From Anaerofustis stercorihominis DSM 17244 (GTDB taxonomy: Bacteria > Bacillota > Clostridia > Eubacteriales > Anaerofustaceae): a stretch of 64,000 bases of DNA. The notes under the pieces were generated by a model. It searched no databases and had not been told where the DNA came from. It was given only the letters and a program-made list of their open reading frames with translations. The stretch spans positions 972,501-1,036,500 of the forward strand of contig NZ_DS560019.1 in NCBI RefSeq assembly GCF_000154825.1, written 5' to 3'. Position numbers and translations under genes: made by a program. Shown one piece after another: positions 1-64,000 of the stretch (positions are counted from its first letter, which is position 1; the number at the start of each line of letters is the position of its first letter).

Positions 1-2632
<2,632 letters not shown>

Positions 2633-2715
2633 AAAGATATAGGTACTTGTGGTTTAGAATCTTATGCAATTTATAATTATCTCTTAATGAAGAGTTAAAA
2701 ATAAAATAGTTTAAA

Positions 2716-2833
2716 TCCTCGTGATGATAGCGACGGTGTAACACCTGTAAACATACCGAACACAGAAGTTAAGCCCGTCCACGCCTATGGTACTTGTCTG
2801 GAGACGGACTGGGAGAGCGGGTAGTCGCGGGGT
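2716..2833 (+). rRNA. rrf: 5S ribosomal RNA
   Basis: Typical 5S rRNA about 85 bases after the 23S. The 5' CCTCGTGATGATAGCG strand and the 3' AGCGGGTAGTCGCGGGG strand form the closing helix, and the conserved CCGAACACAGAAGTTAAGC loop lies at about 2757-2775. It is followed directly by a T tract. No tRNA gene follows it, so the operon appears to end here. Ends are accurate to a few bases. Confidence 0.92.
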
Positions 2834-2852
2834 TTTTTTTATGCTTTTGTCA

Positions 2853-2886
2853 GCAGTCGCTCTAATAAAGCGGCTGCCTTTTTTAT
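2853..2886 (+). terminator. rRNA operon terminator
   Basis: GCAGTCGC (2853-2860) pairs with GCGGCTGC (2870-2877), an 8-bp stem with one G-U pair and a 9-base loop, followed by CTTTTTT. The T tract directly after the 5S at 2833-2840 may act as a first stop. The following 2888-3089 is very AT-rich and holds no gene or RNA I can identify. Confidence 0.85.
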
Positions 2887-3089
2887 TTTTCTTTATTGTT
2901 GGTTTTTAAATGGAGTATTTTGTTTGTGTTACTAATTTTTTTCGTTCTGATTTATTAAATCTATTTTTTTATTTCTGTTGTTATTTTTTCTAGTTTGATG
3001 CATATATTGTTATGTATAACAAATATGATTTGATAAAACTGGGTATTTTTAAATTTAATAATTACTTTATTATTTTTTAATTGTTTTCC

Positions 3090-3120
3090 TTGTTTTAACT
3101 TTGTCGATTTATGGTATAAT
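3090..3120 (+). promoter_or_regulatory. Candidate sigma-A promoter of the L,D-transpeptidase gene
   Basis: A perfect -10 TATAAT lies at 3115-3120. The best -35 is TTGTTT at 3090-3095 with a long 19-base spacer. It lies about 60 bases before the start codon and is the only good -10 box in the 5S-CDS gap. The -35 assignment is weak. Confidence 0.5.
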
Positions 3121-3183
3121 AAATCGAATATTTTTTAAATCTTATACTTAAATAATATTTAATCTATTTACAAGGTATTATTT

Positions 3184-4713
3184 ATGAAAATTATAAAAAA
3201 CCATCGAATACTTTTTATCGCAATAATACTTTTGATTGCTCTTATATTTTATATGTGTGCAAACAAAAATTATGAATCAAAAATTTTTCCTATGGGAACT
3301 AAGATAAATAATATTGATTGTTCCGGACTTACCGTAAATAAAGCGGAGAAAAAATTAACTAAGGAGTGGAATAAAAAGTCTTTTATTATTTTTGAGAGTA
3401 ATGCAAAAGATACAAAAACAATCCCTTTGATTTGGGATATAAAAGGAATTAAAAGTAATAATGAGAAATTGTCCAAAGATATACTAAAACATAATTTAAC
3501 TAATAATAAAGAAACTAAGGTATTGGCAGAATTATCCGGTTTAGGTATTACTTATGATATTAAGGATAAGCTTAACTCGGAACTGCATCCTAGTTTACTT
3601 AAATCTTTTTTAAGGAAAATACATATCATAAGCAATAATATTAGTGTATATATGGAAGTTAAAAAAGTTGATAAAACATTTGATAATCAATTTAATGACT
3701 TAAAAATATTTAAAGAATCGGATGATACAATAATCACTAAAAATGCATATATTGATTTGAATAGTGATAATTTTGATATTGTTAAAGAGGTTTATGGAAA
3801 TAATATAGATAAAGAATTGGTAAAAAGTACGATCTTAGATAACATATCTAAAGGCGAATTTAATTTGTATTATTCTAAAAAAGAATTTTATGATAATCCG
3901 GAAGTTATCTCCACAAATAAATTACTTTTAGAAGAGCAGGAATATCTGAAAAATCTAGAGTTTCCTGAAATAACTTATAAAATATATGGTAATACGGTAA
4001 AAATTAAAAAACAACAAATTTTGAAGATGTATGGTATTACACAAAAGAGTTTAAGTAAAAAAATAAATATTGATGATTTAAAAGTAAATAAGAAAGCCGT
4101 AGAACAATATGTACATAAGTTAACAGAGAAGTATGATACTGCATGGTCAGACCATGAATTTAATTCTACCAAGCAAGGTAAGATCACGGTGAGCGGCGGA
4201 GATTATGGGTATTTTATAGATGAAGATGAAGAAACTTCAAAATTGATTTCTATATTAAAGAAAAAGAAAAGTGTTGTCAGAACACCTATATATTCTCAAA
4301 AAGGATATAAAAATGCCAATGATATAGGAGATACTTATGTAGAAATCGATTTGACATATCAAACATTATGGCTTTATAAAGACGGTGAAATGGTTACAAG
4401 TAGTCCTATTGTTACCGGCAGTGTTGCATCAGGTTTTGCTACACCTCCGGGAGTATACATCCTTAAATATAAAACTATGCATACTACTCTTAAAGGAAAG
4501 AATGCCGATGGTACCGACTATGAAAGTCCCGTTACATATTGGATGCCTTTTAACGGAGGAATAGGTATGCATGATGCTACTTGGAGAAGTACCTTTGGGG
4601 GAAGTATATATTTAAGCGGCGGAAGTCACGGATGTGTTAATATGCCTTATGAGAAAGCGGGAATAGTGTATAGGAATATAACAGCAGGATTTCCTATCGT
4701 AGTACATTATTAA
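3184..4713 (+). CDS. L,D-transpeptidase (YkuD domain) with N-terminal peptidoglycan-binding-type region
   Basis: Membrane-anchored cell-wall enzyme of 509 aa that would make 3-3 peptide crosslinks in peptidoglycan or attach proteins to it. A positively charged start and one hydrophobic segment (about residues 8-26) form the anchor or signal. Residues about 30-370 form a long extracytoplasmic region of the kind found before clostridial YkuD domains. The YkuD domain fills the last ~130 residues: it begins near YVEIDLTYQTLWLYKDGE, has the conserved Gly-Met-His (GIGMHDATW), and ends with the catalytic SHGCVNMP motif with Cys near residue 484. The upstream ribosome binding site is weak. The gene stands alone between a promoter and a terminator. 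Confidence 0.9.
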   Translation: MKIIKNHRILFIAIILLIALIFYMCANKNYESKIFPMGTKINNIDCSGLTVNKAEKKLTKEWNKKSFIIFESNAKDTKTIPLIWDIKGIKSNNEKLSKDILKHNLTNNKETKVLAELSGLGITYDIKDKLNSELHPSLLKSFLRKIHIISNNISVYMEVKKVDKTFDNQFNDLKIFKESDDTIITKNAYIDLNSDNFDIVKEVYGNNIDKELVKSTILDNISKGEFNLYYSKKEFYDNPEVISTNKLLLEEQEYLKNLEFPEITYKIYGNTVKIKKQQILKMYGITQKSLSKKINIDDLKVNKKAVEQYVHKLTEKYDTAWSDHEFNSTKQGKITVSGGDYGYFIDEDEETSKLISILKKKKSVVRTPIYSQKGYKNANDIGDTYVEIDLTYQTLWLYKDGEMVTSSPIVTGSVASGFATPPGVYILKYKTMHTTLKGKNADGTDYESPVTYWMPFNGGIGMHDATWRSTFGGSIYLSGGSHGCVNMPYEKAGIVYRNITAGFPIVVHY

Positions 4714-4728
4714 ATATATTATAAAACT

Positions 4729-4773
4729 AAAATCGATATATAATTAATTGATAATTTTATATCGATTTTTTAT
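4729..4773 (+). terminator. Intrinsic terminator after the L,D-transpeptidase gene
   Basis: AAAATCGATATA (4729-4740) pairs with TATATCGATTTT (4758-4769), a 12-bp stem continuing into a T tract. The following 4774-4883 is AT-rich and holds nothing recognised. Confidence 0.85.
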
Positions 4774-4883
4774 ATGTTCTGGTATCTTTTTATTTATTTT
4801 TATAAGAAAACGAAAATAAAATACTCTATTTTTCTTTTCTTTGATTACTTATTAAAAAGTTTAAATAAATTTTTAATAAACAC

Positions 4884-4912
4884 TTGAAAACGTATAGCAT
4901 TTTGCATATAAT
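4884..4912 (+). promoter_or_regulatory. Strong sigma-A promoter of the putative large ncRNA
   Basis: TTGAAA (4884-4889), a 17-base spacer and perfect TATAAT (4907-4912). Transcription should start near 4919. No open reading frame with a ribosome binding site follows before the terminator at 5731-5764. Confidence 0.75.
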
Positions 4913-4918
4913 ATAAAT

Positions 4919-5764
4919 ATAGAAAACGTTAACAAGTCATGAAGGTCATGACAGCAACTAAAAGTTATTTGAAAAATAAAAAGTTGCATTTAATTTTATT
5001 TATATATTTCGATACTGTAAAGGAAGTAAAGAAATAATGGTTAAATAGATTTATTTAATATTTATTTATGATACCTGAAAAAAGCACTTAGAAATAATTA
5101 AGAGTAAAGATGTATAAGTTCATCGAAATTAAGAAAGGAAAAGTGGAAATTTAGGTATATGGAAAATATTAAAACTATATTTATTCAGAAGTATAGAAAT
5201 CTAAAAGACTTAAATAAATTAAATATTGTGTAACGTTTAGGCTGAAAATCCAAAATGTATGGAGAAGAAAAAATAAAATGTTGAAATAAACATTATAAAA
5301 AATCTTTTCAAAATAAAGTACATGAAGGATTAATATAAGCGGATACATAGGAGGTAATATAAAAGGCACTAATAAAAAAGAGATTTGTAACAGGGCGGTA
5401 AGTGCGGGAGGCACAAAATAATTAATTATATATATGGAGACGAGTAAATCTCCAAAGAAGTAAGATTAAAAAATAGTTAATCGGAAGAATAGTTGGTTGT
5501 AAGAAAAATAAAACCTGTTATAAAAGAAAAATAGGATAGTAGTTAAATAAAAATTTATGCAATTGGGTAGTAAGTCGGAGGTGAAGATCGTAAAAGTAAC
5601 CGAAGACCGAAGATATTGTAAGTAAAATGTTGGAATGTAGATAAAAAAACTACTATAAAATGCCAGATTATATTACGAAACTTGTTGAAGCTTATGAACG
5701 AGTGTTAAGTTACAGCTTAATACAAATCGAAAGAGGAACCGGAATAAACCGGTTCTTCTTTTTT
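4919..5764 (+). ncRNA. Putative large structured non-coding RNA, about 845 nt, family unknown
   Basis: This stretch is bounded by a near-consensus promoter and a strong terminator but encodes no plausible protein in either direction. The + strand is strikingly purine-rich (A much above G, few C), typical of an RNA with A-rich loops. Local helices are visible: 4936-4941/4947-4952; 4954-4959/4981-4986 enclosing a TTATTT-GAA-AAATAA hairpin; 5071-5076/5153-5158 enclosing 5085-5089/5141-5145 and 5109-5112/5121-5124; 5366-5370/5401-5405; 5435-5440/5449-5454; 5464-5469/5477-5482; 5636-5639/5650-5653. A possible domain-closing pairing joins 4924-4931 with 5231-5238. It is not RNase P RNA, tmRNA, SRP RNA or a group II intron by their conserved cores. 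It could belong to the large ornate families (ROOL, GOLLD, OLE and similar) or be new; I cannot decide by eye. Confidence 0.6.
5731..5764 (+). terminator. Strong intrinsic terminator of the putative ncRNA
   Basis: AAGAGGAACCGG (5731-5742) pairs with CCGGTTCTTCTT (5749-5760), 12 bp with one G-U pair and a 6-base loop, running into TTTT. It is among the strongest terminators in the window although no gene lies upstream of it for about 1 kb. Confidence 0.92.
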
Positions 5765-5821
5765 ATTAAACATCATAGTGGTTATAGGTTACATGATAAT
5801 AAGTAATTTTATAAAAATAAC

Positions 5822-5850
5822 TTTACAAGTAACCTGATTAGGTATATAAT
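5822..5850 (+). promoter_or_regulatory. Sigma-A promoter of the c-di-GMP riboswitch transcript
   Basis: TTTACA (5822-5827), 17-base spacer and TATAAT (5845-5850). Predicted start near 5857, about ten bases before the riboswitch aptamer, so the leader is essentially the riboswitch. Confidence 0.78.
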
Positions 5851-5865
5851 TAATATACAATTAAA

Positions 5866-5934
5866 TATGGGCAAAACTGTGGAAACACAGTGACGCAAAA
5901 CTATAGGGCCTGTAAAATGGCAGCCAGTTGCATT
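5866..5934 (+). promoter_or_regulatory. Cyclic-di-GMP-I (GEMM) riboswitch
   Basis: The aptamer matches the GEMM-I core in order: GGGCAAA (5869-5875), a P1b hairpin ACTGTG-GAAA-CACAGT with its GNRA tetraloop, GACGCAAA (5892-5899), GGGCCT (5906-5911) and GGCAGCC (5919-5925) followed by the closing GTTGC. The middle G of the GGG is retained; the family variant that senses 3',3'-cGAMP carries A there, so c-di-GMP is the likely ligand. No T tract lies between aptamer and gene. TCTTAC (5952-5957) can pair with GTAAGA (5986-5981), covering part of the ribosome binding site, which suggests control of translation initiation. The direction of the switch cannot be read. Confidence 0.93.
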
Positions 5935-5989
5935 CAGTTCTAATAGAATTGTCTTACTAATTGAATTAATTTTGAATGAGGTAAGAAAA

Positions 5990-7210
5990 ATGATTAGCAA
6001 GAATGACAAATGTTTAAAAAGTAAAAAAAGTATTGCGTTACTTCTGATTTTATTATTAATAGGTTTTGCTGTTGTATTTCCTAATTTTATGGGTAACAGC
6101 AAAGTAAGTGAAAATGTATCTATTGAAGATAATAAAACACCATTAGCATCAGGAGAAAATACAAGTAAGAGTACCTATGCCAATAATGGTTCAACATCTG
6201 ATATGAACGTTGAATTTGTTAATAATAATGCTGTGGCAACATTGAATTCTGTAGGCAGAGTTTCTTTTAATAGCACTCTAAATACTGTAAAATCAGTATC
6301 TACTGAAAATAATAATGTTGTTAATCCTAATGTTATCGGTAACGATGTTATTGTACCTTCTGATTTAAATGAGGAAGAAGTACAACCTGAACAACCTTCT
6401 GACTCTGAACAAGAAGCAGTAGTACCATCCGAACCTGAACAACCGGAACTATCAGACAAAGAAGAAACACAACAACCTGAAGAACCTTCTAAACCTGCTT
6501 TGACAGCAAAAGACGGAATTGAATGGTTAGAAAAACAACTTAATACTAAAGGATCTGATTTGTATAATTATTTCCATGGCGGCAAAGGCGATACGTTTAA
6601 TGGATCATTGGATTCAAACGGATATAATTTTGCACCAAATGAAAACGAAGCTTTATTAAAAGAATTTGGTTTAGATAATATGGATAGTATTACATATAGG
6701 ATCTGGAAGGACAAATCAAACGGTCAATACAATATTTTCTGGGCAGACTGCGGAATCAAAAATAACGGTAACGGTGATTCTATCGAAAGTACTGTAACAA
6801 AATATAATACTAAGGATAAAGTATATATTGAAGGAACAGCTACAGTTACAGTTAAAAATGACGGTAAAGATAATTTATGTACTATAGACGGTTCCAGTTT
6901 TAAAGAAAAAGAAGCAACAAAAGAAGAAAAAGATATTAAATCTGTTAAAACTGTAAAAACTATAGGACAAGAAAATATCAATGAAGAAAAAACAGCTATA
7001 GAAAATGAAAAGAAAGCTGACACTGAACAAGTTACAAATGAAAATAATATTTCTGATAAAGAAGTAACGGAAGTTGAAAGTGTTAACGAAGACGCAAAAG
7101 TATCAGTTGAAAATGATACTGAAGAAACTATGACAGAAGAAACATCTGAACAAATAGAAAATGTTGTAGAAAACCAAAATGCTGATTTAGTTATTGCAGA
7201 AATGGAATAA
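5990..7210 (+). CDS. c-di-GMP-riboswitch-controlled secreted acidic protein, function unknown
   Basis: Predicted 406-aa exported or membrane-anchored protein. The start is ATG at 5990, seven bases after GAGGT; an in-frame TTG at 5972 lies upstream of that site and is rejected. A Lys-rich N-terminus precedes one hydrophobic segment (about residues 13-31). A Ser/Asn-rich stretch follows, then a Glu/Pro/Gln-rich linker (about 120-165, repeated EPEQP/QPEEP units). A compact globular region comes next (about 165-305; WLEKQL, YRIWKD, FWADCG) with two cysteines that could pair. The last ~100 residues are a highly acidic, Glu-rich low-complexity tail. No LPXTG sorting motif or known domain is seen. 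Control by the upstream c-di-GMP switch suggests a role in surface adhesion, biofilm or motility choice; that is inference. Confidence 0.8.
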   Translation: MISKNDKCLKSKKSIALLLILLLIGFAVVFPNFMGNSKVSENVSIEDNKTPLASGENTSKSTYANNGSTSDMNVEFVNNNAVATLNSVGRVSFNSTLNTVKSVSTENNNVVNPNVIGNDVIVPSDLNEEEVQPEQPSDSEQEAVVPSEPEQPELSDKEETQQPEEPSKPALTAKDGIEWLEKQLNTKGSDLYNYFHGGKGDTFNGSLDSNGYNFAPNENEALLKEFGLDNMDSITYRIWKDKSNGQYNIFWADCGIKNNGNGDSIESTVTKYNTKDKVYIEGTATVTVKNDGKDNLCTIDGSSFKEKEATKEEKDIKSVKTVKTIGQENINEEKTAIENEKKADTEQVTNENNISDKEVTEVESVNEDAKVSVENDTEETMTEETSEQIENVVENQNADLVIAEME

Positions 7211-7218
7211 CCAAAATG

Positions 7219-7249
7219 AAAAGGCTTGGATTATATCCGGCCTTTTTTT
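7219..7249 (+). terminator. Intrinsic terminator
   Basis: AAAAGGC (7219-7225) pairs with GCCTTTT (7240-7246) and runs into TTTTTTT. It closes the riboswitch-controlled transcript. Confidence 0.82.
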
Positions 7250-7343
7250 GTTATAATACTTTTAAAGTAAAAAATAAAATTATAATTTTATATAATAAAT
7301 ATGATACAATATAAATAATAAATTTTGCTTTTGGGAGGAAATA

Positions 7344-8378
7344 ATGAAAGCACTTGTATTAGAAGACAAAGAAAAAGTTGTTTATAAGGATGTTCCGAAA
7401 CCGGAATGTCCAAAAGATGGTATCCTTTTAAAAATTGATGTAGTGGGACTTTGCGGTTCTGATGTAAGGACATATTCTTCAGGCGTAAACGGTCTTGATT
7501 TTCCATTTATTTTAGGTCATGAGAATATTGGAATAATCGAAGAAATTGGAGAAGACGTAGAAGGTTACAAAGTTGGGGAAAGAGTTATTGTAAATCCTGT
7601 AATTCCATGCGGAAATTGTTATTACTGCGAAAAAGGTATGCAGAATTTATGCAGTACAAGACTTACATATGGGCATCACTTGCATGGAGGATTTGCGGAG
7701 TATATGTTGATACCTGGAATAGGTGTTCAAAGAGGACAAATACTTAAAATCCCGGAAGGTGTTAAAAGTGAAGATATGGTCGTTGTTGAGTTATTATCAA
7801 GCGTAGTTAATTCACAGGAGCTTGTTAATGTTACTCTTGGGGATACCGTTGTAATAATCGGTGCGGGACCTTTAGGCTGTCTTCATAGCGAAATCGCAAG
7901 ACTTAGAGGTGCTAAGAATATAATAATGGCGAACAGAAGCGAAGCAAGGCTTGAAAAAAGTAAGCCTTTCAGCGGCACTCATTTTGTAAATACATCTAAA
8001 GAAGATCTAAAAGAAAAAGTAATGGAAATCACCGATGGTATGGGAGCGGATGTCGTTATAAATGCTACTCCTGCATCAAAAACAATAGAAGACGGTATAC
8101 ATTTATTAAGAAAACAAGGAAAGCTTCTTATATTCGGAGGACTTCCAAAAGATAATCCAAATATTAATTTAGACGGAAACCTTCTTCATTACAGTGAAAT
8201 ACAAGTAATAGGTGGATTTTCCACTACGCCGGATAGTTTTAGAAAAGCTTTTGAAGTCGTTGCTAAAGGTATGATAAATGCCGAGCTTGTTTCTCACATC
8301 CTTCCGTTAAAGGATATGGAAAAAGGTGTAAAAATGCTTAAAAGCGGGGAAGCTTTAAAAGTCGTATTAAAACCATAA
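7344..8378 (+). CDS. Zinc-dependent medium-chain alcohol/polyol dehydrogenase
   Basis: 344-aa medium-chain dehydrogenase oxidising an alcohol or sugar alcohol with NAD(P)+, probably cytoplasmic. The catalytic-zinc motifs are GLCGSD near residue 36 and GHENIG near 59; the structural-zinc cluster is CGNCYYCEKGMQNLC near 90-105. The Rossmann segment is VVIIGAGPLGC near 170. Length is normal for the sorbitol/threonine dehydrogenase branch. ATG follows GGGAGG at good spacing. Its neighbours do not reveal the substrate. Confidence 0.88.
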   Translation: MKALVLEDKEKVVYKDVPKPECPKDGILLKIDVVGLCGSDVRTYSSGVNGLDFPFILGHENIGIIEEIGEDVEGYKVGERVIVNPVIPCGNCYYCEKGMQNLCSTRLTYGHHLHGGFAEYMLIPGIGVQRGQILKIPEGVKSEDMVVVELLSSVVNSQELVNVTLGDTVVIIGAGPLGCLHSEIARLRGAKNIIMANRSEARLEKSKPFSGTHFVNTSKEDLKEKVMEITDGMGADVVINATPASKTIEDGIHLLRKQGKLLIFGGLPKDNPNINLDGNLLHYSEIQVIGGFSTTPDSFRKAFEVVAKGMINAELVSHILPLKDMEKGVKMLKSGEALKVVLKP

Positions 8379-8380
8379 TA

Positions 8381-8404
8381 AAAAAGACCTTTTGGTCTTT
8401 TTTA
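8381..8404. terminator. Bidirectional terminator
   Basis: AAAAAGACC (8381-8389) pairs with GGTCTTTTT (8394-8402) with a TTTT loop, flanked by A and T tracts. It serves the dehydrogenase on + and yyaC on -. Confidence 0.88.
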
Positions 8405-8421
8405 TTTGATATATATTAAGT

Positions 8422-8976
8422 TCATTGCAGCACAGCCGAACTTACGCAGTAAGGAGAATCACTTAAAGCGATAAAAATAGAATTTGCAACGACTTTTGCC
8501 ATTTCGTAGATATTGTTTAGCCTAAGTGTTGTAAGAGAATTTATTGCATCTTTTTCATTGTTGCTTACGACCAGTGTAAGTGAAATATCACCGCTTAGCG
8601 GTAATTTCTTCCCAAGGGCACTTCCCGGGAAAATTCCTTCATTGAGTAAAATGATATCTCCTATATTTCCTTTGCCCGAAATCATTGAATCTATTACGAA
8701 TATAGGTTTGTCGGGATATTTGTTTTTTATTTCATCTAAAGTTTCTTTTATGTTTAGTGCATGTATAGGCTCTTTTATAGTTCCGTAGACAGGATTTTTT
8801 ATATAATTATAACTTGTAAGCAAACTTCCTACTAAAGGCGCAAATGCGTCTCCTATACATTTATCGGTACCTATTAAAAGTAAAACACAATCTTTTTTTA
8901 TATTCTTTTTTATTTCGTAAGACAGTTTATTTATAATGTCTTCATCTAAATAATTAAAAATTTCTTGTTTATCCAC
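8422..8976 (-). CDS. yyaC: YyaC family protein (DUF1256), germination-protease-like
   Basis: 184-aa protein of the YyaC family, related in fold to the spore germination protease GPR and found in endospore formers. Characteristic segments are LLLIGTDKCIGDAFAPLVG (about residues 30-50), an IFVIDSMI strand with conserved Asp (near 93), and GDIILLNEGIFPGSALGKKLP (near 107-127). The start is GTG at 8976, seven bases after GGAGA; an ATG two bases upstream is out of frame. It lies divergent from nothing and shares a terminator with the convergent dehydrogenase. The substrate of the family is not established. It is one of several sporulation-associated genes here. Confidence 0.85.
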   Translation of the reverse strand: MDKQEIFNYLDEDIINKLSYEIKKNIKKDCVLLLIGTDKCIGDAFAPLVGSLLTSYNYIKNPVYGTIKEPIHALNIKETLDEIKNKYPDKPIFVIDSMISGKGNIGDIILLNEGIFPGSALGKKLPLSGDISLTLVVSNNEKDAINSLTTLRLNNIYEMAKVVANSIFIALSDSPYCVSSAVLQ

Positions 8977-9073
8977 ATTTACTCTCCATAAAAAATATAC
9001 ATTAATTATATTAATTAGTGTATAAACAATATGTAGATATTTGTATAAAATAAAAGTTTTAAATATTGTAGTA

Positions 9074-9778
9074 TCAATGGATATCGTCTAAATTGTTCTT
9101 TATTGCAGTAAACATTCTTTCATCTACCATTGGGATTTGTTTTTTCAAATATTTCATCAGTTCTTTCATTTCTTCTCGTTTTGTAAATCCGTCTGCGGGA
9201 CATCCGCTTTTTATAACTGGTATATTTTCTGTTTTAACCGCATGTATTATATCCTTTTCTTTTGCATATAATAGAGGTCTTATAGAGTATACTCCGGTCC
9301 TGTCTAAATATGTTACGGGCTTGAATGTATGGATTCTTCCTTCATAAAATAAACTTAAAAGAAAAGACTCAATGAAATCATCTCTATGATGTCCGTATGC
9401 AATTTTATTGCTCCCTATAGATAGTGCAGTTTCATTTAAAGCAGCTCTCTTCATTTTAGAACATAATGAGCATGGATTTTTTTCTTTTCTTTCATCGAAT
9501 ACTATTTTTGCGATATCAGTCTTTACTATTTTTAAAGGGATATCTAAATCACTGCAAAATACTCTTAGCTTTTCAAAGTCCATATTGTCAAAACCTACAT
9601 CTATGCTTATTGCAGTCAGCTTGAATTTTACAGGAGAAAAGTACATAAAAGTCCTTAATGCCTTTAAAAGTATCATGCTGTCTTTTCCACCTGAAACCGC
9701 TACACATATATGTTCGTTTTCATTTATCATATTGTAATCCTGTACTGCTTTTCTTAAACATCCTAACGTTTTTCTCAT
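9074..9778 (-). CDS. PP-loop ATPase of the TtcA/TilS family, tRNA 2-thiocytidine biosynthesis-like
   Basis: 234-aa cytoplasmic ATP-pyrophosphatase resembling TtcA, which thiolates cytidine 32 of some tRNAs with an Fe-S cluster. The PP-loop is SGGKDSM near residue 30. The central CSLCSKMKR (about 101-109) is the CxxC of TtcA-type enzymes, followed by YGHHRDDFIES and a further Cys in IKSGCPADG (near 193). It is shorter than E. coli TtcA, as many clostridial members are. It starts 23 bases after the amidase gene and is probably co-transcribed with it. Confidence 0.82.
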   Translation of the reverse strand: MRKTLGCLRKAVQDYNMINENEHICVAVSGGKDSMILLKALRTFMYFSPVKFKLTAISIDVGFDNMDFEKLRVFCSDLDIPLKIVKTDIAKIVFDERKEKNPCSLCSKMKRAALNETALSIGSNKIAYGHHRDDFIESFLLSLFYEGRIHTFKPVTYLDRTGVYSIRPLLYAKEKDIIHAVKTENIPVIKSGCPADGFTKREEMKELMKYLKKQIPMVDERMFTAIKNNLDDIH

Positions 9779-9801
9779 AATTACTGTATTCCTTGATTTA
9801 T

Positions 9802-10644
9802 TTAAAAATATTTATTTACACTTTTAACTATTTTATTTACTAGTTTATCTTGATTTTCTTCATTTTTTATTTGTTCTACTTCATTTTTATTGGATAAAAA
9901 ACCGCATTCAATAAGTACGCCTGGGTAGTTTGCCATTCTGAGGACTCTAAAATTATTGTCTTTTACAGCATTTCTTTTACTTCCCACCAATGGGGTAATA
10001 TAATCAAGTTTATTCATTTGGTCATTTAATATATTTGCAAATTTAATACTTTTTTTTGCGACTTCACAAGGTGATTTATCTTTGACGATTACACTGCTTC
10101 TGCCTTTTGATGTTTTTATTTTAGCTGCGTCTAAATAGTATACCGTCGTGATCCCGTTTTCCATAACTTCTTTTATAAAAGGATACTTGTGTCCATTCTC
10201 TTCAATATATATATCCTGATTATCGAGGTTAGCTTTATATGAAGAATAATAAATTGTATAGCCGCTTTTGTTATTTACAGTTCCTGTCGAGTCATGATGA
10301 ATACTTATGAATAAGTCCGGCTTTATCCTGTTTGTTATTTTTGTTCTTTTGGTAAGGGATACTTCTTTTTCATCTTTTCCCGGTTCTCTTGTGAATTTTA
10401 CTTTGTATCCTTCTTTTTTCAGTGCTTCGGCTAACTTTAATGTAACACTGTCATTCAGAGTATATTCAAATGTTTTCTCTTTGTCTATACCTGTCGCTCC
10501 TTTATCTGCTGATAACTTTCCTCCGTGTCCGGGATCCAAGAGAATTGTATATCTGCTTTTAGGAGAAAAATTTATAAGTAAAAGAATTACCAGTATAGAC
10601 GTTATTATTATAAAAAATTTTTTCTTTTTTTTATATCTTTTCAT
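9802..10644 (-). CDS. N-acetylmuramoyl-L-alanine amidase (Amidase_3)
   Basis: 280-aa exported zinc amidase that cleaves the lactyl-peptide bond in peptidoglycan. A Lys-rich N-terminus and one hydrophobic segment (about 10-27) act as signal-anchor. The Amidase_3 domain starts at ILLDPGHGG (zinc His), has the conserved Glu in the TFEYTLN strand, SIHHDST (zinc His) and the closing LIECGFLSN with catalytic Glu near residue 246. CwlD of spore cortex synthesis is a domain relative, but nothing here proves that role. First gene of a two-gene minus-strand unit with the PP-loop gene. Confidence 0.87.
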   Translation of the reverse strand: MKRYKKKKKFFIIITSILVILLLINFSPKSRYTILLDPGHGGKLSADKGATGIDKEKTFEYTLNDSVTLKLAEALKKEGYKVKFTREPGKDEKEVSLTKRTKITNRIKPDLFISIHHDSTGTVNNKSGYTIYYSSYKANLDNQDIYIEENGHKYPFIKEVMENGITTVYYLDAAKIKTSKGRSSVIVKDKSPCEVAKKSIKFANILNDQMNKLDYITPLVGSKRNAVKDNNFRVLRMANYPGVLIECGFLSNKNEVEQIKNEENQDKLVNKIVKSVNKYF

Positions 10645-10663
10645 GATTTTATCTTACCTCATA

Positions 10664-10698
10664 ATAAACCCACAAAATGTTATATTTTGTGGGTTTAT
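10664..10698 (-). terminator. Intrinsic terminator of the coiled-coil membrane protein gene
   Basis: A perfect 15-bp stem: ATAAACCCACAAAAT (10664-10678) with ATTTTGTGGGTTTAT (10684-10698), loop of five. It separates the coiled-coil gene from the amidase unit on the minus strand. The T tract is short. Confidence 0.75.
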
Positions 10699-10706
10699 AT
10701 AATGGT

Positions 10707-12290
10707 CTATAACTTATCGATCAAATCTGCTATTTTATCGAAATCATCTTCGGAGAACAATAAATCTACTTGGTCTTTTTCTTTTACGACGTCTTTGGAT
10801 GTATCATTCTTAGTGTATTTTGATGTGTCTTTTTTATTTTTTATTTTCTCTAAATTTTTATTGTTATTATCATTGAGCATATTGATAATCTTTAATTCTT
10901 CTTTTGTAAATTCAGGTTTCTTTATCTCTTTTTGTTTTTTAGTTGAAGGACTCTTTATTTCTTCTTTTTTTATATCTTTGTTGTTTTTGATATTCTTGCT
11001 ATTTTGCTTATTATTTATAGCTTTCTGGCTTTGTTTTTTTATAGGTTGCTTTTTAGGCTTTTCTTCGTTATTAACATTTATATCTGTTTTTAAAATATTA
11101 TCACCGATTTTTTCTTCTGATATGTTTTTTCTTTTTATTTCTTTGTTTTTAGAAGTGATTTTCGCTTCATCATACATAGATTTAAGGAAATCATTTGCAT
11201 TTTCTGTATCCAGTTTCTTGTCATCATTTATTAGAGGACTTGAAAGAAGTGCTTCCGATAATTTTTTATCCTTATTTTTTTGATTATTTGATTTATTTTC
11301 TTGTGTTTTAATAACTGCTTTTTGTTTTATATATGGATTTGTTCTTTTTCTTTTTTGTCCGATTTTTTTATATGTAGCTTCCAAAAGTTCCTTATCACTT
11401 AAATTCTTTTTCTTTCTTGGCTCTTCTTTTTGTTTTGCTTCGATTTCTTTTTTTGTTATATCATACATTTTTAGCATCAAATCATGTTCCTGCATGTCTA
11501 CGATCTTGGAGCGTTCATTTAAAGATGTATGTATGGTTTTAATATTATCAAGGACGCCGTCCAATATTTCCTGCTGTTCGGATTTCTGTTTTTGTTTTAT
11601 TGATAACTCTTTTTCTGCTTGTTTTTCCTTTTCGAGTTTTTCCAGTTCTTCCTGGATATTTAATTCTTTTAAAGAAAGAGTATGCTCAAAATTTTTTAAT
11701 TCCTGTTCTTTTTTTCTTAATCTTTCTTCCATTTCTTTTAGTCTGTTTAAAGACTCTTCGGTTTGTTTTTGTTTTTCTTCCTGTTTTGCCTTATTTGCAA
11801 GTAACTCTTTTTTTATTTTATTTAGTTTCAACTCTTCTCTATAGTCAATAGGGTCATCGAATACTTGAGGAAGTGAAGACTGTTCCGTTTCTTCATCATC
11901 TTCATATATCTCCTCTACTTCAATTACGCTTAAAAGAAGAGAACGGGAAATAGTCTCTACGATTATATCTACCGTCAATGCGATCAACTGAAGATATGTA
12001 GAAACTCCTATTTTAAATATAAATCTAAGCAAAATAAAAACTAACAGGTTCGCGAAGGTAACGCTCCCTATTTCGAATATTATTCCTCTTGTTTCATCTT
12101 TATATAAACCGGCTATGAAATATATCAAAAGTTTAACTACAATAAGTAATGGGATATACTTTGGAAAAGCAGGGTCGATAGCTAAATTATTTGCGTTGAA
12201 TACAGTGTTGCAAATAACATAAGTTATCGCCATAAAAAGTATGTCTATCATTACTAAAAATACTAATTTAACTATTTTTTTCGTATCCAC
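10707..12290 (-). CDS. Membrane protein with four TM segments and a long charged coiled-coil tail, function unknown
   Basis: About 527 aa. Residues 1-115 hold four hydrophobic segments resembling the N-terminal membrane domain of FlaA1/CapD-type nucleotide-sugar dehydratases (DILFMAI, AGLYKDETRG), but no NAD-binding domain follows. Residues about 155-290 are a Glu/Lys/Gln heptad-rich coiled coil, then a Lys/Asn-rich low-complexity region with repeated KNKDIKK-like patches up to the C-terminus, which ends LFSEDDFDKIADLIDKL. The start is set to GTG at 12290 because AAGG lies nine bases before it; ATG at 12296 and GTG at 12299 sit too close to that site. Looks like a membrane-bound scaffold; function unknown. 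Confidence 0.7.
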   Translation of the reverse strand: MDTKKIVKLVFLVMIDILFMAITYVICNTVFNANNLAIDPAFPKYIPLLIVVKLLIYFIAGLYKDETRGIIFEIGSVTFANLLVFILLRFIFKIGVSTYLQLIALTVDIIVETISRSLLLSVIEVEEIYEDDEETEQSSLPQVFDDPIDYREELKLNKIKKELLANKAKQEEKQKQTEESLNRLKEMEERLRKKEQELKNFEHTLSLKELNIQEELEKLEKEKQAEKELSIKQKQKSEQQEILDGVLDNIKTIHTSLNERSKIVDMQEHDLMLKMYDITKKEIEAKQKEEPRKKKNLSDKELLEATYKKIGQKRKRTNPYIKQKAVIKTQENKSNNQKNKDKKLSEALLSSPLINDDKKLDTENANDFLKSMYDEAKITSKNKEIKRKNISEEKIGDNILKTDINVNNEEKPKKQPIKKQSQKAINNKQNSKNIKNNKDIKKEEIKSPSTKKQKEIKKPEFTKEELKIINMLNDNNNKNLEKIKNKKDTSKYTKNDTSKDVVKEKDQVDLLFSEDDFDKIADLIDKL

Positions 12291-12448
12291 TAACATCACC
12301 CTTATTAAATATCATTTCATTATATCACAAAGTAATGAAATACCCAAATATTAATTTTTTTTGCAATATGTATATAAAACTTCTTTTTTCCCTATTATAA
12401 AAGTATCCGGTTGACCTAATATAAAAAAAATATTATAATATAAGGTAA

Positions 12449-13738
<1,290 letters not shown>

Positions 13739-13747
13739 GTTGAAAAT

Positions 13748-14698
13748 ATGGCGATAAAAAGAGTAAGAAAAATAGCAAAGAAACCAAGAAAAAAAGAAGA
13801 TATATACGAAGAAGATTTTAATTTTGAAAATATAGAAAAAAATGACGACAATAATATAGATATTGATTACTCGGATAATGATATATTTAAGAATATAGAT
13901 TTTGAAAAGCGGATTCAAGGTAATTCTAAAACAAATAAATCTGGATATGAATCTGAGCCAAAAGAAGATGAATATATAGAAGATAATAATGAAGAGCAAG
14001 AAGCGTTTTTTGAAGATGAAGAAGACGAAAGAGTTCCATTAAGAGAAGCTTTAAGATTTAAAATAACAGGCAAGACAATCGGTATATTTGTAGGCATTTT
14101 AATAGCTGCATTTGCTTTGGGTTTTACTTTGTCTAAGGTATTCCCGGGAGGAAAAGTATTTCATTCTGTAGTTAATTTGTCGGATGTTATAACAGACGGG
14201 AAAGTAGAATGTACCGTAAGCGATATCGTTGTAGCAGATACACTGTCTTCAGTTAAAGCTTCAAATGGAAATACATTCGTTTGTATATATTATGAATATA
14301 AAAATGTTTCTGATGCGGATCTAAAATGGGAGCAGCTCCCTTTTACTACTCTCGGAGGATATGATACCGATAAACCTGGGCTTACACCTGATTATGAGCT
14401 TAGCAATGAGAGCGTAAATAAAGACGCATTGAGGGAATATTCATATATAATGGGTGTTGACTTAAGAGATGACTTAGATCCTTTAAAACCGGGGCAAAGC
14501 CGTGATGATGTAGATGTTTATGAAATAAAAAAATCTGAATTGGTAAAAAAGAAAATATATCTAACTTTTGATATCTACGATAAAGCCATAAAAGTAGAAG
14601 AAGGGCTAAGTACTCTTCCTAGTCTTAAAGAAACGATTAAAGAAAATAAGCAGGAAATAAAAAAAGAGCAGCAAAAAGCTCAGATAACAAGTAATTAA
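13748..14698 (+). CDS. Membrane-anchored protein with C-terminal DUF5067/DUF4352-like domain
   Basis: 316-aa bitopic protein. The first ~95 residues are charged and largely acidic, presumably cytoplasmic. One TM segment follows (IGIFVGILIAAFALGFTL, about 108-128). The outer part resembles DUF5067, an immunoglobulin-like fold of cell-surface lipoproteins (FVCIYYEYKNVSDADLKWEQL; TPDYEL; LKPGQS). The last ~25 residues are Lys/Glu/Gln-rich helix. It lies ten bases after serS and ends at a terminator, so the two are probably co-transcribed. No specific function can be read. Confidence 0.78.
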   Translation: MAIKRVRKIAKKPRKKEDIYEEDFNFENIEKNDDNNIDIDYSDNDIFKNIDFEKRIQGNSKTNKSGYESEPKEDEYIEDNNEEQEAFFEDEEDERVPLREALRFKITGKTIGIFVGILIAAFALGFTLSKVFPGGKVFHSVVNLSDVITDGKVECTVSDIVVADTLSSVKASNGNTFVCIYYEYKNVSDADLKWEQLPFTTLGGYDTDKPGLTPDYELSNESVNKDALREYSYIMGVDLRDDLDPLKPGQSRDDVDVYEIKKSELVKKKIYLTFDIYDKAIKVEEGLSTLPSLKETIKENKQEIKKEQQKAQITSN

Positions 14699-14706
14699 GA
14701 AAGATT

Positions 14707-14742
14707 AACGAGATAATGGTTATATAAATTATCTCGTTTTTT
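14707..14742 (+). terminator. Intrinsic terminator of the serS unit
   Basis: AACGAGATAAT (14707-14717) pairs with ATTATCTCGTT (14728-14738), 11 bp, followed by TTTTTT. Confidence 0.9.
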
Positions 14743-14755
14743 AATAGGTTATTGT

Positions 14756-15613
14756 ATGTTTAATAAAAATGATAAAATTGGGATAGTTGCATGTTCGAAT
14801 GCAATAAATATAAAAAAGAAAAAAGAAATAGATGAGCTTATATCTATTTTAAAAAATATTGGGCTGATACCGATACTCAGCAATAATATATTTTCTGATA
14901 ACTCTATTTTTTGCGGCAGCGGCATGGAAAAAGCAAAGTCCTTAATGGATTTCTATAATGATAAAGAAATAAAAGCTATATTTGATATTTCCGGAGGAGA
15001 TATTGCTAATAAAATCCTTGATTTTTTGGATTATGAGGTTATTAAAAATAATATTAAACCTTTCTTTGGTTACAGTGATTTGACAACTGTGATAAATGCA
15101 CTTTATAAGAAGGTCGGTGCAGTAAGTTATTTATATCAAGTCAGAAATTTTGTTTCTGAATTTAAAGAAAAACAAACAAGGGATTTTTATGAGTCCTTTT
15201 TCCTTTGTAAAAATAATTTATTTGATTTTAAATATAAATTTATTAAAGGAGATGTAATTCAAGGTATAGTCATCGGCGGGAATATAAGGTGTTTGCTTAA
15301 ACTAGCAGGAACGGAATACCTCCCGGATTTTCAAAACAAAGTTTTGTTCCTTGAGAGCAGGAGCGGGAATGAAGATGTGATGACTTCTTATTTAAATCAG
15401 TTAAATCAAATGGGTGTATTTGATAAAATTAACGGAGTTATACTCGGAAGGTTTTCACAAATGGAAAGTAAGGTAAAACCTAAAGTGGAAGATATTGTTT
15501 TAAAAATTACGAGTGATAAAGATATTCCTATTGTTAAGACCAGTGATATAGGTCATAATAAAGATTCAAAATGTATGATTATAGGAAAAGAAATATGTTT
15601 AAAAGATAAATAA
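14756..15613 (+). CDS. LD-carboxypeptidase (peptidase S66, LdcA/MccF family)
   Basis: 285-aa serine peptidase, probably removing the terminal D-Ala from tetrapeptide muropeptides during wall recycling; MccF relatives cleave microcin C-type toxins. The family triad is present: Ser in GYSDLT (near residue 109), Glu in LFLESRSG (near 200) and His in DIGHNKD (near 264). The IFDISGGDIANKIL segment is the usual domain lead-in. It lacks a signal peptide and so acts in the cytoplasm. The ribosome binding site (AGGTTATTGT) is weak. It sits alone between two terminators. Confidence 0.88.
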   Translation: MFNKNDKIGIVACSNAINIKKKKEIDELISILKNIGLIPILSNNIFSDNSIFCGSGMEKAKSLMDFYNDKEIKAIFDISGGDIANKILDFLDYEVIKNNIKPFFGYSDLTTVINALYKKVGAVSYLYQVRNFVSEFKEKQTRDFYESFFLCKNNLFDFKYKFIKGDVIQGIVIGGNIRCLLKLAGTEYLPDFQNKVLFLESRSGNEDVMTSYLNQLNQMGVFDKINGVILGRFSQMESKVKPKVEDIVLKITSDKDIPIVKTSDIGHNKDSKCMIIGKEICLKDK

Positions 15614-15642
15614 AAAAGAAGGTTTTAAAACCTTCTTTTTTT
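15612..15642. terminator. Bidirectional terminator
   Basis: Perfect palindrome AAAAAGAAGGTTTT/AAAACCTTCTTTTT (15613-15640) with flanking A and T tracts. It serves the S66 peptidase on + and the ferredoxin on -. Confidence 0.9.
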
Positions 15643-15667
15643 ATGTACTTATGTACTTATTTGAATC

Positions 15668-15900
<233 letters not shown>

Positions 15901-16074
15901 TAGAAATCTATTTAAAAGTACATGCAAAATATTACATTATGGATATGATAAATTAGCTGAAAGTCTTTATATATTGGCATTTAAATGTGGTGATAAAGGT
16001 AAAATTAATAATGATTTTTATTATTATTTTTTATGTTTCTATGTAAAGGGAGCAGTAATTGCTCCCTTATGATA

Positions 16075-16437
16075 CTATCTTTTTACATCATCAAAAAAGT
16101 AGATAAGTTTTCCTCTATTTGTATTTGCTACTCTGCAGTTGCATTTTTCTTTGCATTTACAGCATGAGCAAGAGCTTCTGTTTTGTGAACTTGCTGCTGC
16201 AAGATCTGTGCCTCTAGGACCATTACAAGCACAAGAAGATCTTCTGGGTTCTATATTTCCGCATCCACAGCCGCAGCCGTTTCTTGATTCATTGTTTCTT
16301 GAAGATCCGTTGTTACATCCGCAAGATCTTCTAGGTTCTATATTGCAAGAGCCTGAACCGCAACCGTTTCTTGATTCATTATTTCTCAACGATTCATTAT
16401 TACATCCGCAAGAAGATGTTCTATTTGAATAACTCAT
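16075..16437 (-). CDS. Cys-rich protein with two tandem ~29-residue repeats, possible spore coat component
   Basis: 120-aa protein with 17 cysteines by eye. Two tandem units start SCGCNN, share NNESRNGCG and end NIEPRR (about residues 9-37 and 38-67). A third partial unit (SSCACNGPRG) and a dense tail SCSCCKCKEKCNC follow. The final ~20 residues have no Cys. ATG at 16437 is chosen because AAGGTGGTAG lies just upstream; the in-frame GTG at 16452 is inside that site. Cys-rich repeat proteins are common in coats and exosporia, and ytaF lies just upstream on the same strand, but a metal-binding or ribosomal-peptide role is possible. No TM or signal is seen. Confidence 0.75.
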   Translation of the reverse strand: MSYSNRTSSCGCNNESLRNNESRNGCGSGSCNIEPRRSCGCNNGSSRNNESRNGCGCGCGNIEPRRSSCACNGPRGTDLAAASSQNRSSCSCCKCKEKCNCRVANTNRGKLIYFFDDVKR

Positions 16438-16512
16438 TATTAATTCTACCACCTTTACTATATTACTGCTTTCGATATATAATATGAAATTTTTATATTT
16501 GTGTTACCTGTT

Positions 16513-17130
16513 TTACATTATTTTTGTAAATGCCAGTATTATTAGTAAAACTCCGCTGAACCAGCTTAGATTGGTCTTTATTATATCATTAAGTTTCCCT
16601 CCGAGCCTAAAGCCTAAAAATACCAGTGAAATACATATAATGAAGGCTAAAACAAATATAATAGAGACATTAGTAAAAGGAAAGGATAACCCTGCACATA
16701 GTGAATCCATTGAACCGAGCCCTCCGATTAAAAGAGCCTCTTTCATATCCAAGTCTTTTGATTTGTCTATATCCGCTTTTGTTTCATCTATAAACACATC
16801 TATCAAAAGATGATATCCTTCTATATTAAGACTTATATTTTTATTTAGTACTTGCATTTTCTTTAAATAATTTTTTATTGCAGTAGAAAAAATATTGTAG
16901 CTTCCTATTATTATAAGTACAAAAAAGCTTAGCATATTGAAAAGATGAACAGGTATTATATTCGATAATATATTGGATAGAAGGATCGATACACTGAGAG
17001 ACACTGCACTTCCAAGCGCTATTATTATGGCTCCGGGGATTTTGACCTTGATATTATTGGAGCCGAATGATGAGCTTATAAGGAATGTGTCCATACTGAG
17101 GGCAACAATTAAAAGTAATAGCTTAAACAA
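16513..17130 (-). CDS. ytaF: YtaF/MntP family membrane protein
   Basis: 205-aa polytopic protein with about six hydrophobic segments. It resembles sporulation membrane protein YtaF and the wider MntP manganese-exporter family: an acidic residue in the first TM (VALSMDTFLISSSFGSN) and a second half repeating the pattern (GGLGSMDSLCAGLSFPF). A polar loop in the middle separates the halves. Start is TTG at 17130, seven bases after AAGGAGG. Family membership is clear; whether it exports a metal is unknown. Confidence 0.83.
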   Translation of the reverse strand: MFKLLLLIVALSMDTFLISSSFGSNNIKVKIPGAIIIALGSAVSLSVSILLSNILSNIIPVHLFNMLSFFVLIIIGSYNIFSTAIKNYLKKMQVLNKNISLNIEGYHLLIDVFIDETKADIDKSKDLDMKEALLIGGLGSMDSLCAGLSFPFTNVSIIFVLAFIICISLVFLGFRLGGKLNDIIKTNLSWFSGVLLIILAFTKIM

Positions 17131-17275
17131 TTTTATTCCTCCTTATACTTTGTCATACTTATAATATGAATAAAATCCGAAGTCTGTGATTGAAATTAAA
17201 ATATTGTTAAAATGTATAAAAAATAAATATTTTGTGGTATATTTAACTTAATATTAATTTATTTAGGAGGAATAA

Positions 17276-18754
17276 ATGGATTTAAGAAAATTACAAAACG
17301 GTTCTGATGTAAGGGGTATTGCTCTGGAAGGAATTAAAGGCGAAAATGTAAATTTAACGAATGAAGCGAGTTATAAAATATCAAAGGCATTTGTAAAATG
17401 GCTTAAAAAGAGATTAAATAAAGACAATATTAAAATTACTATCGGAAGAGATTCGAGATTATCCGGTCCTGATTTAGCAGAGAGCGTAATGAAAGGACTT
17501 AGCAGTGAAGATAACGTAGAGGTCGTTTACTTTGATTTATGTACGACTCCGGCTATGTTCATGAGCTGTGTCAATGGAGAAGTAAATGCGGACGGTGCCA
17601 TTATGATTACCGCAAGTCATCTTCCTTTTAACAGGAACGGACTTAAATTCTTTACCAAAGACGGTGGTGCGGAAAAAGAAGATATCAAAGCTATTTTGGA
17701 AATAGCTAATGAAATGGAATACTCTGAAAATGAAGCAAAATATCAGACACTTGATTTTTTAAGTATGTATGCAAGTAACCTTGTAAAGATAATAAGAGAA
17801 AAGACAGGTGAAGAAAGACCTTTTGAAGGTAAAAAAATAATCGTTGATGCCGGAAACGGTGCAGGAGGATTTTTTGCTCATAAAGTACTTGATGTTTTGG
17901 GCGCTGATACAAGGGGAAGCGTATATTTAGAACCTGACGGAAAATTCCCGAACCATGTTCCAAACCCGGAACTTAAAGATGTAATGGATAGTTTTTCCGA
18001 AGTTGTAGTAAAGGAAAAAGCCGATTTGGGGATTATTTTTGATACGGATGTTGACAGAGCTGCCGCAGTCGATAAGAGCGGAGAAGAAATAAGCAGGAAT
18101 AAGCTTGTTGCATTGATGGCAAGTATTTGCCTTCAAGAAGCTAAGGGAAGCTACATCGTAACGGATAGCGTTACAAGCAGCGGCTTAAAAGAGTTTATCG
18201 AAGAAAAAGGCGGAGTTCATCACAGATTTAAAAGAGGATATAAAAATGTTATAAACGAGGGTATAAGACTTAATAAAGACGGAAAAGAATGTTTGCTTGC
18301 AATAGAAACAAGCGGACACTGTGCTTTGAGGGAAAACTATTTCTTGGATGACGGTGCTTATATGGTTGTAAAAATTTTAATTAAGTTTTATGACCTTGCA
18401 AAAGAAGGTAAGACATTTGCGGATCTGATAGGTTCTTTAAAAGAGCCGAAGGAAGAAGCAGAACTGCGAGCTACATTCTTGGCTGCCGATTTTAAGGACT
18501 ACGGAGCGAAATTACTCGAAGATTTTAAAGTATATGTAAAAGAAGAAATGAAAGGCGCAAGCTTTGAAGAACCTAATTTTGAAGGTGTCAGAGTAAATGT
18601 GGAAAGAGACGGTATAAAGGGCTGGGTACTTTTAAGACTTTCACTTCATGACCCTGTTCTTCCTATAAATATCGAATCGGAAAGTGAAGGCGGAGTTGAA
18701 AATATAAAGAAGGAAATTCTTGCTTTCCTAGATAAATATGAAGTAAAATTATAA
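17276..18754 (+). CDS. Phosphomannomutase/phosphoglucomutase (alpha-D-phosphohexomutase)
   Basis: 492-aa enzyme interconverting hexose 1- and 6-phosphates for sugar-nucleotide and wall polymer synthesis. Domain 1 has RDSRLSG and the phosphoserine loop TASHLPFNRNG with catalytic Ser near 114. Domain 2 has the metal loop DTDVDR (about 256-261). Domain 3 has the sugar-specificity loop ETSGH (near 344). Domain 4 has the phosphate loop RDGIKGW, less canonical than usual. The TASHLP rather than TASHNP sequence marks a known subgroup. ATG follows a perfect AGGAGG. Confidence 0.9.
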   Translation: MDLRKLQNGSDVRGIALEGIKGENVNLTNEASYKISKAFVKWLKKRLNKDNIKITIGRDSRLSGPDLAESVMKGLSSEDNVEVVYFDLCTTPAMFMSCVNGEVNADGAIMITASHLPFNRNGLKFFTKDGGAEKEDIKAILEIANEMEYSENEAKYQTLDFLSMYASNLVKIIREKTGEERPFEGKKIIVDAGNGAGGFFAHKVLDVLGADTRGSVYLEPDGKFPNHVPNPELKDVMDSFSEVVVKEKADLGIIFDTDVDRAAAVDKSGEEISRNKLVALMASICLQEAKGSYIVTDSVTSSGLKEFIEEKGGVHHRFKRGYKNVINEGIRLNKDGKECLLAIETSGHCALRENYFLDDGAYMVVKILIKFYDLAKEGKTFADLIGSLKEPKEEAELRATFLAADFKDYGAKLLEDFKVYVKEEMKGASFEEPNFEGVRVNVERDGIKGWVLLRLSLHDPVLPINIESESEGGVENIKKEILAFLDKYEVKL

Positions 18755-18766
18755 AAATATATAATA

Positions 18767-18806
18767 AGTTGCATTGATAAGAACACCTTATTGATGCAAC
18801 TTTACT
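18767..18806 (+). terminator. Probable intrinsic terminator
   Basis: AGTTGCATTGATAAG (18767-18781) pairs with CTTATTGATGCAACT (18787-18801) with two G-U pairs and a five-base loop. The T tract is short (TTTACTATAA), so efficiency is uncertain. Confidence 0.65.
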
Positions 18807-18858
18807 ATAATATATAAAAGTGTACTCATTTAGTATATGATAAATTCAGAGGAAATAT

Positions 18859-21726
18859 ATGAAATTTAAAAATGTGATTGACGGCGAATTCGAAGAAGTA
18901 AAAGACGATGGCTATCAAAGGAGAAAAGAACAAAAAACAAGAAGCGAAAAAAGAGAAAAGAAACCCAAAGAACATAAAAAAAGAAAACCGATAAAAGGAA
19001 AAAAAGCAGTATTTTCTGTTATAGGTATCATAGCTGTTCTTTTAGGATTTCTTTATATAATCAATGATTATTATATAGAATATTTATGGTTTAAAGAAGT
19101 CAGTTATTTGGATGTTTTCTTTAAAGGGATCACTGCAAAGCTTACTCTCGGAATACCATTCTTTATTATAATGCTTATAATCTCTTTGTCTTATTTTAAT
19201 TTCCTATTTAGTGTTATAAGAAAAGGCTATAACAAAGTAGGGAGTTTTGGAAATAAGGTTAAAGTAGTAATATCGGTTGTTTACTCTATAGTGGTAAGCG
19301 GAGCATTTATATATAAGCTATGGTATAAATTCCTTGAATTTAAGAATGCTGTTCCTTTTAATCAGGCAGATAGTTTATTTGGTAAAGATATATCTTTTTA
19401 TGTGTTTAAACTTCCGTTCTTTACTGCATTAATAAAGCTGTTATTTGCTTCTGTTACTTTACTGTTTGTCATTACTCTTCTTATTTTTATAATACTTAGA
19501 GTTACGGGAAACAGAGAAATATATATAGAAAAAGAACATGGAGTTACGAGAGAAGAAAGACTTAATTTCTTTATGAAGATATGGGATTTTATAAAAGTTC
19601 CATGCAGTATATTCGTTTGTGTTCTCTTTATACTGGGAAGTATATACAGTTACTTATCAATGTTTGATGTATTATATTCTTCTTCGGGAATAGTTTACGG
19701 GGCTACTTACAGTGATGTGACGATAACGGTAAATATGTATAAATTCTTTACGGGACTTTGTGCTCTTTTAGCCGTTATATCTCTAATATTTGGGCTAAGG
19801 AATAAATTAAAGCCTATAATAATCGGTGCCCTTATTATTCCTATAGTATATTTCTCGTTGGGCGGTATCAAGGTATTGGTCGAAAATTATATAGTGATCC
19901 CAAATGAATATGCAAAAGAGCAGAAGTATATCGAGAATAATATAAAGATGACGAGAAAAGCATATAACATTGACGAAGTAGAGGTTAAAAGATTTGAGGG
20001 CAATAATGATTTAACGGCTAAGGATATTGCAAATAACTCCATTACTGTCGGCAATATCCCTATAAATGATTTTGAACCTACTCTTGATGTTTACAATTCT
20101 CTTCAAAGTTTCAGGTCTTACTATTCTTTCAAAGATGTGGATATAGACAGGTATACTTTGGATAAGGTCGCAACGCAAGTATTTATTTCCGTTAGAGAAA
20201 TGGATCCGTCGAGTAAAGAAAATGCAAGGACTTGGGTCAATAAACACCAGAAATATACTCATGGTTTCGGTACTGTAGTTTCTCCTGTTACGGAAATAAA
20301 CGAATCCGGTCAGCCGGTGCTTATTCAAAAAGATATCCCGCCAAGTACGGCTTATGAGGAGTTAAAGATAGACGAACCAAGAGTATATTACGGAGAATCA
20401 AGTGATGATTATGTAATCGTAAATACGAAGAGTAAAGAATTTGACTATCCTGAAGGTAATAACAACGTAGAAAATAAGTATACGGGAAGCGGGGGAATAA
20501 AGCTTTCCCTTTATAACAGACTTGCGTTCTCTGTAAGCAATATGAGCAGCAGGCTACTATTTTCTTCCGACATAACAGGAGAAAGTAAGATATTGATGCG
20601 CAGACAAGTGGCGGAAAGAGTCACGACCATTGCTCCTTTCCTTACTTATGATAAGGACCCTTATATAGTAAATTCAAACGGGAAGCTATACTGGATAATG
20701 GATGCTTTTACAAAAACAAATAAATATCCTTATTCCACACCTTCAAAGTTTGAAGACGGAACGAAGTTTAACTATATCAGGAATTCCATTAAAGTAGTCG
20801 TGGACGCTTATAACGGAACTGTTAATTTTTATCAGGTAGACAAAAATGACCCGATAGCCTCTACTTATGCAAAGATTTATCCGGGTTTTATCAAGCCTAT
20901 AGAGCAAATGGATAAGACTTTGAAAGAACATTTAAGATACTCGGAAGTGTTATTCAACATTCAAAGCGAGATGTATGAAAATTATCATATGACAAATCCT
21001 CAGGTGTTCTACAACAAAGAAGACCAGTGGCAGGTAGCTAAACAATTTTACGGAACCAAGAAAGAAGCTGTTGATGTAAACAGTTCCTATCTTATAATGA
21101 AACTTCCCGATAGAGATAAGGAAGAATTTATAATAATGGCTCCGTTTACTCCTAAAAACAAGAATAATATGGTTGCATGGATGGGCGGAATATGTGACGG
21201 AGAAGATTATGGTAAATTAAAGGTTTATCAGCTTCCTAAGCAAAAGTTAGTTTACGGTCCGATGCAGATAGAGCAAAGGATAGATCAGGATACGACCATA
21301 GCGCCTCAGCTCAACTTGTTGTCTCAGGTAAGCAGTGAGGTGTCAAGGGGCAATATGCTTACTATCCCTATTGAGGACAGTATACTTTATGTTGAACCTA
21401 TTTATGTAAAATCAAGCACCGACCAAATGGCTCTTCCTGAAGTTAAAGAAGTTATAGTTGCATACGGAAATAAAATCGTTATGAGGGATTCTTTGACCGA
21501 AGCGATAAATGCAATATTTAATCTTGGTGAAGGGGGAGACGGTGTCACGGGGATAGTTGATGATGCTGTGGATAAAGCAACAAAAGACAATTCCAAGTCC
21601 GACCTTGAGAAAAAATCAAGAGAACTTCTGACTAAAGCAAAAGAAGCTCAGGCAAGAGGGGATACAAAAGCATATACAAAATATATGAGTGAACTTGAAA
21701 AAGTATTGGATCAAATAAGCGAATAA
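18859..21726 (+). CDS. UPF0182 family large membrane protein
   Basis: 955-aa member of UPF0182, a family of unknown function in Firmicutes and Actinobacteria. The first ~45 residues are Lys/Arg-rich and cytoplasmic. About seven TM segments occupy roughly 50-340. A long extracytoplasmic domain fills the rest, with family segments such as RPRVYYGE-like DEPRVYYGES, YVIVNTKSKEFDYP and the late TTIAPQLNLLSQVSSEVSRG. The C-terminal ~60 residues are a charged helix. ATG follows AGAGGAAA. It is monocistronic between terminators. Confidence 0.9.
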   Translation: MKFKNVIDGEFEEVKDDGYQRRKEQKTRSEKREKKPKEHKKRKPIKGKKAVFSVIGIIAVLLGFLYIINDYYIEYLWFKEVSYLDVFFKGITAKLTLGIPFFIIMLIISLSYFNFLFSVIRKGYNKVGSFGNKVKVVISVVYSIVVSGAFIYKLWYKFLEFKNAVPFNQADSLFGKDISFYVFKLPFFTALIKLLFASVTLLFVITLLIFIILRVTGNREIYIEKEHGVTREERLNFFMKIWDFIKVPCSIFVCVLFILGSIYSYLSMFDVLYSSSGIVYGATYSDVTITVNMYKFFTGLCALLAVISLIFGLRNKLKPIIIGALIIPIVYFSLGGIKVLVENYIVIPNEYAKEQKYIENNIKMTRKAYNIDEVEVKRFEGNNDLTAKDIANNSITVGNIPINDFEPTLDVYNSLQSFRSYYSFKDVDIDRYTLDKVATQVFISVREMDPSSKENARTWVNKHQKYTHGFGTVVSPVTEINESGQPVLIQKDIPPSTAYEELKIDEPRVYYGESSDDYVIVNTKSKEFDYPEGNNNVENKYTGSGGIKLSLYNRLAFSVSNMSSRLLFSSDITGESKILMRRQVAERVTTIAPFLTYDKDPYIVNSNGKLYWIMDAFTKTNKYPYSTPSKFEDGTKFNYIRNSIKVVVDAYNGTVNFYQVDKNDPIASTYAKIYPGFIKPIEQMDKTLKEHLRYSEVLFNIQSEMYENYHMTNPQVFYNKEDQWQVAKQFYGTKKEAVDVNSSYLIMKLPDRDKEEFIIMAPFTPKNKNNMVAWMGGICDGEDYGKLKVYQLPKQKLVYGPMQIEQRIDQDTTIAPQLNLLSQVSSEVSRGNMLTIPIEDSILYVEPIYVKSSTDQMALPEVKEVIVAYGNKIVMRDSLTEAINAIFNLGEGGDGVTGIVDDAVDKATKDNSKSDLEKKSRELLTKAKEAQARGDTKAYTKYMSELEKVLDQISE

Positions 21727-21750
21727 TATCATATAAATATATTATATTAA

Positions 21751-21780
21751 AAAAAGATAGCTGTATCAGCTATCTTTTTT
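21751..21780 (+). terminator. Intrinsic terminator
   Basis: AAAAAGATAGCTG (21751-21763) and CAGCTATCTTTTT (21767-21779), a 13-bp stem with a 3-base loop and T tract. Confidence 0.92.
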
Positions 21781-21866
21781 GTTATTTTCTGAAATTTAAA
21801 ATAAAATAAAAACATTTACAACAAAAAATCAACAAATTTGGTATAATGTAAAAAAGGAGGAAGAAA

Positions 21867-22289
21867 ATGAAATATTTATTTATAGAATATCCAAAATGCT
21901 CAACTTGCAAAAAAGCAAAAAAATGGCTAAATGACAATAATATTGAATTTGAAGACAGACACATAATTGAAAACAACCCTACAAAGGAAGAACTTAAAAA
22001 ATGGTTTAGGGTAAGCGGACTTCCCATAAAAAGATTTTTTAATACAAGCGGCATGAAATACAGAGAACTCGGTCTTAAAGATAAGATACCAAATATGAAC
22101 GAAGATGAAATGTTTGAACTACTCTCAACGGACGGTATGCTGGTAAAAAGACCCATAATAGTTGCGGAAGACTTTATTCTCACAGGATTTAAAGAAAAAG
22201 AATGGGAAGAAAAAATTAAAAAAATAAAAGGAATTTATCCTTTTATTTTTTTATTATCTAGTCTTTATAAACTTCGGCAGTCATTTTAA
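21867..22289 (+). CDS. ArsC/Spx family thioredoxin-fold protein
   Basis: 140-aa protein of the ArsC-like family that includes arsenate reductase, YffB and Spx. It begins with the CxxC motif in IEYPKCSTCKKAKKWL and has the conserved Arg/Pro region VKRPIIV near 92-98, followed by LTGFKEKEWEE, where family members normally end. Here the frame continues ~20 residues (KIKGIYPFIFLLSSL) through the gene's own terminator stem and overlaps the tail of the convergent gene by 32 bases. Biochemical role (reductase or regulator) cannot be read. ATG follows AAGGAGG. Confidence 0.82.
   Translation: MKYLFIEYPKCSTCKKAKKWLNDNNIEFEDRHIIENNPTKEELKKWFRVSGLPIKRFFNTSGMKYRELGLKDKIPNMNEDEMFELLSTDGMLVKRPIIVAEDFILTGFKEKEWEEKIKKIKGIYPFIFLLSSLYKLRQSF
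22222..22253 (+). terminator. Intrinsic terminator inside the 3' end of the ArsC-like reading frame
   Basis: AAATAAAAGGA (22222-22232) pairs with TCCTTTTATTT (22238-22248), then TTTT. It lies before the stop codon of the upstream frame, and its A-rich left arm could also help terminate the convergent gene. Confidence 0.75.
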
Positions 22290-22524
22290 CTCCAAGCTTA
22301 TATCCCGATATAAAATATTCCCTAAGTTCTAGAGGATATGCTTTTATCCATCTTTCCATGATACTATAAAATTCATTTTGCATTTCTCCGTCAAGCTTAC
22401 TTAAAAACTCATCTTCACTCTTCGTTTTCTCTCTAAGCTCCGTCTCATACTCTTTCGTAAACGATACAACATCCATTGAAGGATTTATATTTCCCTCATA
22501 TAAATCTTTTAAAATATCACACAT
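22258..22524 (-). CDS. DUF6809-like small protein
   Basis: 88-aa soluble, helical, acidic protein resembling the DUF6809 family of Firmicutes: an N-terminal ILKDLYEGNINPS motif, a central helix and a C-terminal FISGYKLGVKMTAEV segment. No catalytic residues are obvious. ATG at 22524 follows GGAGGTAAAT. It is monocistronic and convergent with the ArsC-like gene, overlapping its reading frame by 32 bases. Function unknown. Confidence 0.72.
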   Translation of the reverse strand: MCDILKDLYEGNINPSMDVVSFTKEYETELREKTKSEDEFLSKLDGEMQNEFYSIMERWIKAYPLELREYFISGYKLGVKMTAEVYKD

Positions 22525-22634
22525 ATTTACCTCCTTAAATATATAAATGAAATTTTATTTTTAACATTTTTCTTTTAAAAGCATAATATATAAAATAAAC
22601 ATTTAAATGTAATAATTTATATTTTTATTATATC

Positions 22635-22682
22635 AATAGGTCAACTTTTGCTCAATAAAATAGCATAAATAGGTCACTTTTT
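22635..22682. repeat. Two direct repeats AATAGGTCA(A)CTTTT in a gene-free gap
   Basis: AATAGGTCAACTTTT (22635-22649) and AATAGGTCACTTTTT (22668-22682) are near-identical and spaced 33 bases, about three helical turns. The 22525-22798 gap otherwise holds only AT-rich DNA and a possible promoter near 22757 (TATACT). They could be a regulator's paired sites for the DUF5662 gene. Confidence 0.4.
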
Positions 22683-22798
22683 AGTCATCAAAGTTACATA
22701 TGTAAACAAATAAAGAAAAAGTAAACTTTTAGTATGGATTTTCTTATGAATATTTTGTTATACTATATAAATAGATTTACACTTAAAGGAGACCTAAG

Positions 22799-23380
22799 AT
22801 GAATAAGTTTTTTGGACATTTATGTACAATTAACAGACACAAAATGTATGTACTAAAAACCTGCTTCAAAGCGGGATTATATAAACAAGGACTGCTTCAC
22901 GATATGTCTAAATATTCTACCATCGAGTTTTTATCGGGAGTCAAATATTATCAGGGAGGAAACAGAAGCCCCATAAGCAAAGAAAAAGAAGTAAAGGGAT
23001 ATGCACCAGGCTGGCTTCATCACAAAGGAAAAAACAGACATCATTTTGAATACTGGATTGACTTTGCGAAAAATCCTCACGACGGCTTGATTGGGATCAA
23101 AATGCCCAAAAGATATGTTGCGGAAATGGTTATAGATAGGATAAGTGCTTCAAAAAACTACTTGGGTGATAAATATACACCTGTAGAACCTTTAAAATAT
23201 TGGCTTAACGGAAAAGATTTTTATGTAATAGACAAAGACAGCGAATTTTTAACAGACTATTTACTTACGATGTTGAGCGAAAAGGGTGAAGAGGAACTAC
23301 TCCATTTTATAAAATATACTTTAATGAAAAATAAAGACGGTGATTATCACGAAGAAGAGGGAAAACTTATTTTGGATTAA
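22799..23380 (+). CDS. DUF5662 family protein
   Basis: 193-aa soluble protein of the DUF5662 family, function unknown. It has a His/Asp-rich pattern suggesting metal binding: RHKMYVL near residue 13, LLHDMSKYS near 34, WLHHKGKNRHHFEYWID near 76-92, and a conserved KMPKRYVAEMVIDR segment. The HHxxxxRHHxEYW core is the family signature and resembles HD-domain metal sites. ATG follows AAAGGAGA. It is monocistronic. Confidence 0.82.
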   Translation: MNKFFGHLCTINRHKMYVLKTCFKAGLYKQGLLHDMSKYSTIEFLSGVKYYQGGNRSPISKEKEVKGYAPGWLHHKGKNRHHFEYWIDFAKNPHDGLIGIKMPKRYVAEMVIDRISASKNYLGDKYTPVEPLKYWLNGKDFYVIDKDSEFLTDYLLTMLSEKGEEELLHFIKYTLMKNKDGDYHEEEGKLILD

Positions 23381-23400
23381 TCATTATATTTTAATAAATA

Positions 23401-23437
23401 GGGGCGCGGAATCTGACGAAGTCAGGCGTAGTGCCCC
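23401..23437. repeat. GC-rich nested palindrome after DUF5662
   Basis: GGGGC (23401-23405) pairs with GCCCC (23432-23436), enclosing CTGAC (23413-23417)-GAA-GTCAG (23421-23425). Its base composition is far from the surrounding AT-rich DNA, and it lacks a T tract of its own, so it is not an ordinary terminator. Confidence 0.5.
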
Positions 23438-23445
23438 GAAACAAA

Positions 23446-23475
23446 AAAAAGAGCATATTCAAATGCTCTTTTTAT
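23446..23475. terminator. Bidirectional terminator
   Basis: AAAAAGAGCAT (23446-23456) and ATGCTCTTTTT (23463-23473) with A and T tracts on both sides; serves DUF5662 (+) and the ftsK-rimO-pgsA unit (-). Confidence 0.9.
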
Positions 23476-23482
23476 TTATATA

Positions 23483-24022
23483 TTATTCTTTCACATTAAA
23501 CAAATTCTTATTTAATATCAAATAATTTACACCTGATACTATTGTAAGGATCAATGCAGCGTACATAAGAACGATCGATACAGTGTATATTGTTTCACTC
23601 AAACCGGAAAAATGCATAAGTACCAACGCTATCATCTGTGTCGTAGTTTTAAGTTTTCCTATTTTATCCGCAGCAATAACAACGCCGTTTGAAGCAGCAA
23701 GAGTTCTAAGTCCCGTAACAATAAATTCTCTTGCAAGTATAGTTATTACTACCCATGCAGGAATAAAATTGATTTCTACAAAACAAAGCATAGCTGCCAT
23801 TACAAGCAATTTATCAGCAAGAGGATCGACAAATTTACCAAAATCCGTTACCATATTGCACTTTCTCGCTATTTGTCCGTCCACAAAATCCGATATAGAC
23901 GCTATAATAAACACTATACCCGCAATCAAATAATTATTTGGTATATTAGTCATTATCATCAAAACAACATAAACAGGTATCATTATAACTCTAAAAAGAG
24001 TTATTTTATTTGCTAAGTTCAT
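23483..24022 (-). CDS. pgsA: CDP-diacylglycerol-glycerol-3-phosphate 3-phosphatidyltransferase
   Basis: 179-aa integral membrane enzyme of phosphatidylglycerol synthesis. The CDP-alcohol phosphotransferase motif DGQIARKCNMVTDFGKFVDPLADK (DGx2AR...Gx3Dx3D) sits near residues 48-71, followed by three more TM segments. Its ATG overlaps the rimO stop by one base (TAATG), implying translational coupling. The rimO-pgsA pairing is common in Firmicutes. Last gene of the ftsK-rimO-pgsA unit. Confidence 0.95.
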   Translation of the reverse strand: MNLANKITLFRVIMIPVYVVLMIMTNIPNNYLIAGIVFIIASISDFVDGQIARKCNMVTDFGKFVDPLADKLLVMAAMLCFVEINFIPAWVVITILAREFIVTGLRTLAASNGVVIAADKIGKLKTTTQMIALVLMHFSGLSETIYTVSIVLMYAALILTIVSGVNYLILNKNLFNVKE

Positions 24023-25356
24023 TATTTGGTCCTTCCTATCAAATCATATTCCATTGAATCTTCTATAACTATATCATAAAAATTACCTATTTCAAGGGGT
24101 TTATCTGCATAAACATAAACTTCGCCGTCAATTTCGGGACAGTCCATATAACTTCTGCCTATATAAACATTATCTTCATCTTCGACTTTTTCTTCTATAA
24201 GTACTTCTAATGTTTTATCCAAATAACTCTCCATCAACTCTTCAGAAACATCTTCCTGAGCAGACATAAGTTCCATATATCTTTCATCTTTTATTTCTTC
24301 ACTTACTTGATTATCCATATCATAAGCAGGAGTCCCTTCTTCCCTTGAATATTTGAAAAAACCGACCCTGTCGAGCTGATACAATTTAATAAATTCCAAA
24401 AGCTCTTTATGATTTTCTTCCGTTTCCCCGGGAAATGCGGTTATAAAGGTAGAACGTATTTTTATACCATTGACTTTACTCCTGAGTTTTCTGATCAATG
24501 TAAGTATATCTTCTTTAGAAGTCTTTCTTCCCATCTTTTTAAGTATATTATCATTTATATGCTGAAGAGGCATGTCGATATACTTAAGAACCTTATCCAG
24601 ATTGACAAATTTATCGATAAGTTCATCGGAAACAGTTTCCGGATATATATACAGAACTCTTATCCAATGAATACTTTCTATCTTATTTAATTCTTCCAAT
24701 AACTCGGGAAGTTTTCTCTCTCCATATAAATCAGTTCCATATTCTCCCACATCCTGTGCAATTAAGATAAGTTCCTTAACTCCTCTGTCTGCAAGTCTTT
24801 TTGCTTCTGAAACTATATCTTCTATTTTTCTGCTTCTTTGTTTACCTCTTATACTCGGTATTACACAGTAAGTACAGTGTTTGTCACAGCCTTCGGATAC
24901 TTTTAAATAAGCAAAGTGCGACGGAGTTGTCAAAGTCCTGTCTGTTTCAAAAATAGGACAATCAATGTTATCCACTTTAACTATAACTTCGTCACTTTCT
25001 TCGGTTTCCATGCTTTTTATAATTTTATCCATATTATAGAATTCGCCTGTCCCGACAAAGGCATCTACTTCGGGGATTTCTTCTTTTAAATCTTTTGAAT
25101 ACCTCTGAGCAAGACATCCCGTTACTATTATCTTTACTTCACTTCTGTCTTTTTTTACTAAAGTTGCCTCTAATATGGAATTTATACTTTCTTCCATAGC
25201 ATCATGTATAAAAGTACAAGTGTTTATTATTATGTAATCACTTACAGTAGCATCATCTACTATTTCATATCCCTGCTTACTTAACAGATACATTATATTC
25301 TCGCTGTCAACAGTATTCTTGGGACAACCTAAAGTCAAAACAAAAACTTTCTTCAT
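24022..25356 (-). CDS. rimO: Ribosomal protein S12 methylthiotransferase RimO
   Basis: 444-aa radical SAM enzyme that methylthiolates the conserved Asp of ribosomal protein S12. The N-terminal UPF0004 domain begins VFVLTLGCPKNTVDSE and binds the second cluster through Cys residues in LGCPKN, INTCTF and VTGCLAQR. The radical SAM motif is CDKHCTYCVIP near 150, followed by GKQRSR. A C-terminal TRAM domain ends the protein. ATG at 25356 is chosen with GGAG eight bases upstream; the in-frame TTG at 25368 is part of that site. The reading frame begins a few bases after the ftsK stop. Confidence 0.95.
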   Translation of the reverse strand: MKKVFVLTLGCPKNTVDSENIMYLLSKQGYEIVDDATVSDYIIINTCTFIHDAMEESINSILEATLVKKDRSEVKIIVTGCLAQRYSKDLKEEIPEVDAFVGTGEFYNMDKIIKSMETEESDEVIVKVDNIDCPIFETDRTLTTPSHFAYLKVSEGCDKHCTYCVIPSIRGKQRSRKIEDIVSEAKRLADRGVKELILIAQDVGEYGTDLYGERKLPELLEELNKIESIHWIRVLYIYPETVSDELIDKFVNLDKVLKYIDMPLQHINDNILKKMGRKTSKEDILTLIRKLRSKVNGIKIRSTFITAFPGETEENHKELLEFIKLYQLDRVGFFKYSREEGTPAYDMDNQVSEEIKDERYMELMSAQEDVSEELMESYLDKTLEVLIEEKVEDEDNVYIGRSYMDCPEIDGEVYVYADKPLEIGNFYDIVIEDSMEYDLIGRTK

Positions 25357-25368
25357 ATTATTCTCCAA

Positions 25369-28161
25369 TTAATATATTTCCTCTTCTATATCCAAAGTGC
25401 CCTCAGGATATACTTCATCACTCTCAACCACACTGTTTGAGAAAAAATCTTCTCTCTTCTTTAGGACTTTTCTTGGTTTGCTTCCTTCGGGAGCGGATAC
25501 TATACCTTTTTGTTCAAGTTCGTCTACTATCCTTCCCGCTCTTGCATATCCTATCCTAAGCCTTCTTTGAAGCATTGATGTAGATATTTCTCCCAGCTCG
25601 AAAGCTATGTTAAGAGCATCGTTAAACTTATCATCTATAAAGTCTTCTCTGTTTACATCTTTTTCGCTTCCCGGCATATTTTCTTCCACCGCTACGGTAT
25701 CTATACCTTTTATAGCATCTTCATCATAATTAGGAACTTGAGTTTTCTTGATAAACTTAACAACTTCCTCTACTTCTTCATCGCTTATATAAGCACACTG
25801 CGCCCTCATTGGAGCATTACTTCCGACTGGAGCATATAACATATCCCCTCTGCCAAGGAGCTTTTCAGCTCCCGCCATATCAAGTATAGTTCTTGAATCT
25901 ATCTGAGATGATACCGCAAAAGATATACGAGAAGGTATGTTAGCCTTTATCAAACCCGTGATTACATCAACACTCGGTCTTTGAGTCGCAAGTACCAAAT
26001 GTATACCCGCCGCTCTGGCAAGCTGAGCCAATCTGCAAATCGCAGACTCTACCTGTGATGCACATGTCATCATCAAATCCGCCAACTCGTCGATTATAAT
26101 GACCCACTGGGCCATTTTTTCACCGTTGGTCTCATCCATTTTTTTGTTATAACCTTTTATATCTCTTACTCTGTTTTGAGCAAATAAATCATACCTTATC
26201 TTCATTTGTTTCTCTGCCCATTTAAGCGCACCCGCAGCATGATTTGGATCAGTTTCAACGGGAACCAATAAATGAGGGATTCCTTCATACACATTAAGCT
26301 CTACCATTTTAGGGTCAATCAATATTAGTCTAACCTCTTCGGGGCTTGCATGATATAAAATAGAATTTATTATCGCATTGATACAAACACTTTTTCCCGA
26401 ACCGGTAGCACCCGCAATAAGCAAATGAGGAAGTTTGGCTATATCCATTACTACCATATCACCGGTTACATTTTTCCCGAGGGCTATGGAAAGTTTTGAT
26501 TTACTATCCTTGAATTTTTTATCTTCCACTATCTCTCTGAAACCGACAACTGAGACTTCTTTATTTGGGACTTCTATACCTATGGCACTCTTACCCGGAA
26601 TAGGAGCTTCCATCCTTATCCCGTTTGCCGCAAGTGCCATTGCAAGATTATCCTGAAGTCCTACGACTCTGCTGACTTTTATACCCGGTTCAAGCTCAAG
26701 TTCATACCTGGTAACTGTCGGTCCGATACTTACTTCTGTAACTCTTGCACCTATCTTAAAGTTAGCAAGAGTTTCTTCCAACACCTTTGTATTTTCAAGG
26801 ACTCTGTCTCTTTCGCCCTTATTATTTCGTCTGTCTGCTCTTTTCAATAAGCTTGCTTTTGGAAACACATAAGGCACTTTCTCTTTCCCCTCTACAAGAG
26901 AAGTATTTAAATTGTTACTCTTACCTTCCATCGCGGCTTTTATATTATTTAATTGCTCCGCCTGCTCTTTATTGGCTCTGTCAATGTCGCTTAAATCTAT
27001 TTTTTCAACATGTTCGATAGGCTCATTATCCATAAAGCCCTCATCATTTATATTTTTGGGACTTATGAAGTTTTTCGTTCTCTCTATTTCTCTATTTGTC
27101 TTATCCTGACTCTCTTCTGTTTCCTTTATGATATCATCAAGTCCCTGTTCTTTTCTAACTCTGTTTTTTATTTCTTCTTTATTAGGCTTTTCTTCCGTAA
27201 CGATATTCTCTTTCTTACCGGTCTTCTTTTCTTCTTCTTCAAAATCTATAAAGCTTCCCTGATCACCTCTGTAATAAGTCTTTATTATAGGTTCTTCTCT
27301 TTTTTCTGCTTTCTTTTTAAACGGATTTTTGCTTTCTTTATATTCTTTTTCCCACTTATCCAAAACTTCTTCTTTATCTTTATCGGTAGTTATAGATTTT
27401 GCATCATACGGATTTTTGGGAAGTTTACTTCTAAAAGCAGGGAAAAATCCGGGTTTACTTTTACCCTCCAAAGCCTGTTTTCTGATTTCTTCTTCTCTTT
27501 TTATAAGCTTTTCATTCAGCCTTTCTTCCCTTAATTCCATTTTGACTTCTTTTTCTTTAAGCCTAAGTGCTTTTCTGTCTTCTTTGTACAGTGCAATATT
27601 ATCTTTGAATATCAGTATCAAACATACGATTATAGAAGTAGCTATGAATATATATCCTCCTATTTCAGAAAGAAGAGTAGTATATATACCCCCAAGCCAA
27701 ATACCGATTATCCCGCCTTTGGTAACTACATTTAATACAGATACAAACAATTGATTGCTGAAGGCTCCATACTTCAAAAGTTCTCCTCCGATATTGAACG
27801 CCGCCATTATATTAAAAATAATAACGGTCACGCAAATCAAAGTAATGAGTTCCTTAAAAGGTTTTAGTCTTGATATAACATAAAAACCCAGTATCAAGAA
27901 AGCCGCACCTATAAGAGCGGTTCCTACGTTACCAAATAAAAACATCGATATATTATGTAAATTATTTCCGAACACTCCGCTGTCCTTTGATAAAAGAGAA
28001 TAGAGCATAAAGATACCAAAAAATAAAATGACCACTCCGATCACTTCATTTTGAACGATCTTCTTTTTATACAATTCCTGTTCCATCTGTTTTTTGCTTG
28101 TTCGTGTTGTCTTAGTGCTTCTGCTATTTTTCTTTCTTGCAGTAGTCTTTTTATTTGCCAA
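25369..28161 (-). CDS. ftsK: DNA translocase FtsK/SpoIIIE
   Basis: 930-aa septal motor that pumps chromosomal DNA through the closing division or sporulation septum. A basic Lys/Thr/Arg-rich N-terminus is followed by four TM segments (about 35-185), then a charged Glu/Lys linker to about residue 440. The motor has Walker A GATGSGKS near 587 and Walker [14 protein letters not shown]. The C-terminal winged-helix gamma domain ([22 protein letters not shown]) reads polarity sequences. Start is TTG at 28161, preceded by GAGGTG. Whether it acts in division, sporulation or both cannot be told. Confidence 0.95.
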
Positions 28162-28387
28162 AATGACACCTCATTATATATTTAAGTTATTATTTTTTAA
28201 CTATAAAAGTCGTATATTATATTCTATCATATTTTTATTTTTTTTCATAGATATTATATCTGCTAAAATATAACACATTATTCATTCTTGATTTAAAATA
28301 TAATACATCATCCAAAGTAATTTAACAATGAATAAAAGCCAAATTCATGAATATACATTACTATAAAATATTTTTTTGGAGGAGAGA

Positions 28388-28831
28388 ATGGCATATTCGG
28401 AAAGAGAATTATTGGCAAGACTGATTGAATGTGAAGCCGGCGGTGAAGGTGATGTCGGTATGGCGGCAGTAGCGAGTGTAGTAATGAACAGGGTTCACAC
28501 ACCTTACGGAGAATATGCAAGGGTTTCAAACGGAGGAAGCATAAGAAACATCATTATGCAGCCCAGACAGTTTACTTGTGCAATGGAAACGGTAAACGGG
28601 AAATACAATCCTCAAAATATCTATAATATGAATCCTACAAATATTCATTATGCTATTGCGGACTGGGCAATGGGAGGAGGCAGATTATATAACCTTGGTT
28701 ATGCTCTCTGGTTTTATAATCCCTTTTCAAACGCTTGCAGACAGAATTTTCCCAGTAGCGTAGGAAGCCTCATAACAAAAATAGGCGGTCACTGCTTTTA
28801 TAATCCGACAGAAAAATATTTAGATACATAA
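28388..28831 (+). CDS. cwlJ: CwlJ-like spore cortex-lytic hydrolase
   Basis: 147-aa Hydrolase_2 domain protein without signal peptide, as in B. subtilis CwlJ, which degrades cortex peptidoglycan during germination. The catalytic Glu lies in LARLIECEAGGEG near residue 13; the conserved middle is VASVVMNRV, and the end ALWFYNPFSNAC...GGHCFYNPTEKY matches the CwlJ C-terminus. SleB has a signal peptide and an extra domain, both absent here. ATG at 28388 follows GGAGGAG; the in-frame TTG at 28376 is inside the site. The GerQ-like gene follows 16 bases later. Confidence 0.88.
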   Translation: MAYSERELLARLIECEAGGEGDVGMAAVASVVMNRVHTPYGEYARVSNGGSIRNIIMQPRQFTCAMETVNGKYNPQNIYNMNPTNIHYAIADWAMGGGRLYNLGYALWFYNPFSNACRQNFPSSVGSLITKIGGHCFYNPTEKYLDT

Positions 28832-28847
28832 AGAAAAGGGGTCGAGA

Positions 28848-29258
28848 ATGGAAAGAGAAGATAATCTAAATAATATTTTAAATGGACAAATGTCATCCAG
28901 CTCCGGTTTGGATGGTAAAATGAATAGCACCAATACAAATCAAACCACAATAATGGAAGGTGACGGTTCTAATATCCCTCCGGAATTTACAGCCGGTACA
29001 GCACCTTCTATACTAAATACAATAAAAGGTGAATTTTGCATATGCGAATTCTTGATAGGAAGTGATACACTGGTATCCAAACAAGGAATAATGTACAGTG
29101 TAGGTTTGAGTTATTTCACATTATATAACGTAGAAAATAATGAATATATAATATGCGATATTTATTCGGTTAAGTTCATAACTCTTCCAAGAGGTAATAT
29201 GAGAGATTATATGCCTTCATCACCAAATAACAACAATTCAAGAAGAAACAGAAGATAA
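28848..29258 (+). CDS. gerQ: GerQ-like spore coat protein
   Basis: 136-aa protein. The first ~55 residues are Asn/Ser/Gly-rich; the rest is a GerQ-type domain (APSILNTIKGEFCICEFLIGSD, ...YIICDIYSVKFITLPRG) and the tail is Asn/Arg-rich. In Bacillus, GerQ is crosslinked in the coat and is needed to hold CwlJ there. The immediate pairing with a cwlJ-like gene supports the call, which rests partly on this neighbourhood because sequence similarity is modest. Confidence 0.75.
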   Translation: MEREDNLNNILNGQMSSSSGLDGKMNSTNTNQTTIMEGDGSNIPPEFTAGTAPSILNTIKGEFCICEFLIGSDTLVSKQGIMYSVGLSYFTLYNVENNEYIICDIYSVKFITLPRGNMRDYMPSSPNNNNSRRNRR

Positions 29259-29280
29259 AACACCCTTTAGGGTGTTTTAT
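29257..29280 (+). terminator. Terminator of the cwlJ-gerQ unit
   Basis: AAAACACCCT (29257-29266) pairs with AGGGTGTTTT (29269-29278), 10 bp; the T tract is part of the stem. Confidence 0.75.
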
Positions 29281-29347
29281 CCTTAAAAAAGAAAAAATAA
29301 TTATTACATAATCAAATAAAATATGTTATAATATATTTATGTAACGT

Positions 29348-29395
29348 GCAGTTTATTTTGTGACATAAAATCAGTTACAAAAAACTGCTCTTTTT
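29348..29395 (+). terminator. Promoter-proximal terminator (candidate attenuator) in the carD-family leader
   Basis: Long hairpin: GCAGTT (29348-29353) with AACTGC (29383-29388) and inner TTTTGTGAC (29356-29364) with GTTACAAAA (29374-29382), followed by TCTTTTT. It starts ~15 bases after a TATAAT (29327-29332; -35 weak) and ends ~58 bases before the ATG of the regulator, so it would stop transcripts before the gene unless antiterminated, or it ends a tiny separate RNA. Confidence 0.7.
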
Positions 29396-29452
29396 ATTTA
29401 AAACAAAATAGCTTTAGTATACATAAACCAATTAAGAAAGAAGGGTTAATAA

Positions 29453-29965
29453 ATGTATAAAGTAGATGAAATAATTCTATACGACACCGAGGGAGTATGC
29501 AGAATATCCGAAATAACAGAAAAGACATTCGGAGGAAAAAAACAAAAATATTATATCTTAAATACGGTAAGTAAAAACTCAATGACTATTTATGTTCCTG
29601 TTGATAATGAGAAACAAACGAGTAAAATGCGTAAAATATTATCATCGGATGAAATTTATAAATTGATAAGAAATATGCCCAATGAAGATTTGATATGGAT
29701 TGAGAATGACGGGGAAAGAAAAGAAACGTACAAACAAATCATTCAGTCCGGAGACAGAAGAGGTTTGATAAAGATTATCAGAACTCTCCATTTTCAAAAG
29801 GAACAGCTTACAAAACAAGGTAAAAAATTGCACATGAGTGACGAACAGTTTATGAAGAGTGCTCAAAAAATACTTCATGAGGAATTTTCTCATGTTTTAA
29901 AAATTGAACCAAATCAAGTAATCCCATTTATTGTAAATGAATTAAAAATTGAACATGCAAATTAA
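29453..29965 (+). CDS. CarD/CdnL family transcriptional regulator
   Basis: 170-aa protein. The N-terminal ~65 residues match the CarD_CdnL_TRCF RNA polymerase interaction domain (YKVDEIILYDTEGVCRISEI; KYYILNTVSK; MTIYVPVDN). The helical C-terminal domain carries NMPNEDLIWIENDGERKE and LKKIRTLHFQKEQ-like segments. The family binds the RNAP beta subunit and tunes promoter opening, often of rRNA genes. The ATG follows AAGAAGGG. A long terminator-like hairpin lies in its leader, suggesting attenuation control. Confidence 0.87.
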   Translation: MYKVDEIILYDTEGVCRISEITEKTFGGKKQKYYILNTVSKNSMTIYVPVDNEKQTSKMRKILSSDEIYKLIRNMPNEDLIWIENDGERKETYKQIIQSGDRRGLIKIIRTLHFQKEQLTKQGKKLHMSDEQFMKSAQKILHEEFSHVLKIEPNQVIPFIVNELKIEHAN

Positions 29966-29992
29966 AGAGAATATAGGTATATTCTCTTTTTT
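29964..29992 (+). terminator. Intrinsic terminator of the carD-family gene
   Basis: AAAGAGAATA (29963-29973) pairs with TATTCTCTTT with a short AGG loop, then TTTTTT. The stem begins within the stop codon. Confidence 0.88.
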
Positions 29993-30158
29993 GTATATAT
30001 TTTATTATTTAAATTTTAAATATACATTAATTATATATAATCCAAAGGATAGCATTTTTACGGCATTGCAACCGCGGGTTTACAAAATTCAAGCCGGAGT
30101 TGGTAGAAACACATAAAAAATATTGGTAGTATAACCTTAAAGAAAGGAGAATGTTCAA

Positions 30159-30848
30159 ATGACAATAGGAAATAAAATAATGACACTTAGAAGAGAAAAT
30201 AACTTTTCGCAGGAAATATTAGCAGAAAAGCTCGGAGTATCAAGGCAAGCCGTATCAAAATGGGAAGCAGAACAATGCCTTCCGGATATAGATAAGATCG
30301 TTAAATTAAGCGAACTTTTCAGTGTCCCCACCGACTATATTTTAAAAGAAGACTATGAATTAAAAATAAGCAGTCAAAGTAATAATGTTAATAATAATCA
30401 AAGTGTGGACGAAGCTTTATCATCACAAATCGAAAGAGAAATAACAGAATCAATAAAAGGGACAAATTCCAAGATAATAAACGATCCTATCATTATTAGT
30501 ACGATTTTAGTTATAGCAGGACTTTTATTATATGTAAGCTTTTACTTTTCGTTTAAGATGATCGTTCCTTGTGCGATTGCACTGCTCATCCAAGTAATAG
30601 GAATAGGTCTATTTTATAATTATCAAAACACAGTAAAAAACGAAAAACAAAAAGAAAAAAACAAGAAAAAGTTTTATAAAATCAATGTTTGGTTTTTCAC
30701 ACCAAGCATATTATCCTTACTATATATTTCCGTAACATATATCATTCCAAGACCTGTAAGTTCAGGAAAATCTATGATTTTAATTACAATATTATACTTA
30801 GCAGTATCAATCATAACTACAATACATTTTAGAGATGATAATAGATAA
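30159..30848 (+). CDS. XRE-family regulator with C-terminal membrane segments
   Basis: 229-aa membrane-tethered DNA-binding protein. Residues ~4-60 are a Cro/CI helix-turn-helix (LRRENNFSQEILAEKLGVSRQAVSKWEAEQ). A polar linker follows, then three or four TM segments from about 105 to 222 with a Lys-rich loop between them. This layout is common in Firmicutes regulators that respond to membrane or metal signals, but the signal is unknown. ATG follows AAGAAAGGAG. The 160 bases upstream contain an unexplained GC-richer stretch. Confidence 0.85.
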   Translation: MTIGNKIMTLRRENNFSQEILAEKLGVSRQAVSKWEAEQCLPDIDKIVKLSELFSVPTDYILKEDYELKISSQSNNVNNNQSVDEALSSQIEREITESIKGTNSKIINDPIIISTILVIAGLLLYVSFYFSFKMIVPCAIALLIQVIGIGLFYNYQNTVKNEKQKEKNKKKFYKINVWFFTPSILSLLYISVTYIIPRPVSSGKSMILITILYLAVSIITTIHFRDDNR

Positions 30849-30850
30849 CA

Positions 30851-30882
30851 AAAAAACAGCCCAATTAATGGGCTGTTTTTTT
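30851..30882 (+). terminator. Intrinsic terminator
   Basis: AAAAAACAGCCCA (30851-30863) pairs with TGGGCTGTTTTTT (30869-30881), 13 bp, followed by TT. It isolates the regulator from the S10 operon. Confidence 0.92.
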
Positions 30883-31032
30883 GTTGGACAATATTAAATA
30901 TAATAAATTTTAATAAAATTAACTGAATTAATGATAAATATATTAAAATATGGTAAAAATGTATAATAAATACACAAATATATCAGTGAAAAAATATTGC
31001 TTAAAAAAAGTAAAAAAAATGTAAGAAAAGCC

Positions 31033-31061
31033 TTGCATTATAGGCTTTTATAGTGTATTAT
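31033..31061 (+). promoter_or_regulatory. Candidate promoter of the S10 ribosomal protein operon
   Basis: TTGCAT (31033-31038), 17-base spacer, TATTAT (31056-31061). It overlaps a short AAAAGCC/GGCTTTT hairpin. It is the only reasonable promoter between the upstream terminator and rpsJ; the 30883-31032 stretch is AT-rich with nothing else recognised. Confidence 0.55.
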
Positions 31062-31067
31062 TAGTGA

Positions 31068-31250
31068 GCTATGACAAAAAGGAATGCGTTGAAGCGGGAG
31101 GTTGCCGTGAGAACGGGTTTTTCCGTGGAGTATGTCACCATCTAGAATGGGGCGGCATGCTTGATGTTTTTGTGTGACTTTTCTACATGTGAAACACACG
31201 GAACAGTGTATCAAGTATGGTCGTACTGGCGAATCAAGATTTCAGGAGGA
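31068..31250 (+). promoter_or_regulatory. Structured 5' leader of the S10 operon, candidate autoregulatory element
   Basis: About 180 bases of GC-richer sequence between promoter and rpsJ. CTTGAT (31160-31165) pairs with ATCAAG (31210-31215), enclosing GTGTG (31172-31176)/CACAC (31195-31199); ACGG/CCGT and GCATGC-containing segments upstream suggest more helices. Long structured leaders of S10 operons often bind a ribosomal protein (uL4 in E. coli); which one, if any, binds here is unknown. No T tract is seen, so it would act on translation or stability. Confidence 0.5.
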
Positions 31251-31257
31251 AGAAAGT

Positions 31258-31566
31258 ATGGCAAATCAAAAAATCAGAATTAAGTTAAAGGCTTATGATC
31301 ACGCAGTAATCGATAAATCAGCAACTAAGATCGTTGATACTGCAAAGAGAACAGGAGCGGAAGTTTCCGGACCTATTCCACTTCCTACACAAAAGGAAGT
31401 TGTTACAATTATCAGAGCGGTTCATAAGTACAAGGATTCTAGAGAACAATTCGAAATGAGAACTCATAAGAGAATGATAGATATCCTTAACCCAACGCCA
31501 AAAACAGTTGAAGCTCTAATGAAATTAGACTTACCAGCTGGTGTTGATATTGAAATCAAATTATAA
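31258..31566 (+). CDS. rpsJ: 30S ribosomal protein S10
   Basis: 102 aa, universal uS10 of the 30S head, also NusE in antitermination. Core motifs [17 protein letters not shown] and RTHKRMIDI are present. ATG at 31258 follows AGGAGGAAG; the frame extends upstream to 31174 but that part is the structured leader. First gene of the S10-spc-alpha block; no rpsL-rpsG-fusA-tuf operon lies directly upstream. Confidence 0.98.
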
Positions 31567-31607
31567 AATTATGACTACTAAGTAGTCCGCTAATGGAGGT
31601 AGAAAGA

Positions 31608-32243
31608 ATGAAGAAAGCTATTATGGCTAAAAAAGTGGGTATGACTCAGGTTTTTAGTGAAACTGGCGAAGTTATCCCAGTAACTGTATTACAAGCAGGT
31701 CCTTGCTATGTATTACAAGTTAAGACAGTTGAAAAAGACGGTTATGAAGCTGTTCAGCTTGGTTATGGCGAAATTAACGAAAAGAATGTTAACAAGCCAT
31801 TAAAAGGACATTTTGAAAAAGCAGGCGTAAAACCTGTAAGAAAAATCAAAGAATTCAGATTCGATGACTGTTCCGGTTATGAAACAGGAAATGAAATCAA
31901 AGCTGATGTATTTGAAGCCGGAGATAAGATTGATATTACCGGAGTGAGCAAAGGTAAAGGATTTCAAGGTGCTATTAAGAGACATGGTCAATCAAGAGGA
32001 CCTATGGGACACGGTAGTAAATCTCACAGAGTAGTAGGTGCTATGAGCGGTGCTTCTTATCCGGGAAGAGTAATGAAAGGTAAAAACATGCCAGGACACA
32101 TGGGCAGTGAAAAAGTTACAGTTCAAAACTTAACGGTTGTTAAAGCTGATAATGAAAATAACATGCTCCTTGTTAAAGGTGCTGTTCCGGGGTCTAATGG
32201 TTCTATCGTAACAATTACTGATAGTATCAAGGCTTCTAAATAA
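31608..32243 (+). CDS. rplC: 50S ribosomal protein L3
   Basis: 211 aa, uL3, an early assembly protein that reaches the peptidyl-transferase centre. It starts [16 protein letters not shown] and has [13 protein letters not shown] and [14 protein letters not shown], including the Gln often methylated in other bacteria. ATG at 31608 follows GGAGGT; an in-frame ATG at 31593 would put this site inside the gene. Second gene of the operon. Confidence 0.98.
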
Positions 32244-32266
32244 AGTATTAGGTAAGGAGGATAGAT

Positions 32267-32884
32267 ATGAAAGCAGATGTATTAAACGTAAAAGGCGAAG
32301 TTGTTGAAAGTGTAAGCTTAAACAATGATATTTTCAAAATCGAACCTAATATGCCGGTTGTTCATCAATATGTTAAGGCATACCTTGCTAATCAAAGACA
32401 AGGAACTCAAAGTGCTAAAACAAGAGCAGAAGTGCGTGGGGGCGGTAAAAAGCCATGGAGACAAAAAGGTACAGGTAGAGCAAGAGTTGGTTCATCAAGA
32501 AATCCGGTTTGGACCGGCGGTGGTGTAGCGTTTGCTCCGAAACCAAGAGATTATTCTCAAAGCATCAATAAGAAAATGAAAAGACTTGCTATGAAGTCAG
32601 TGTTCTCTGCTAAAGTAAATGATAAAGAATTGTTTATCTTGGACGAACTTAAATTTGATGCTCCGAAGACTAAAGCTATGGTTGAAGTATTTGATAACTT
32701 AAAAATAAATAAAACTTTAGTTGTTATTGCGGAAAACGACAAAAATGTTGTTAACTCTGTAAGAAACATTAAAGATGCTAAGTGTGCTACAGTAGGAACA
32801 CTTAACGTATATGAAATGTTAAAATACAACAATTTGATTTTAACTAAAGATGCATTAACAAAAATAGAGGAGGTATATAAATAA
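32267..32884 (+). CDS. rplD: 50S ribosomal protein L4
   Basis: 205 aa, uL4, lining the exit tunnel. The tunnel loop QGTQSAKTRAEVRGGGKKPW and RQKGTGRARVGS follow residue ~45. In enterobacteria L4 represses its own operon; the leader upstream of rpsJ could serve the same purpose. Good AAGGAGG. Its stop overlaps the rplW start by one base. Confidence 0.98.
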   Translation: MKADVLNVKGEVVESVSLNNDIFKIEPNMPVVHQYVKAYLANQRQGTQSAKTRAEVRGGGKKPWRQKGTGRARVGSSRNPVWTGGGVAFAPKPRDYSQSINKKMKRLAMKSVFSAKVNDKELFILDELKFDAPKTKAMVEVFDNLKINKTLVVIAENDKNVVNSVRNIKDAKCATVGTLNVYEMLKYNNLILTKDALTKIEEVYK

Positions 32885-33171
32885 TGAATCCTCATGATAT
32901 TATTATTAAACCAATCGTAACAGAACAAAGTATGTTCGATGCAGAAAATAAAAAATACACATTCAAAGTTATGAAAAATGCAAACAAGTATCAAATCAAA
33001 GATGCTGTTGAAGAAATTTTCGATGTAACTGTAAAACAAGTTAACGTTATGAACATGAACGGAAAACTTAAAAGAATGGGTAGAACACAAGGTAGAAGAG
33101 CTAACTGGAAAAAGGCTATTGTTACATTAACAGAAGCTAGTAAAGAAATTAAGTTCTTTGAAAATATCTAA
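32884..33171 (+). CDS. rplW: 50S ribosomal protein L23
   Basis: 95 aa, uL23 at the tunnel exit, docking site for SRP and trigger factor. It begins [16 protein letters not shown] and has the [13 protein letters not shown]-terminal strand. ATAATG overlap with rplD suggests coupling; GAGGT lies inside the rplD end. Confidence 0.97.
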
Positions 33172-33185
33172 GGAGGCGATTACTG

Positions 33186-34019
33186 ATGGGTATTAAAAAA
33201 TATAAACCAACCTCACCAGGTCTTAGAGGTATGACAGTTTCTACTTTTGAAGAAGTTACAAAAACATCTCCTGAAAAGAGACTTACTTCTAAAAAGACTA
33301 AGACTGCCGGAAGAAACAATAACGGTAGAATCACTGTAAGACATCATGGTGGCGGTGCTAAACAAAAATACAGAATCATTGATTTTAAAAGAAATAAAGA
33401 CGGTATTCCTGCAAAAGTAAATGCTATCGAATACGATCCAAACAGAAGTGCAAACATTGCATTATTATTCTATGCTGACGGTGAAAAGAGATATATCATC
33501 GCACCTAACAACTTAAAAGTTGGTGATACGGTTATGTCGGGTAAAGACTCCGATATCAAAGTAGGTAATGCATTGAATCTTGAAGATATTCCTGTAGGTA
33601 CAATTATCCATAATATTGAACTTAAAGCAGGTAAAGGTGCTCAAATGGCAAGAAGTGCCGGAACTTACGTTCAATTAATGGCTAAAGAAGGTAACTATGT
33701 AACTCTAAGACTTCCTTCAGGCGAAATGAGACTTGTAAGAAAAGAGTGCAGAGCTACAATCGGTCAAGTAGGAAATCTTGAACATGAAATAATCACTATC
33801 GGTAAAGCCGGTAGAAAGAGACATATGGGTATTAGGCCAACAGTCAGAGGTTCTGTTATGAACCCTAACGACCATCCACACGGTGGTGGTGAAGGTAAGG
33901 CACCAATCGGTAGAAGCGGTCCTGTTACTCCTTGGGGTAAACCAACGCTTGGTTATAAGACTCGTAAGAAAAATAAACATTCTGACAAATACATTGTAAG
34001 AAGAAGAAGCGGTAAATAG
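33186..34019 (+). CDS. rplB: 50S ribosomal protein L2
   Basis: 277 aa, uL2, essential for subunit joining and peptidyl transfer. Conserved [14 protein letters not shown] start, [12 protein letters not shown], and the C-terminal [19 protein letters not shown] segment with the key His. AAGGAGG upstream. Confidence 0.98.
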
Positions 34020-34029
34020 GAGGTAGAGG

Positions 34030-34308
34030 ATGAGTAGATCAACTAAAAAAGGCCCTTACGTGGATGAGAGACTTCTTAAAAAAATAGAAGCAATGAATGA
34101 AAGCGGCGAAAAACAAGTAGTTAAAACTTGGTCAAGAGACTGCACAATCTTCCCTCAAATGGTAGGACACACTGTTGCAGTTCATGACGGTAGAAAACAT
34201 GTTCCGATCTTTGTTGTTGAAGATATGGTTGGACATAAATTTGGTGAATTTGCACCAACAAGAACATTTAGAGGCCACGCAGGCGAAAAGAAGACTGGCG
34301 TTAAATAG
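34030..34308 (+). CDS. rpsS: 30S ribosomal protein S19
   Basis: 92 aa, uS19 of the 30S head contacting S13. [18 protein letters not shown] start and the [16 protein letters not shown] block are typical. Eight bases separate GAGGTAGAGG from rplB's stop and this start. Confidence 0.98.
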
Positions 34309-34328
34309 GCTTAATAGGAGGAAAATAA

Positions 34329-34664
34329 ATGGAAGCAAAAGCAACTGCAAAATATTTAAGAGTTTCACCTATTAAGGTAAAAAGAGTTGCTTCTTTAGTA
34401 AGAGGTAAAAACCTAGGCGAAGCTATTAATATTTTAAAACTTACAGGAAACAAACCTGCAAGAGAAATAGAAAAAGTAGTAAAATCAGCAGCAGCAAATG
34501 CTGAAAATAATCATGATATGGACGTTACAAAGCTATACATCTCTGAAATTAGTGCTAATCAAGGACCTACATTAAAAAGATTTAGAGCTGGTTCTCAAGG
34601 TAGAGCGTCTATGATATTAAAAAGAAGCTCACACATTAGTGTAGTTCTTAAAGAAAGAGCATAA
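34329..34664 (+). CDS. rplV: 50S ribosomal protein L22
   Basis: 111 aa, uL22, whose hairpin lines the exit tunnel. ATAKYLRVSPIKVKRVASLVRG start and the hairpin PTLKRFRAGSQGRASMILKR are clear. The hairpin tip is where macrolide-resistance changes arise in other species; none is evident here. Confidence 0.98.
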   Translation: MEAKATAKYLRVSPIKVKRVASLVRGKNLGEAINILKLTGNKPAREIEKVVKSAAANAENNHDMDVTKLYISEISANQGPTLKRFRAGSQGRASMILKRSSHISVVLKERA

Positions 34665-34681
34665 GGAGGATGAATATCTAA

Positions 34682-35323
34682 ATGGGTCAAAAAGTAAATC
34701 CACATGGTTTGAGAGTTGGCGTAATCAAAGATTGGTCTTCAAGATGGTATGCAAAAGATAAAGACTTCGGAGACACTTTAGTAGAAGATTACAACATCAG
34801 GAAATATATTAAAACAACACAATATAATACCGGAATTTCTAGAATTGAAATTGAAAGATTCGGCGAAAAGATCAAAATCTTTATTTACACAGGAAAGCCT
34901 GGAAAGATTATCGGTAAAGCTGGTTCTGGTATTGAAGCAGTAAGAAAACAACTTCAAAAGATGACTGGTAAAAATGTTTATATCAACATTATTGAAGTAA
35001 AAAATGTTGACTGTGACGCACAATTAGTAGCAGAAAACATCGCTCAGCAGCTTGAAAGAAGAATTTCTTTCAGAAGAGCAATGAAACAAGCTATCGGCAG
35101 AGCCTTAAGAGGTGGTGCTGAAGGTATCAAAACAAGCGTTTCAGGAAGAGTAAACGGAGCTGAAATGGCTAGAACAGAACAATATAGTGATGGAAACGTG
35201 CCACTTCAAACATTAAGAGCTGATATTGATTATGGTTTTGCGGAAGCAGATACAACATATGGAAAAATCGGTGTAAAAGTTTGGATAAATAAAGGCGAAG
35301 TTCTTCCAACTAAAGGTGAATAA
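34682..35323 (+). CDS. rpsC: 30S ribosomal protein S3
   Basis: 213 aa, uS3 at the mRNA entry site, helicase-related. [20 protein letters not shown] start, a KH domain with [15 protein letters not shown], and the [25 protein letters not shown] segment are present. Confidence 0.98.
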
Positions 35324-35356
35324 TTAGTATTTCAATAAGGAGGATAAATAACAGTT

Positions 35357-35794
35357 ATGTTAATGCCTAAAAGAGTAAAACACAGAAAAGTACATCGTGG
35401 CAGAATGACAGGAAAAGCTACGAGAGGAAATAAAGTAACTTACGGCGATTACGGTATTCAAGCACTTGAACCTGCTTGGATCACTTCTAATCAAATAGAA
35501 GCAGCCCGTATCGCTATGACAAGATATATTAAAAGAGGCGGACAAGTTTGGATTAAAATTTTCCCGGATAAGTCTGTAACAAAAAAACCTGCCGAAACTC
35601 GTATGGGTAAAGGTAAAGGTGCTCCAGAATACTGGGTAGCGGTTGTAAAACCGGGTAGAGTTATGTTTGAACTTGCGGGAGTAGATGAAGAAACTGCGAG
35701 AGAAGCTATGAGACTTGCTCAACATAAACTACCGATCAAGACAAAATTTATCACTAAAGCAGAACAAGAAAATTTAGTAGGTGGTGAAGCATAA
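35357..35794 (+). CDS. rplP: 50S ribosomal protein L16
   Basis: 145 aa, uL16 near the A site. The family-typical [19 protein letters not shown] start supports ATG at 35357. The [13 protein letters not shown] loop carries the Arg hydroxylated in E. coli. Its stop overlaps the rpmC start (TAATG). Confidence 0.98.
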
Positions 35795-35994
35795 TGAAAG
35801 CGCAAGATATTAGAAATATGAGTGAACAAGAATTAAATAACCAACTTTCATCTTTAAAAGAAGAATTATTCAATCTACGTTTTCAACATGCAACAGGACA
35901 ACTTGATAATCCTTTAAAGATAAGGGAAGTTAAGAGAGACTATGCTAGAGTGAAAACTGTACTTCGAGAAAGGGAATTACAAGCTAACGCTTAG
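35794..35994 (+). CDS. rpmC: 50S ribosomal protein L29
   Basis: 66 aa, uL29, two helices next to the tunnel exit. [18 protein letters not shown] start and [19 protein letters not shown] helix. Coupled to rplP by a one-base overlap. Confidence 0.97.
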
Positions 35995-36012
35995 TAATTT
36001 TAGGTAGGATAA

Positions 36013-36267
36013 ATGGAAAGAGGAAACAGAAAAGTAAGAATTGGTAAAGTTGTTTCAAATAAAGGTGACAAGAGTATCGTTGTTGCTATCGAAACAATGG
36101 TAAACCATCCATTATATAAAAAGCGTGTAAAGAAAACAACTAAGTTCATGGCTCATGATGAACAAAACATGTGTGATGTTGGTGATATTGTTAAAATCAT
36201 GGAAACAAGACCACTTAGCAAATCTAAACGTCATAGATTAGTTGAAATCGTAGAAAAGGTTAAATAG
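36013..36267 (+). CDS. rpsQ: 30S ribosomal protein S17
   Basis: 84 aa, uS17, primary 16S binder. [25 protein letters not shown] start and [19 protein letters not shown] are typical. The binding site TAGGTAGGAT is weaker than that of its neighbours. Confidence 0.97.
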
Positions 36268-36297
36268 CCTTTTGGCGTTTTAAGGAGGTTTAGAAGA

Positions 36298-36666
36298 ATG
36301 ATACAACAAGAAAGTAGACTAAAAGTAGCTGATAACAGCGGTGCAAAAGAACTATTATGTATCAGAGTACTTGGAGGAAGCAAAAAGAAGACTGCTAATA
36401 TCGGAGACGTTATCGTAGCAAGTGTTAAAAGTGCTGCTCCGGGCGGAATGGTAAAAAAAGGTGATGTTGTAAAAGCTGTTGTTGTTAGAACTGTAAGCGG
36501 TGTTAGAAGAGCGGATGGAACTTATATAAAATTCGATCAAAACGCTGCTGTTATATTAAAAGAAGATAACCAACCAAGAGGAACTCGTATCTTCGGTCCG
36601 GTTGCTAGAGAACTTAGAGAAAAGAAGTTCATGAAAATCGTTTCACTAGCTCCGGAAGTGTTATAA
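36298..36666 (+). CDS. rplN: 50S ribosomal protein L14
   Basis: 122 aa, uL14 at the subunit interface and silencing-factor RsfS site. [27 protein letters not shown] and [15 protein letters not shown] are diagnostic. AAGGAGG upstream. Confidence 0.98.
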
Positions 36667-36679
36667 GGAGGCTTTTATA

Positions 36680-36988
36680 ATGCATGTAAAGAAAGATGAT
36701 AAAGTAATTGTTATTTCTGGTAAAGATAAAGGAAGTATTGGCAAAGTTATAAAAGGCTTTCCAAAAGAAAACAGAGTAATTGTTGAAAATGTTAACGTTA
36801 GAAAAAAACATTTAAAAGCAACAAATCAAATGCAACAAGCAGGTATTGTCGAAGAAGCATGTCCGATCGATGCTTCAAACGTTTTATTATACTGTGACAC
36901 ATGTAAAAAAGGTGTTAGAGCTGGCGTAAAAGTTAATGACGGCAAAAAAGAAAGATACTGCAAAAAATGTAATGCAACTTTTAAATAG
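36680..36988 (+). CDS. rplX: 50S ribosomal protein L24
   Basis: 102 aa, uL24, early 50S assembly initiator with a KOW motif (DDKVIVISGKDKGSIGKVIK). The C-terminal CDTCKKGVRAGVKVNDGKKERYCKKCN has two CxxC pairs that can bind zinc. Confidence 0.97.
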   Translation: MHVKKDDKVIVISGKDKGSIGKVIKGFPKENRVIVENVNVRKKHLKATNQMQQAGIVEEACPIDASNVLLYCDTCKKGVRAGVKVNDGKKERYCKKCNATFK

Positions 36989-37004
36989 TAGGGGGCAGTA
37001 ATTA

Positions 37005-37547
37005 ATGAGTAGATTAAAAGAAAAATACAAAGCTGAAGTTATAAATGCACTTACTGAAAAGTTCGGATATAAGAATGTAATGCAAGTACCAAAACTTGAT
37101 AAAATAGTTGTTAACATGAGATTTGGGGATTGTAAAGATAACTCAAAACAAATGGAAGCAGCAGCAAACGAACTTGCTTTGATAACAGGTCAAAGACCAA
37201 TTATGGTAAAAGCTAAGAAATCAGTTTCTAACTTCAAATTAAGAGAAGGTATGACGATTGGTGCTAAAGTAACACTTAGAGGTGAAAGAATGTATGAATT
37301 TGCTGACAGACTTCTAAATGTTGCAATCCCAAGAATCAGAGACTTCAGAGGAGTTAATCCTAAGAGTTTCGACGGAAGAGGCAACTATTCTTTAGGTCTT
37401 AAAGAACAACTTATCTTCCCTGAAATTGATTATGATAAGATTGAAAAATTAAGAGGAATGGATATCGCATTCGTTTCTTCAGCAAATACAGATGAAGAAG
37501 GCTATGAATTACTTAAATTAATGGGTATGCCTTTCAAAGAAGCATAG
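37005..37547 (+). CDS. rplE: 50S ribosomal protein L5
   Basis: 180 aa, uL5 of the central protuberance, binds 5S rRNA and P-site t[15 protein letters not shown] start, [16 protein letters not shown] and [16 protein letters not shown] are conserved. GGGGGCAG provides the site. Confidence 0.98.
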
Positions 37548-37560
37548 GAGGATAAGTTTT

Positions 37561-37746
37561 ATGGCTAAAAAAGCAATGGTAGAAAAGCAAAAAAGAACAC
37601 CAAAGTATTCAACAAGAGCATATACAAGATGTAAAATATGCGGAAGACCTCATGCTTACCTAAGAAAATATGGTATTTGTAGAATATGTTTTAGAGAACT
37701 TGCTTACAAAGGTGAAATCCCTGGCGTAAAGAAAGCAAGTTGGTAG
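37561..37746 (+). CDS. rpsZ: 30S ribosomal protein S14, zinc-binding type Z
   Basis: 61 aa, uS14 of the 30S head. The zinc ribbon [23 protein letters not shown] marks the short C+ (type Z) form of Gram-positives. Confidence 0.98.
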
Positions 37747-37784
37747 AAATAATATAAGAAAAGTAATTAAGGAGGTTTTCTAAT

Positions 37785-38183
37785 ATGTCTATGACAGATC
37801 CAATTGCGGATATGCTAACTAGAGTTAGAAATGCAAATAACGCAGGACACAAAGATGTGATGATCCCTGCTTCTAATATTAAAAAAGCTATCGCTAACAT
37901 TTTATTAGAAGAAGGTTATATAAAGAAAGTAGATTTTATAGAAGATAATAAACAAGGCATGATTAAAGTTACTTTGAAATACGGCAAAGACGGTGAAAAA
38001 GTAATTGCAGGCCTTAAAAGAATTTCTAAACCGGGACTTAGAATTTATGCTTCAAACGAAGAATTGCCTAAAGTTTTAAATGGTTTGGGAGTAGCAATTA
38101 TATCAACTTCAAAAGGCGTTATGACTGATAAAAAAGCCAGAAAAGATAACGTTGGCGGCGAAGTTTTATGCTACGTATGGTAA
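37785..38183 (+). CDS. rpsH: 30S ribosomal protein S8
   Basis: 132 aa, uS8, primary binder of 16S helix 21. [16 protein letters not shown] start and the [26 protein letters not shown] end are typical. AAGGAGG upstream. In E. coli S8 represses the spc operon; no equivalent site was recognised. Confidence 0.98.
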
Positions 38184-38209
38184 TAGAAAATAGGAGGAAG
38201 AAATAGATT

Positions 38210-38746
38210 ATGTCTAGAGTAGGAAACGCACCTGTTAATTTACCAGCTGGAGTTGATGTAAAAATTAACGATAACGTAGTTACAGTAAAAGGACCAAAAG
38301 GTGAATTAACACAAGAAATAGATAAAGATATTATCATTGAAATCAACGATAATGTTTTAGAAGTAAAAAGACCTAACGACGATAAAAAATATCGTTCACT
38401 TCATGGTTTATCAAGAGCTTTAATTCAAAATATGGTAACAGGTGTTACTGACGGTTTTGAAAAGAAACTTGAAATTGTAGGTGTTGGTTACAGAGCACAA
38501 AAACAAGGTAAAACTTTAGTACTTAGCCTTGGATATTCTCATCCTGTAGAAATGGAAGATCCTGAGGGTATCGAAACAGTTGTTGACGGTCAAACAACTG
38601 TTATAGTTAAAGGTATTGATAAACAAGTCGTTGGCGCTCACGCAGCTAACATCAGGGCTAAAAGAAGTCCTGAACCTTACAAAGGAAAGGGCGTAAGATA
38701 CGCTGATGAATTTGTAAGAATTAAAGAAGGTAAATCAGGTAAATAG
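38210..38746 (+). CDS. rplF: 50S ribosomal protein L6
   Basis: 178 aa, uL6, near the factor-binding site. [17 protein letters not shown] start and [30 protein letters not shown] end are diagnostic. Confidence 0.98.
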
Positions 38747-38759
38747 GAGGGGTGTATAG

Positions 38760-39128
38760 ATGATATCAAAAGTTAACAAAAATGAAATCAGAAAGAAAAG
38801 ACATCTTAGAGTAAGAAATAAGATTAGCGGCACTCCTGAAAGACCAAGACTAAATGTTTTTAGAAGCAATAAGCAAATTTATGCTCAGCTTATTGACGAT
38901 GTAAACGGAGTAACTCTTGCGGCTGCTTCAAGCTTAGATGCTACAATCAAAGATGAATGTGCTAAGGCTAAAAAACTTGAAGCTGCAACATTAGTTGGCA
39001 AAGAAATCGCAAAGAATGCTAAAGCTAAAGATATTAGCGAATGTGTTTTCGATAGAGGCGGCTATGTATATGAAGGTAGAGTTAAAGCTCTAGCTGACGG
39101 TGCAAGAGAAGCTGGACTTGAATTTTAA
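38760..39128 (+). CDS. rplR: 50S ribosomal protein L18
   Basis: 122 aa, uL18, binds 5S rRNA. Basic start [26 protein letters not shown] and the [26 protein letters not shown] end are typical. AGGAGGGG upstream. Confidence 0.98.
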
Positions 39129-39145
39129 GGAGGCTAAAGGAAATA

Positions 39146-39649
39146 ATGAATAGAAATTTTAATCCTGAAGAATTAGATATAAAAGAAAAAGTTGTTGCGA
39201 TTAACAGAGTAACAAAAGTTGTTAAAGGTGGTAGAAATTTCCGTTTTAGTACTCTTGTAGTAGTAGGCGATGAAAACGGCCACGTTGGTGTAGGCCTCGG
39301 TAAAGCTATAGAAATTCCTGAAGCTATCAGAAAAGGTATTGAAGATGCTAAAAAGAACATGGTAGAAGTTTCTTTGGTTGGTACAACAATCCCTCATGAA
39401 ACAATCGGTAGATTCGGTGCCGGTAGAGTACTTATGAAACCGGCAGCTAAAGGTACAGGAGTTATCGCTGGTGGTCCTGCCCGTGCAGTAATCGAACTTG
39501 CTGGTATTAAAGATATTAGAACAAAATCTCTAGGTTCAAACAATGCTAGCAACATGGTAAAAGCCACATTAGCAGGATTATCTGAATTAGTAACCGTTGA
39601 AGAAGTTGCTAAAAAAAGAGGTAAGACTGTAGAAGAAATCTTAGGATAA
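39146..39649 (+). CDS. rpsE: 30S ribosomal protein S5
   Basis: 167 aa, uS5 at the mRNA entry and decoding-fidelity region. [46 protein letters not shown] and the [15 protein letters not shown] end are present. Confidence 0.98.
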
Positions 39650-39663
39650 GGAGCGTGAGAGAA

Positions 39664-39852
39664 TTGGCTAAAGAAAAACAATTAAAGATTACGCTTAAGA
39701 AGAGCTTAATAGGTAGAAACGAAAGACAAAGAAAAAGTATTGAAGCATTGGGACTTAGAAAAATCGGTCAAACTGTTTTAAAACAAGATAATGCTCAAAT
39801 CAGAGGTATTTGTCAAAAAATGGACTTCATGTTAGACGTTGAAGAAATATAA
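39664..39852 (+). CDS. rpmD: 50S ribosomal protein L30
   Basis: 62 aa, uL30. TTG at 39664 is taken as the start: it gives [17 protein letters not shown], the usual length, and lies ~11 bases after AAGGAG. The in-frame GTG at 39655 is only two bases from that site. Confidence 0.92.
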
Positions 39853-39866
39853 TAGGAGGTGTTAGT

Positions 39867-40310
39867 ATGAGATTACACGAACTAAAACCTGCTGAAGGTT
39901 CAACAAGAAAGACAATTAGAAAAGGTAGAGGTACAGCTACAGGTAGAGGTAAAACTGCAGGTAGAGGTCAAGACGGACAAAAATCACGTTCAGGCGGTGG
40001 TGTTAGACCGGGTTTTGAAGGTGGTCAAATGCCACTTACAAGAAGAGTTCCTAAAAGAGGCTTCTCTAACTATCCTTTCAAAAAAGAATTTGCTATTGTA
40101 AATCTTGATAGATTAAATGATCTTGAAAAAGATACTGTAGTAACTAATGATCTTTTAAAAGAACTAGGTATGGTTAAAAATAAATATGAATTTGTTAAAG
40201 TTTTAGGTGAAGGGGAAATAAAAGTTCCTTTGACCGTAAAAGTAAATAAAGTAAGTAAATCGGCTAAAGAAAAGATTGAAGCAGCAGGCGGGAAGGTAGA
40301 GGTATTATAA
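39867..40310 (+). CDS. rplO: 50S ribosomal protein L15
   Basis: 147 aa, uL15. [22 protein letters not shown] start with the Gly/Arg-rich extension, and [24 protein letters not shown] follows AGGAGGTG. secY starts one base after its stop. Confidence 0.98.
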
Positions 40311-40311
40311 A

Positions 40312-41568
40312 ATGCTTACAACTATCAAGAATGCTTGGAATATTCCTGAACTAAGGAAAAGAATTTTATTTACTCTTGCTATGTTATGTATATTCAGACT
40401 TGGTGGCTTTATAGCCGTGCCATTCATAGATACTGCTGCTGTAGATACTATGGTAAATAATAATTCAATGTTTGGATTACTTAACATAATTTCGGGTAAT
40501 AACTTTAGAACATTCTCAATATTCGCTATGTCGATAACACCATATATCAATGCATCTATTATTTTGCAGTTATTGACAATAGCTATTCCGGCGTTAGAAA
40601 GACTTTCTCATGAAGGGGAAGAAGGAAGAAAGAAAATTTCTTCTTACACTAGATATTTGACTGTTGTTTTAGCATTAATACAAGCGTTAGGTATTGCATT
40701 CAGTTTTAAACAAATATTAACGACTGACAGTGCATTTACCGTAGCAGTGGTAGCACTTACCATTACGGCAGGTACGTCCTTCCTGATGTGGCTTGGTGAA
40801 AATATTACGGAACATGGTATCGGCAACGGTATATCAATACTTATTTTTGCCGGTATTATAGCAAACATTCCATCAGCTCTAGGTTACTTATATGAACAAG
40901 TAACTTCAGGCTCAATTACAGGAGTACTTTTGGTAATATTCCTTGTATTTGTAATTTTAGTTATAGCCGGAGTTGTTGAAATCAATGAAGGTGTCAGAAA
41001 GATACCTGTTCAATATGCAAAGAGAGTTGTAGGCAGAAAAATGTACGGCGGACAAAATACTCATATTCCGCTAAAGATAAACCAATCAGGTGTTATGCCT
41101 ATAATCTTTGCAAGTACGATAACAATGTTCCCTGCAACATTGGCGTCATTCTTCCCTAACTGGGGATTTGCTGCATGGCTTAGTAAGTCACTTGCATGGG
41201 GTGGCGCAGCGTCTACTATACTTTATGTAATTTTAATAGTATTCTTCACTTATTTTTATACTATTGTTACATTCAATCCTGATGATGTTGCAAAGAACTT
41301 GAAACAATACGGTGGATTTATTCCCGGAATAAGACCGGGACATTCTACAATTGTTTATTTAAAGAGAACATTAAACAGACTTATGGTTGCCGGAAGTATA
41401 TTCCTTGTTGTAATAGCGGTACTTCCTATAATCGTGGGTAATGTAATGGATCTTAGTTTACAATTCGGTGGTACAAGTTTACTTATCGTTGTAGGTGTTG
41501 CTCTTGAAACTGTAAATCAATTAGAACAACAAATGATTATGAGAAATTATAAAGGTTTCTTAAAATAG
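40312..41568 (+). CDS. secY: Preprotein translocase subunit SecY
   Basis: 418-aa channel of the Sec translocon with ten TM segments. Family motifs: IFRLGGFIAVPF in TM1, SITPYINASIILQLL in TM2, the cytoplasmic loop RKIPVQYAKRVVGRK and the late GGFIPGIRPGHST. Located at its classic site after rplO. Substrates include the secreted proteins of this window; secDF lies at 57.8-60.3 kb. Confidence 0.98.
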   Translation: MLTTIKNAWNIPELRKRILFTLAMLCIFRLGGFIAVPFIDTAAVDTMVNNNSMFGLLNIISGNNFRTFSIFAMSITPYINASIILQLLTIAIPALERLSHEGEEGRKKISSYTRYLTVVLALIQALGIAFSFKQILTTDSAFTVAVVALTITAGTSFLMWLGENITEHGIGNGISILIFAGIIANIPSALGYLYEQVTSGSITGVLLVIFLVFVILVIAGVVEINEGVRKIPVQYAKRVVGRKMYGGQNTHIPLKINQSGVMPIIFASTITMFPATLASFFPNWGFAAWLSKSLAWGGAASTILYVILIVFFTYFYTIVTFNPDDVAKNLKQYGGFIPGIRPGHSTIVYLKRTLNRLMVAGSIFLVVIAVLPIIVGNVMDLSLQFGGTSLLIVVGVALETVNQLEQQMIMRNYKGFLK

Positions 41569-41581
41569 TAGGTGATATAAA

Positions 41582-42229
41582 ATGAAATTAGTACTTTTAG
41601 GCCCTCCTGGAGCAGGTAAGGGTACACAAGCCAGTAGAATAGTTGATAAATATAATGTGGTTCATATCTCTACAGGAGATATATTCAGAAAAAATCTAAG
41701 CGAAAATACACCTCTTGGTAAAAAGGCTAAAGAATATATGGATCAAGGACTGCTGGTTCCCGATGACGTAACTGTTGAAATGGTTGAAGACAGATTATCA
41801 TGGCCGGATATTACTGACGGCTATATGTTAGATGGTTTTCCAAGAACTATTTCACAGGCTGAATCTTTGGATAAAATTCTTGATAAAGCTGGTGACAAGT
41901 TAGACTTAGCCCTTTGTATAGAAGCAGATTATTCACTACTTACTAAAAGAATTACTGGAAGAAGAATGTGTAAATGTGGTGAAACTTATCACGTAGAATT
42001 TCATCCGCCGAAAGTAGAAGGCATTTGTGATAAATGCGGCGGCGAGTTATATCAAAGAGATGACGATAAAGAAGATACTGTAGTTAAAAGATTAAAAGAA
42101 TACGAAGAAAAAACACAACCTCTTGTAGACTATTACGAGAAACAAAATATTTTAAAAACTGTGAATGGATCAAGAACAGTTGATGAAGTATTTGAAGATA
42201 TTTCAAAGATTCTTGATGAGTGTAAATAA
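41582..42229 (+). CDS. adk: Adenylate kinase
   Basis: 215 aa; ATP + AMP to 2 ADP. P-loop GPPGAGKGTQ at the start, LDGFPRT in the core, and a long LID with two Cys pairs (MCKCGETYH and GICDKCGG) that probably bind zinc, the usual Gram-positive form. Its stop overlaps the map start (TAATG). Confidence 0.98.
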   Translation: MKLVLLGPPGAGKGTQASRIVDKYNVVHISTGDIFRKNLSENTPLGKKAKEYMDQGLLVPDDVTVEMVEDRLSWPDITDGYMLDGFPRTISQAESLDKILDKAGDKLDLALCIEADYSLLTKRITGRRMCKCGETYHVEFHPPKVEGICDKCGGELYQRDDDKEDTVVKRLKEYEEKTQPLVDYYEKQNILKTVNGSRTVDEVFEDISKILDECK

Positions 42230-42978
42230 TGATTGTACTTAAATCTGATCATGAAATTGACCTAATGAAAAAGGCGGGAAATATAACTGCAAAGGCACAC
42301 GATGCCGTAAAGAGATATATTAAACCCGGAATGAGTACATCTGATTTAGACAAATTGGTTGAAGATGTTATTTTGACCAATGACGCTACACCGGCTTTTA
42401 AAGGTTATATGGGGTTTCCTAAAAGTATTTGTTCTTCAATCAATGATGAAGTGGTACATGGAATACCGGATAAGAAAACCATAATAAATGACGGCGATAT
42501 AGTAAGCGTTGATATAGGTGCTTTCTATGACGGATATGTGGGAGACCAAGCTAAGACTTATATGGTAGGAAATGTAAGTGACACAGCTAAGAAACTTGTC
42601 GAAGTTACGAGACAAAGTTTTTTTGAAGGTCTGAAATGTGTTAAAGAAGGATATCGTATAAGTGACATTTCCAGGGAAATTCAAAATTATGCCGAGAGTC
42701 ATGGCTTCAGTTTAGTAAGAGATTATACTGGTCATGGTGTAGGACAGGAAATGCATGAAGATCCCGCTGTTCCGAATTACGTAGGGCCAAGGAAAGGTCC
42801 AAGACTTTTAAAAGGCATGACAATTGCCATTGAGCCTATGGTAAATGAAGGAACATACGATGTTCACGTTCTCGATAACGGTTGGACGGTAGTCACCGAT
42901 GACGGAAAACTTTCTGCACATTATGAGCATTCAGTAGCCGTAACGGACGGAGAGCCGATAATTCTTACATTATTATAA
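42229..42978 (+). CDS. map: Methionine aminopeptidase type I
   Basis: 249-aa metalloprotease removing N-terminal Met. Metal ligands are in SVDIGAFYDGYVGDQAKTY (Asp pair), GHGVGQEMHEDP (His), AIEPMV (Glu) and the C-terminal AHYEHSV (Glu). Translationally coupled to adk. Confidence 0.98.
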   Translation: MIVLKSDHEIDLMKKAGNITAKAHDAVKRYIKPGMSTSDLDKLVEDVILTNDATPAFKGYMGFPKSICSSINDEVVHGIPDKKTIINDGDIVSVDIGAFYDGYVGDQAKTYMVGNVSDTAKKLVEVTRQSFFEGLKCVKEGYRISDISREIQNYAESHGFSLVRDYTGHGVGQEMHEDPAVPNYVGPRKGPRLLKGMTIAIEPMVNEGTYDVHVLDNGWTVVTDDGKLSAHYEHSVAVTDGEPIILTLL

Positions 42979-42991
42979 TGAGGATTTGATT

Positions 42992-43261
42992 ATGGACTAT
43001 AATGTTGGTGATATTGTTATATCAAAAGCTGGTAGAGACAAAGGTTCTTTTCTGGTCGTTATTGGTTTTTTGGATGATGATAAACTTTTATTAGCGGATG
43101 GTAGGCTAAGAAAAACTGAAAATCCAAAAAAGAAAAAAATTAAGCATATTACTAAAATAAATGCTAAAAGTACATTAATTTGTGATAAAATAAAATGTAA
43201 TGAGAAAATTCCCAATGCGCTTATAAGAAAAGAGATTGAGAGAATTAAAGAAGAAATTTAG
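42992..43261 (+). CDS. KOW-domain RNA-binding protein (L14e-like)
   Basis: 89-aa basic protein found at this place in many clostridial r-protein clusters. It has a KOW-like start ([23 protein letters not shown]) and a Lys-rich middle ([13 protein letters not shown]). ATG at 42992 follows GAGGA; the in-frame TTG at 42986 overlaps that site. Likely a ribosome- or RNA-associated factor; exact role unknown. Confidence 0.88.
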
Positions 43262-43275
43262 GAGGATGTGTTTTA

Positions 43276-43500
43276 GTGAGTAAGAGTGATTATGTGGAAG
43301 CTGAAGGAATTGTTCTTGAAGCAATGCCAAATACAACTTTTAAAGTAAAGTTAGACAATGGACATGAAATTACAGCACATATATCTGGAAAATTAAGAAT
43401 GAACTACATTAAAATATTACCGGGAGATAAAGTAATTTTAGAAATTTCCCCTTATGATTTGACAAAAGGAAGAATCATCTGGAGAGAAAAAGGCAGATAA
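43276..43500 (+). CDS. infA: Translation initiation factor IF-1
   Basis: 74-aa OB-fold protein that binds the 30S A site. [47 protein letters not shown] is the full family pattern in pieces. GTG start at 43276, preceded by GGAGGATG; a non-ATG start is common for this gene in clostridia. Confidence 0.97.
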
Positions 43501-43514
43501 AATTACTAAAGTAG

Positions 43515-43640
<126 letters not shown>

Positions 43641-43761
43641 TTAATTTGATATAAAGTATTTTGTCGCGGCTGGATTTATCTGACAAGATCTTTTATATAT
43701 ATAAAATAGTAAATAAATAGTAATCATTAAAAACTAAAAAAATCATACGGAGGTGCAATTG
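43641..43761 (+). other. Untranslated gap before the rpsM-rpsK-rpsD-rpoA-rplQ segment
   Basis: The longest gap inside the spc-alpha block (121 bases). It contains a short GC-richer stretch (TTTTGTCGCGGCTGG near 43664-43678) and the self-complementary TTTTATATATATAAAA (43692-43707). It may hold an internal promoter or a leader for the alpha operon, but no clear -35/-10 pair or known leader was recognised. Confidence 0.35.
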
Positions 43762-44130
43762 ATGGCGAGAATAGCCGGCGTGGATTTACCTAAAGATAAA
43801 AGAGTAGAAATAGGTTTAACTTATATCTACGGAATTGGTCAAGCTACTTCAAATAAGCTTTTAGCTGAAGCTGGAATTAATCCGGATACAAGAATAAAAG
43901 ATTTAAGCGAAGAAGAAGTAAACAAACTTCGTTCATTGATAGATGAAAAAGTTACTGTTGAAGGTGACTTAAGAAGAGAAGTTTCACTTAATATAAAAAG
44001 ACTAATGGAAATTGGTACTTACAGAGGGTTAAGACATCGTAGAGGATTGCCAGTTAGAGGTCAAAAGAGCAAAACTAATGCCAGAACAAGAAAAGGCCCT
44101 AAGAAAACTGTAAGTAGAAAAAGCAAATAA
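43762..44130 (+). CDS. rpsM: 30S ribosomal protein S13
   Basis: 122 aa, uS13 of the 30S head. [26 protein letters not shown] start and [22 protein letters not shown] tail. ATG at 43762 follows GGAGGTG; in-frame start at 43753 lies on that site. Confidence 0.98.
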
Positions 44131-44170
44131 TAGATAGATATTATTCTCACAAACTAAGGAGGATTTAGAA

Positions 44171-44566
44171 TTGGCTGCAAAGAAAGTAGTTAGAAGAGGA
44201 AAGAAAAAAGTTAAGAAGAATATTGAAAAAGGACAAGCGCATATCCGCTCTACTTTTAACAATACAATAGTTACTTTAACTGACGTTGCAGGTAATGCTT
44301 TGGCATGGTCAAGTGCCGGAGAATTAGGCTTCAAAGGTTCAAGAAAAAGTACTCCATATGCTGCACAATCAGCTGCAACAGAAGCTGCTAAAAGAGCTAT
44401 GGAACATGGTTTAAAAACAATTGATGTATTCGTAAAAGGACCTGGTTCAGGAAGAGAAGCTGCTATCAGAGCACTTCAAGCTGCCGGACTTAACGTTATT
44501 TCAATAAAAGACGTTACTCCTATACCACACAATGGTTGTAGACCACCAAAACGCAGAAGAGTTTAA
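44171..44566 (+). CDS. rpsK: 30S ribosomal protein S11
   Basis: 131 aa, uS11 at the mRNA exit. [22 protein letters not shown] and the end [16 protein letters not shown] are diagnostic. TTG start at 44171 follows AAGGAGG; no ATG is available. Confidence 0.97.
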
Positions 44567-44626
44567 TTTAAAAATATAAATTAATATAAACAATTAAGAT
44601 AATATTTAATTGGAGGTAAAAAATTA

Positions 44627-45253
44627 ATGGCAAGATATACTGAAGCGTCATGTAGACTTTGTAGAAGAGAAAATGAAAAACTTTTCTTAAAAGGATCTAG
44701 ATGTTACTCAGATAAATGTGCTTTTAATAGAAGACCGACTGCTCCAGGACAACATGGCAGCAAAGGCTCAAAAATGAGTGAATACGGTGTTCAATTAAGA
44801 GAAAAGCAAAAAGTAAAAAGAATTTATGGTGTTTTAGAAAAACAATTTAGATTATATTTTGATAAAGCAGAAAGAAAACCTGGTGCAGCTGGTGAAAACT
44901 TAATTTCACTATTAGAATCTCGTTTAGATAACGTTGTTTACAGAATGGGATTTGCTTCATCTAGAAAAGAAGCTAGACAATTAGTTAGACATAACCACTT
45001 TTTAGTAGATGGTAAAAAAGTTAATATTCCATCTTTCAGTGTAAAAGAAGGTCAAGTGATTAAAGTAAAAGATGATTCTAGAAAATCAAGCAAATTTAAA
45101 GAAATCGCAGAAATGAATGAAACAAAAGTTCCAGCAGCATATACACAAGTCGATATGGAAAAAATGGAAGGTAAAATGATTGCCGCTCCTACAAAAGCAG
45201 ATATCGAAATTCCTATTGAAGACCATCTAATTGTCGAATTATATTCTAAATAA
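44627..45253 (+). CDS. rpsD: 30S ribosomal protein S4
   Basis: 208 aa, uS4, primary 16S binder. It has the N-terminal Cys set (ASCRLCRRE...CYSDKCAF) of the zinc form, and the S4 RNA-binding domain [32 protein letters not shown]. Within the alpha operon here, unlike the monocistronic rpsD of Bacillus. Confidence 0.98.
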
Positions 45254-45309
45254 GAATATATGTTTTATACATTATTGGTTAGATTTATGGAATTGGGAGG
45301 TTTTATTAT

Positions 45310-46257
45310 ATGTTAGAATTTCAAAAACCTAATATTGAGATTGCAGAGATTAGTGCAGATAGAACTTATGGAAAATTTGTTGTAGAACCCCTTGAAAGAG
45401 GATATGGAACTACTATCGGTAATTCTCTAAGAAGAATTATGTTATCATCTCTTCCTGGCGCTGCTGTAACTAACGTTAAGATTGAAAATGTATTACACGA
45501 ATTTGCTACCATTGACGGTGTTGCGGAAGATGTATTACAAATTATATTGAATTTAAAAGATTTATCTGTAAAGTTACATTCTGACGGACCTGTGGATGTA
45601 CACATACATTCAGAAGGCGAAGGAGAAGTAACCGCAGGTGATATTATCTGCGACAGTGATGTTGAGATTGTGAATCCTGATTTGCATATCGCATCTCTTA
45701 TGGCTGATGCTGTTCTTGATATGACTATCACTATTGATGGCGGAACAGGATATGTTCCTAGTGAAAAGAACAAAAAAGAAGATATGCCTATAGGTACACT
45801 TCCTGTAGACAGTATTTTTACACCTGTAAAGAAAGCTAATTTTGCAGTTGAAAATACTAGAGTGGGAAATGTAACAGATTATGACAAACTTACTATTGAA
45901 GTTTGGACTGACGGAACAATTTCTCCTGAAGAAGCGGTTTCTCTTGCAGCTAAAGTAATTAACGATCATCTTCAATTATTTATTGATATGAATGCTAATT
46001 TACCAAACGCAAGTTTAATGGTTGAAAGAGAAGAAAACGAAAAAGAAAAAGTTTTAGAAATGTCAATTGACGAATTAGAACTTTCTGTTCGTTCCAGCAA
46101 CTGCTTGAAGAGAACAAGCATTAATACTGTTGAAGAATTAATTTCAAGAAGTGAAGAAGACATGTCTAAGGTAAGAAATCTCGGTAAGAAATCTTTAAAT
46201 GAAATAAAGAAAAAACTTGCTGAAATCGGATTATCTTTTAGACAAGGCGATGAATAA
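45310..46257 (+). CDS. rpoA: DNA-directed RNA polymerase subunit alpha
   Basis: 315 aa. The N-terminal assembly domain has [27 protein letters not shown]; a linker around 230-245 leads to the C-terminal DNA/activator-binding domain ([44 protein letters not shown]). GGGAGG upstream. The CarD-family protein of this window acts on the same polymerase. Confidence 0.98.
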
Positions 46258-46284
46258 TAAACACACTAATAAAGGAGGTTTATG

Positions 46285-46632
46285 ATGGCAGGATATAGAA
46301 AACTTGGTAAAGCTAGCGATAAAAGAAAAGCTATGCTTAGAGGTTTAGTAACTGACACACTTAGATATGAAAGAATAAACACTACTCTATTTCGTGCAAA
46401 AGAAGCAAGAAAAATAGTTGACAAAATGATTACGCTAGGAAAACGCGGCGACTTACATGCAAGAAGACAAGCTCTTTCGTACATTTACGACAAACGTGTC
46501 GTAGACAAATTATTTAATGAAATTGCACCTAAATATGAAAATAGAGACGGTGGATATACAAGAATTTATAAGCTTGGCGCTAGACGTGGTGACGGTGCCG
46601 AAACAGCAATTTTAGAGTTAGTAAGTGAATAA
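46285..46632 (+). CDS. rplQ: 50S ribosomal protein L17
   Basis: 115 aa, bL17. [34 protein letters not shown] in pieces is typical. ATG at 46285 gives the usual MAGYRKLG start and better spacing to AAAGGAGG than the ATG at 46282. Last gene of the alpha segment. Confidence 0.97.
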
Positions 46633-46651
46633 TCAAATAAAAAAATAGTAC

Positions 46652-46681
46652 AAAGGGACAGTTTAAATCACTGTTCCTTTA
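46652..46681 (+). terminator. Hairpin between rplQ and ecfA1, weak terminator
   Basis: AAAGGGACAGT (46652-46662) pairs with ACTGTTCCTTT (46670-46680), 11 bp with one G-U pair. No T run follows, so it may only lower read-through into the transporter genes or protect the 3' end. Confidence 0.5.
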
Positions 46682-46768
46682 GCACTATAATATAGGAATT
46701 ATAAATGTGTATAAATTGTGGATAAACTAAATATATATTTTTATAATACTTATAAGCAGGGTTATAAT

Positions 46769-47602
46769 ATGGAAAAAATGATTGAAATAAAAAATGTAAG
46801 TTATTCATATAAAGGTGCCGAAGGAGAAGCGAACGTTGAAGCTTTAAAAAATGTTTCTCTTTCTATTAATAAAGGGGAATTTGTAGGGATTATAGGACGT
46901 AACGGTTCTGGAAAATCCACATTGGCTAAGCTCCTCAATGGTATATTGATACCTCACGAGGGCGATATATTAATAAATGGGATGAATACCAAGGATGAAG
47001 ATAAGATATGGGATATAAGGCAGTCCGCAGGGATGATATTTCAAAATCCCGACAATCAAATGGTAGCGACTATCGTTGAAGAAGACGTTGCTTTCGGACC
47101 TGAAAATCTTGGTATAGAACCTGCTGAGATACGAAATAGAGTGGAAGATGCTCTTTTAAGTGTAAGAATGAGTGATTTTAGAGACAAGAAACCTCATGAA
47201 CTTTCAGGAGGTCAAAAACAGCGAATTGCCATAGCCGGAATTCTTGCAATGCAGCCTGAGTGTATAATACTAGATGAGCCTACGGCTATGTTAGACCCTA
47301 AGGGGCGAAGAGAAGTTATAAACACAGTAAAGAAACTTAATGAAAAAGGAACTACCATAATATTAATAACTCACTATATGGAAGAAGTGGTTTCTGCGGA
47401 TAAAGTGTTTATTTTGGACAGGGGCGTTAAAGCTTTCGAAGGCACTCCTAGAGAAGTTTTTTCAAAGGGCGATATGCTTAAAGATTTAATGCTGGAGCCT
47501 CCTTATGCAACTAAAGTTGCTTATGAGTTAAAAAAGTCAGGAAAAATAAAGAACGAAAAAATTCTCACACTTGATGAATTAGTGGAGGAAATATGTCAGT
47601 AA
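46769..47602 (+). CDS. ecfA1: ECF transporter ATPase EcfA1
   Basis: 277-aa ATPase of the energy-coupling factor module shared by vitamin and metal S-components. Walker [14 protein letters not shown] near 45, Q-loop [10 protein letters not shown], signature [14 protein letters not shown] and Walker [17 protein letters not shown] at 46769 ([14 protein letters not shown]) fits the family start; a GTG at 46718 would add 17 atypical residues. Overlaps ecfA2 by ten bases. Confidence 0.95.
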
Positions 47603-48432
47603 AAGTAGTTGATTTATGCCATACTTACGGCGAAAACAGTATATTTGAATTCAAAGCTTTGAATAACATAAATTTTGAGGTGAAAAGCGGGGAGTTAATA
47701 GGTATCATAGGACATACAGGGAGCGGAAAATCCACATTGATACAACATATCAACAGGTTATTAACACCTACAAGCGGAGAAATATATTTGGACGAGCTTA
47801 ATATAAATGAAAAAGGCATTCTCATGAAAGATATTTGTTCCAAAGTCGGGCTTGTTTTTCAATATCCGGAGTATCAGCTTTTTGAAGAAACCGTTTATAA
47901 AGATATAGCTTTCGGACCTAAGAATATCGGCATGGAAGATATTGACGGATCTGTCAAAAAGTCCATGGCTATGGTAGGTCTTGATTTCGAAACATATAAA
48001 GATAAATCTCCCTTTGAACTTTCCGGAGGTCAAAAAAGAAGAGTTGCCATAGCGGGAGTTATAGCTATGGATCCCGATATTTTGATTTTGGATGAGCCTG
48101 CAAGCGGACTGGATCCGGTTGGAAGGAAAGAAATACTTGATAATATATATAAACTTCATAAAGATAACAATCTTACTACTTTTTTAGTTTCCCATTCAAT
48201 GACAGACGTATGCGAATACGCAAGTAAAATAATGGTTTATTCACATGGAGAACTTAAACTTTTTGATGAATCTAAAGAAGTATTTAAGGAAGTTGAACTA
48301 CTTAAAGAAATAGGTTTAAGTATTCCTGAAGGAAAAGAGTTAATGTTAAAGTTAAAGGAAAAGGGACTTGATGCAAATACCGATTTATTTACATTCGAAG
48401 ATGTAGTTAAAGAAATAGATAATCTAATTTAA
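47593..48432 (+). CDS. ecfA2: ECF transporter ATPase EcfA2
   Basis: 279-aa partner ATPase. Walker [20 protein letters not shown]-loop [21 protein letters not shown], signature [14 protein letters not shown], Walker [14 protein letters not shown]. The [15 protein letters not shown] stretch is typical of EcfA2. ATG follows GGAGGAAAT inside ecfA1. Confidence 0.96.
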
Positions 48433-48443
48433 GGAAATATAAT

Positions 48444-49259
48444 ATGTTAAATGATATTACAATAGGTCAATATTATCCGACAGGGTCTATCATTCATAGA
48501 CTTGACCCCAGAGTTAAAATATTTGTAACATTTCTATACATGATTTTACTGTTTATGGTTAAATCATTTATAGGTTTTTTAGGTATGTTTTTATTGCTAG
48601 TTATTCCTGTAGTATTATCAAAAGTTCCTGTGAGTTATCTATTAAAAGGGCTTAAAGGTTTGATCATTATTATCCTTTTCACTGTTTGTCTTAATATGTT
48701 TATGACTCCCGGAACTGTTTTATATAAAATAGGTTTTTTGAAAATAACCGACAATGGGCTTAGAAATGCAGTATTAATGGCAGTTAGACTTATATTACTC
48801 GTAACAGGAACATCTCTATTGACACTGGTTACTTCTCCTATATCCCTTACGGACGGTATGGAAAGGCTTATGAAAAAAGTACCGCTAGTAAAAAATTATG
48901 CTCATGAACTTGCAATGATGATGAGTATTGCTTTAAGATTTATACCTACACTCATGGAAGAAACCACAAGGATAATAAACGCACAGAAATCAAGAGGAGC
49001 GGATTTTGAAAGCAGAAATATAATTTCCAGAGCAAAAGCTTTCATTCCTGTCCTTATACCATTGTTTTTATCTGCATTTCAGAGAGCCGAAGATTTAGCT
49101 CTTGCCATGGAAGCCAGATGTTACAGAGGTGGAGAGAACAGAACAAGGATGAAAGAATTAAAATATTCCAAGGCTGACAGTTACGCATATATGTATGGAG
49201 CTTTAATGCTTATATTTACCATCGCTACAAATATTCTTCATAGTAAGGGGATTTTATAA
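48444..49259 (+). CDS. ecfT: ECF transporter transmembrane protein EcfT
   Basis: 271-aa membrane scaffold joining the two ATPases to substrate-binding S-components. Four to six TM segments plus the two Ala-Arg-Gly coupling motifs: NAQKSRGADFE and MEARCYRGGENRTRM. Its last base overlaps the truA start. No S-component gene lies in the window, as expected for a shared (group II) module. Confidence 0.95.
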   Translation: MLNDITIGQYYPTGSIIHRLDPRVKIFVTFLYMILLFMVKSFIGFLGMFLLLVIPVVLSKVPVSYLLKGLKGLIIIILFTVCLNMFMTPGTVLYKIGFLKITDNGLRNAVLMAVRLILLVTGTSLLTLVTSPISLTDGMERLMKKVPLVKNYAHELAMMMSIALRFIPTLMEETTRIINAQKSRGADFESRNIISRAKAFIPVLIPLFLSAFQRAEDLALAMEARCYRGGENRTRMKELKYSKADSYAYMYGALMLIFTIATNILHSKGIL

Positions 49260-49993
49260 TGCGAAATATTCTTATTACAATAGAATATGACGGGAAAAAT
49301 TATGTCGGCTGGCAAATGCAGAATAATGGTATCAGTGTAGAAGAAAAGGTTAAAACTGCAATAGAAAAGCTCGTAAAAGAAGAAGTCAAACTTTATGGAA
49401 GCGGAAGGACCGACAGCGGAGTTCATGCTTTGGGACAGGCTGCGAGCTTTTATACAAATTCAAATATAAGTGCAGATAAATTACCTTATGGGATAAATTC
49501 ATTTTTGCCCGAGGATATAAGAGTTATTAAAGCTGAAGAAAAAGAAGAAGATTTTCATGCCAGATACAGCGCAAAGGGAAAAGAGTACGTTTATCTTATT
49601 TATAACAGGAGCATAATGAACCCTATATATAAGGGAAGAGCAAGTCATGTGTTTTATAAACTTGATTTGGATAAAATGAAAAGAGCTAGTAAATCTTTGA
49701 TAGGCATACATGATTTTGCTGGATTTATGGGCAGCGGAAGCGACGTGAAAAGCACTGTAAGAGAGATTTACGATATAGATATTACTAAAGATAATGATTT
49801 GATTAAGATTAAGATTTCCGGAAGCGGATTTTTATATAATATGGTCAGAATCATAGTTGCTTCTTTGATTGATATCGGAAGAGGTCGGTTTGATGAAAAT
49901 AGGATCGAGGAAATCCTAGAAACAAAACAAAGAAGTATGGCAAATGTGACTGCGCCTGCTGTAGGACTGTATTTAAACAAAGTTTTTTACTAA
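49259..49993 (+). CDS. truA: tRNA pseudouridine(38-40) synthase TruA
   Basis: 244 aa; isomerises uridines in the anticodon arm. Catalytic Asp in GSGRTDSGVHALGQ near 54, ARYSAKGKEYVY, and FLYNMVRIIVASLIDIGRGR near the end. Coupled to ecfT (TAATG). Confidence 0.97.
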   Translation: MRNILITIEYDGKNYVGWQMQNNGISVEEKVKTAIEKLVKEEVKLYGSGRTDSGVHALGQAASFYTNSNISADKLPYGINSFLPEDIRVIKAEEKEEDFHARYSAKGKEYVYLIYNRSIMNPIYKGRASHVFYKLDLDKMKRASKSLIGIHDFAGFMGSGSDVKSTVREIYDIDITKDNDLIKIKISGSGFLYNMVRIIVASLIDIGRGRFDENRIEEILETKQRSMANVTAPAVGLYLNKVFY

Positions 49994-50019
49994 AAACCGC
50001 TTATAATGTGAAAAATATG

Positions 50020-50048
50020 TTGACATAAAAGGAAAAATAATCTAAAAT
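50020..50048 (+). promoter_or_regulatory. Sigma-A promoter of rplM-rpsI
   Basis: Perfect TTGACA (50020-50025), 17-base spacer, TAAAAT (50043-50048). Start predicted near 50055, giving ~100 bases of leader before rplM. Confidence 0.82.
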
Positions 50049-50054
50049 AAATAG

Positions 50055-50125
50055 GCTAGATATTTTATAGGTGTCGTTAGCCCCGTACTTTATAAAATAT
50101 ATAAGCAGCAAAATTAAATTAAAAT
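50055..50125 (+). promoter_or_regulatory. L13-type ribosomal protein leader
   Basis: The transcribed leader contains TAGATATTTTATAGGTGTCGTTAGCCCCGTACTTTATAAAATAT in consecutive pieces: ATATTTTATA (50059-50070) pairs with TATAAAATAT (50091-50100) and encloses GGTGTCGTTAGCCCCG. This position and the GTCGTTAGCCCC core match the L13 leader known upstream of rplM in Firmicutes, thought to bind L13. Identification is from memory of the motif. Confidence 0.7.
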
Positions 50126-50153
50126 ATTATAAGTATTGTGGAGGTTTAACGAA

Positions 50154-50594
50154 ATGTTAACAAAGTCAACTGGTATTGCTAAACCCCAACAAATTGATAA
50201 GAAATGGTATGTAGTAGATGCTGATGGCAAAACACTAGGTAGATTATGTAGTGAAATCGCTAAAGTATTAACGGGTAAAAATAAACCATGCTATACACCT
50301 AATATTGATACTGGGGATTATGTAATTGTAATTAATGCAGAAAAAATTCATCTAACAGGAAATAAATTATTAGATAAAAAATATTATAGACATACCGGAT
50401 ATCCGGGTGGAAGAAAAGAAGTAGCTTACAAAGATTTGATTGCAAACAAACCTGAATTTGTAATTGAAAAAGCTGTAAAAGGTATGCTTCCAAAGAATAA
50501 ACTTGGAAGACAGCAAATAAAGAAATTGAAAGTATACGCAGGAAGTGAACATGAACATGCAGCACAAAAACCTGAAGTACTTAATATAAAGTAG
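50154..50594 (+). CDS. rplM: 50S ribosomal protein L13
   Basis: 146 aa, uL13, early 50S assembly. [40 protein letters not shown] and the [27 protein letters not shown] end are typical. ATG at 50154 follows GGAGGTTT; an upstream in-frame start at 50136 precedes that site. Confidence 0.98.
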
Positions 50595-50604
50595 GAGGGA
50601 ATAG

Positions 50605-50997
50605 ATGGCAGAGCAAGTTATGGCTACAGGCAGAAGAAAACATTCTGTTGCGAGAGTAGTTTTAAAACAAGGTAATGGTAAAATAACTATTAATGGTAGA
50701 GATATCGAAGAATACTTTGGTGGAAATGATACACTAAAATTAATCGCTAGACAATCATTGGTTCTAACAAATAGTGCTGATAAATTTGACATTAGTGTTA
50801 ATGTTTACGGTGGTGGAATATCTGGTCAAGCCGGAGCAATCAGACATGGTATTTCCAGAGCTTTAGTTGCTGAAAATCCTGATCTTAGAAAAGAAGTAAA
50901 AAAAGCAGGTTTCTTAACTAGAGATTCAAGAATGAAAGAAAGAAAGAAATATGGTCTTAAGAAAGCTAGAAAGGCTCCACAATTTTCAAAAAGATAA
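50605..50997 (+). CDS. rpsI: 30S ribosomal protein S9
   Basis: 130 aa, uS9, whose C-terminal tail touches P-site t[31 protein letters not shown] start and the [17 protein letters not shown] tail. Co-transcribed with rplM; a terminator follows. Confidence 0.98.
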
Positions 50998-51011
50998 TAT
51001 ATTATATATAC

Positions 51012-51045
51012 AAAAGTTCAAGGATTTTATTCCTTGGACTTTTTA
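51012..51045 (+). terminator. Intrinsic terminator of rplM-rpsI
   Basis: AAAAGTTCAAGGA (51012-51024) pairs with TCCTTGGACTTTT (51031-51043), 13 bp with one G-U pair, then TT. Confidence 0.9.
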
Positions 51046-51196
51046 TTATTTTAATGTGTTATATAAGATAATAGTTAAGCTATTTATTTGTATTATCGTT
51101 GAATTTTATTTTTATAATATACAAGATTACAGAAAAAAAGCATATCATATGATATAATATATTATATTGTATTCGTTTAAATGAAGGGAGATTGAA

Positions 51197-51910
51197 ATTG
51201 GTTTATTTAAAAGAAAAAAAGAAGCTGACAGCAAAGAAATTGAAGCAAGAGAAAATAATAAGGTGTTATTGGATAAATTTGTTATGAAAAAGGCTTTAGG
51301 GGTAAAAAAATATCCTGATGCTATGCAATTTATTTACGATGATCAAAATAGATGGTTTGCTGTTGCACAGGGACCGGCTGAAAGCTTCAAGGAAAAAGAA
51401 CCTTGGGTTATAGAGTATGATCAAGTTGAAGACGTATGGCTTGAGGTGGACGAATATTGGACAGAAACAGGAGAAAAATATGCTCAGAGGGGAATGGGTA
51501 CATTACTTCAGGAAGATTTTAAAAAAGTTTACTGGAGATATGATTTTTATATGAATATAAAGACAAGTCATCCGTATGCAAAAAAAATAAGATATCAAAT
51601 GAATTATAAAACGGCTGTGTTGAAAATTCCAGGTTTTAGTCTTTTTGTTCATAGGGGATTAGATTTGAGCGGAAAGTATAAACCTGCAAAAATCGAGGCT
51701 GAAATTGATAGGTTAAAACAATTTGCCGTTGAGTGTGATAAAGCCATAAAAAGAGGCAAGGTTGTAGATGTTCTTATTGGAGATAAACCGGATAATTTCT
51801 TTGAACGTATTGTAAAAGGTGTTGTTGATAACTATTATATAAGTCGTATAGATAAAATATGCAAAACAATGAAAAGAGCTGAAGTTATAAGTGAGGTTCT
51901 TAATAAATAG
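51197..51910 (+). CDS. Soluble protein of unknown function with apparent ATT start codon
   Basis: About 237 aa if read from ATT at 51197, giving (M)GLFKRKKEADSKEIEA, a typical beginning for small cytoplasmic Firmicutes proteins. The site AAGGGAG (51184-51190) lies six bases upstream; the frame closes with TGA at 51182, so no ATG, GTG or TTG is available before GTG at 51263, which has no binding site. The body has Trp/Tyr/Glu-rich strands (VIEYDQVEDVWLEVDEYW, KKVYWRYDFYMNIKT), somewhat like the DUF4428-type C-terminal domain, then a helix (AEIDRLKQFAVECDKAIKRG). No catalytic motif is seen. It is monocistronic after the rpsI terminator. Confidence 0.72.
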   Translation: MGLFKRKKEADSKEIEARENNKVLLDKFVMKKALGVKKYPDAMQFIYDDQNRWFAVAQGPAESFKEKEPWVIEYDQVEDVWLEVDEYWTETGEKYAQRGMGTLLQEDFKKVYWRYDFYMNIKTSHPYAKKIRYQMNYKTAVLKIPGFSLFVHRGLDLSGKYKPAKIEAEIDRLKQFAVECDKAIKRGKVVDVLIGDKPDNFFERIVKGVVDNYYISRIDKICKTMKRAEVISEVLNK

Positions 51911-51961
51911 GCTATTATATAAATAAAAATTAAGTTTGATTTATATAATGGATTTATCATC

Positions 51962-52006
51962 ATTACTGAAAGATTTTATTTGTTTTTGTATTTGGTTATC
52001 AGTAAT
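51962..52006. repeat. Inverted repeat in the gap before the alcohol dehydrogenase
   Basis: ATTACTGA (51962-51969) and TCAGTAAT (51999-52006), perfect 8-base arms 29 bases apart. The 51911-52192 gap is otherwise AT-rich with no recognised RNA. May be a regulator site or chance. Confidence 0.3.
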
Positions 52007-52192
52007 AAATTTATATAGAATATTGATTGTAGATATATTATAAAAAATAAGTTTTTCCGTTTAAATAAATTTTTACTGTATTTTTACATTTTATTTACTT
52101 TAAATATGGTAAAATATGGTGAGCATAAAAAATACAATATTGGAAAAATTTTCATAGTATGTTAAAATATAAATGGAAATAGGAGGTTTACT

Positions 52193-53374
52193 ATGAGTGG
52201 CTTTAATTTAGTAGTCCCAAGTAAAATTATATTTGGAGAGGGTAAAATACATACTTTAAATAAATATATTTTAGAATATGGTGATAATATTCTCTTTTTA
52301 TGCGGGAAGACTTCATTAAAGGCTTCGGGAATGTATGATAAAATAATTGAAAATTTTGAAAGTGATAATATTAGTTATGAAATACATTCGATTAAAGAAG
52401 AACCAAGTGTAGAAATCATAGATAATCTTGCGAGCGAATATAGAAATAAAAGAGTGGATGCGATTGTAAGTATCGGTGGCGGAAGCGTAATCGATACCGG
52501 CAAAGCACTAAGCAGTATGCTCAAAGAAGACAGAAGTATAAAAGACTTTTTGGAAGGCGTTGGAACGAGAACACCTAGCGGAAAGAAAGTTCCTTTTATT
52601 GCAGTTCCGACTACAAGCGGTACCGGCAGTGAAGCTACAAAAAATGCGGTTATTAAAGGTATGGACGGAGAAGTTAGATTTAAAAAATCTATAAGGCACG
52701 ATAATCTTATGCCTAATGTGGCACTTGTGGATCCCGTGCTGACATTGAACTGTCCTAAGAATGTAACGATGCAAAGCGGAATAGATGCTTTTTGTCAATT
52801 GCTTGAAGCATATATTTGTACCAATTCCAATACATTTACAGATATGCTTGCCGAAAAAGGTTTAAAAAGAATGTGTGAAAGTATTCTTAGTGCATATAAT
52901 AATGGAGAAGACCTTGATGCAAGAAATGATGTAGCATATGCTTCATTGTTATCCGGTATATGTATGGCAAATGCGGGACTTACTACCATTCATGGTTTTG
53001 CAGGAGTTATCGGCGGTTTTTACGATAACATCCCTCACGGAGCTATTTGTGCAAGTTTACTGCATGGCGCTACCGTTGTTAATATTCAAAAGATAAAAGA
53101 TTTTGAACCTAATAATCCTGCTGCGTATAAATACGCAAAGATCGGAGCATTCTTGATGGATGCTAACTATTCTCCTGACAGGCATGAGGTATTTTTCAGA
53201 GCGGTGGTTGATACTTTGAAAAGTTGGAATGAAGAGATGAACATACCAAGACTTTCGGATTTTGGTATCGAAGAAGATGATTTCTGGAAAATACTTGAGG
53301 AAGCAAAACAAAGGTATAATCCTGTTAAACTTTCAAACAGTGAAATGGAGAAAATTTTAGAATATAGTTATTAA
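52193..53374 (+). CDS. Iron-containing alcohol dehydrogenase
   Basis: 393-aa group III dehydrogenase reducing aldehydes to alcohols with NAD(P)H. Nucleotide-binding GGGSVIDTGKAL near 95, PTTSGTGSEATKNAVI near 140, and metal ligands in the GIDAFCQLLEAYIC and TTIHGFAGVIGGFYDNIPHGAICASLLH segments. The usual HALAHALG is TIHGFAGVIGG, so one expected His is replaced by Phe. Butanol-type and 1,3-propanediol-type relatives cannot be told apart. AGGAGG upstream; glutaredoxin follows 11 bases later. Confidence 0.9.
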   Translation: MSGFNLVVPSKIIFGEGKIHTLNKYILEYGDNILFLCGKTSLKASGMYDKIIENFESDNISYEIHSIKEEPSVEIIDNLASEYRNKRVDAIVSIGGGSVIDTGKALSSMLKEDRSIKDFLEGVGTRTPSGKKVPFIAVPTTSGTGSEATKNAVIKGMDGEVRFKKSIRHDNLMPNVALVDPVLTLNCPKNVTMQSGIDAFCQLLEAYICTNSNTFTDMLAEKGLKRMCESILSAYNNGEDLDARNDVAYASLLSGICMANAGLTTIHGFAGVIGGFYDNIPHGAICASLLHGATVVNIQKIKDFEPNNPAAYKYAKIGAFLMDANYSPDRHEVFFRAVVDTLKSWNEEMNIPRLSDFGIEEDDFWKILEEAKQRYNPVKLSNSEMEKILEYSY

Positions 53375-53385
53375 AGGAGGCTATC

Positions 53386-53631
53386 ATGGCTGAAGTAACA
53401 ATCTATACAACTTCTACATGTCCATATTGTAAAATGGCAAAGGAGTTATTAAAACAAAAAGGAATTGATTATGAAGAAAGAATGGTTGAATTCGGAAGTG
53501 AAGAACTTGTGGATTTAGTTAGCAGAACTCATCATAGAACAGTTCCTCAAATATTCTTTGGTGAAGAGTTTATCGGCGGATATGACGATTTACAGAAGTA
53601 CTTAACTACAAAAGAATTTACGGAAAAATAA
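53386..53631 (+). CDS. Glutaredoxin
   Basis: 81-aa thioredoxin-fold dithiol reductase. Active site TCPYCKMAKELL near 11-14, cis-Pro loop TVPQIFFGEEFIGGYDDL near 50-65. Likely co-transcribed with the upstream alcohol dehydrogenase; a functional link is not proven. AAAGGAGG upstream. Confidence 0.93.
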   Translation: MAEVTIYTTSTCPYCKMAKELLKQKGIDYEERMVEFGSEELVDLVSRTHHRTVPQIFFGEEFIGGYDDLQKYLTTKEFTEK

Positions 53632-53635
53632 TACA

Positions 53636-53664
53636 AAAGAAGGTCTTATGACTTTCTTTTTTTT
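53636..53664 (+). terminator. Intrinsic terminator
   Basis: AAAGAAGGTC (53636-53645) pairs with GACTTTCTTT (53650-53659) with one G-U pair and TTAT loop, then TTTTT. Confidence 0.88.
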
Positions 53665-53747
53665 ATATTTATTACATTTATTAACTAAATATCTGTTAAA
53701 CAAAACTAATTATATATTGATATAATGCTTTTAAACGGAGGTTAAAA

Positions 53748-54437
53748 ATGAGAAATGATGAAGAAAATATAAATGAATTAGAAGAAGAAAATGAAGATGT
53801 AATTTTAATAGGTTACGATGGAGAAGATACTAAGGGGAGTATTGATTCTCTTTCCTCAAGGTCATCTTATTATCCTTTATCCGCTAATCAAGGCAGAGTG
53901 TTAAATGAGAAGGTGGATGTTTTTTTAGATAATATTAACGATTTGGAAAATAGAATAGAAACTTTGCTTGATATGTTTTATCCAATAGGGAGTATTTATC
54001 AAAGTACTAAAAATATTGACCCAAATACTGTTATAGGCGGAACATGGCAAAAGATAGAAGGACAGTTTTTATTCGCAAGTTCTTCTAAATATTCACTTGG
54101 CAGTGTCGGAGGGATTGATAAAAATACTTTAGTTGCTAATAATATACCTTTATTGTCGGTTACTACAAAAATCAATCAAACTACATTAAAAGGGGCATTT
54201 GCTAATTTTGCCGCTCAAAGTTCCGGACAGGGCCCAACTGCAAGTGGTATATGTGAAGTTTACTTATCAGGGGATTATGGTGGATATGGAACATCTAAAG
54301 CTGGAATGAAAGATTCAGTTAGAATAGATGCTTCACATAGCCATACTGCAACATCAACAGCAGGAAATTCTTCTCCTCAAGCAATAGAAAATATGCCGCC
54401 TTATAAGGTTATAAATATGTGGGAGAGGATAGGATAA
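53748..54437 (+). CDS. Orphan phage tail/baseplate-tip-like protein
   Basis: 229 aa. The acidic N-terminal ~40 residues lead to SSRSSYYPLSANQGRVLNEKV, an intramolecular-chaperone or trimer-neck-like pattern of phage tail proteins. The central MFYPIGSIYQSTKNIDPNTVIGGTWQKIEGQFLFASS matches the (F)YPVGSIYxS...GGTWxxI unit of phage baseplate and tail-collar proteins. Gly/Ser-rich strands follow, including a SHSHT motif, and the end MPPYKVINMWERIG matches the same family. No other phage gene lies nearby. It is monocistronic with its own AACGGAGG and terminator. It may be a domesticated tail fibre or part of a tailocin encoded elsewhere. Confidence 0.82.
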   Translation: MRNDEENINELEEENEDVILIGYDGEDTKGSIDSLSSRSSYYPLSANQGRVLNEKVDVFLDNINDLENRIETLLDMFYPIGSIYQSTKNIDPNTVIGGTWQKIEGQFLFASSSKYSLGSVGGIDKNTLVANNIPLLSVTTKINQTTLKGAFANFAAQSSGQGPTASGICEVYLSGDYGGYGTSKAGMKDSVRIDASHSHTATSTAGNSSPQAIENMPPYKVINMWERIG

Positions 54438-54466
54438 AGAGATTATTAAAATAATCTCTTTTTTTA
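54436..54466 (+). terminator. Intrinsic terminator
   Basis: AAAGAGATTAT (54436-54446) pairs with ATAATCTCTTT (54451-54461), then TTTTT. The stem includes the stop codon end. Confidence 0.9.
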
Positions 54467-54606
54467 TTAAATTTACTGAATATTGCAATCATTTACATTA
54501 TTTAATATTCATAAAAATAATAAAATTTTCTTTATTGACTTGAACTATACATGTTTTTTATTTATTATATTCATACTACATTAGTAGGAAAGGAGATAAA
54601 TAGGTA

Positions 54607-55761
54607 ATGAGAGTATATTTGGATAATGCCGCTACTACAAGACCTTACAATGAAGTAAGAGAAATAGTAGATGAATATAACGATAAATATTATGCCAATG
54701 CATCTTCTCTTCACTCTTTCGGCAGAGAAGCCAGAAAGGGTATAGAATGGGCAAGAGAAGAAATCGCGGGTTTAATAAATGCTTCTCCCAGAGAAATCAT
54801 TTTTACTTCGGGTGCAACAGAAAGTGATAACTGGGCAATAAGAGGTGCAGCTTATCATAATAAAAATAAAGGCAGACATATTATAACTTCAGCTATAGAG
54901 CATCATGCCGTACTTCATACTTGCAGTCAGCTTGAAAAGGAAGGTTTTGACGTTACTTATCTTCCCGTTGACAGTGACGGAAACATAAATATAAGAGAAT
55001 TAAAAGATGCAATAAGAGAAGATACTATCCTCATAAGTATTATGGCGGCAAATAATGAAATAGGTACTATCGAGCCGATCAAAGAAATAGGTGAAATTGC
55101 CGGAAAAAAAGGTATATTATTTCATACGGATGCGGTTCAGGCTGTGGGTAAAATGGATATTGATGTGGATAAAATGAATATTGATTTGCTTTCAATGTCT
55201 GCTCATAAAATTCACGGACCGAAAGGTGTAGGCTTTTTATATATAAATAAAAAAGTGATACTTGATGTATTTATGCAAGGGGGAGGACAGGAAAGAGCTT
55301 TAAGAGCGGGGACCTATAATGCTCCTTCTATAGCGGGATTCGGTAAAGCCGTTGAAATAATGAAGAAATCTATGAGTGATGATGTTAAATATATTGAAAA
55401 ACTTAGAGATTATTTTATTGATGATATTTTAAAGAATGTTCCGGATACAATTTTAAACGGAAGCAGAGAGCATAGACTTTGCAATAATATTAACTTTACT
55501 TTTAAAGGTATTGAAGGCGAAGCATTCCTATATGCTTTAGACTTGGAAGGTATAGCGTGCTCGACGGGCTCTGCATGTACTGCAGACTCGGGAAGTGAAT
55601 CTCATGTAATAGATGCTCTCGGAGACAGTAATAAATTTGAAGTGGGAGCAAGCGTAAGATTTTCTTTATCTAAATTCAATACAAAAGAAGAAATTGATTA
55701 TACTATCGAAGTTTTAAAAAGAACAGTAGAAAGGCTTAGAAAACTAAGTCCGTTTTATTAA
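54607..55761 (+). CDS. iscS: Cysteine desulfurase (NifS/IscS)
   Basis: 384-aa PLP enzyme taking sulfur from cysteine for Fe-S clusters and tRNA thiolation. FTSGATESDNWAIRG, HHAVLHTC, the PLP Lys in SAHKIHGPKGVGF near 203, and the mobile catalytic Cys in CSTGSACTADSGSESHV near 323. ATG follows AAAGGAG. The iscU gene follows 13 bases later. No iscR gene precedes, unlike in many clostridia. Confidence 0.95.
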   Translation: MRVYLDNAATTRPYNEVREIVDEYNDKYYANASSLHSFGREARKGIEWAREEIAGLINASPREIIFTSGATESDNWAIRGAAYHNKNKGRHIITSAIEHHAVLHTCSQLEKEGFDVTYLPVDSDGNINIRELKDAIREDTILISIMAANNEIGTIEPIKEIGEIAGKKGILFHTDAVQAVGKMDIDVDKMNIDLLSMSAHKIHGPKGVGFLYINKKVILDVFMQGGGQERALRAGTYNAPSIAGFGKAVEIMKKSMSDDVKYIEKLRDYFIDDILKNVPDTILNGSREHRLCNNINFTFKGIEGEAFLYALDLEGIACSTGSACTADSGSESHVIDALGDSNKFEVGASVRFSLSKFNTKEEIDYTIEVLKRTVERLRKLSPFY

Positions 55762-55774
55762 GGAGGAATTAATT

Positions 55775-56152
55775 ATGTATAATGATATTGTATTAGACCA
55801 TTTCCAAAATCCAAGAAATGTTGGTGTTATAGAAGATGCTACGGTTGTAGCAAAAGAAGCCAGTCCGTCTTGCGGAGATACAACGGAGTTTTTCTTAAAG
55901 ATAGACGATAATGATGTTATTACCGATATTAAATTCAGAACTTTCGGATGTGCCGCTGCAATAGCAAGTGCAAGCATGTCAACTGAGCTTATTAAAGGGA
56001 AGACTGTAGAGGAAGCAAGAAAGATAACAAATAAGATGGTTGTGGATTCTCTGGGAGGACTTCCAGCTCCAAAAGTACATTGTTCCGTTCTTGCCGAAGG
56101 TGTTATAAATAAAGCTTTGGATGAATATGTAGCTAATAAGAATAACAATTAA
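55775..56152 (+). CDS. iscU: Fe-S cluster scaffold protein IscU/NifU-like
   Basis: 125-aa scaffold on which [2Fe-2S]/[4Fe-4S] clusters are built. Three cluster Cys: PSCGDTTEF (with the key Asp), FGCAAAIAS and VHCSVLAEG. Starts MYNDIVLDHFQNPRNVG, typical. Receives sulfur from the preceding desulfurase. Confidence 0.96.
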   Translation: MYNDIVLDHFQNPRNVGVIEDATVVAKEASPSCGDTTEFFLKIDDNDVITDIKFRTFGCAAAIASASMSTELIKGKTVEEARKITNKMVVDSLGGLPAPKVHCSVLAEGVINKALDEYVANKNNN

Positions 56153-56220
56153 AACTGTATTGTAAATGATAATTCTTTATGCTATAATCTAAAGAAGAAA
56201 TTATTTTTCGGAGGATGAAA

Positions 56221-56355
56221 ATGAAACATATTAAAAAAGTGAACGAAGTAAGAGAAGATAGAAAAAATAAAGGTTGCGGAGAATGTGCTACATCTTGCCA
56301 ATCAGCATGCAAAACTTCTTGTACTGTTGGTAACCAACCTTGCGAAAATAAATAA
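56221..56355 (+). CDS. scfA: SCIFF peptide precursor (six cysteines in forty-five)
   Basis: 44-aa ribosomal natural-product precursor conserved across Clostridia. It starts MKHIKKVNEVREDRKNKG and contains six Cys at 19, 22, 26, 30, 34 and 41 in the core CGECATSCQSACKTSC followed by TVGNQPCENK. ScfB installs Cys-Thr thioether crosslinks in members of this family. ATG follows CGGAGGATG. The terminator between it and scfB would make the precursor more abundant than the enzyme. Function of SCIFF in the cell is unknown. Confidence 0.95.
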   Translation: MKHIKKVNEVREDRKNKGCGECATSCQSACKTSCTVGNQPCENK

Positions 56356-56371
56356 TAAAAAATAATAGAAT

Positions 56372-56402
56372 AAAAAAAGCAACCTTTTGGTTGCCTTTTT
56401 TT
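56372..56402 (+). terminator. Terminator between scfA and scfB
   Basis: GCAACC (56379-56384) and GGTTGC (56389-56394) with a TTTT loop, flanked by A7 and T7 tracts. Some read-through must supply scfB, which starts 17 bases on, as no other promoter is clear. Confidence 0.82.
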
Positions 56403-56418
56403 AAGTTAAGAGGAAGTT

Positions 56419-57783
56419 ATGGGAATATATAAATATAAATTTAAAGATAAATACATAGTACTTGATATAAATTCATCACTTGTATATGACGTAGATGAAA
56501 TGACATATGATGTTCTTGATTATTATAAAAAAGAAAGTTCAGAAAAAATAGTAAGTATTCTTAAAAGTAAATACGACGAAGAAGAAATTAAAGAAGTAAT
56601 TGGAGAACTTAAAGAACTTGAAGCAGAGAACAGACTCTATACTCCGGAAAAGAAAGTAAACAGAAAGTTATACGAAAAGGGTATAGTTAAAGCGATGTGC
56701 CTTCATGTATCGCATGACTGTAATCTTGCCTGCCGTTACTGTTTTGCTTCCGGGGGAAACTTCAATATGAAAAAAGAAGTAATGAATATCGAAACAGCGA
56801 AGAAAGCTATTGATTTTATTATAAGTAATTCAGGTAATAAAGTTCATCTTGAAGTAGATTTCTTTGGAGGCGAACCGCTTCTTAATTTTGATGTTGTTAA
56901 GAAGACTGTTGAATATGCTAAGGAAGAAGCTAAGAAGCATAACAAGATATTCAGGTTTACTTTAACTACAAACTGCGTTTTATTAAATGATGAGATAATT
57001 GATTATCTAAATAAGGAAATGTATAATGTAGTATTATCATTGGACGGAAGGAAAGAAATCAATGATTATACTAGACCTACTGCAAACGGTAAGGGCAGTT
57101 ATGATTTGATTATAGAAAATATCAAAAAAGTGGCTAAATCAAGAGATGAACTCGGACTTGATTATTACATAAGAGGAACGTATACAAAGCATAATTTGGA
57201 CTTTTATAAGGACGTTAAGCATTTTTCCGATATAGGGTTAAAACAGTTATCAGTCGAAAGTGTCGTTGCAGATGAAAATGAAGAATATGCAATAACGAAT
57301 AAAGATTTGCCTGAGATAATGGAAAGTTATGATAAATTGACTGATATTTATTTAGATAGGCTTGGAACGGATAAAGAGTTTAGATTTTTCCATTTTAATG
57401 TAGATTTAGACGGCGGGAAATGTGAATATAAAAGAGTATCCGGCTGCGGTGCGGGATGTGAATATATCGCAGTGACTCCCTTCGGAGATATTTATCCGTG
57501 TCATCAATTTGTTGGAAATACTGATTTTGTAATGGGTAACTTAAATGACGGGATCACCAATGATGAAATAAGAAATAAATTTTACAGTTCAAACAGTGTT
57601 TTGGATAAAAAAGAATGTGAGGACTGCTTCTGTAAATATTTCTGCGGAGGCGGATGTCATGCAAACAGCTATAATTTCAACAAGGATATAAACGGTATTT
57701 ATGAAACGGGATGTGATATCCTGAGAAAAAGGATGGAATGTGCCATATATATTAAATGCAAAGAAAAAGAACTTGTTGACTAG
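56419..57783 (+). CDS. scfB: SCIFF maturase, radical SAM/SPASM enzyme
   Basis: 454-aa thioether-bond-forming enzyme for the preceding peptide. The N-terminal ~90 residues are a peptide-recognition (RRE-like) domain. Radical SAM Cys: CNLACRYC at 101, 105 and 108. The SPASM region ligates two more clusters: CKYKRVSGCGAGC-like CEYKRVSGCGAGCEY, PCHQF, and the end CEDCFCKYFCGGGCHAN...GCDILRKRMECAIYIKC. Length and pairing with scfA are standard. Confidence 0.95.
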   Translation: MGIYKYKFKDKYIVLDINSSLVYDVDEMTYDVLDYYKKESSEKIVSILKSKYDEEEIKEVIGELKELEAENRLYTPEKKVNRKLYEKGIVKAMCLHVSHDCNLACRYCFASGGNFNMKKEVMNIETAKKAIDFIISNSGNKVHLEVDFFGGEPLLNFDVVKKTVEYAKEEAKKHNKIFRFTLTTNCVLLNDEIIDYLNKEMYNVVLSLDGRKEINDYTRPTANGKGSYDLIIENIKKVAKSRDELGLDYYIRGTYTKHNLDFYKDVKHFSDIGLKQLSVESVVADENEEYAITNKDLPEIMESYDKLTDIYLDRLGTDKEFRFFHFNVDLDGGKCEYKRVSGCGAGCEYIAVTPFGDIYPCHQFVGNTDFVMGNLNDGITNDEIRNKFYSSNSVLDKKECEDCFCKYFCGGGCHANSYNFNKDINGIYETGCDILRKRMECAIYIKCKEKELVD

Positions 57784-57844
57784 AAAATAAAAACGCTGTA
57801 GAATTAAAATGTTATAATTAATAGAATTTAGGAGTAGAGGATAT

Positions 57845-59131
57845 ATGAAAAAAAAGAATGGACTGAAGATGTTATTTATCTTAGTCGCTGTAGCTTTTTG
57901 CTACTATGTTTTCATGTTCGGTCTGCCTGTAAGTAAGGTTATCGGGATTTATGATATAGATCCTATCAAAGATACTATCAATTACGGGCTTGATTTGACC
58001 GGAGGTGTCAATGTAGTACTTCAGGCTAAAGAAAGTGACGGAAATAAGATAAATGACGATACTTTAGATAAAGCTGTTGAAACCATAAGAACTCGTATCG
58101 ACTCTCTTGGTGTAAAAGAACCGACTATATCAAAACAAGGTAATGATAAAATCAGAGTATCTATACCGGATGTTGAAGATCAGGAAGAAGCTTTGTCTAT
58201 GATCGGTAAGACTGCGAAGTTGCAATTCGTGGGACCAGACGGGAAAGTAATCCTTGACGGTTCAAGTGTAAAGAGTGCAAAGTATGAAATCCAAAAGACT
58301 AATAACTATGTTGAAGAACCTGTAGTATCTTTGACATTTGATGATAAGGGTGCTAAAGCATTCGGCGACGCCACAAGTGCAAATATAGGTAAGGTTATTT
58401 CAATTGAGCTTGACGGAGAAAAGATTTCAACACCTACTGTTCAAAGTGCTATTACCGACGGTAAGTGTGTAATTACGGGAATGAAAGACGGCGAAGAAGC
58501 AACTAAACTTGCTACTTTAATCAAAGCGGGTTCCCTTCCCGTTGAACTGGAAGCTATAGAAATCAGAACTATCGGTCCGACTTTAGGTGCTGACTCTTTA
58601 AATAAGAGTTTAAAAGCAGGTGTTATAGGTGTAGGTCTAGTATTCTTGTTTATGATTATATTTTATCTTCTTCCGGGAGTTGTTGCCGATATATCACTTG
58701 CTATTTACATAGTGATTTATTTATTCTTGATGTCAGGTCTTGGAGTTACACTGACACTTCCGGGTATTGCCGGTATAATACTATCCATAGGTATGGCGGT
58801 TGACAGTAATGTAATCATATTTGAAAGAATGAAAGAAGAGCTTAGAAGCGGTAAGACAATAATGGGAGCAATTGAAGCAGGTTTCTCGAGAGCCTTGACA
58901 TCTATTATCGATGCTAACATTACCACAATAATCGCAGGTTTGGTATTATTCTTCCTTGGTGCGGGAACTATAAAAGGATTTGCACTTACTCTTATGGTAG
59001 GGGTTGTTGTAAGTATGTTCACCGCAGTATTTGTTACAAAGAGATTAATGATTTTAGTCACTTCTTCCGATAAATTCAGTGACTTGAAATTATTTGGTAT
59101 AAAGAACGTGGGAGGTAATGACAATGAATAA
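57845..59131 (+). CDS. secD: Protein translocase subunit SecD
   Basis: 428-aa RND-type membrane protein that uses proton or sodium motive force to pull secreted proteins from SecYEG. TM1 at the start, P1 periplasmic-type domain with YGLDLTGGVNVVLQ, then five TM segments with GTIGPTLGADSL-like RTIGPTLGADS and AVDSNVIIFERMKEELR. Overlaps secF. It follows scfB closely, the usual clostridial order. Confidence 0.96.
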   Translation: MKKKNGLKMLFILVAVAFCYYVFMFGLPVSKVIGIYDIDPIKDTINYGLDLTGGVNVVLQAKESDGNKINDDTLDKAVETIRTRIDSLGVKEPTISKQGNDKIRVSIPDVEDQEEALSMIGKTAKLQFVGPDGKVILDGSSVKSAKYEIQKTNNYVEEPVVSLTFDDKGAKAFGDATSANIGKVISIELDGEKISTPTVQSAITDGKCVITGMKDGEEATKLATLIKAGSLPVELEAIEIRTIGPTLGADSLNKSLKAGVIGVGLVFLFMIIFYLLPGVVADISLAIYIVIYLFLMSGLGVTLTLPGIAGIILSIGMAVDSNVIIFERMKEELRSGKTIMGAIEAGFSRALTSIIDANITTIIAGLVLFFLGAGTIKGFALTLMVGVVVSMFTAVFVTKRLMILVTSSDKFSDLKLFGIKNVGGNDNE

Positions 59132-60266
59132 TAATTTTAAAATTGATTTTGCCAAACACGCCAAAAAATATCTTATTATAGCATTGGTGCTTATAGTAGT
59201 GTCTCTCGGTTCGGTATTATTCAGAGGTTTAGATTTCGGTATAGATTTCAAAGGCGGGACTATCATAACAATGGAACTTAATCAAAAGTTTAATGTTGAT
59301 GATGTAAAAGCTATTTCCAATAAGTATGACAGTAAAGCCGAAGTAACAACTTCAGGAGATAACGGAACTCAGGCTGTTATAAGTACAAGCAAAGACTTAT
59401 CCGACAGTGAAAGAAAATCTTTATTTAATGATTTTAAATCCAAATATGATTTAAAAGAAAAAGATTTGCTTTCTATAGATAATGTATCCGGAACAGTAGG
59501 AGACGAACTTAGATCCATGGCGGTCAAAGCATGTATTATTGCTGTAATATGTATGCTTATATATATTACGTTCCGATTTGAATTTATGCAGGGATTATGT
59601 GCCATATTCTCACTAATATTTGATATGTGCATGGTGCTTGGAGTATTTTCGATATTCCAAATCCAGGTAAACTCATCGTTCATTGCAGCTATGCTTACTA
59701 TACTTGGTTATTCAATAAACGATACTATCATAACTTTCGACAGGGTTAGGGAAAACAGTCCTAAAGTCAAAAGAGGCGATTATTACAGCCTTGTGAATGT
59801 AAGTATAAATCAGACAATGACCCGTTCGATCAATACGACACTTACCACTCTTTTAGCGGTAACTCCTTTATTGATATTCGGGACTACGTCCATTAAGGAA
59901 TTTGTATTCCCAATGATGATTGGTTTTGTATCCGGGGTATTTTCTTCTATATGTGTAGCCGTTCCTGTTTGGTATATGATTAAAGAGAAACAAAAACTCA
60001 AAAATCCTGATAGGGTTCGTATGCCTGAGCGTAAGAAACCTAAAGCCATTGATGAAGATTTAATGGTTAATGTGGTTGATGACGTAAAAGAAGTAGAGGC
60101 TATAGTTAAAAGTGAAGAAGAAATCTTGCGAGAACAGGAAGAAAAGAAAGCTAGGCGAAAAGCAAGAAAAGAAAAGAAGAAAAAGAAGAAAAAAAGGTAC
60201 AAAGATAAAAGAGGATTTATATATCCTCTTTTTTTATTTAATAAATTTATTTATCAGCTTTATTAA
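59124..60266 (+). CDS. secF: Protein translocase subunit SecF
   Basis: 380-aa partner of SecD. FRGLDFGIDFKGGTIITME near 28, SGTVGDELRSMAVKA and the TM pair with LTILGYSINDTIITFDRVREN. ATG at 59124 lies eight bases after GGAGG; the ATG at 59118 is only two bases away. After TM6 there is a long charged tail (Glu then Lys/Arg-rich) ending in KRGFIYPLFLFNKFI, which is encoded by the gene's own terminator stem, so the natural end may once have been earlier. Confidence 0.94.
   Translation: MNNNFKIDFAKHAKKYLIIALVLIVVSLGSVLFRGLDFGIDFKGGTIITMELNQKFNVDDVKAISNKYDSKAEVTTSGDNGTQAVISTSKDLSDSERKSLFNDFKSKYDLKEKDLLSIDNVSGTVGDELRSMAVKACIIAVICMLIYITFRFEFMQGLCAIFSLIFDMCMVLGVFSIFQIQVNSSFIAAMLTILGYSINDTIITFDRVRENSPKVKRGDYYSLVNVSINQTMTRSINTTLTTLLAVTPLLIFGTTSIKEFVFPMMIGFVSGVFSSICVAVPVWYMIKEKQKLKNPDRVRMPERKKPKAIDEDLMVNVVDDVKEVEAIVKSEEEILREQEEKKARRKARKEKKKKKKKRYKDKRGFIYPLFLFNKFIYQLY
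60207..60236 (+). terminator. Intrinsic terminator inside the 3' end of secF
   Basis: AAAAGAGGAT (60207-60216) pairs with ATCCTCTTTT (60223-60232), then TTT; it lies ~30 bases before the secF stop at 60264-60266. Confidence 0.85.
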
Positions 60267-60269
60267 GAA

Positions 60270-60298
60270 TAGACAAAAATTAAAATTTTTGATATAAT
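60270..60298 (+). promoter_or_regulatory. Sigma-A promoter of the K+/H+ antiporter gene
   Basis: TAGACA (60270-60275), 17-base spacer, TATAAT (60293-60298). Start near 60305, directly before the leader hairpin. Confidence 0.8.
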
Positions 60299-60318
60299 AT
60301 ATTTAATATATTAGTTGA

Positions 60319-60359
60319 GCCTAACAAAGATGTTTTATAACTTTTGTTGGGCTTTTTTA
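60319..60359 (+). terminator. Promoter-proximal terminator (candidate attenuator) of the antiporter
   Basis: GCCTAACAAA (60319-60328) pairs with TTTGTTGGGC (60343-60352), 10 bp with one G-U pair, followed by TTTTTT (60353-60358). It lies ~15 bases after the predicted start and ~18 bases before the antiporter start codon, with the ribosome binding site just after it. Confidence 0.78.
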
Positions 60360-60376
60360 TAAAAAGGAGGTTTAGG

Positions 60377-61975
60377 ATGACATTTTATTTATTAATTTCT
60401 GCTCTTGTTATAATACTTTGTCTTTTTTGTAATAAGCTTTCCAATAAAATAGGACTTCCCGCACTTCTTATATTCATTGGGATTGGTGTATTATTCGGAA
60501 GTGACGGGATTTTCAAAATTTATTTTGATGATTATAATTTTGCGGAGACGATTTGCAGTGTTGCTCTTATTTTTATAATGTTCTTCGGTGGATTTTGTAC
60601 AAATTGGAATATAGCTAAGCCGGTCATAAATAAAGCTGTGAGTTTATCGACATTGGGTGTGATATTGACTGCTTTTTTAGTGGCATTATTTTCTACATAT
60701 GTTTTTAAATTTGATTTTCTAACCGGACTGTTGATAGGCTCTTTGCTTAGCTCAACTGACGCTGCCAGTGTTTTTTCCATACTGAGGCTTCATAAACTCA
60801 ATTTGAAAAACGGACTTGCTTCAATACTGGAAATCGAAAGCGGCAGCAATGACCCGTTTGCATTTATTATGACAATGCTTACCTTAACATTGATGGGGGT
60901 AGGAAGTCATGGTTCTATAATCACATTTATATTCAAAGAAGTTATTTTCGGACTTATTATTGGTGTGTTGATAGGTTTAGCCGGAATATATATTTTAAGT
61001 AAGGTGGATTTAAAAGGTGACGGACTTGATACTATATTCGTATTTGCTCTCGCACTAAGTGCATATGCTCTTCCTGTCACAATAGGAGGGAATGGATATT
61101 TAAGCGTATATATTTCCGGACTTATGCTTGGTAACAGCAATATAAAAAATAAGATATCTTTGGTACACTTCTTTAACGGTATCACAGGGCTTGCTCAAAT
61201 GATAATATTTTTTATATTAGGACTTTTATCTTTTCCCAGCCAGCTTCCCGAAATATTTTTAACTGCACTTCTTATAATGTTATTCTTAACTTTTATTGCA
61301 AGACCGATAGTAGTATTTATTATCTTAAAACCTTTTAAAGTAAATATAAAAGAAATACTCTTTATCTCTTTTTCCGGACTTAGAGGGGCGGCCTCAATAG
61401 TTTTTGCCATTATTGTGATAGCCTCGGGAGCTAAATTAAGTATAGATATTTATCATATAGTATTTTTAGTAGCAATATTTTCAATTTTATTTCAGGGTAC
61501 TCTTCTTCCTTATGTGGCTAAGAAACTGGATGTCGTGGATAACGAAGAGGATGTATTTAAGACTTTTACGGATTATAACGAAGTTACAGATATGGAACTG
61601 GTGCAAATAAAGGTTACTAGGGATACGGATTTCTTAAATAAAAAATTATGTGATTTAAGTCTTCCAAAGAAAATGCTTATAGTAATGATAAAAAGAGGCG
61701 AGGACTCCATTGTTCCAAATGGCAATACTATGCTTAGAGAAGGGGATATTATAATTTTTAATGCAAAACTTTATAATGATGATAATATTAAATTAAAAGA
61801 AGTTAAAGCTAAAGATAGACCTGAGTGGATCAATAAAAGTATAAGCGAAATAACCTTTAAAAATAAAAGAAGACTTATTGTAATGATCAAAAGAGGGGAA
61901 AAGACCGTTATCCCGAGGGGGAATACTAAAATCAGAAAGGACGATATTTTGGTATTAAGCGGTTTTGATGAATAA
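60377..61975 (+). CDS. Potassium/proton antiporter (CPA1/NhaP2-type) with two RCK_C domains
   Basis: 532-aa exporter of K+ (or Na+) in exchange for protons. About 12 TM segments include the ion-site pattern GSLLSSTDAASVFSIL and ESGSNDPFAF (Asp of the ND motif). The cytoplasmic part has two tandem RCK_C/TrkA_C domains (ELVQIKVTRDTDFLNKKLCDL and the IVMIKRGEDSIVPNGNT/IVMIKRGEKTVIPRGNT repeats), which bind ligands such as c-di-AMP or nucleotides in relatives. ATG at 60377 follows AAGGAGG. Leader terminator suggests attenuation. Confidence 0.9.
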   Translation: MTFYLLISALVIILCLFCNKLSNKIGLPALLIFIGIGVLFGSDGIFKIYFDDYNFAETICSVALIFIMFFGGFCTNWNIAKPVINKAVSLSTLGVILTAFLVALFSTYVFKFDFLTGLLIGSLLSSTDAASVFSILRLHKLNLKNGLASILEIESGSNDPFAFIMTMLTLTLMGVGSHGSIITFIFKEVIFGLIIGVLIGLAGIYILSKVDLKGDGLDTIFVFALALSAYALPVTIGGNGYLSVYISGLMLGNSNIKNKISLVHFFNGITGLAQMIIFFILGLLSFPSQLPEIFLTALLIMLFLTFIARPIVVFIILKPFKVNIKEILFISFSGLRGAASIVFAIIVIASGAKLSIDIYHIVFLVAIFSILFQGTLLPYVAKKLDVVDNEEDVFKTFTDYNEVTDMELVQIKVTRDTDFLNKKLCDLSLPKKMLIVMIKRGEDSIVPNGNTMLREGDIIIFNAKLYNDDNIKLKEVKAKDRPEWINKSISEITFKNKRRLIVMIKRGEKTVIPRGNTKIRKDDILVLSGFDE

Positions 61976-62000
61976 AAAGCTCCATTTCAGAGCTTTTTAT
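61972..62000. terminator. Bidirectional terminator
   Basis: ATAAAAAGCTC (61972-61982) and GAGCTTTTTAT (61990-62000), 11 bp; it serves the antiporter (+) and dinB (-), whose stop codons it contains or borders. Confidence 0.85.
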
Positions 62001-63226
62001 TTGAAATAATCAAGTTTGTCTGATATTATCTTATGTGTTTTTTCTTTAGGTTCACCTCTTTTTATGATATCTTGTCCGTAATTATCTCTTAATTTATCCA
62101 TTACCTCTTCGATTTTTTTCATCTTCTCATTTTCAATTTTTTCTTCTATTAAAGAAAGCTGATTTACTTCATCTTTATTGAGCCCGCCTACACTTATTCC
62201 AAGAAGTCTTATAGCATCATTGTTCCAAAATTCGTTGAATAGTTTAAATGCTTGTTCGTATATCGTATTGGTCGAGTTAGTAAAATATGGCAGTGTTCTT
62301 TGATGTGAATAAGAATGAAATAAATTATTTTTTATGGTTACTGTTATCGTATTTCCTTTTAAATCTTTTCTTCTGAGCCTCGTTCCTACACTGTCGCTTA
62401 AAGCAAGAAATACTTTTTTTACTTCATTTATATCTGTCGTGTCATTTTTAAGTGTGGTACTGTTTCCTATTGATTTTGTCTGTCTTGAAATTTCTACTTC
62501 ACTTTCATCTATTCCATGAGAATAGTTATATAACATTGTTCCCTGAGCTTTTTTAAAATTACTTATTAAAAATCCCATAGAACATTTATTTAAATCTCCT
62601 ATAGTTTTTATTCCCAAACTGTTTAATTTTTCTTTTGTTTTTCTTCCTACCATAAACAGTTCATTGATAGTAAGAGGAAGCATTTTTTCTTCTATTTCTT
62701 CGGGAAAGAGAGTGATTACTTTATCGGGCTTTTTTAAATCTCCTGCCATTTTTGCAAGGAGTTTATTATTTGAAATTCCTATGTTAACGGTAAATCCAAG
62801 TTCTCTTTTTATCCTTTCTTTTATTTCATATGCAGCTTTGATCGGTTCTCCGAATAATTTTTGGCTGGAGGTATAATCAAGAAAGCATTCGTCTATGGAA
62901 TATCTTTCTATTGTATCGGAATATTCACTAAGTAAATCAAATAATTTATTTGAATACATCCTATATATTTTGAAGTTAGGCTTTACTATTAAAAGGTTGG
63001 GACATTTTTTTCTTGCTTCGAATAGACTTTCTCCGGTCCTTACGCCATATTTCTTAGCTTTTTGTGATTTTGCCAGAACTACACCTTTTCTTTTTGCTTC
63101 ATCGCCGCCCACAGCACTTGGGATACTTCTTAGGTCAACCTCTTTATTTCCCATTTTTTTATTATATGCAGCCTGCCATGATAAAAAAGCTGAATTAACA
63201 TCAATATGAAATATAATTCTCCCCAT
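61997..63226 (-). CDS. dinB: DNA polymerase IV (Y-family, DinB)
   Basis: 409-aa error-prone polymerase for lesion bypass. Catalytic residues: Asp in IIFHIDVNSAFLSWQ near 8 and the SIDECFLDYT pair near 104-105. The helix-hairpin-helix part is LTINELFMVGRKTKEKLNSLGIKTIGDL, and the little-finger domain follows. ATG at 63226 is chosen because the conserved region begins at once; an ATG at 63238 sits directly on AAAGGA. No clamp-binding tail is obvious at the C-terminus. Confidence 0.92.
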   Translation of the reverse strand: MGRIIFHIDVNSAFLSWQAAYNKKMGNKEVDLRSIPSAVGGDEAKRKGVVLAKSQKAKKYGVRTGESLFEARKKCPNLLIVKPNFKIYRMYSNKLFDLLSEYSDTIERYSIDECFLDYTSSQKLFGEPIKAAYEIKERIKRELGFTVNIGISNNKLLAKMAGDLKKPDKVITLFPEEIEEKMLPLTINELFMVGRKTKEKLNSLGIKTIGDLNKCSMGFLISNFKKAQGTMLYNYSHGIDESEVEISRQTKSIGNSTTLKNDTTDINEVKKVFLALSDSVGTRLRRKDLKGNTITVTIKNNLFHSYSHQRTLPYFTNSTNTIYEQAFKLFNEFWNNDAIRLLGISVGGLNKDEVNQLSLIEEKIENEKMKKIEEVMDKLRDNYGQDIIKRGEPKEKTHKIISDKLDYFK

Positions 63227-63358
63227 TTTTTTTAACATTCCTTTCGTATAATAAAAAATATAACATAAAATATAGCAAAAATCAAACATACGTTCTTTAA
63301 TCTGTATGTATTATATAAAATTAACAAAGATTAGTATTGGTTAATATCTATATTTTAG

Positions 63359-63388
63359 TTGACTTAATAATAAGTGCAGTTGTATAAT
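63359..63388 (+). promoter_or_regulatory. Sigma-A promoter of feoAB
   Basis: TTGACT (63359-63364), 18-base spacer, TATAAT (63383-63388). TTAAC/GTTAA repeats around 63321-63343 are a possible regulator site but no clear Fur box is recognised. Confidence 0.7.
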
Positions 63389-63429
63389 TTAAAGGTAGCA
63401 AAAGCTAACTGAAATTGGTGAGGGATAAT

Positions 63430-63654
63430 ATGACTTTAGATGAACTGAAGATCGGTCAAAAAGCAATTATTAAAAGTACCGGCGGTGAGCCCGCAATAAG
63501 AAGGAGACTTTTGGATATCGGATTGATTCCGAAGACCAAGGTTTTTATAAGAAAGGTTGCACCTCTTGGTGATCCTATTGAAATAAATTTAAGAGGTTTT
63601 GAACTTACTCTTCGAAAAGATGATGCAAATAAAATAGAAGTTGAGGTGATTTAA
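63430..63654 (+). CDS. feoA: Ferrous iron transport protein FeoA
   Basis: 74-aa SH3-like partner of FeoB. LKIGQKAIIKSTGGEPAIRRRLLDIGLIPKTKVFIRKVAPLGDPIEI in pieces is typical. ATG at 63430; GTGAGGG upstream is the site and the in-frame TTG at 63415 precedes it. Its stop abuts feoB. Confidence 0.95.
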   Translation: MTLDELKIGQKAIIKSTGGEPAIRRRLLDIGLIPKTKVFIRKVAPLGDPIEINLRGFELTLRKDDANKIEVEVI

Positions 63655-64000
63655 ATGGAAAAAACCTTTGCTTTAGTGGGTAATCAAAACTGCGGTAAGA
63701 CAACTTTATTTAATGCTTTAACCGGGAGTAATGCACATGTAGGTAATTTCCCGGGGGTAACTGTAGATAAAAAAGAAGGACCTATAAAAGGTCATGAAAA
63801 TATAAATTTGGTAGACCTTCCCGGTATATATTCACTTTCTCCGTATACGAGTGAGGAAGTCGTAACCAGAGACTTTTTAATGAAAGATAAGCCGGATCTG
63901 ATTATAAATATAATCGATGCAACCAATATAGAAAGAAATCTATATTTAACTTTACAATTACTAGAACTTAATATTCCCATGGTAATCGCACTTAGTATGA
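63655..64000 (+). CDS. feoB: Ferrous iron transporter FeoB, N-terminal part (runs off window)
   Basis: First 115 codons of the GTPase-coupled Fe(II) importer. G1 VGNQNCGKTTLFNALTGS near 8-20, G2 region GNFPGVTVDKKEG, G3 DLPGIYSLSPYTSEE, and DATNIERNLYLTLQLLE. The start follows the feoA stop directly with GAGGTG as its site. The membrane part lies outside the window. Confidence 0.96.
   Translation, partial: MEKTFALVGNQNCGKTTLFNALTGSNAHVGNFPGVTVDKKEGPIKGHENINLVDLPGIYSLSPYTSEEVVTRDFLMKDKPDLIINIIDATNIERNLYLTLQLLELNIPMVIALSM

Follow-up and report, generated by a model that had tools for sequence, protein, structure and literature searches.

Introduction

Few bacterial RNAs approach the size and complexity of the one considered here. 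The best described are GOLLD, ROOL and OLE, which, according to the excerpted text of a cryo-EM study, form large homo-oligomeric complexes without protein and make extensive A-minor contacts (PMC12286853); further literature considered here is PMC11109978, PMC8040213 and PMC5643018.

Our study reports on a locus in a gut bacterium of the genus Anaerofustis (Eubacteriales), found in a stretch of 64,000 nucleotides (the window) within a genome of 2.28 Mb, labelled G000. We consider it probable, if not secure, that positions 4919-5764 of the window form a gene of their own, the product of which would be a large, structured noncoding RNA, folded and acting in trans, perhaps in a scaffold or an assembly, and present, as far as seen, in some Anaerofustis only. 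The parts of this explanation differ in strength: we hold it highly probable that the RNA is structured, while its role in a scaffold or assembly is put forward tentatively. Judged by titles and the opening lines of abstracts, none of the papers found for Anaerofustis on noncoding RNA, RNA-seq or riboswitches appears to concern this RNA.

Locus and predicted anatomy

Between an L,D-transpeptidase gene and a gene preceded by a c-di-GMP-I riboswitch there is an apparently complete transcription unit, consisting of a promoter-like site, about 846 bases and a terminator hairpin (Table 1). Transcription is predicted to start near 4919, and the promoter and terminator suggest that the unit would yield a single transcript of about 846 nt. 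An earlier note on this DNA, made from the letters alone, had described a TTGAAA-17-TATAAT promoter and a place upstream of a c-di-GMP riboswitch gene, both of which are borne out, and a 12-bp terminator, the stem of which is present and reaches 14 bp in the computed fold. A promoter scan of the region returned nine sites against a shuffle mean of 9.4; as this total shows no excess, the promoter claim rests on the quality of the match, its place and its conservation. The consensus terminator scan of the same region reported none, the hairpin at 5729-5764 included, a silence that we put down to the stem extending into the T-run.

Table 1. Positions in the window of the proposed RNA, its predicted parts and its neighbours. 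G002 is the genome of the second species.
Feature	Position	Strand	Evidence
L,D-transpeptidase gene, upstream neighbour	3184..4713	+	Pfam YkuD, E 6e-20
Hairpin with T-run ending the L,D-transpeptidase gene	4729-4771	+	Read from the sequence
Promoter-like site, TTGAAA-17-TATAAT	4884..4912	+	11/12 match; 0 changes in 29 aligned bases in G002
Proposed noncoding RNA, about 846 nt	4919..5764	+	Fold z -10.0 (200 shuffles); 213 pairs in common with the homologue's own fold
Domain I	4924..5238	+	12-bp closing helix 4924-4935/5226-5238; z -7.04 for 4919-5240; in both folds; 3 double compensatory changes
Domain II, long interrupted hairpin	5247..5331	+	Helices in both folds; 2 changes in 101 bases over 5236-5336
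Domain III	5334..5696	+	Closed by 5334-5339/5691-5696 and 5354-5362/5668-5676; holds IIIa and IIIb; helices in both folds
Core IIIa	5384..5524	+	11-bp helix around GGGCGGUAAGUGCGGGAGGCAC, 12-bp helix, three hairpins; basis of model R1
Arm IIIb	5536..5656	+	Closed by 9 bp, 5536-5544/5648-5656
Hairpin of 8 bp ahead of the terminator	5702..5723	+	One pair-keeping change
Terminator-like hairpin with T-run	5729..5764	+	14-bp stem 5729-5742/5749-5762 in the folds of both species
Promoter-like site of the riboswitch gene	5822-5850	+	11/12 match
c-di-GMP-I riboswitch of the downstream gene	5860..5935	+	Rfam, 61.2 bits

Within domain I the fold places two hairpins near the 5' end, side branches and a long arm that includes an interrupted helix of 21 bp (5054-5076/5153-5173). 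The closure of this domain, raised in the earlier note as a possible pairing of 4924-4931 with 5231-5238, is real and longer than supposed, and where at least eight local helices had been seen, the folds of the two species have 26 helices of at least 4 bp in common, with one more when the better alignment is used. The fold of 5545-5647 within domain III is unsettled; in this part of the RNA the second species carries an 8-base insertion of a repeated AAGTAAAT/AAGTAAG-like unit (L002 2220-2260 against window 5590-5640). A complementarity search within the RNA for pseudoknot or loop-loop candidates of at least 5 bp with three G-C pairs found none and is of no help to the assembly reading. Elsewhere in the window, an S10-Clostridia ribosomal protein leader is found at 31081-31158 (51.9 bits).

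Fold energy and comparison with a second species

The plus strand of the RNA folds at -185.2 kcal/mol, with a z of -7.87 against 20 shuffles and a lower value still against 200 (Table 1). Taken alone, 4919-5240 and 5240-5726 (z -6.54) are each more stable than all of 100 shuffles. The same kind of test gave z -3.5 for the OLE RNA of this genome, and -2.6 and -0.1 for two coding controls of 846 bases. The minus strand, too, is more stable than its shuffles (z -8.56), although it reaches only -133.2 kcal/mol, which is as expected from inverted repeats that use G-U pairs on the plus strand.

The homologue in G002, a genome of the same genus, has the same gene on either side as the window RNA, with which it shares 91.8% identity across 842 aligned bases. 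Sequence identity alone is not decisive, because the spacer 4714-4883 is itself 87.6% identical; the spacer 5765-5821 stands at 75.5%. Identity at four-fold degenerate sites is 61% in the L,D-transpeptidase gene and 72% in the dehydrogenase gene, and ranges from 55 to 91% over 21 frame pairs, several of which are spurious antisense frames. The spacer ahead of the promoter is AT-rich and may hold more regulatory sequence.

The separately computed folds of the window RNA (250 pairs) and the homologue (255 pairs) have 213 pairs in common, against a mean of 36 (sd 18) and a maximum of 113 in 200 shuffled control RNAs, each given 77 substitutions of the same kinds and no indels. When the window fold is laid on the homologue, 222 of the 249 evaluable pairs are unchanged, 16 keep their pairing with one partner changed, four do so with both partners changed (5009:5032, 5010:5031, 5074:5155 and 5365:5664), and seven are broken. 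Permuting the substitutions within base and pairing class 5000 times gave an expectation of 0.74 double compensatory changes (P 0.003) and of 14.1 broken pairs, with no permutation showing as few as were observed; this covariation rests on two sequences and is below R-scape grade. These counts come from a sequence-only alignment that puts the ACTACTAT arm in register; the first alignment, misregistered near 5640-5660, gave weaker ones (204 shared pairs, four double changes with 0.89 expected, 14 broken pairs with 20.5 expected). Among the changed Watson-Crick pairs, nine are kept only on the plus strand and two only on the minus strand, with four kept on both and two on neither.

The search for homologues with conserved helices that had been proposed for this locus has thus yielded one, in the same intergenic place, with its helices kept and four double compensatory changes. 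The locus has a promoter-like site and a terminator of its own, has no credible coding sequence, and has a multi-domain fold (domains I, II and III, a hairpin and the terminator) that is kept in the second species. Fold energy, the agreement of the folds of two species and the pair-keeping changes together give good support to its identity as a large structured noncoding RNA.

Distribution

A DNA search of 61 relatives with the whole element gave long matches only in the genome itself and in G002; ten other genomes showed no more than short patches (21-67 nt). In 13 family genomes it gave the same two and a 33-nt patch in G001. Two covariance models were built, R1 from core IIIa and R2 from domain II. 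The short patches were set aside after R1, run over 63 loci, found only locus L061, the next best reaching 16.3 bits (E 0.39). At the limits used, R1 hits fell in 2 of 67 genomes of the order, 1 of 391 of the class and 1 of 398 of the phylum, always the genome itself or G002; the draws from the class and phylum were made with stricter filters and 7-8 candidates scored per genome, so that a distant relative could be missed. Among 39 relatives R2 matched G000, G002 and, weakly, G008 (22.7 bits, E 0.75). From G001, which belongs to the same genus, the element is absent by R1, R2 and synteny.

A scan of a genome collection with GGGCGGTAAGTGCNNNNNGCAC returned 15 hits, all of which were checked with R1 and one of which is real: L061, the same place in Anaerofustis (NZ_JANJZK010000009.1, Anaerofustis stercorihominis DSM 28733). 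With laxer filters, R1 gave five more hits at 15.7-19.2 bits in the 13 family genomes, which we take as noise: L072 lies in a long tRNA-synthetase-like frame, L074 in a long frame and L073 across the end of a frame, and L075 (in G000) and L076 score in the same range.

Phage and plasmid records gave no blastn match to the element. Seven patterns were scanned over viral contigs, five of them without any match, while a 14-base pattern gave at least 120 loci and a 16-base pattern five. R1, run over 85 of 125 such loci, made one hit (17.2 bits, E 0.57), and blastn over all 125 made one 26-base match, at L147, inside a 469-aa phage frame that we take to be a terminase; both are regarded as chance.

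As far as seen, then, the RNA appears to be lineage-restricted, occurring in some Anaerofustis only (two genomes). The protein encoded behind the riboswitch (5990-7210) has no Pfam match and is probably a secreted, c-di-GMP-controlled protein of narrow range: it finds matches in four of the 61 relatives, namely G000, G002 and a further two, where 32% identity extends over part of its length. It is absent from G001, and at 63% between the two species it diverges quickly. A narrow range is common to the RNA and this downstream gene, two genomes being too few for a functional link.

Alternative explanations

The strong A-bias and scarcity of C remarked on in the earlier note are confirmed at 45.5% A and 8.2% C, and are in large part a consequence of the positions left unpaired in the fold, which are 62.7% A and 2.9% C; the intergenic stretches of the window are A-rich in general. 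Such unpaired segments could be the working parts of a trans-acting regulatory RNA, which would pair with mRNAs or titrate a protein through its A-rich and G-rich single strands (AGGAGG at 5349-5354, GGAGG at 5577-5581) and would be folded mainly for stability. The stand-alone promoter and terminator suit this explanation, as do the many unpaired purine-rich segments that are unchanged between the species. However, with so little unpaired C there would be few targets that could be bound by G-C pairs from both sides, and base-pairing RNAs are usually far shorter and less folded than this one. We regard a regulatory RNA of this kind as unlikely.

The RNA might also be a strongly diverged ROOL, GOLLD or other catalogued large RNA, too distant for the Rfam models to detect. 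Across the RNA region every Rfam family stays below its gathering score. Up to E 10 there are 11 weak matches in the window RNA, of which nine cover the terminator at the 3' end, and six in the G002 homologue, all at the 3' end; every one is below its gathering score, and we take them as chance. None, in the window RNA or the homologue, is to ROOL, GOLLD, OLE or group II introns, GOLLD being presumably among the 4227 models searched. A ROOL covariance search of the whole genome was negative, as it was in 14 control genomes, so that this result is weak alone. The whole-genome OLE search found only a separate locus, a genuine OLE RNA at G000:C1:666696-667310 (L084:1501-2115; 456.3 bits, E 8.2e-133). 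There are no tRNA genes in the window, and none of the seven neighbouring proteins has a phage-like Pfam match, two of them having no Pfam match at all. A similar size (for the known families, as given in the excerpted PMC12286853), a stand-alone gene and a complex fold speak for a diverged relative; the silence of the models up to E 10 in two species, the negative ROOL search with its equally silent controls and the lack of tRNA or recognizable phage neighbours speak against it, and we find it improbable. The earlier note had left the choice between a known large-RNA family and a new one: the Rfam check that it named for ROOL, GOLLD and OLE came back without a match at the locus or its homologue, and a new RNA is the reading left.

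It is more improbable still that the transcript is the mRNA of a small protein, or an RNA of dual function. The candidates are a 14-codon ATG frame on the plus strand (5110-5154), inside domain I, which is uninterrupted in both species with a difference in the last residue alone, and a hydrophobic 77-aa GTG frame on the minus strand (5181-5414) that appears in the list of open reading frames. Against them stand the 25, 28 and 25 stops in the three plus-strand frames of 4919-5764, indels of 1, 4, 1 and 8 bases between the species, of which the first two shift the start of the minus-strand frame in G002, the want of a clear ribosome-binding site before 5110, and a fold far stronger than that of the two coding controls. 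The longest open stretch on the plus strand, 41 codons, is open in both species, and the alignment offers it no usable start common to the two. The lack of a credible coding sequence, already remarked on in the earlier note, is therefore upheld by the stops, the indels and the missing shared starts.

Least credible of all is a group II intron derivative or remnant, notably a circularly permuted group II RNA (about 900 nt, without an ORF and with GGGCG at the 5' splice site in the excerpted PMC8637638), which we reject: the length and absence of an ORF are comparable and a GGGCG in core IIIa (5392-5397 region) resembles that splice-site consensus, but this five-base segment, of the boundary segments GGGCG and AY/NU, is weak by itself, the group II models give no match up to E 10, no D5-like hairpin occurs in the window with up to three mispairs allowed, the two low-grade ones in G002 compare with a shuffle mean of 0.8, and a domain I of 315 nt is at odds with a 5' end formed by D5-D6.

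Comparison with known large RNAs

The model that we favour is a folded structural RNA that would act in trans. If large RNAs of comparable size are a guide, it would most likely provide the scaffold for a particle of RNA and protein or for an RNA-only assembly, and its A-rich unpaired joints would be free for tertiary or subunit contacts; the predominance of A among the unpaired positions would suit A-minor contacts. That it represents a new class of large RNA, unrelated to OLE, ROOL and GOLLD and assembling in Anaerofustis into a particle of RNA, with or without protein, is possible but doubtful as a complete proposition. If it were so, Anaerofustis would keep two unrelated large RNAs, the new one and OLE, in a single 2.3-Mb genome.

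The RNA fits no family tested, and its likeness to described systems is one of size and architecture. OLE (RF01071) is, like it, a large, structured, stand-alone RNA of Clostridia, and is present in the same genome; there is no match to the OLE model at the locus, and the RNA described here exceeds OLE in length and contains far more A and less C. GOLLD has about 800 nt and more and a complex fold, but belongs, according to the same excerpted source, to phage and prophage genomes and is often located close to tRNA islands (PMC12286853), whereas the window holds no tRNA and the locus does not match its model. ROOL (RF03087, 574 positions) is again a stand-alone large RNA with many helices; it is shorter, is found in a phage or prophage context in that excerpt (PMC12286853), and matches neither at the locus nor elsewhere in the genome. 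The circularly permuted group II RNA (T-large) shares a length of about 900 nt, the absence of an ORF and a GGGCG segment, as described in the excerpted PMC8637638, while our RNA shows no D5-like hairpin and no group II model match. A further parallel is the 520-nt lncRNA of Lactobacillus salivarius, which is likewise long, noncoding and confined to one lineage, with a function that was not found; it differs in being megaplasmid-borne and in its presence in 34 of 45 genomes from that species (both according to the excerpted PMC5643018).

In size and complexity the RNA is thus of the same kind as OLE, ROOL and GOLLD, with no evidence of common descent, and it may be that two unrelated large RNAs can coexist in one genome. 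Another such RNA, unrelated to the rest, strongly folded by computation and unmatched in Rfam, would enlarge the set formed by GOLLD, ROOL and OLE, and would suggest that more large RNAs are hidden in single lineages, outside the reach of family-based searches.
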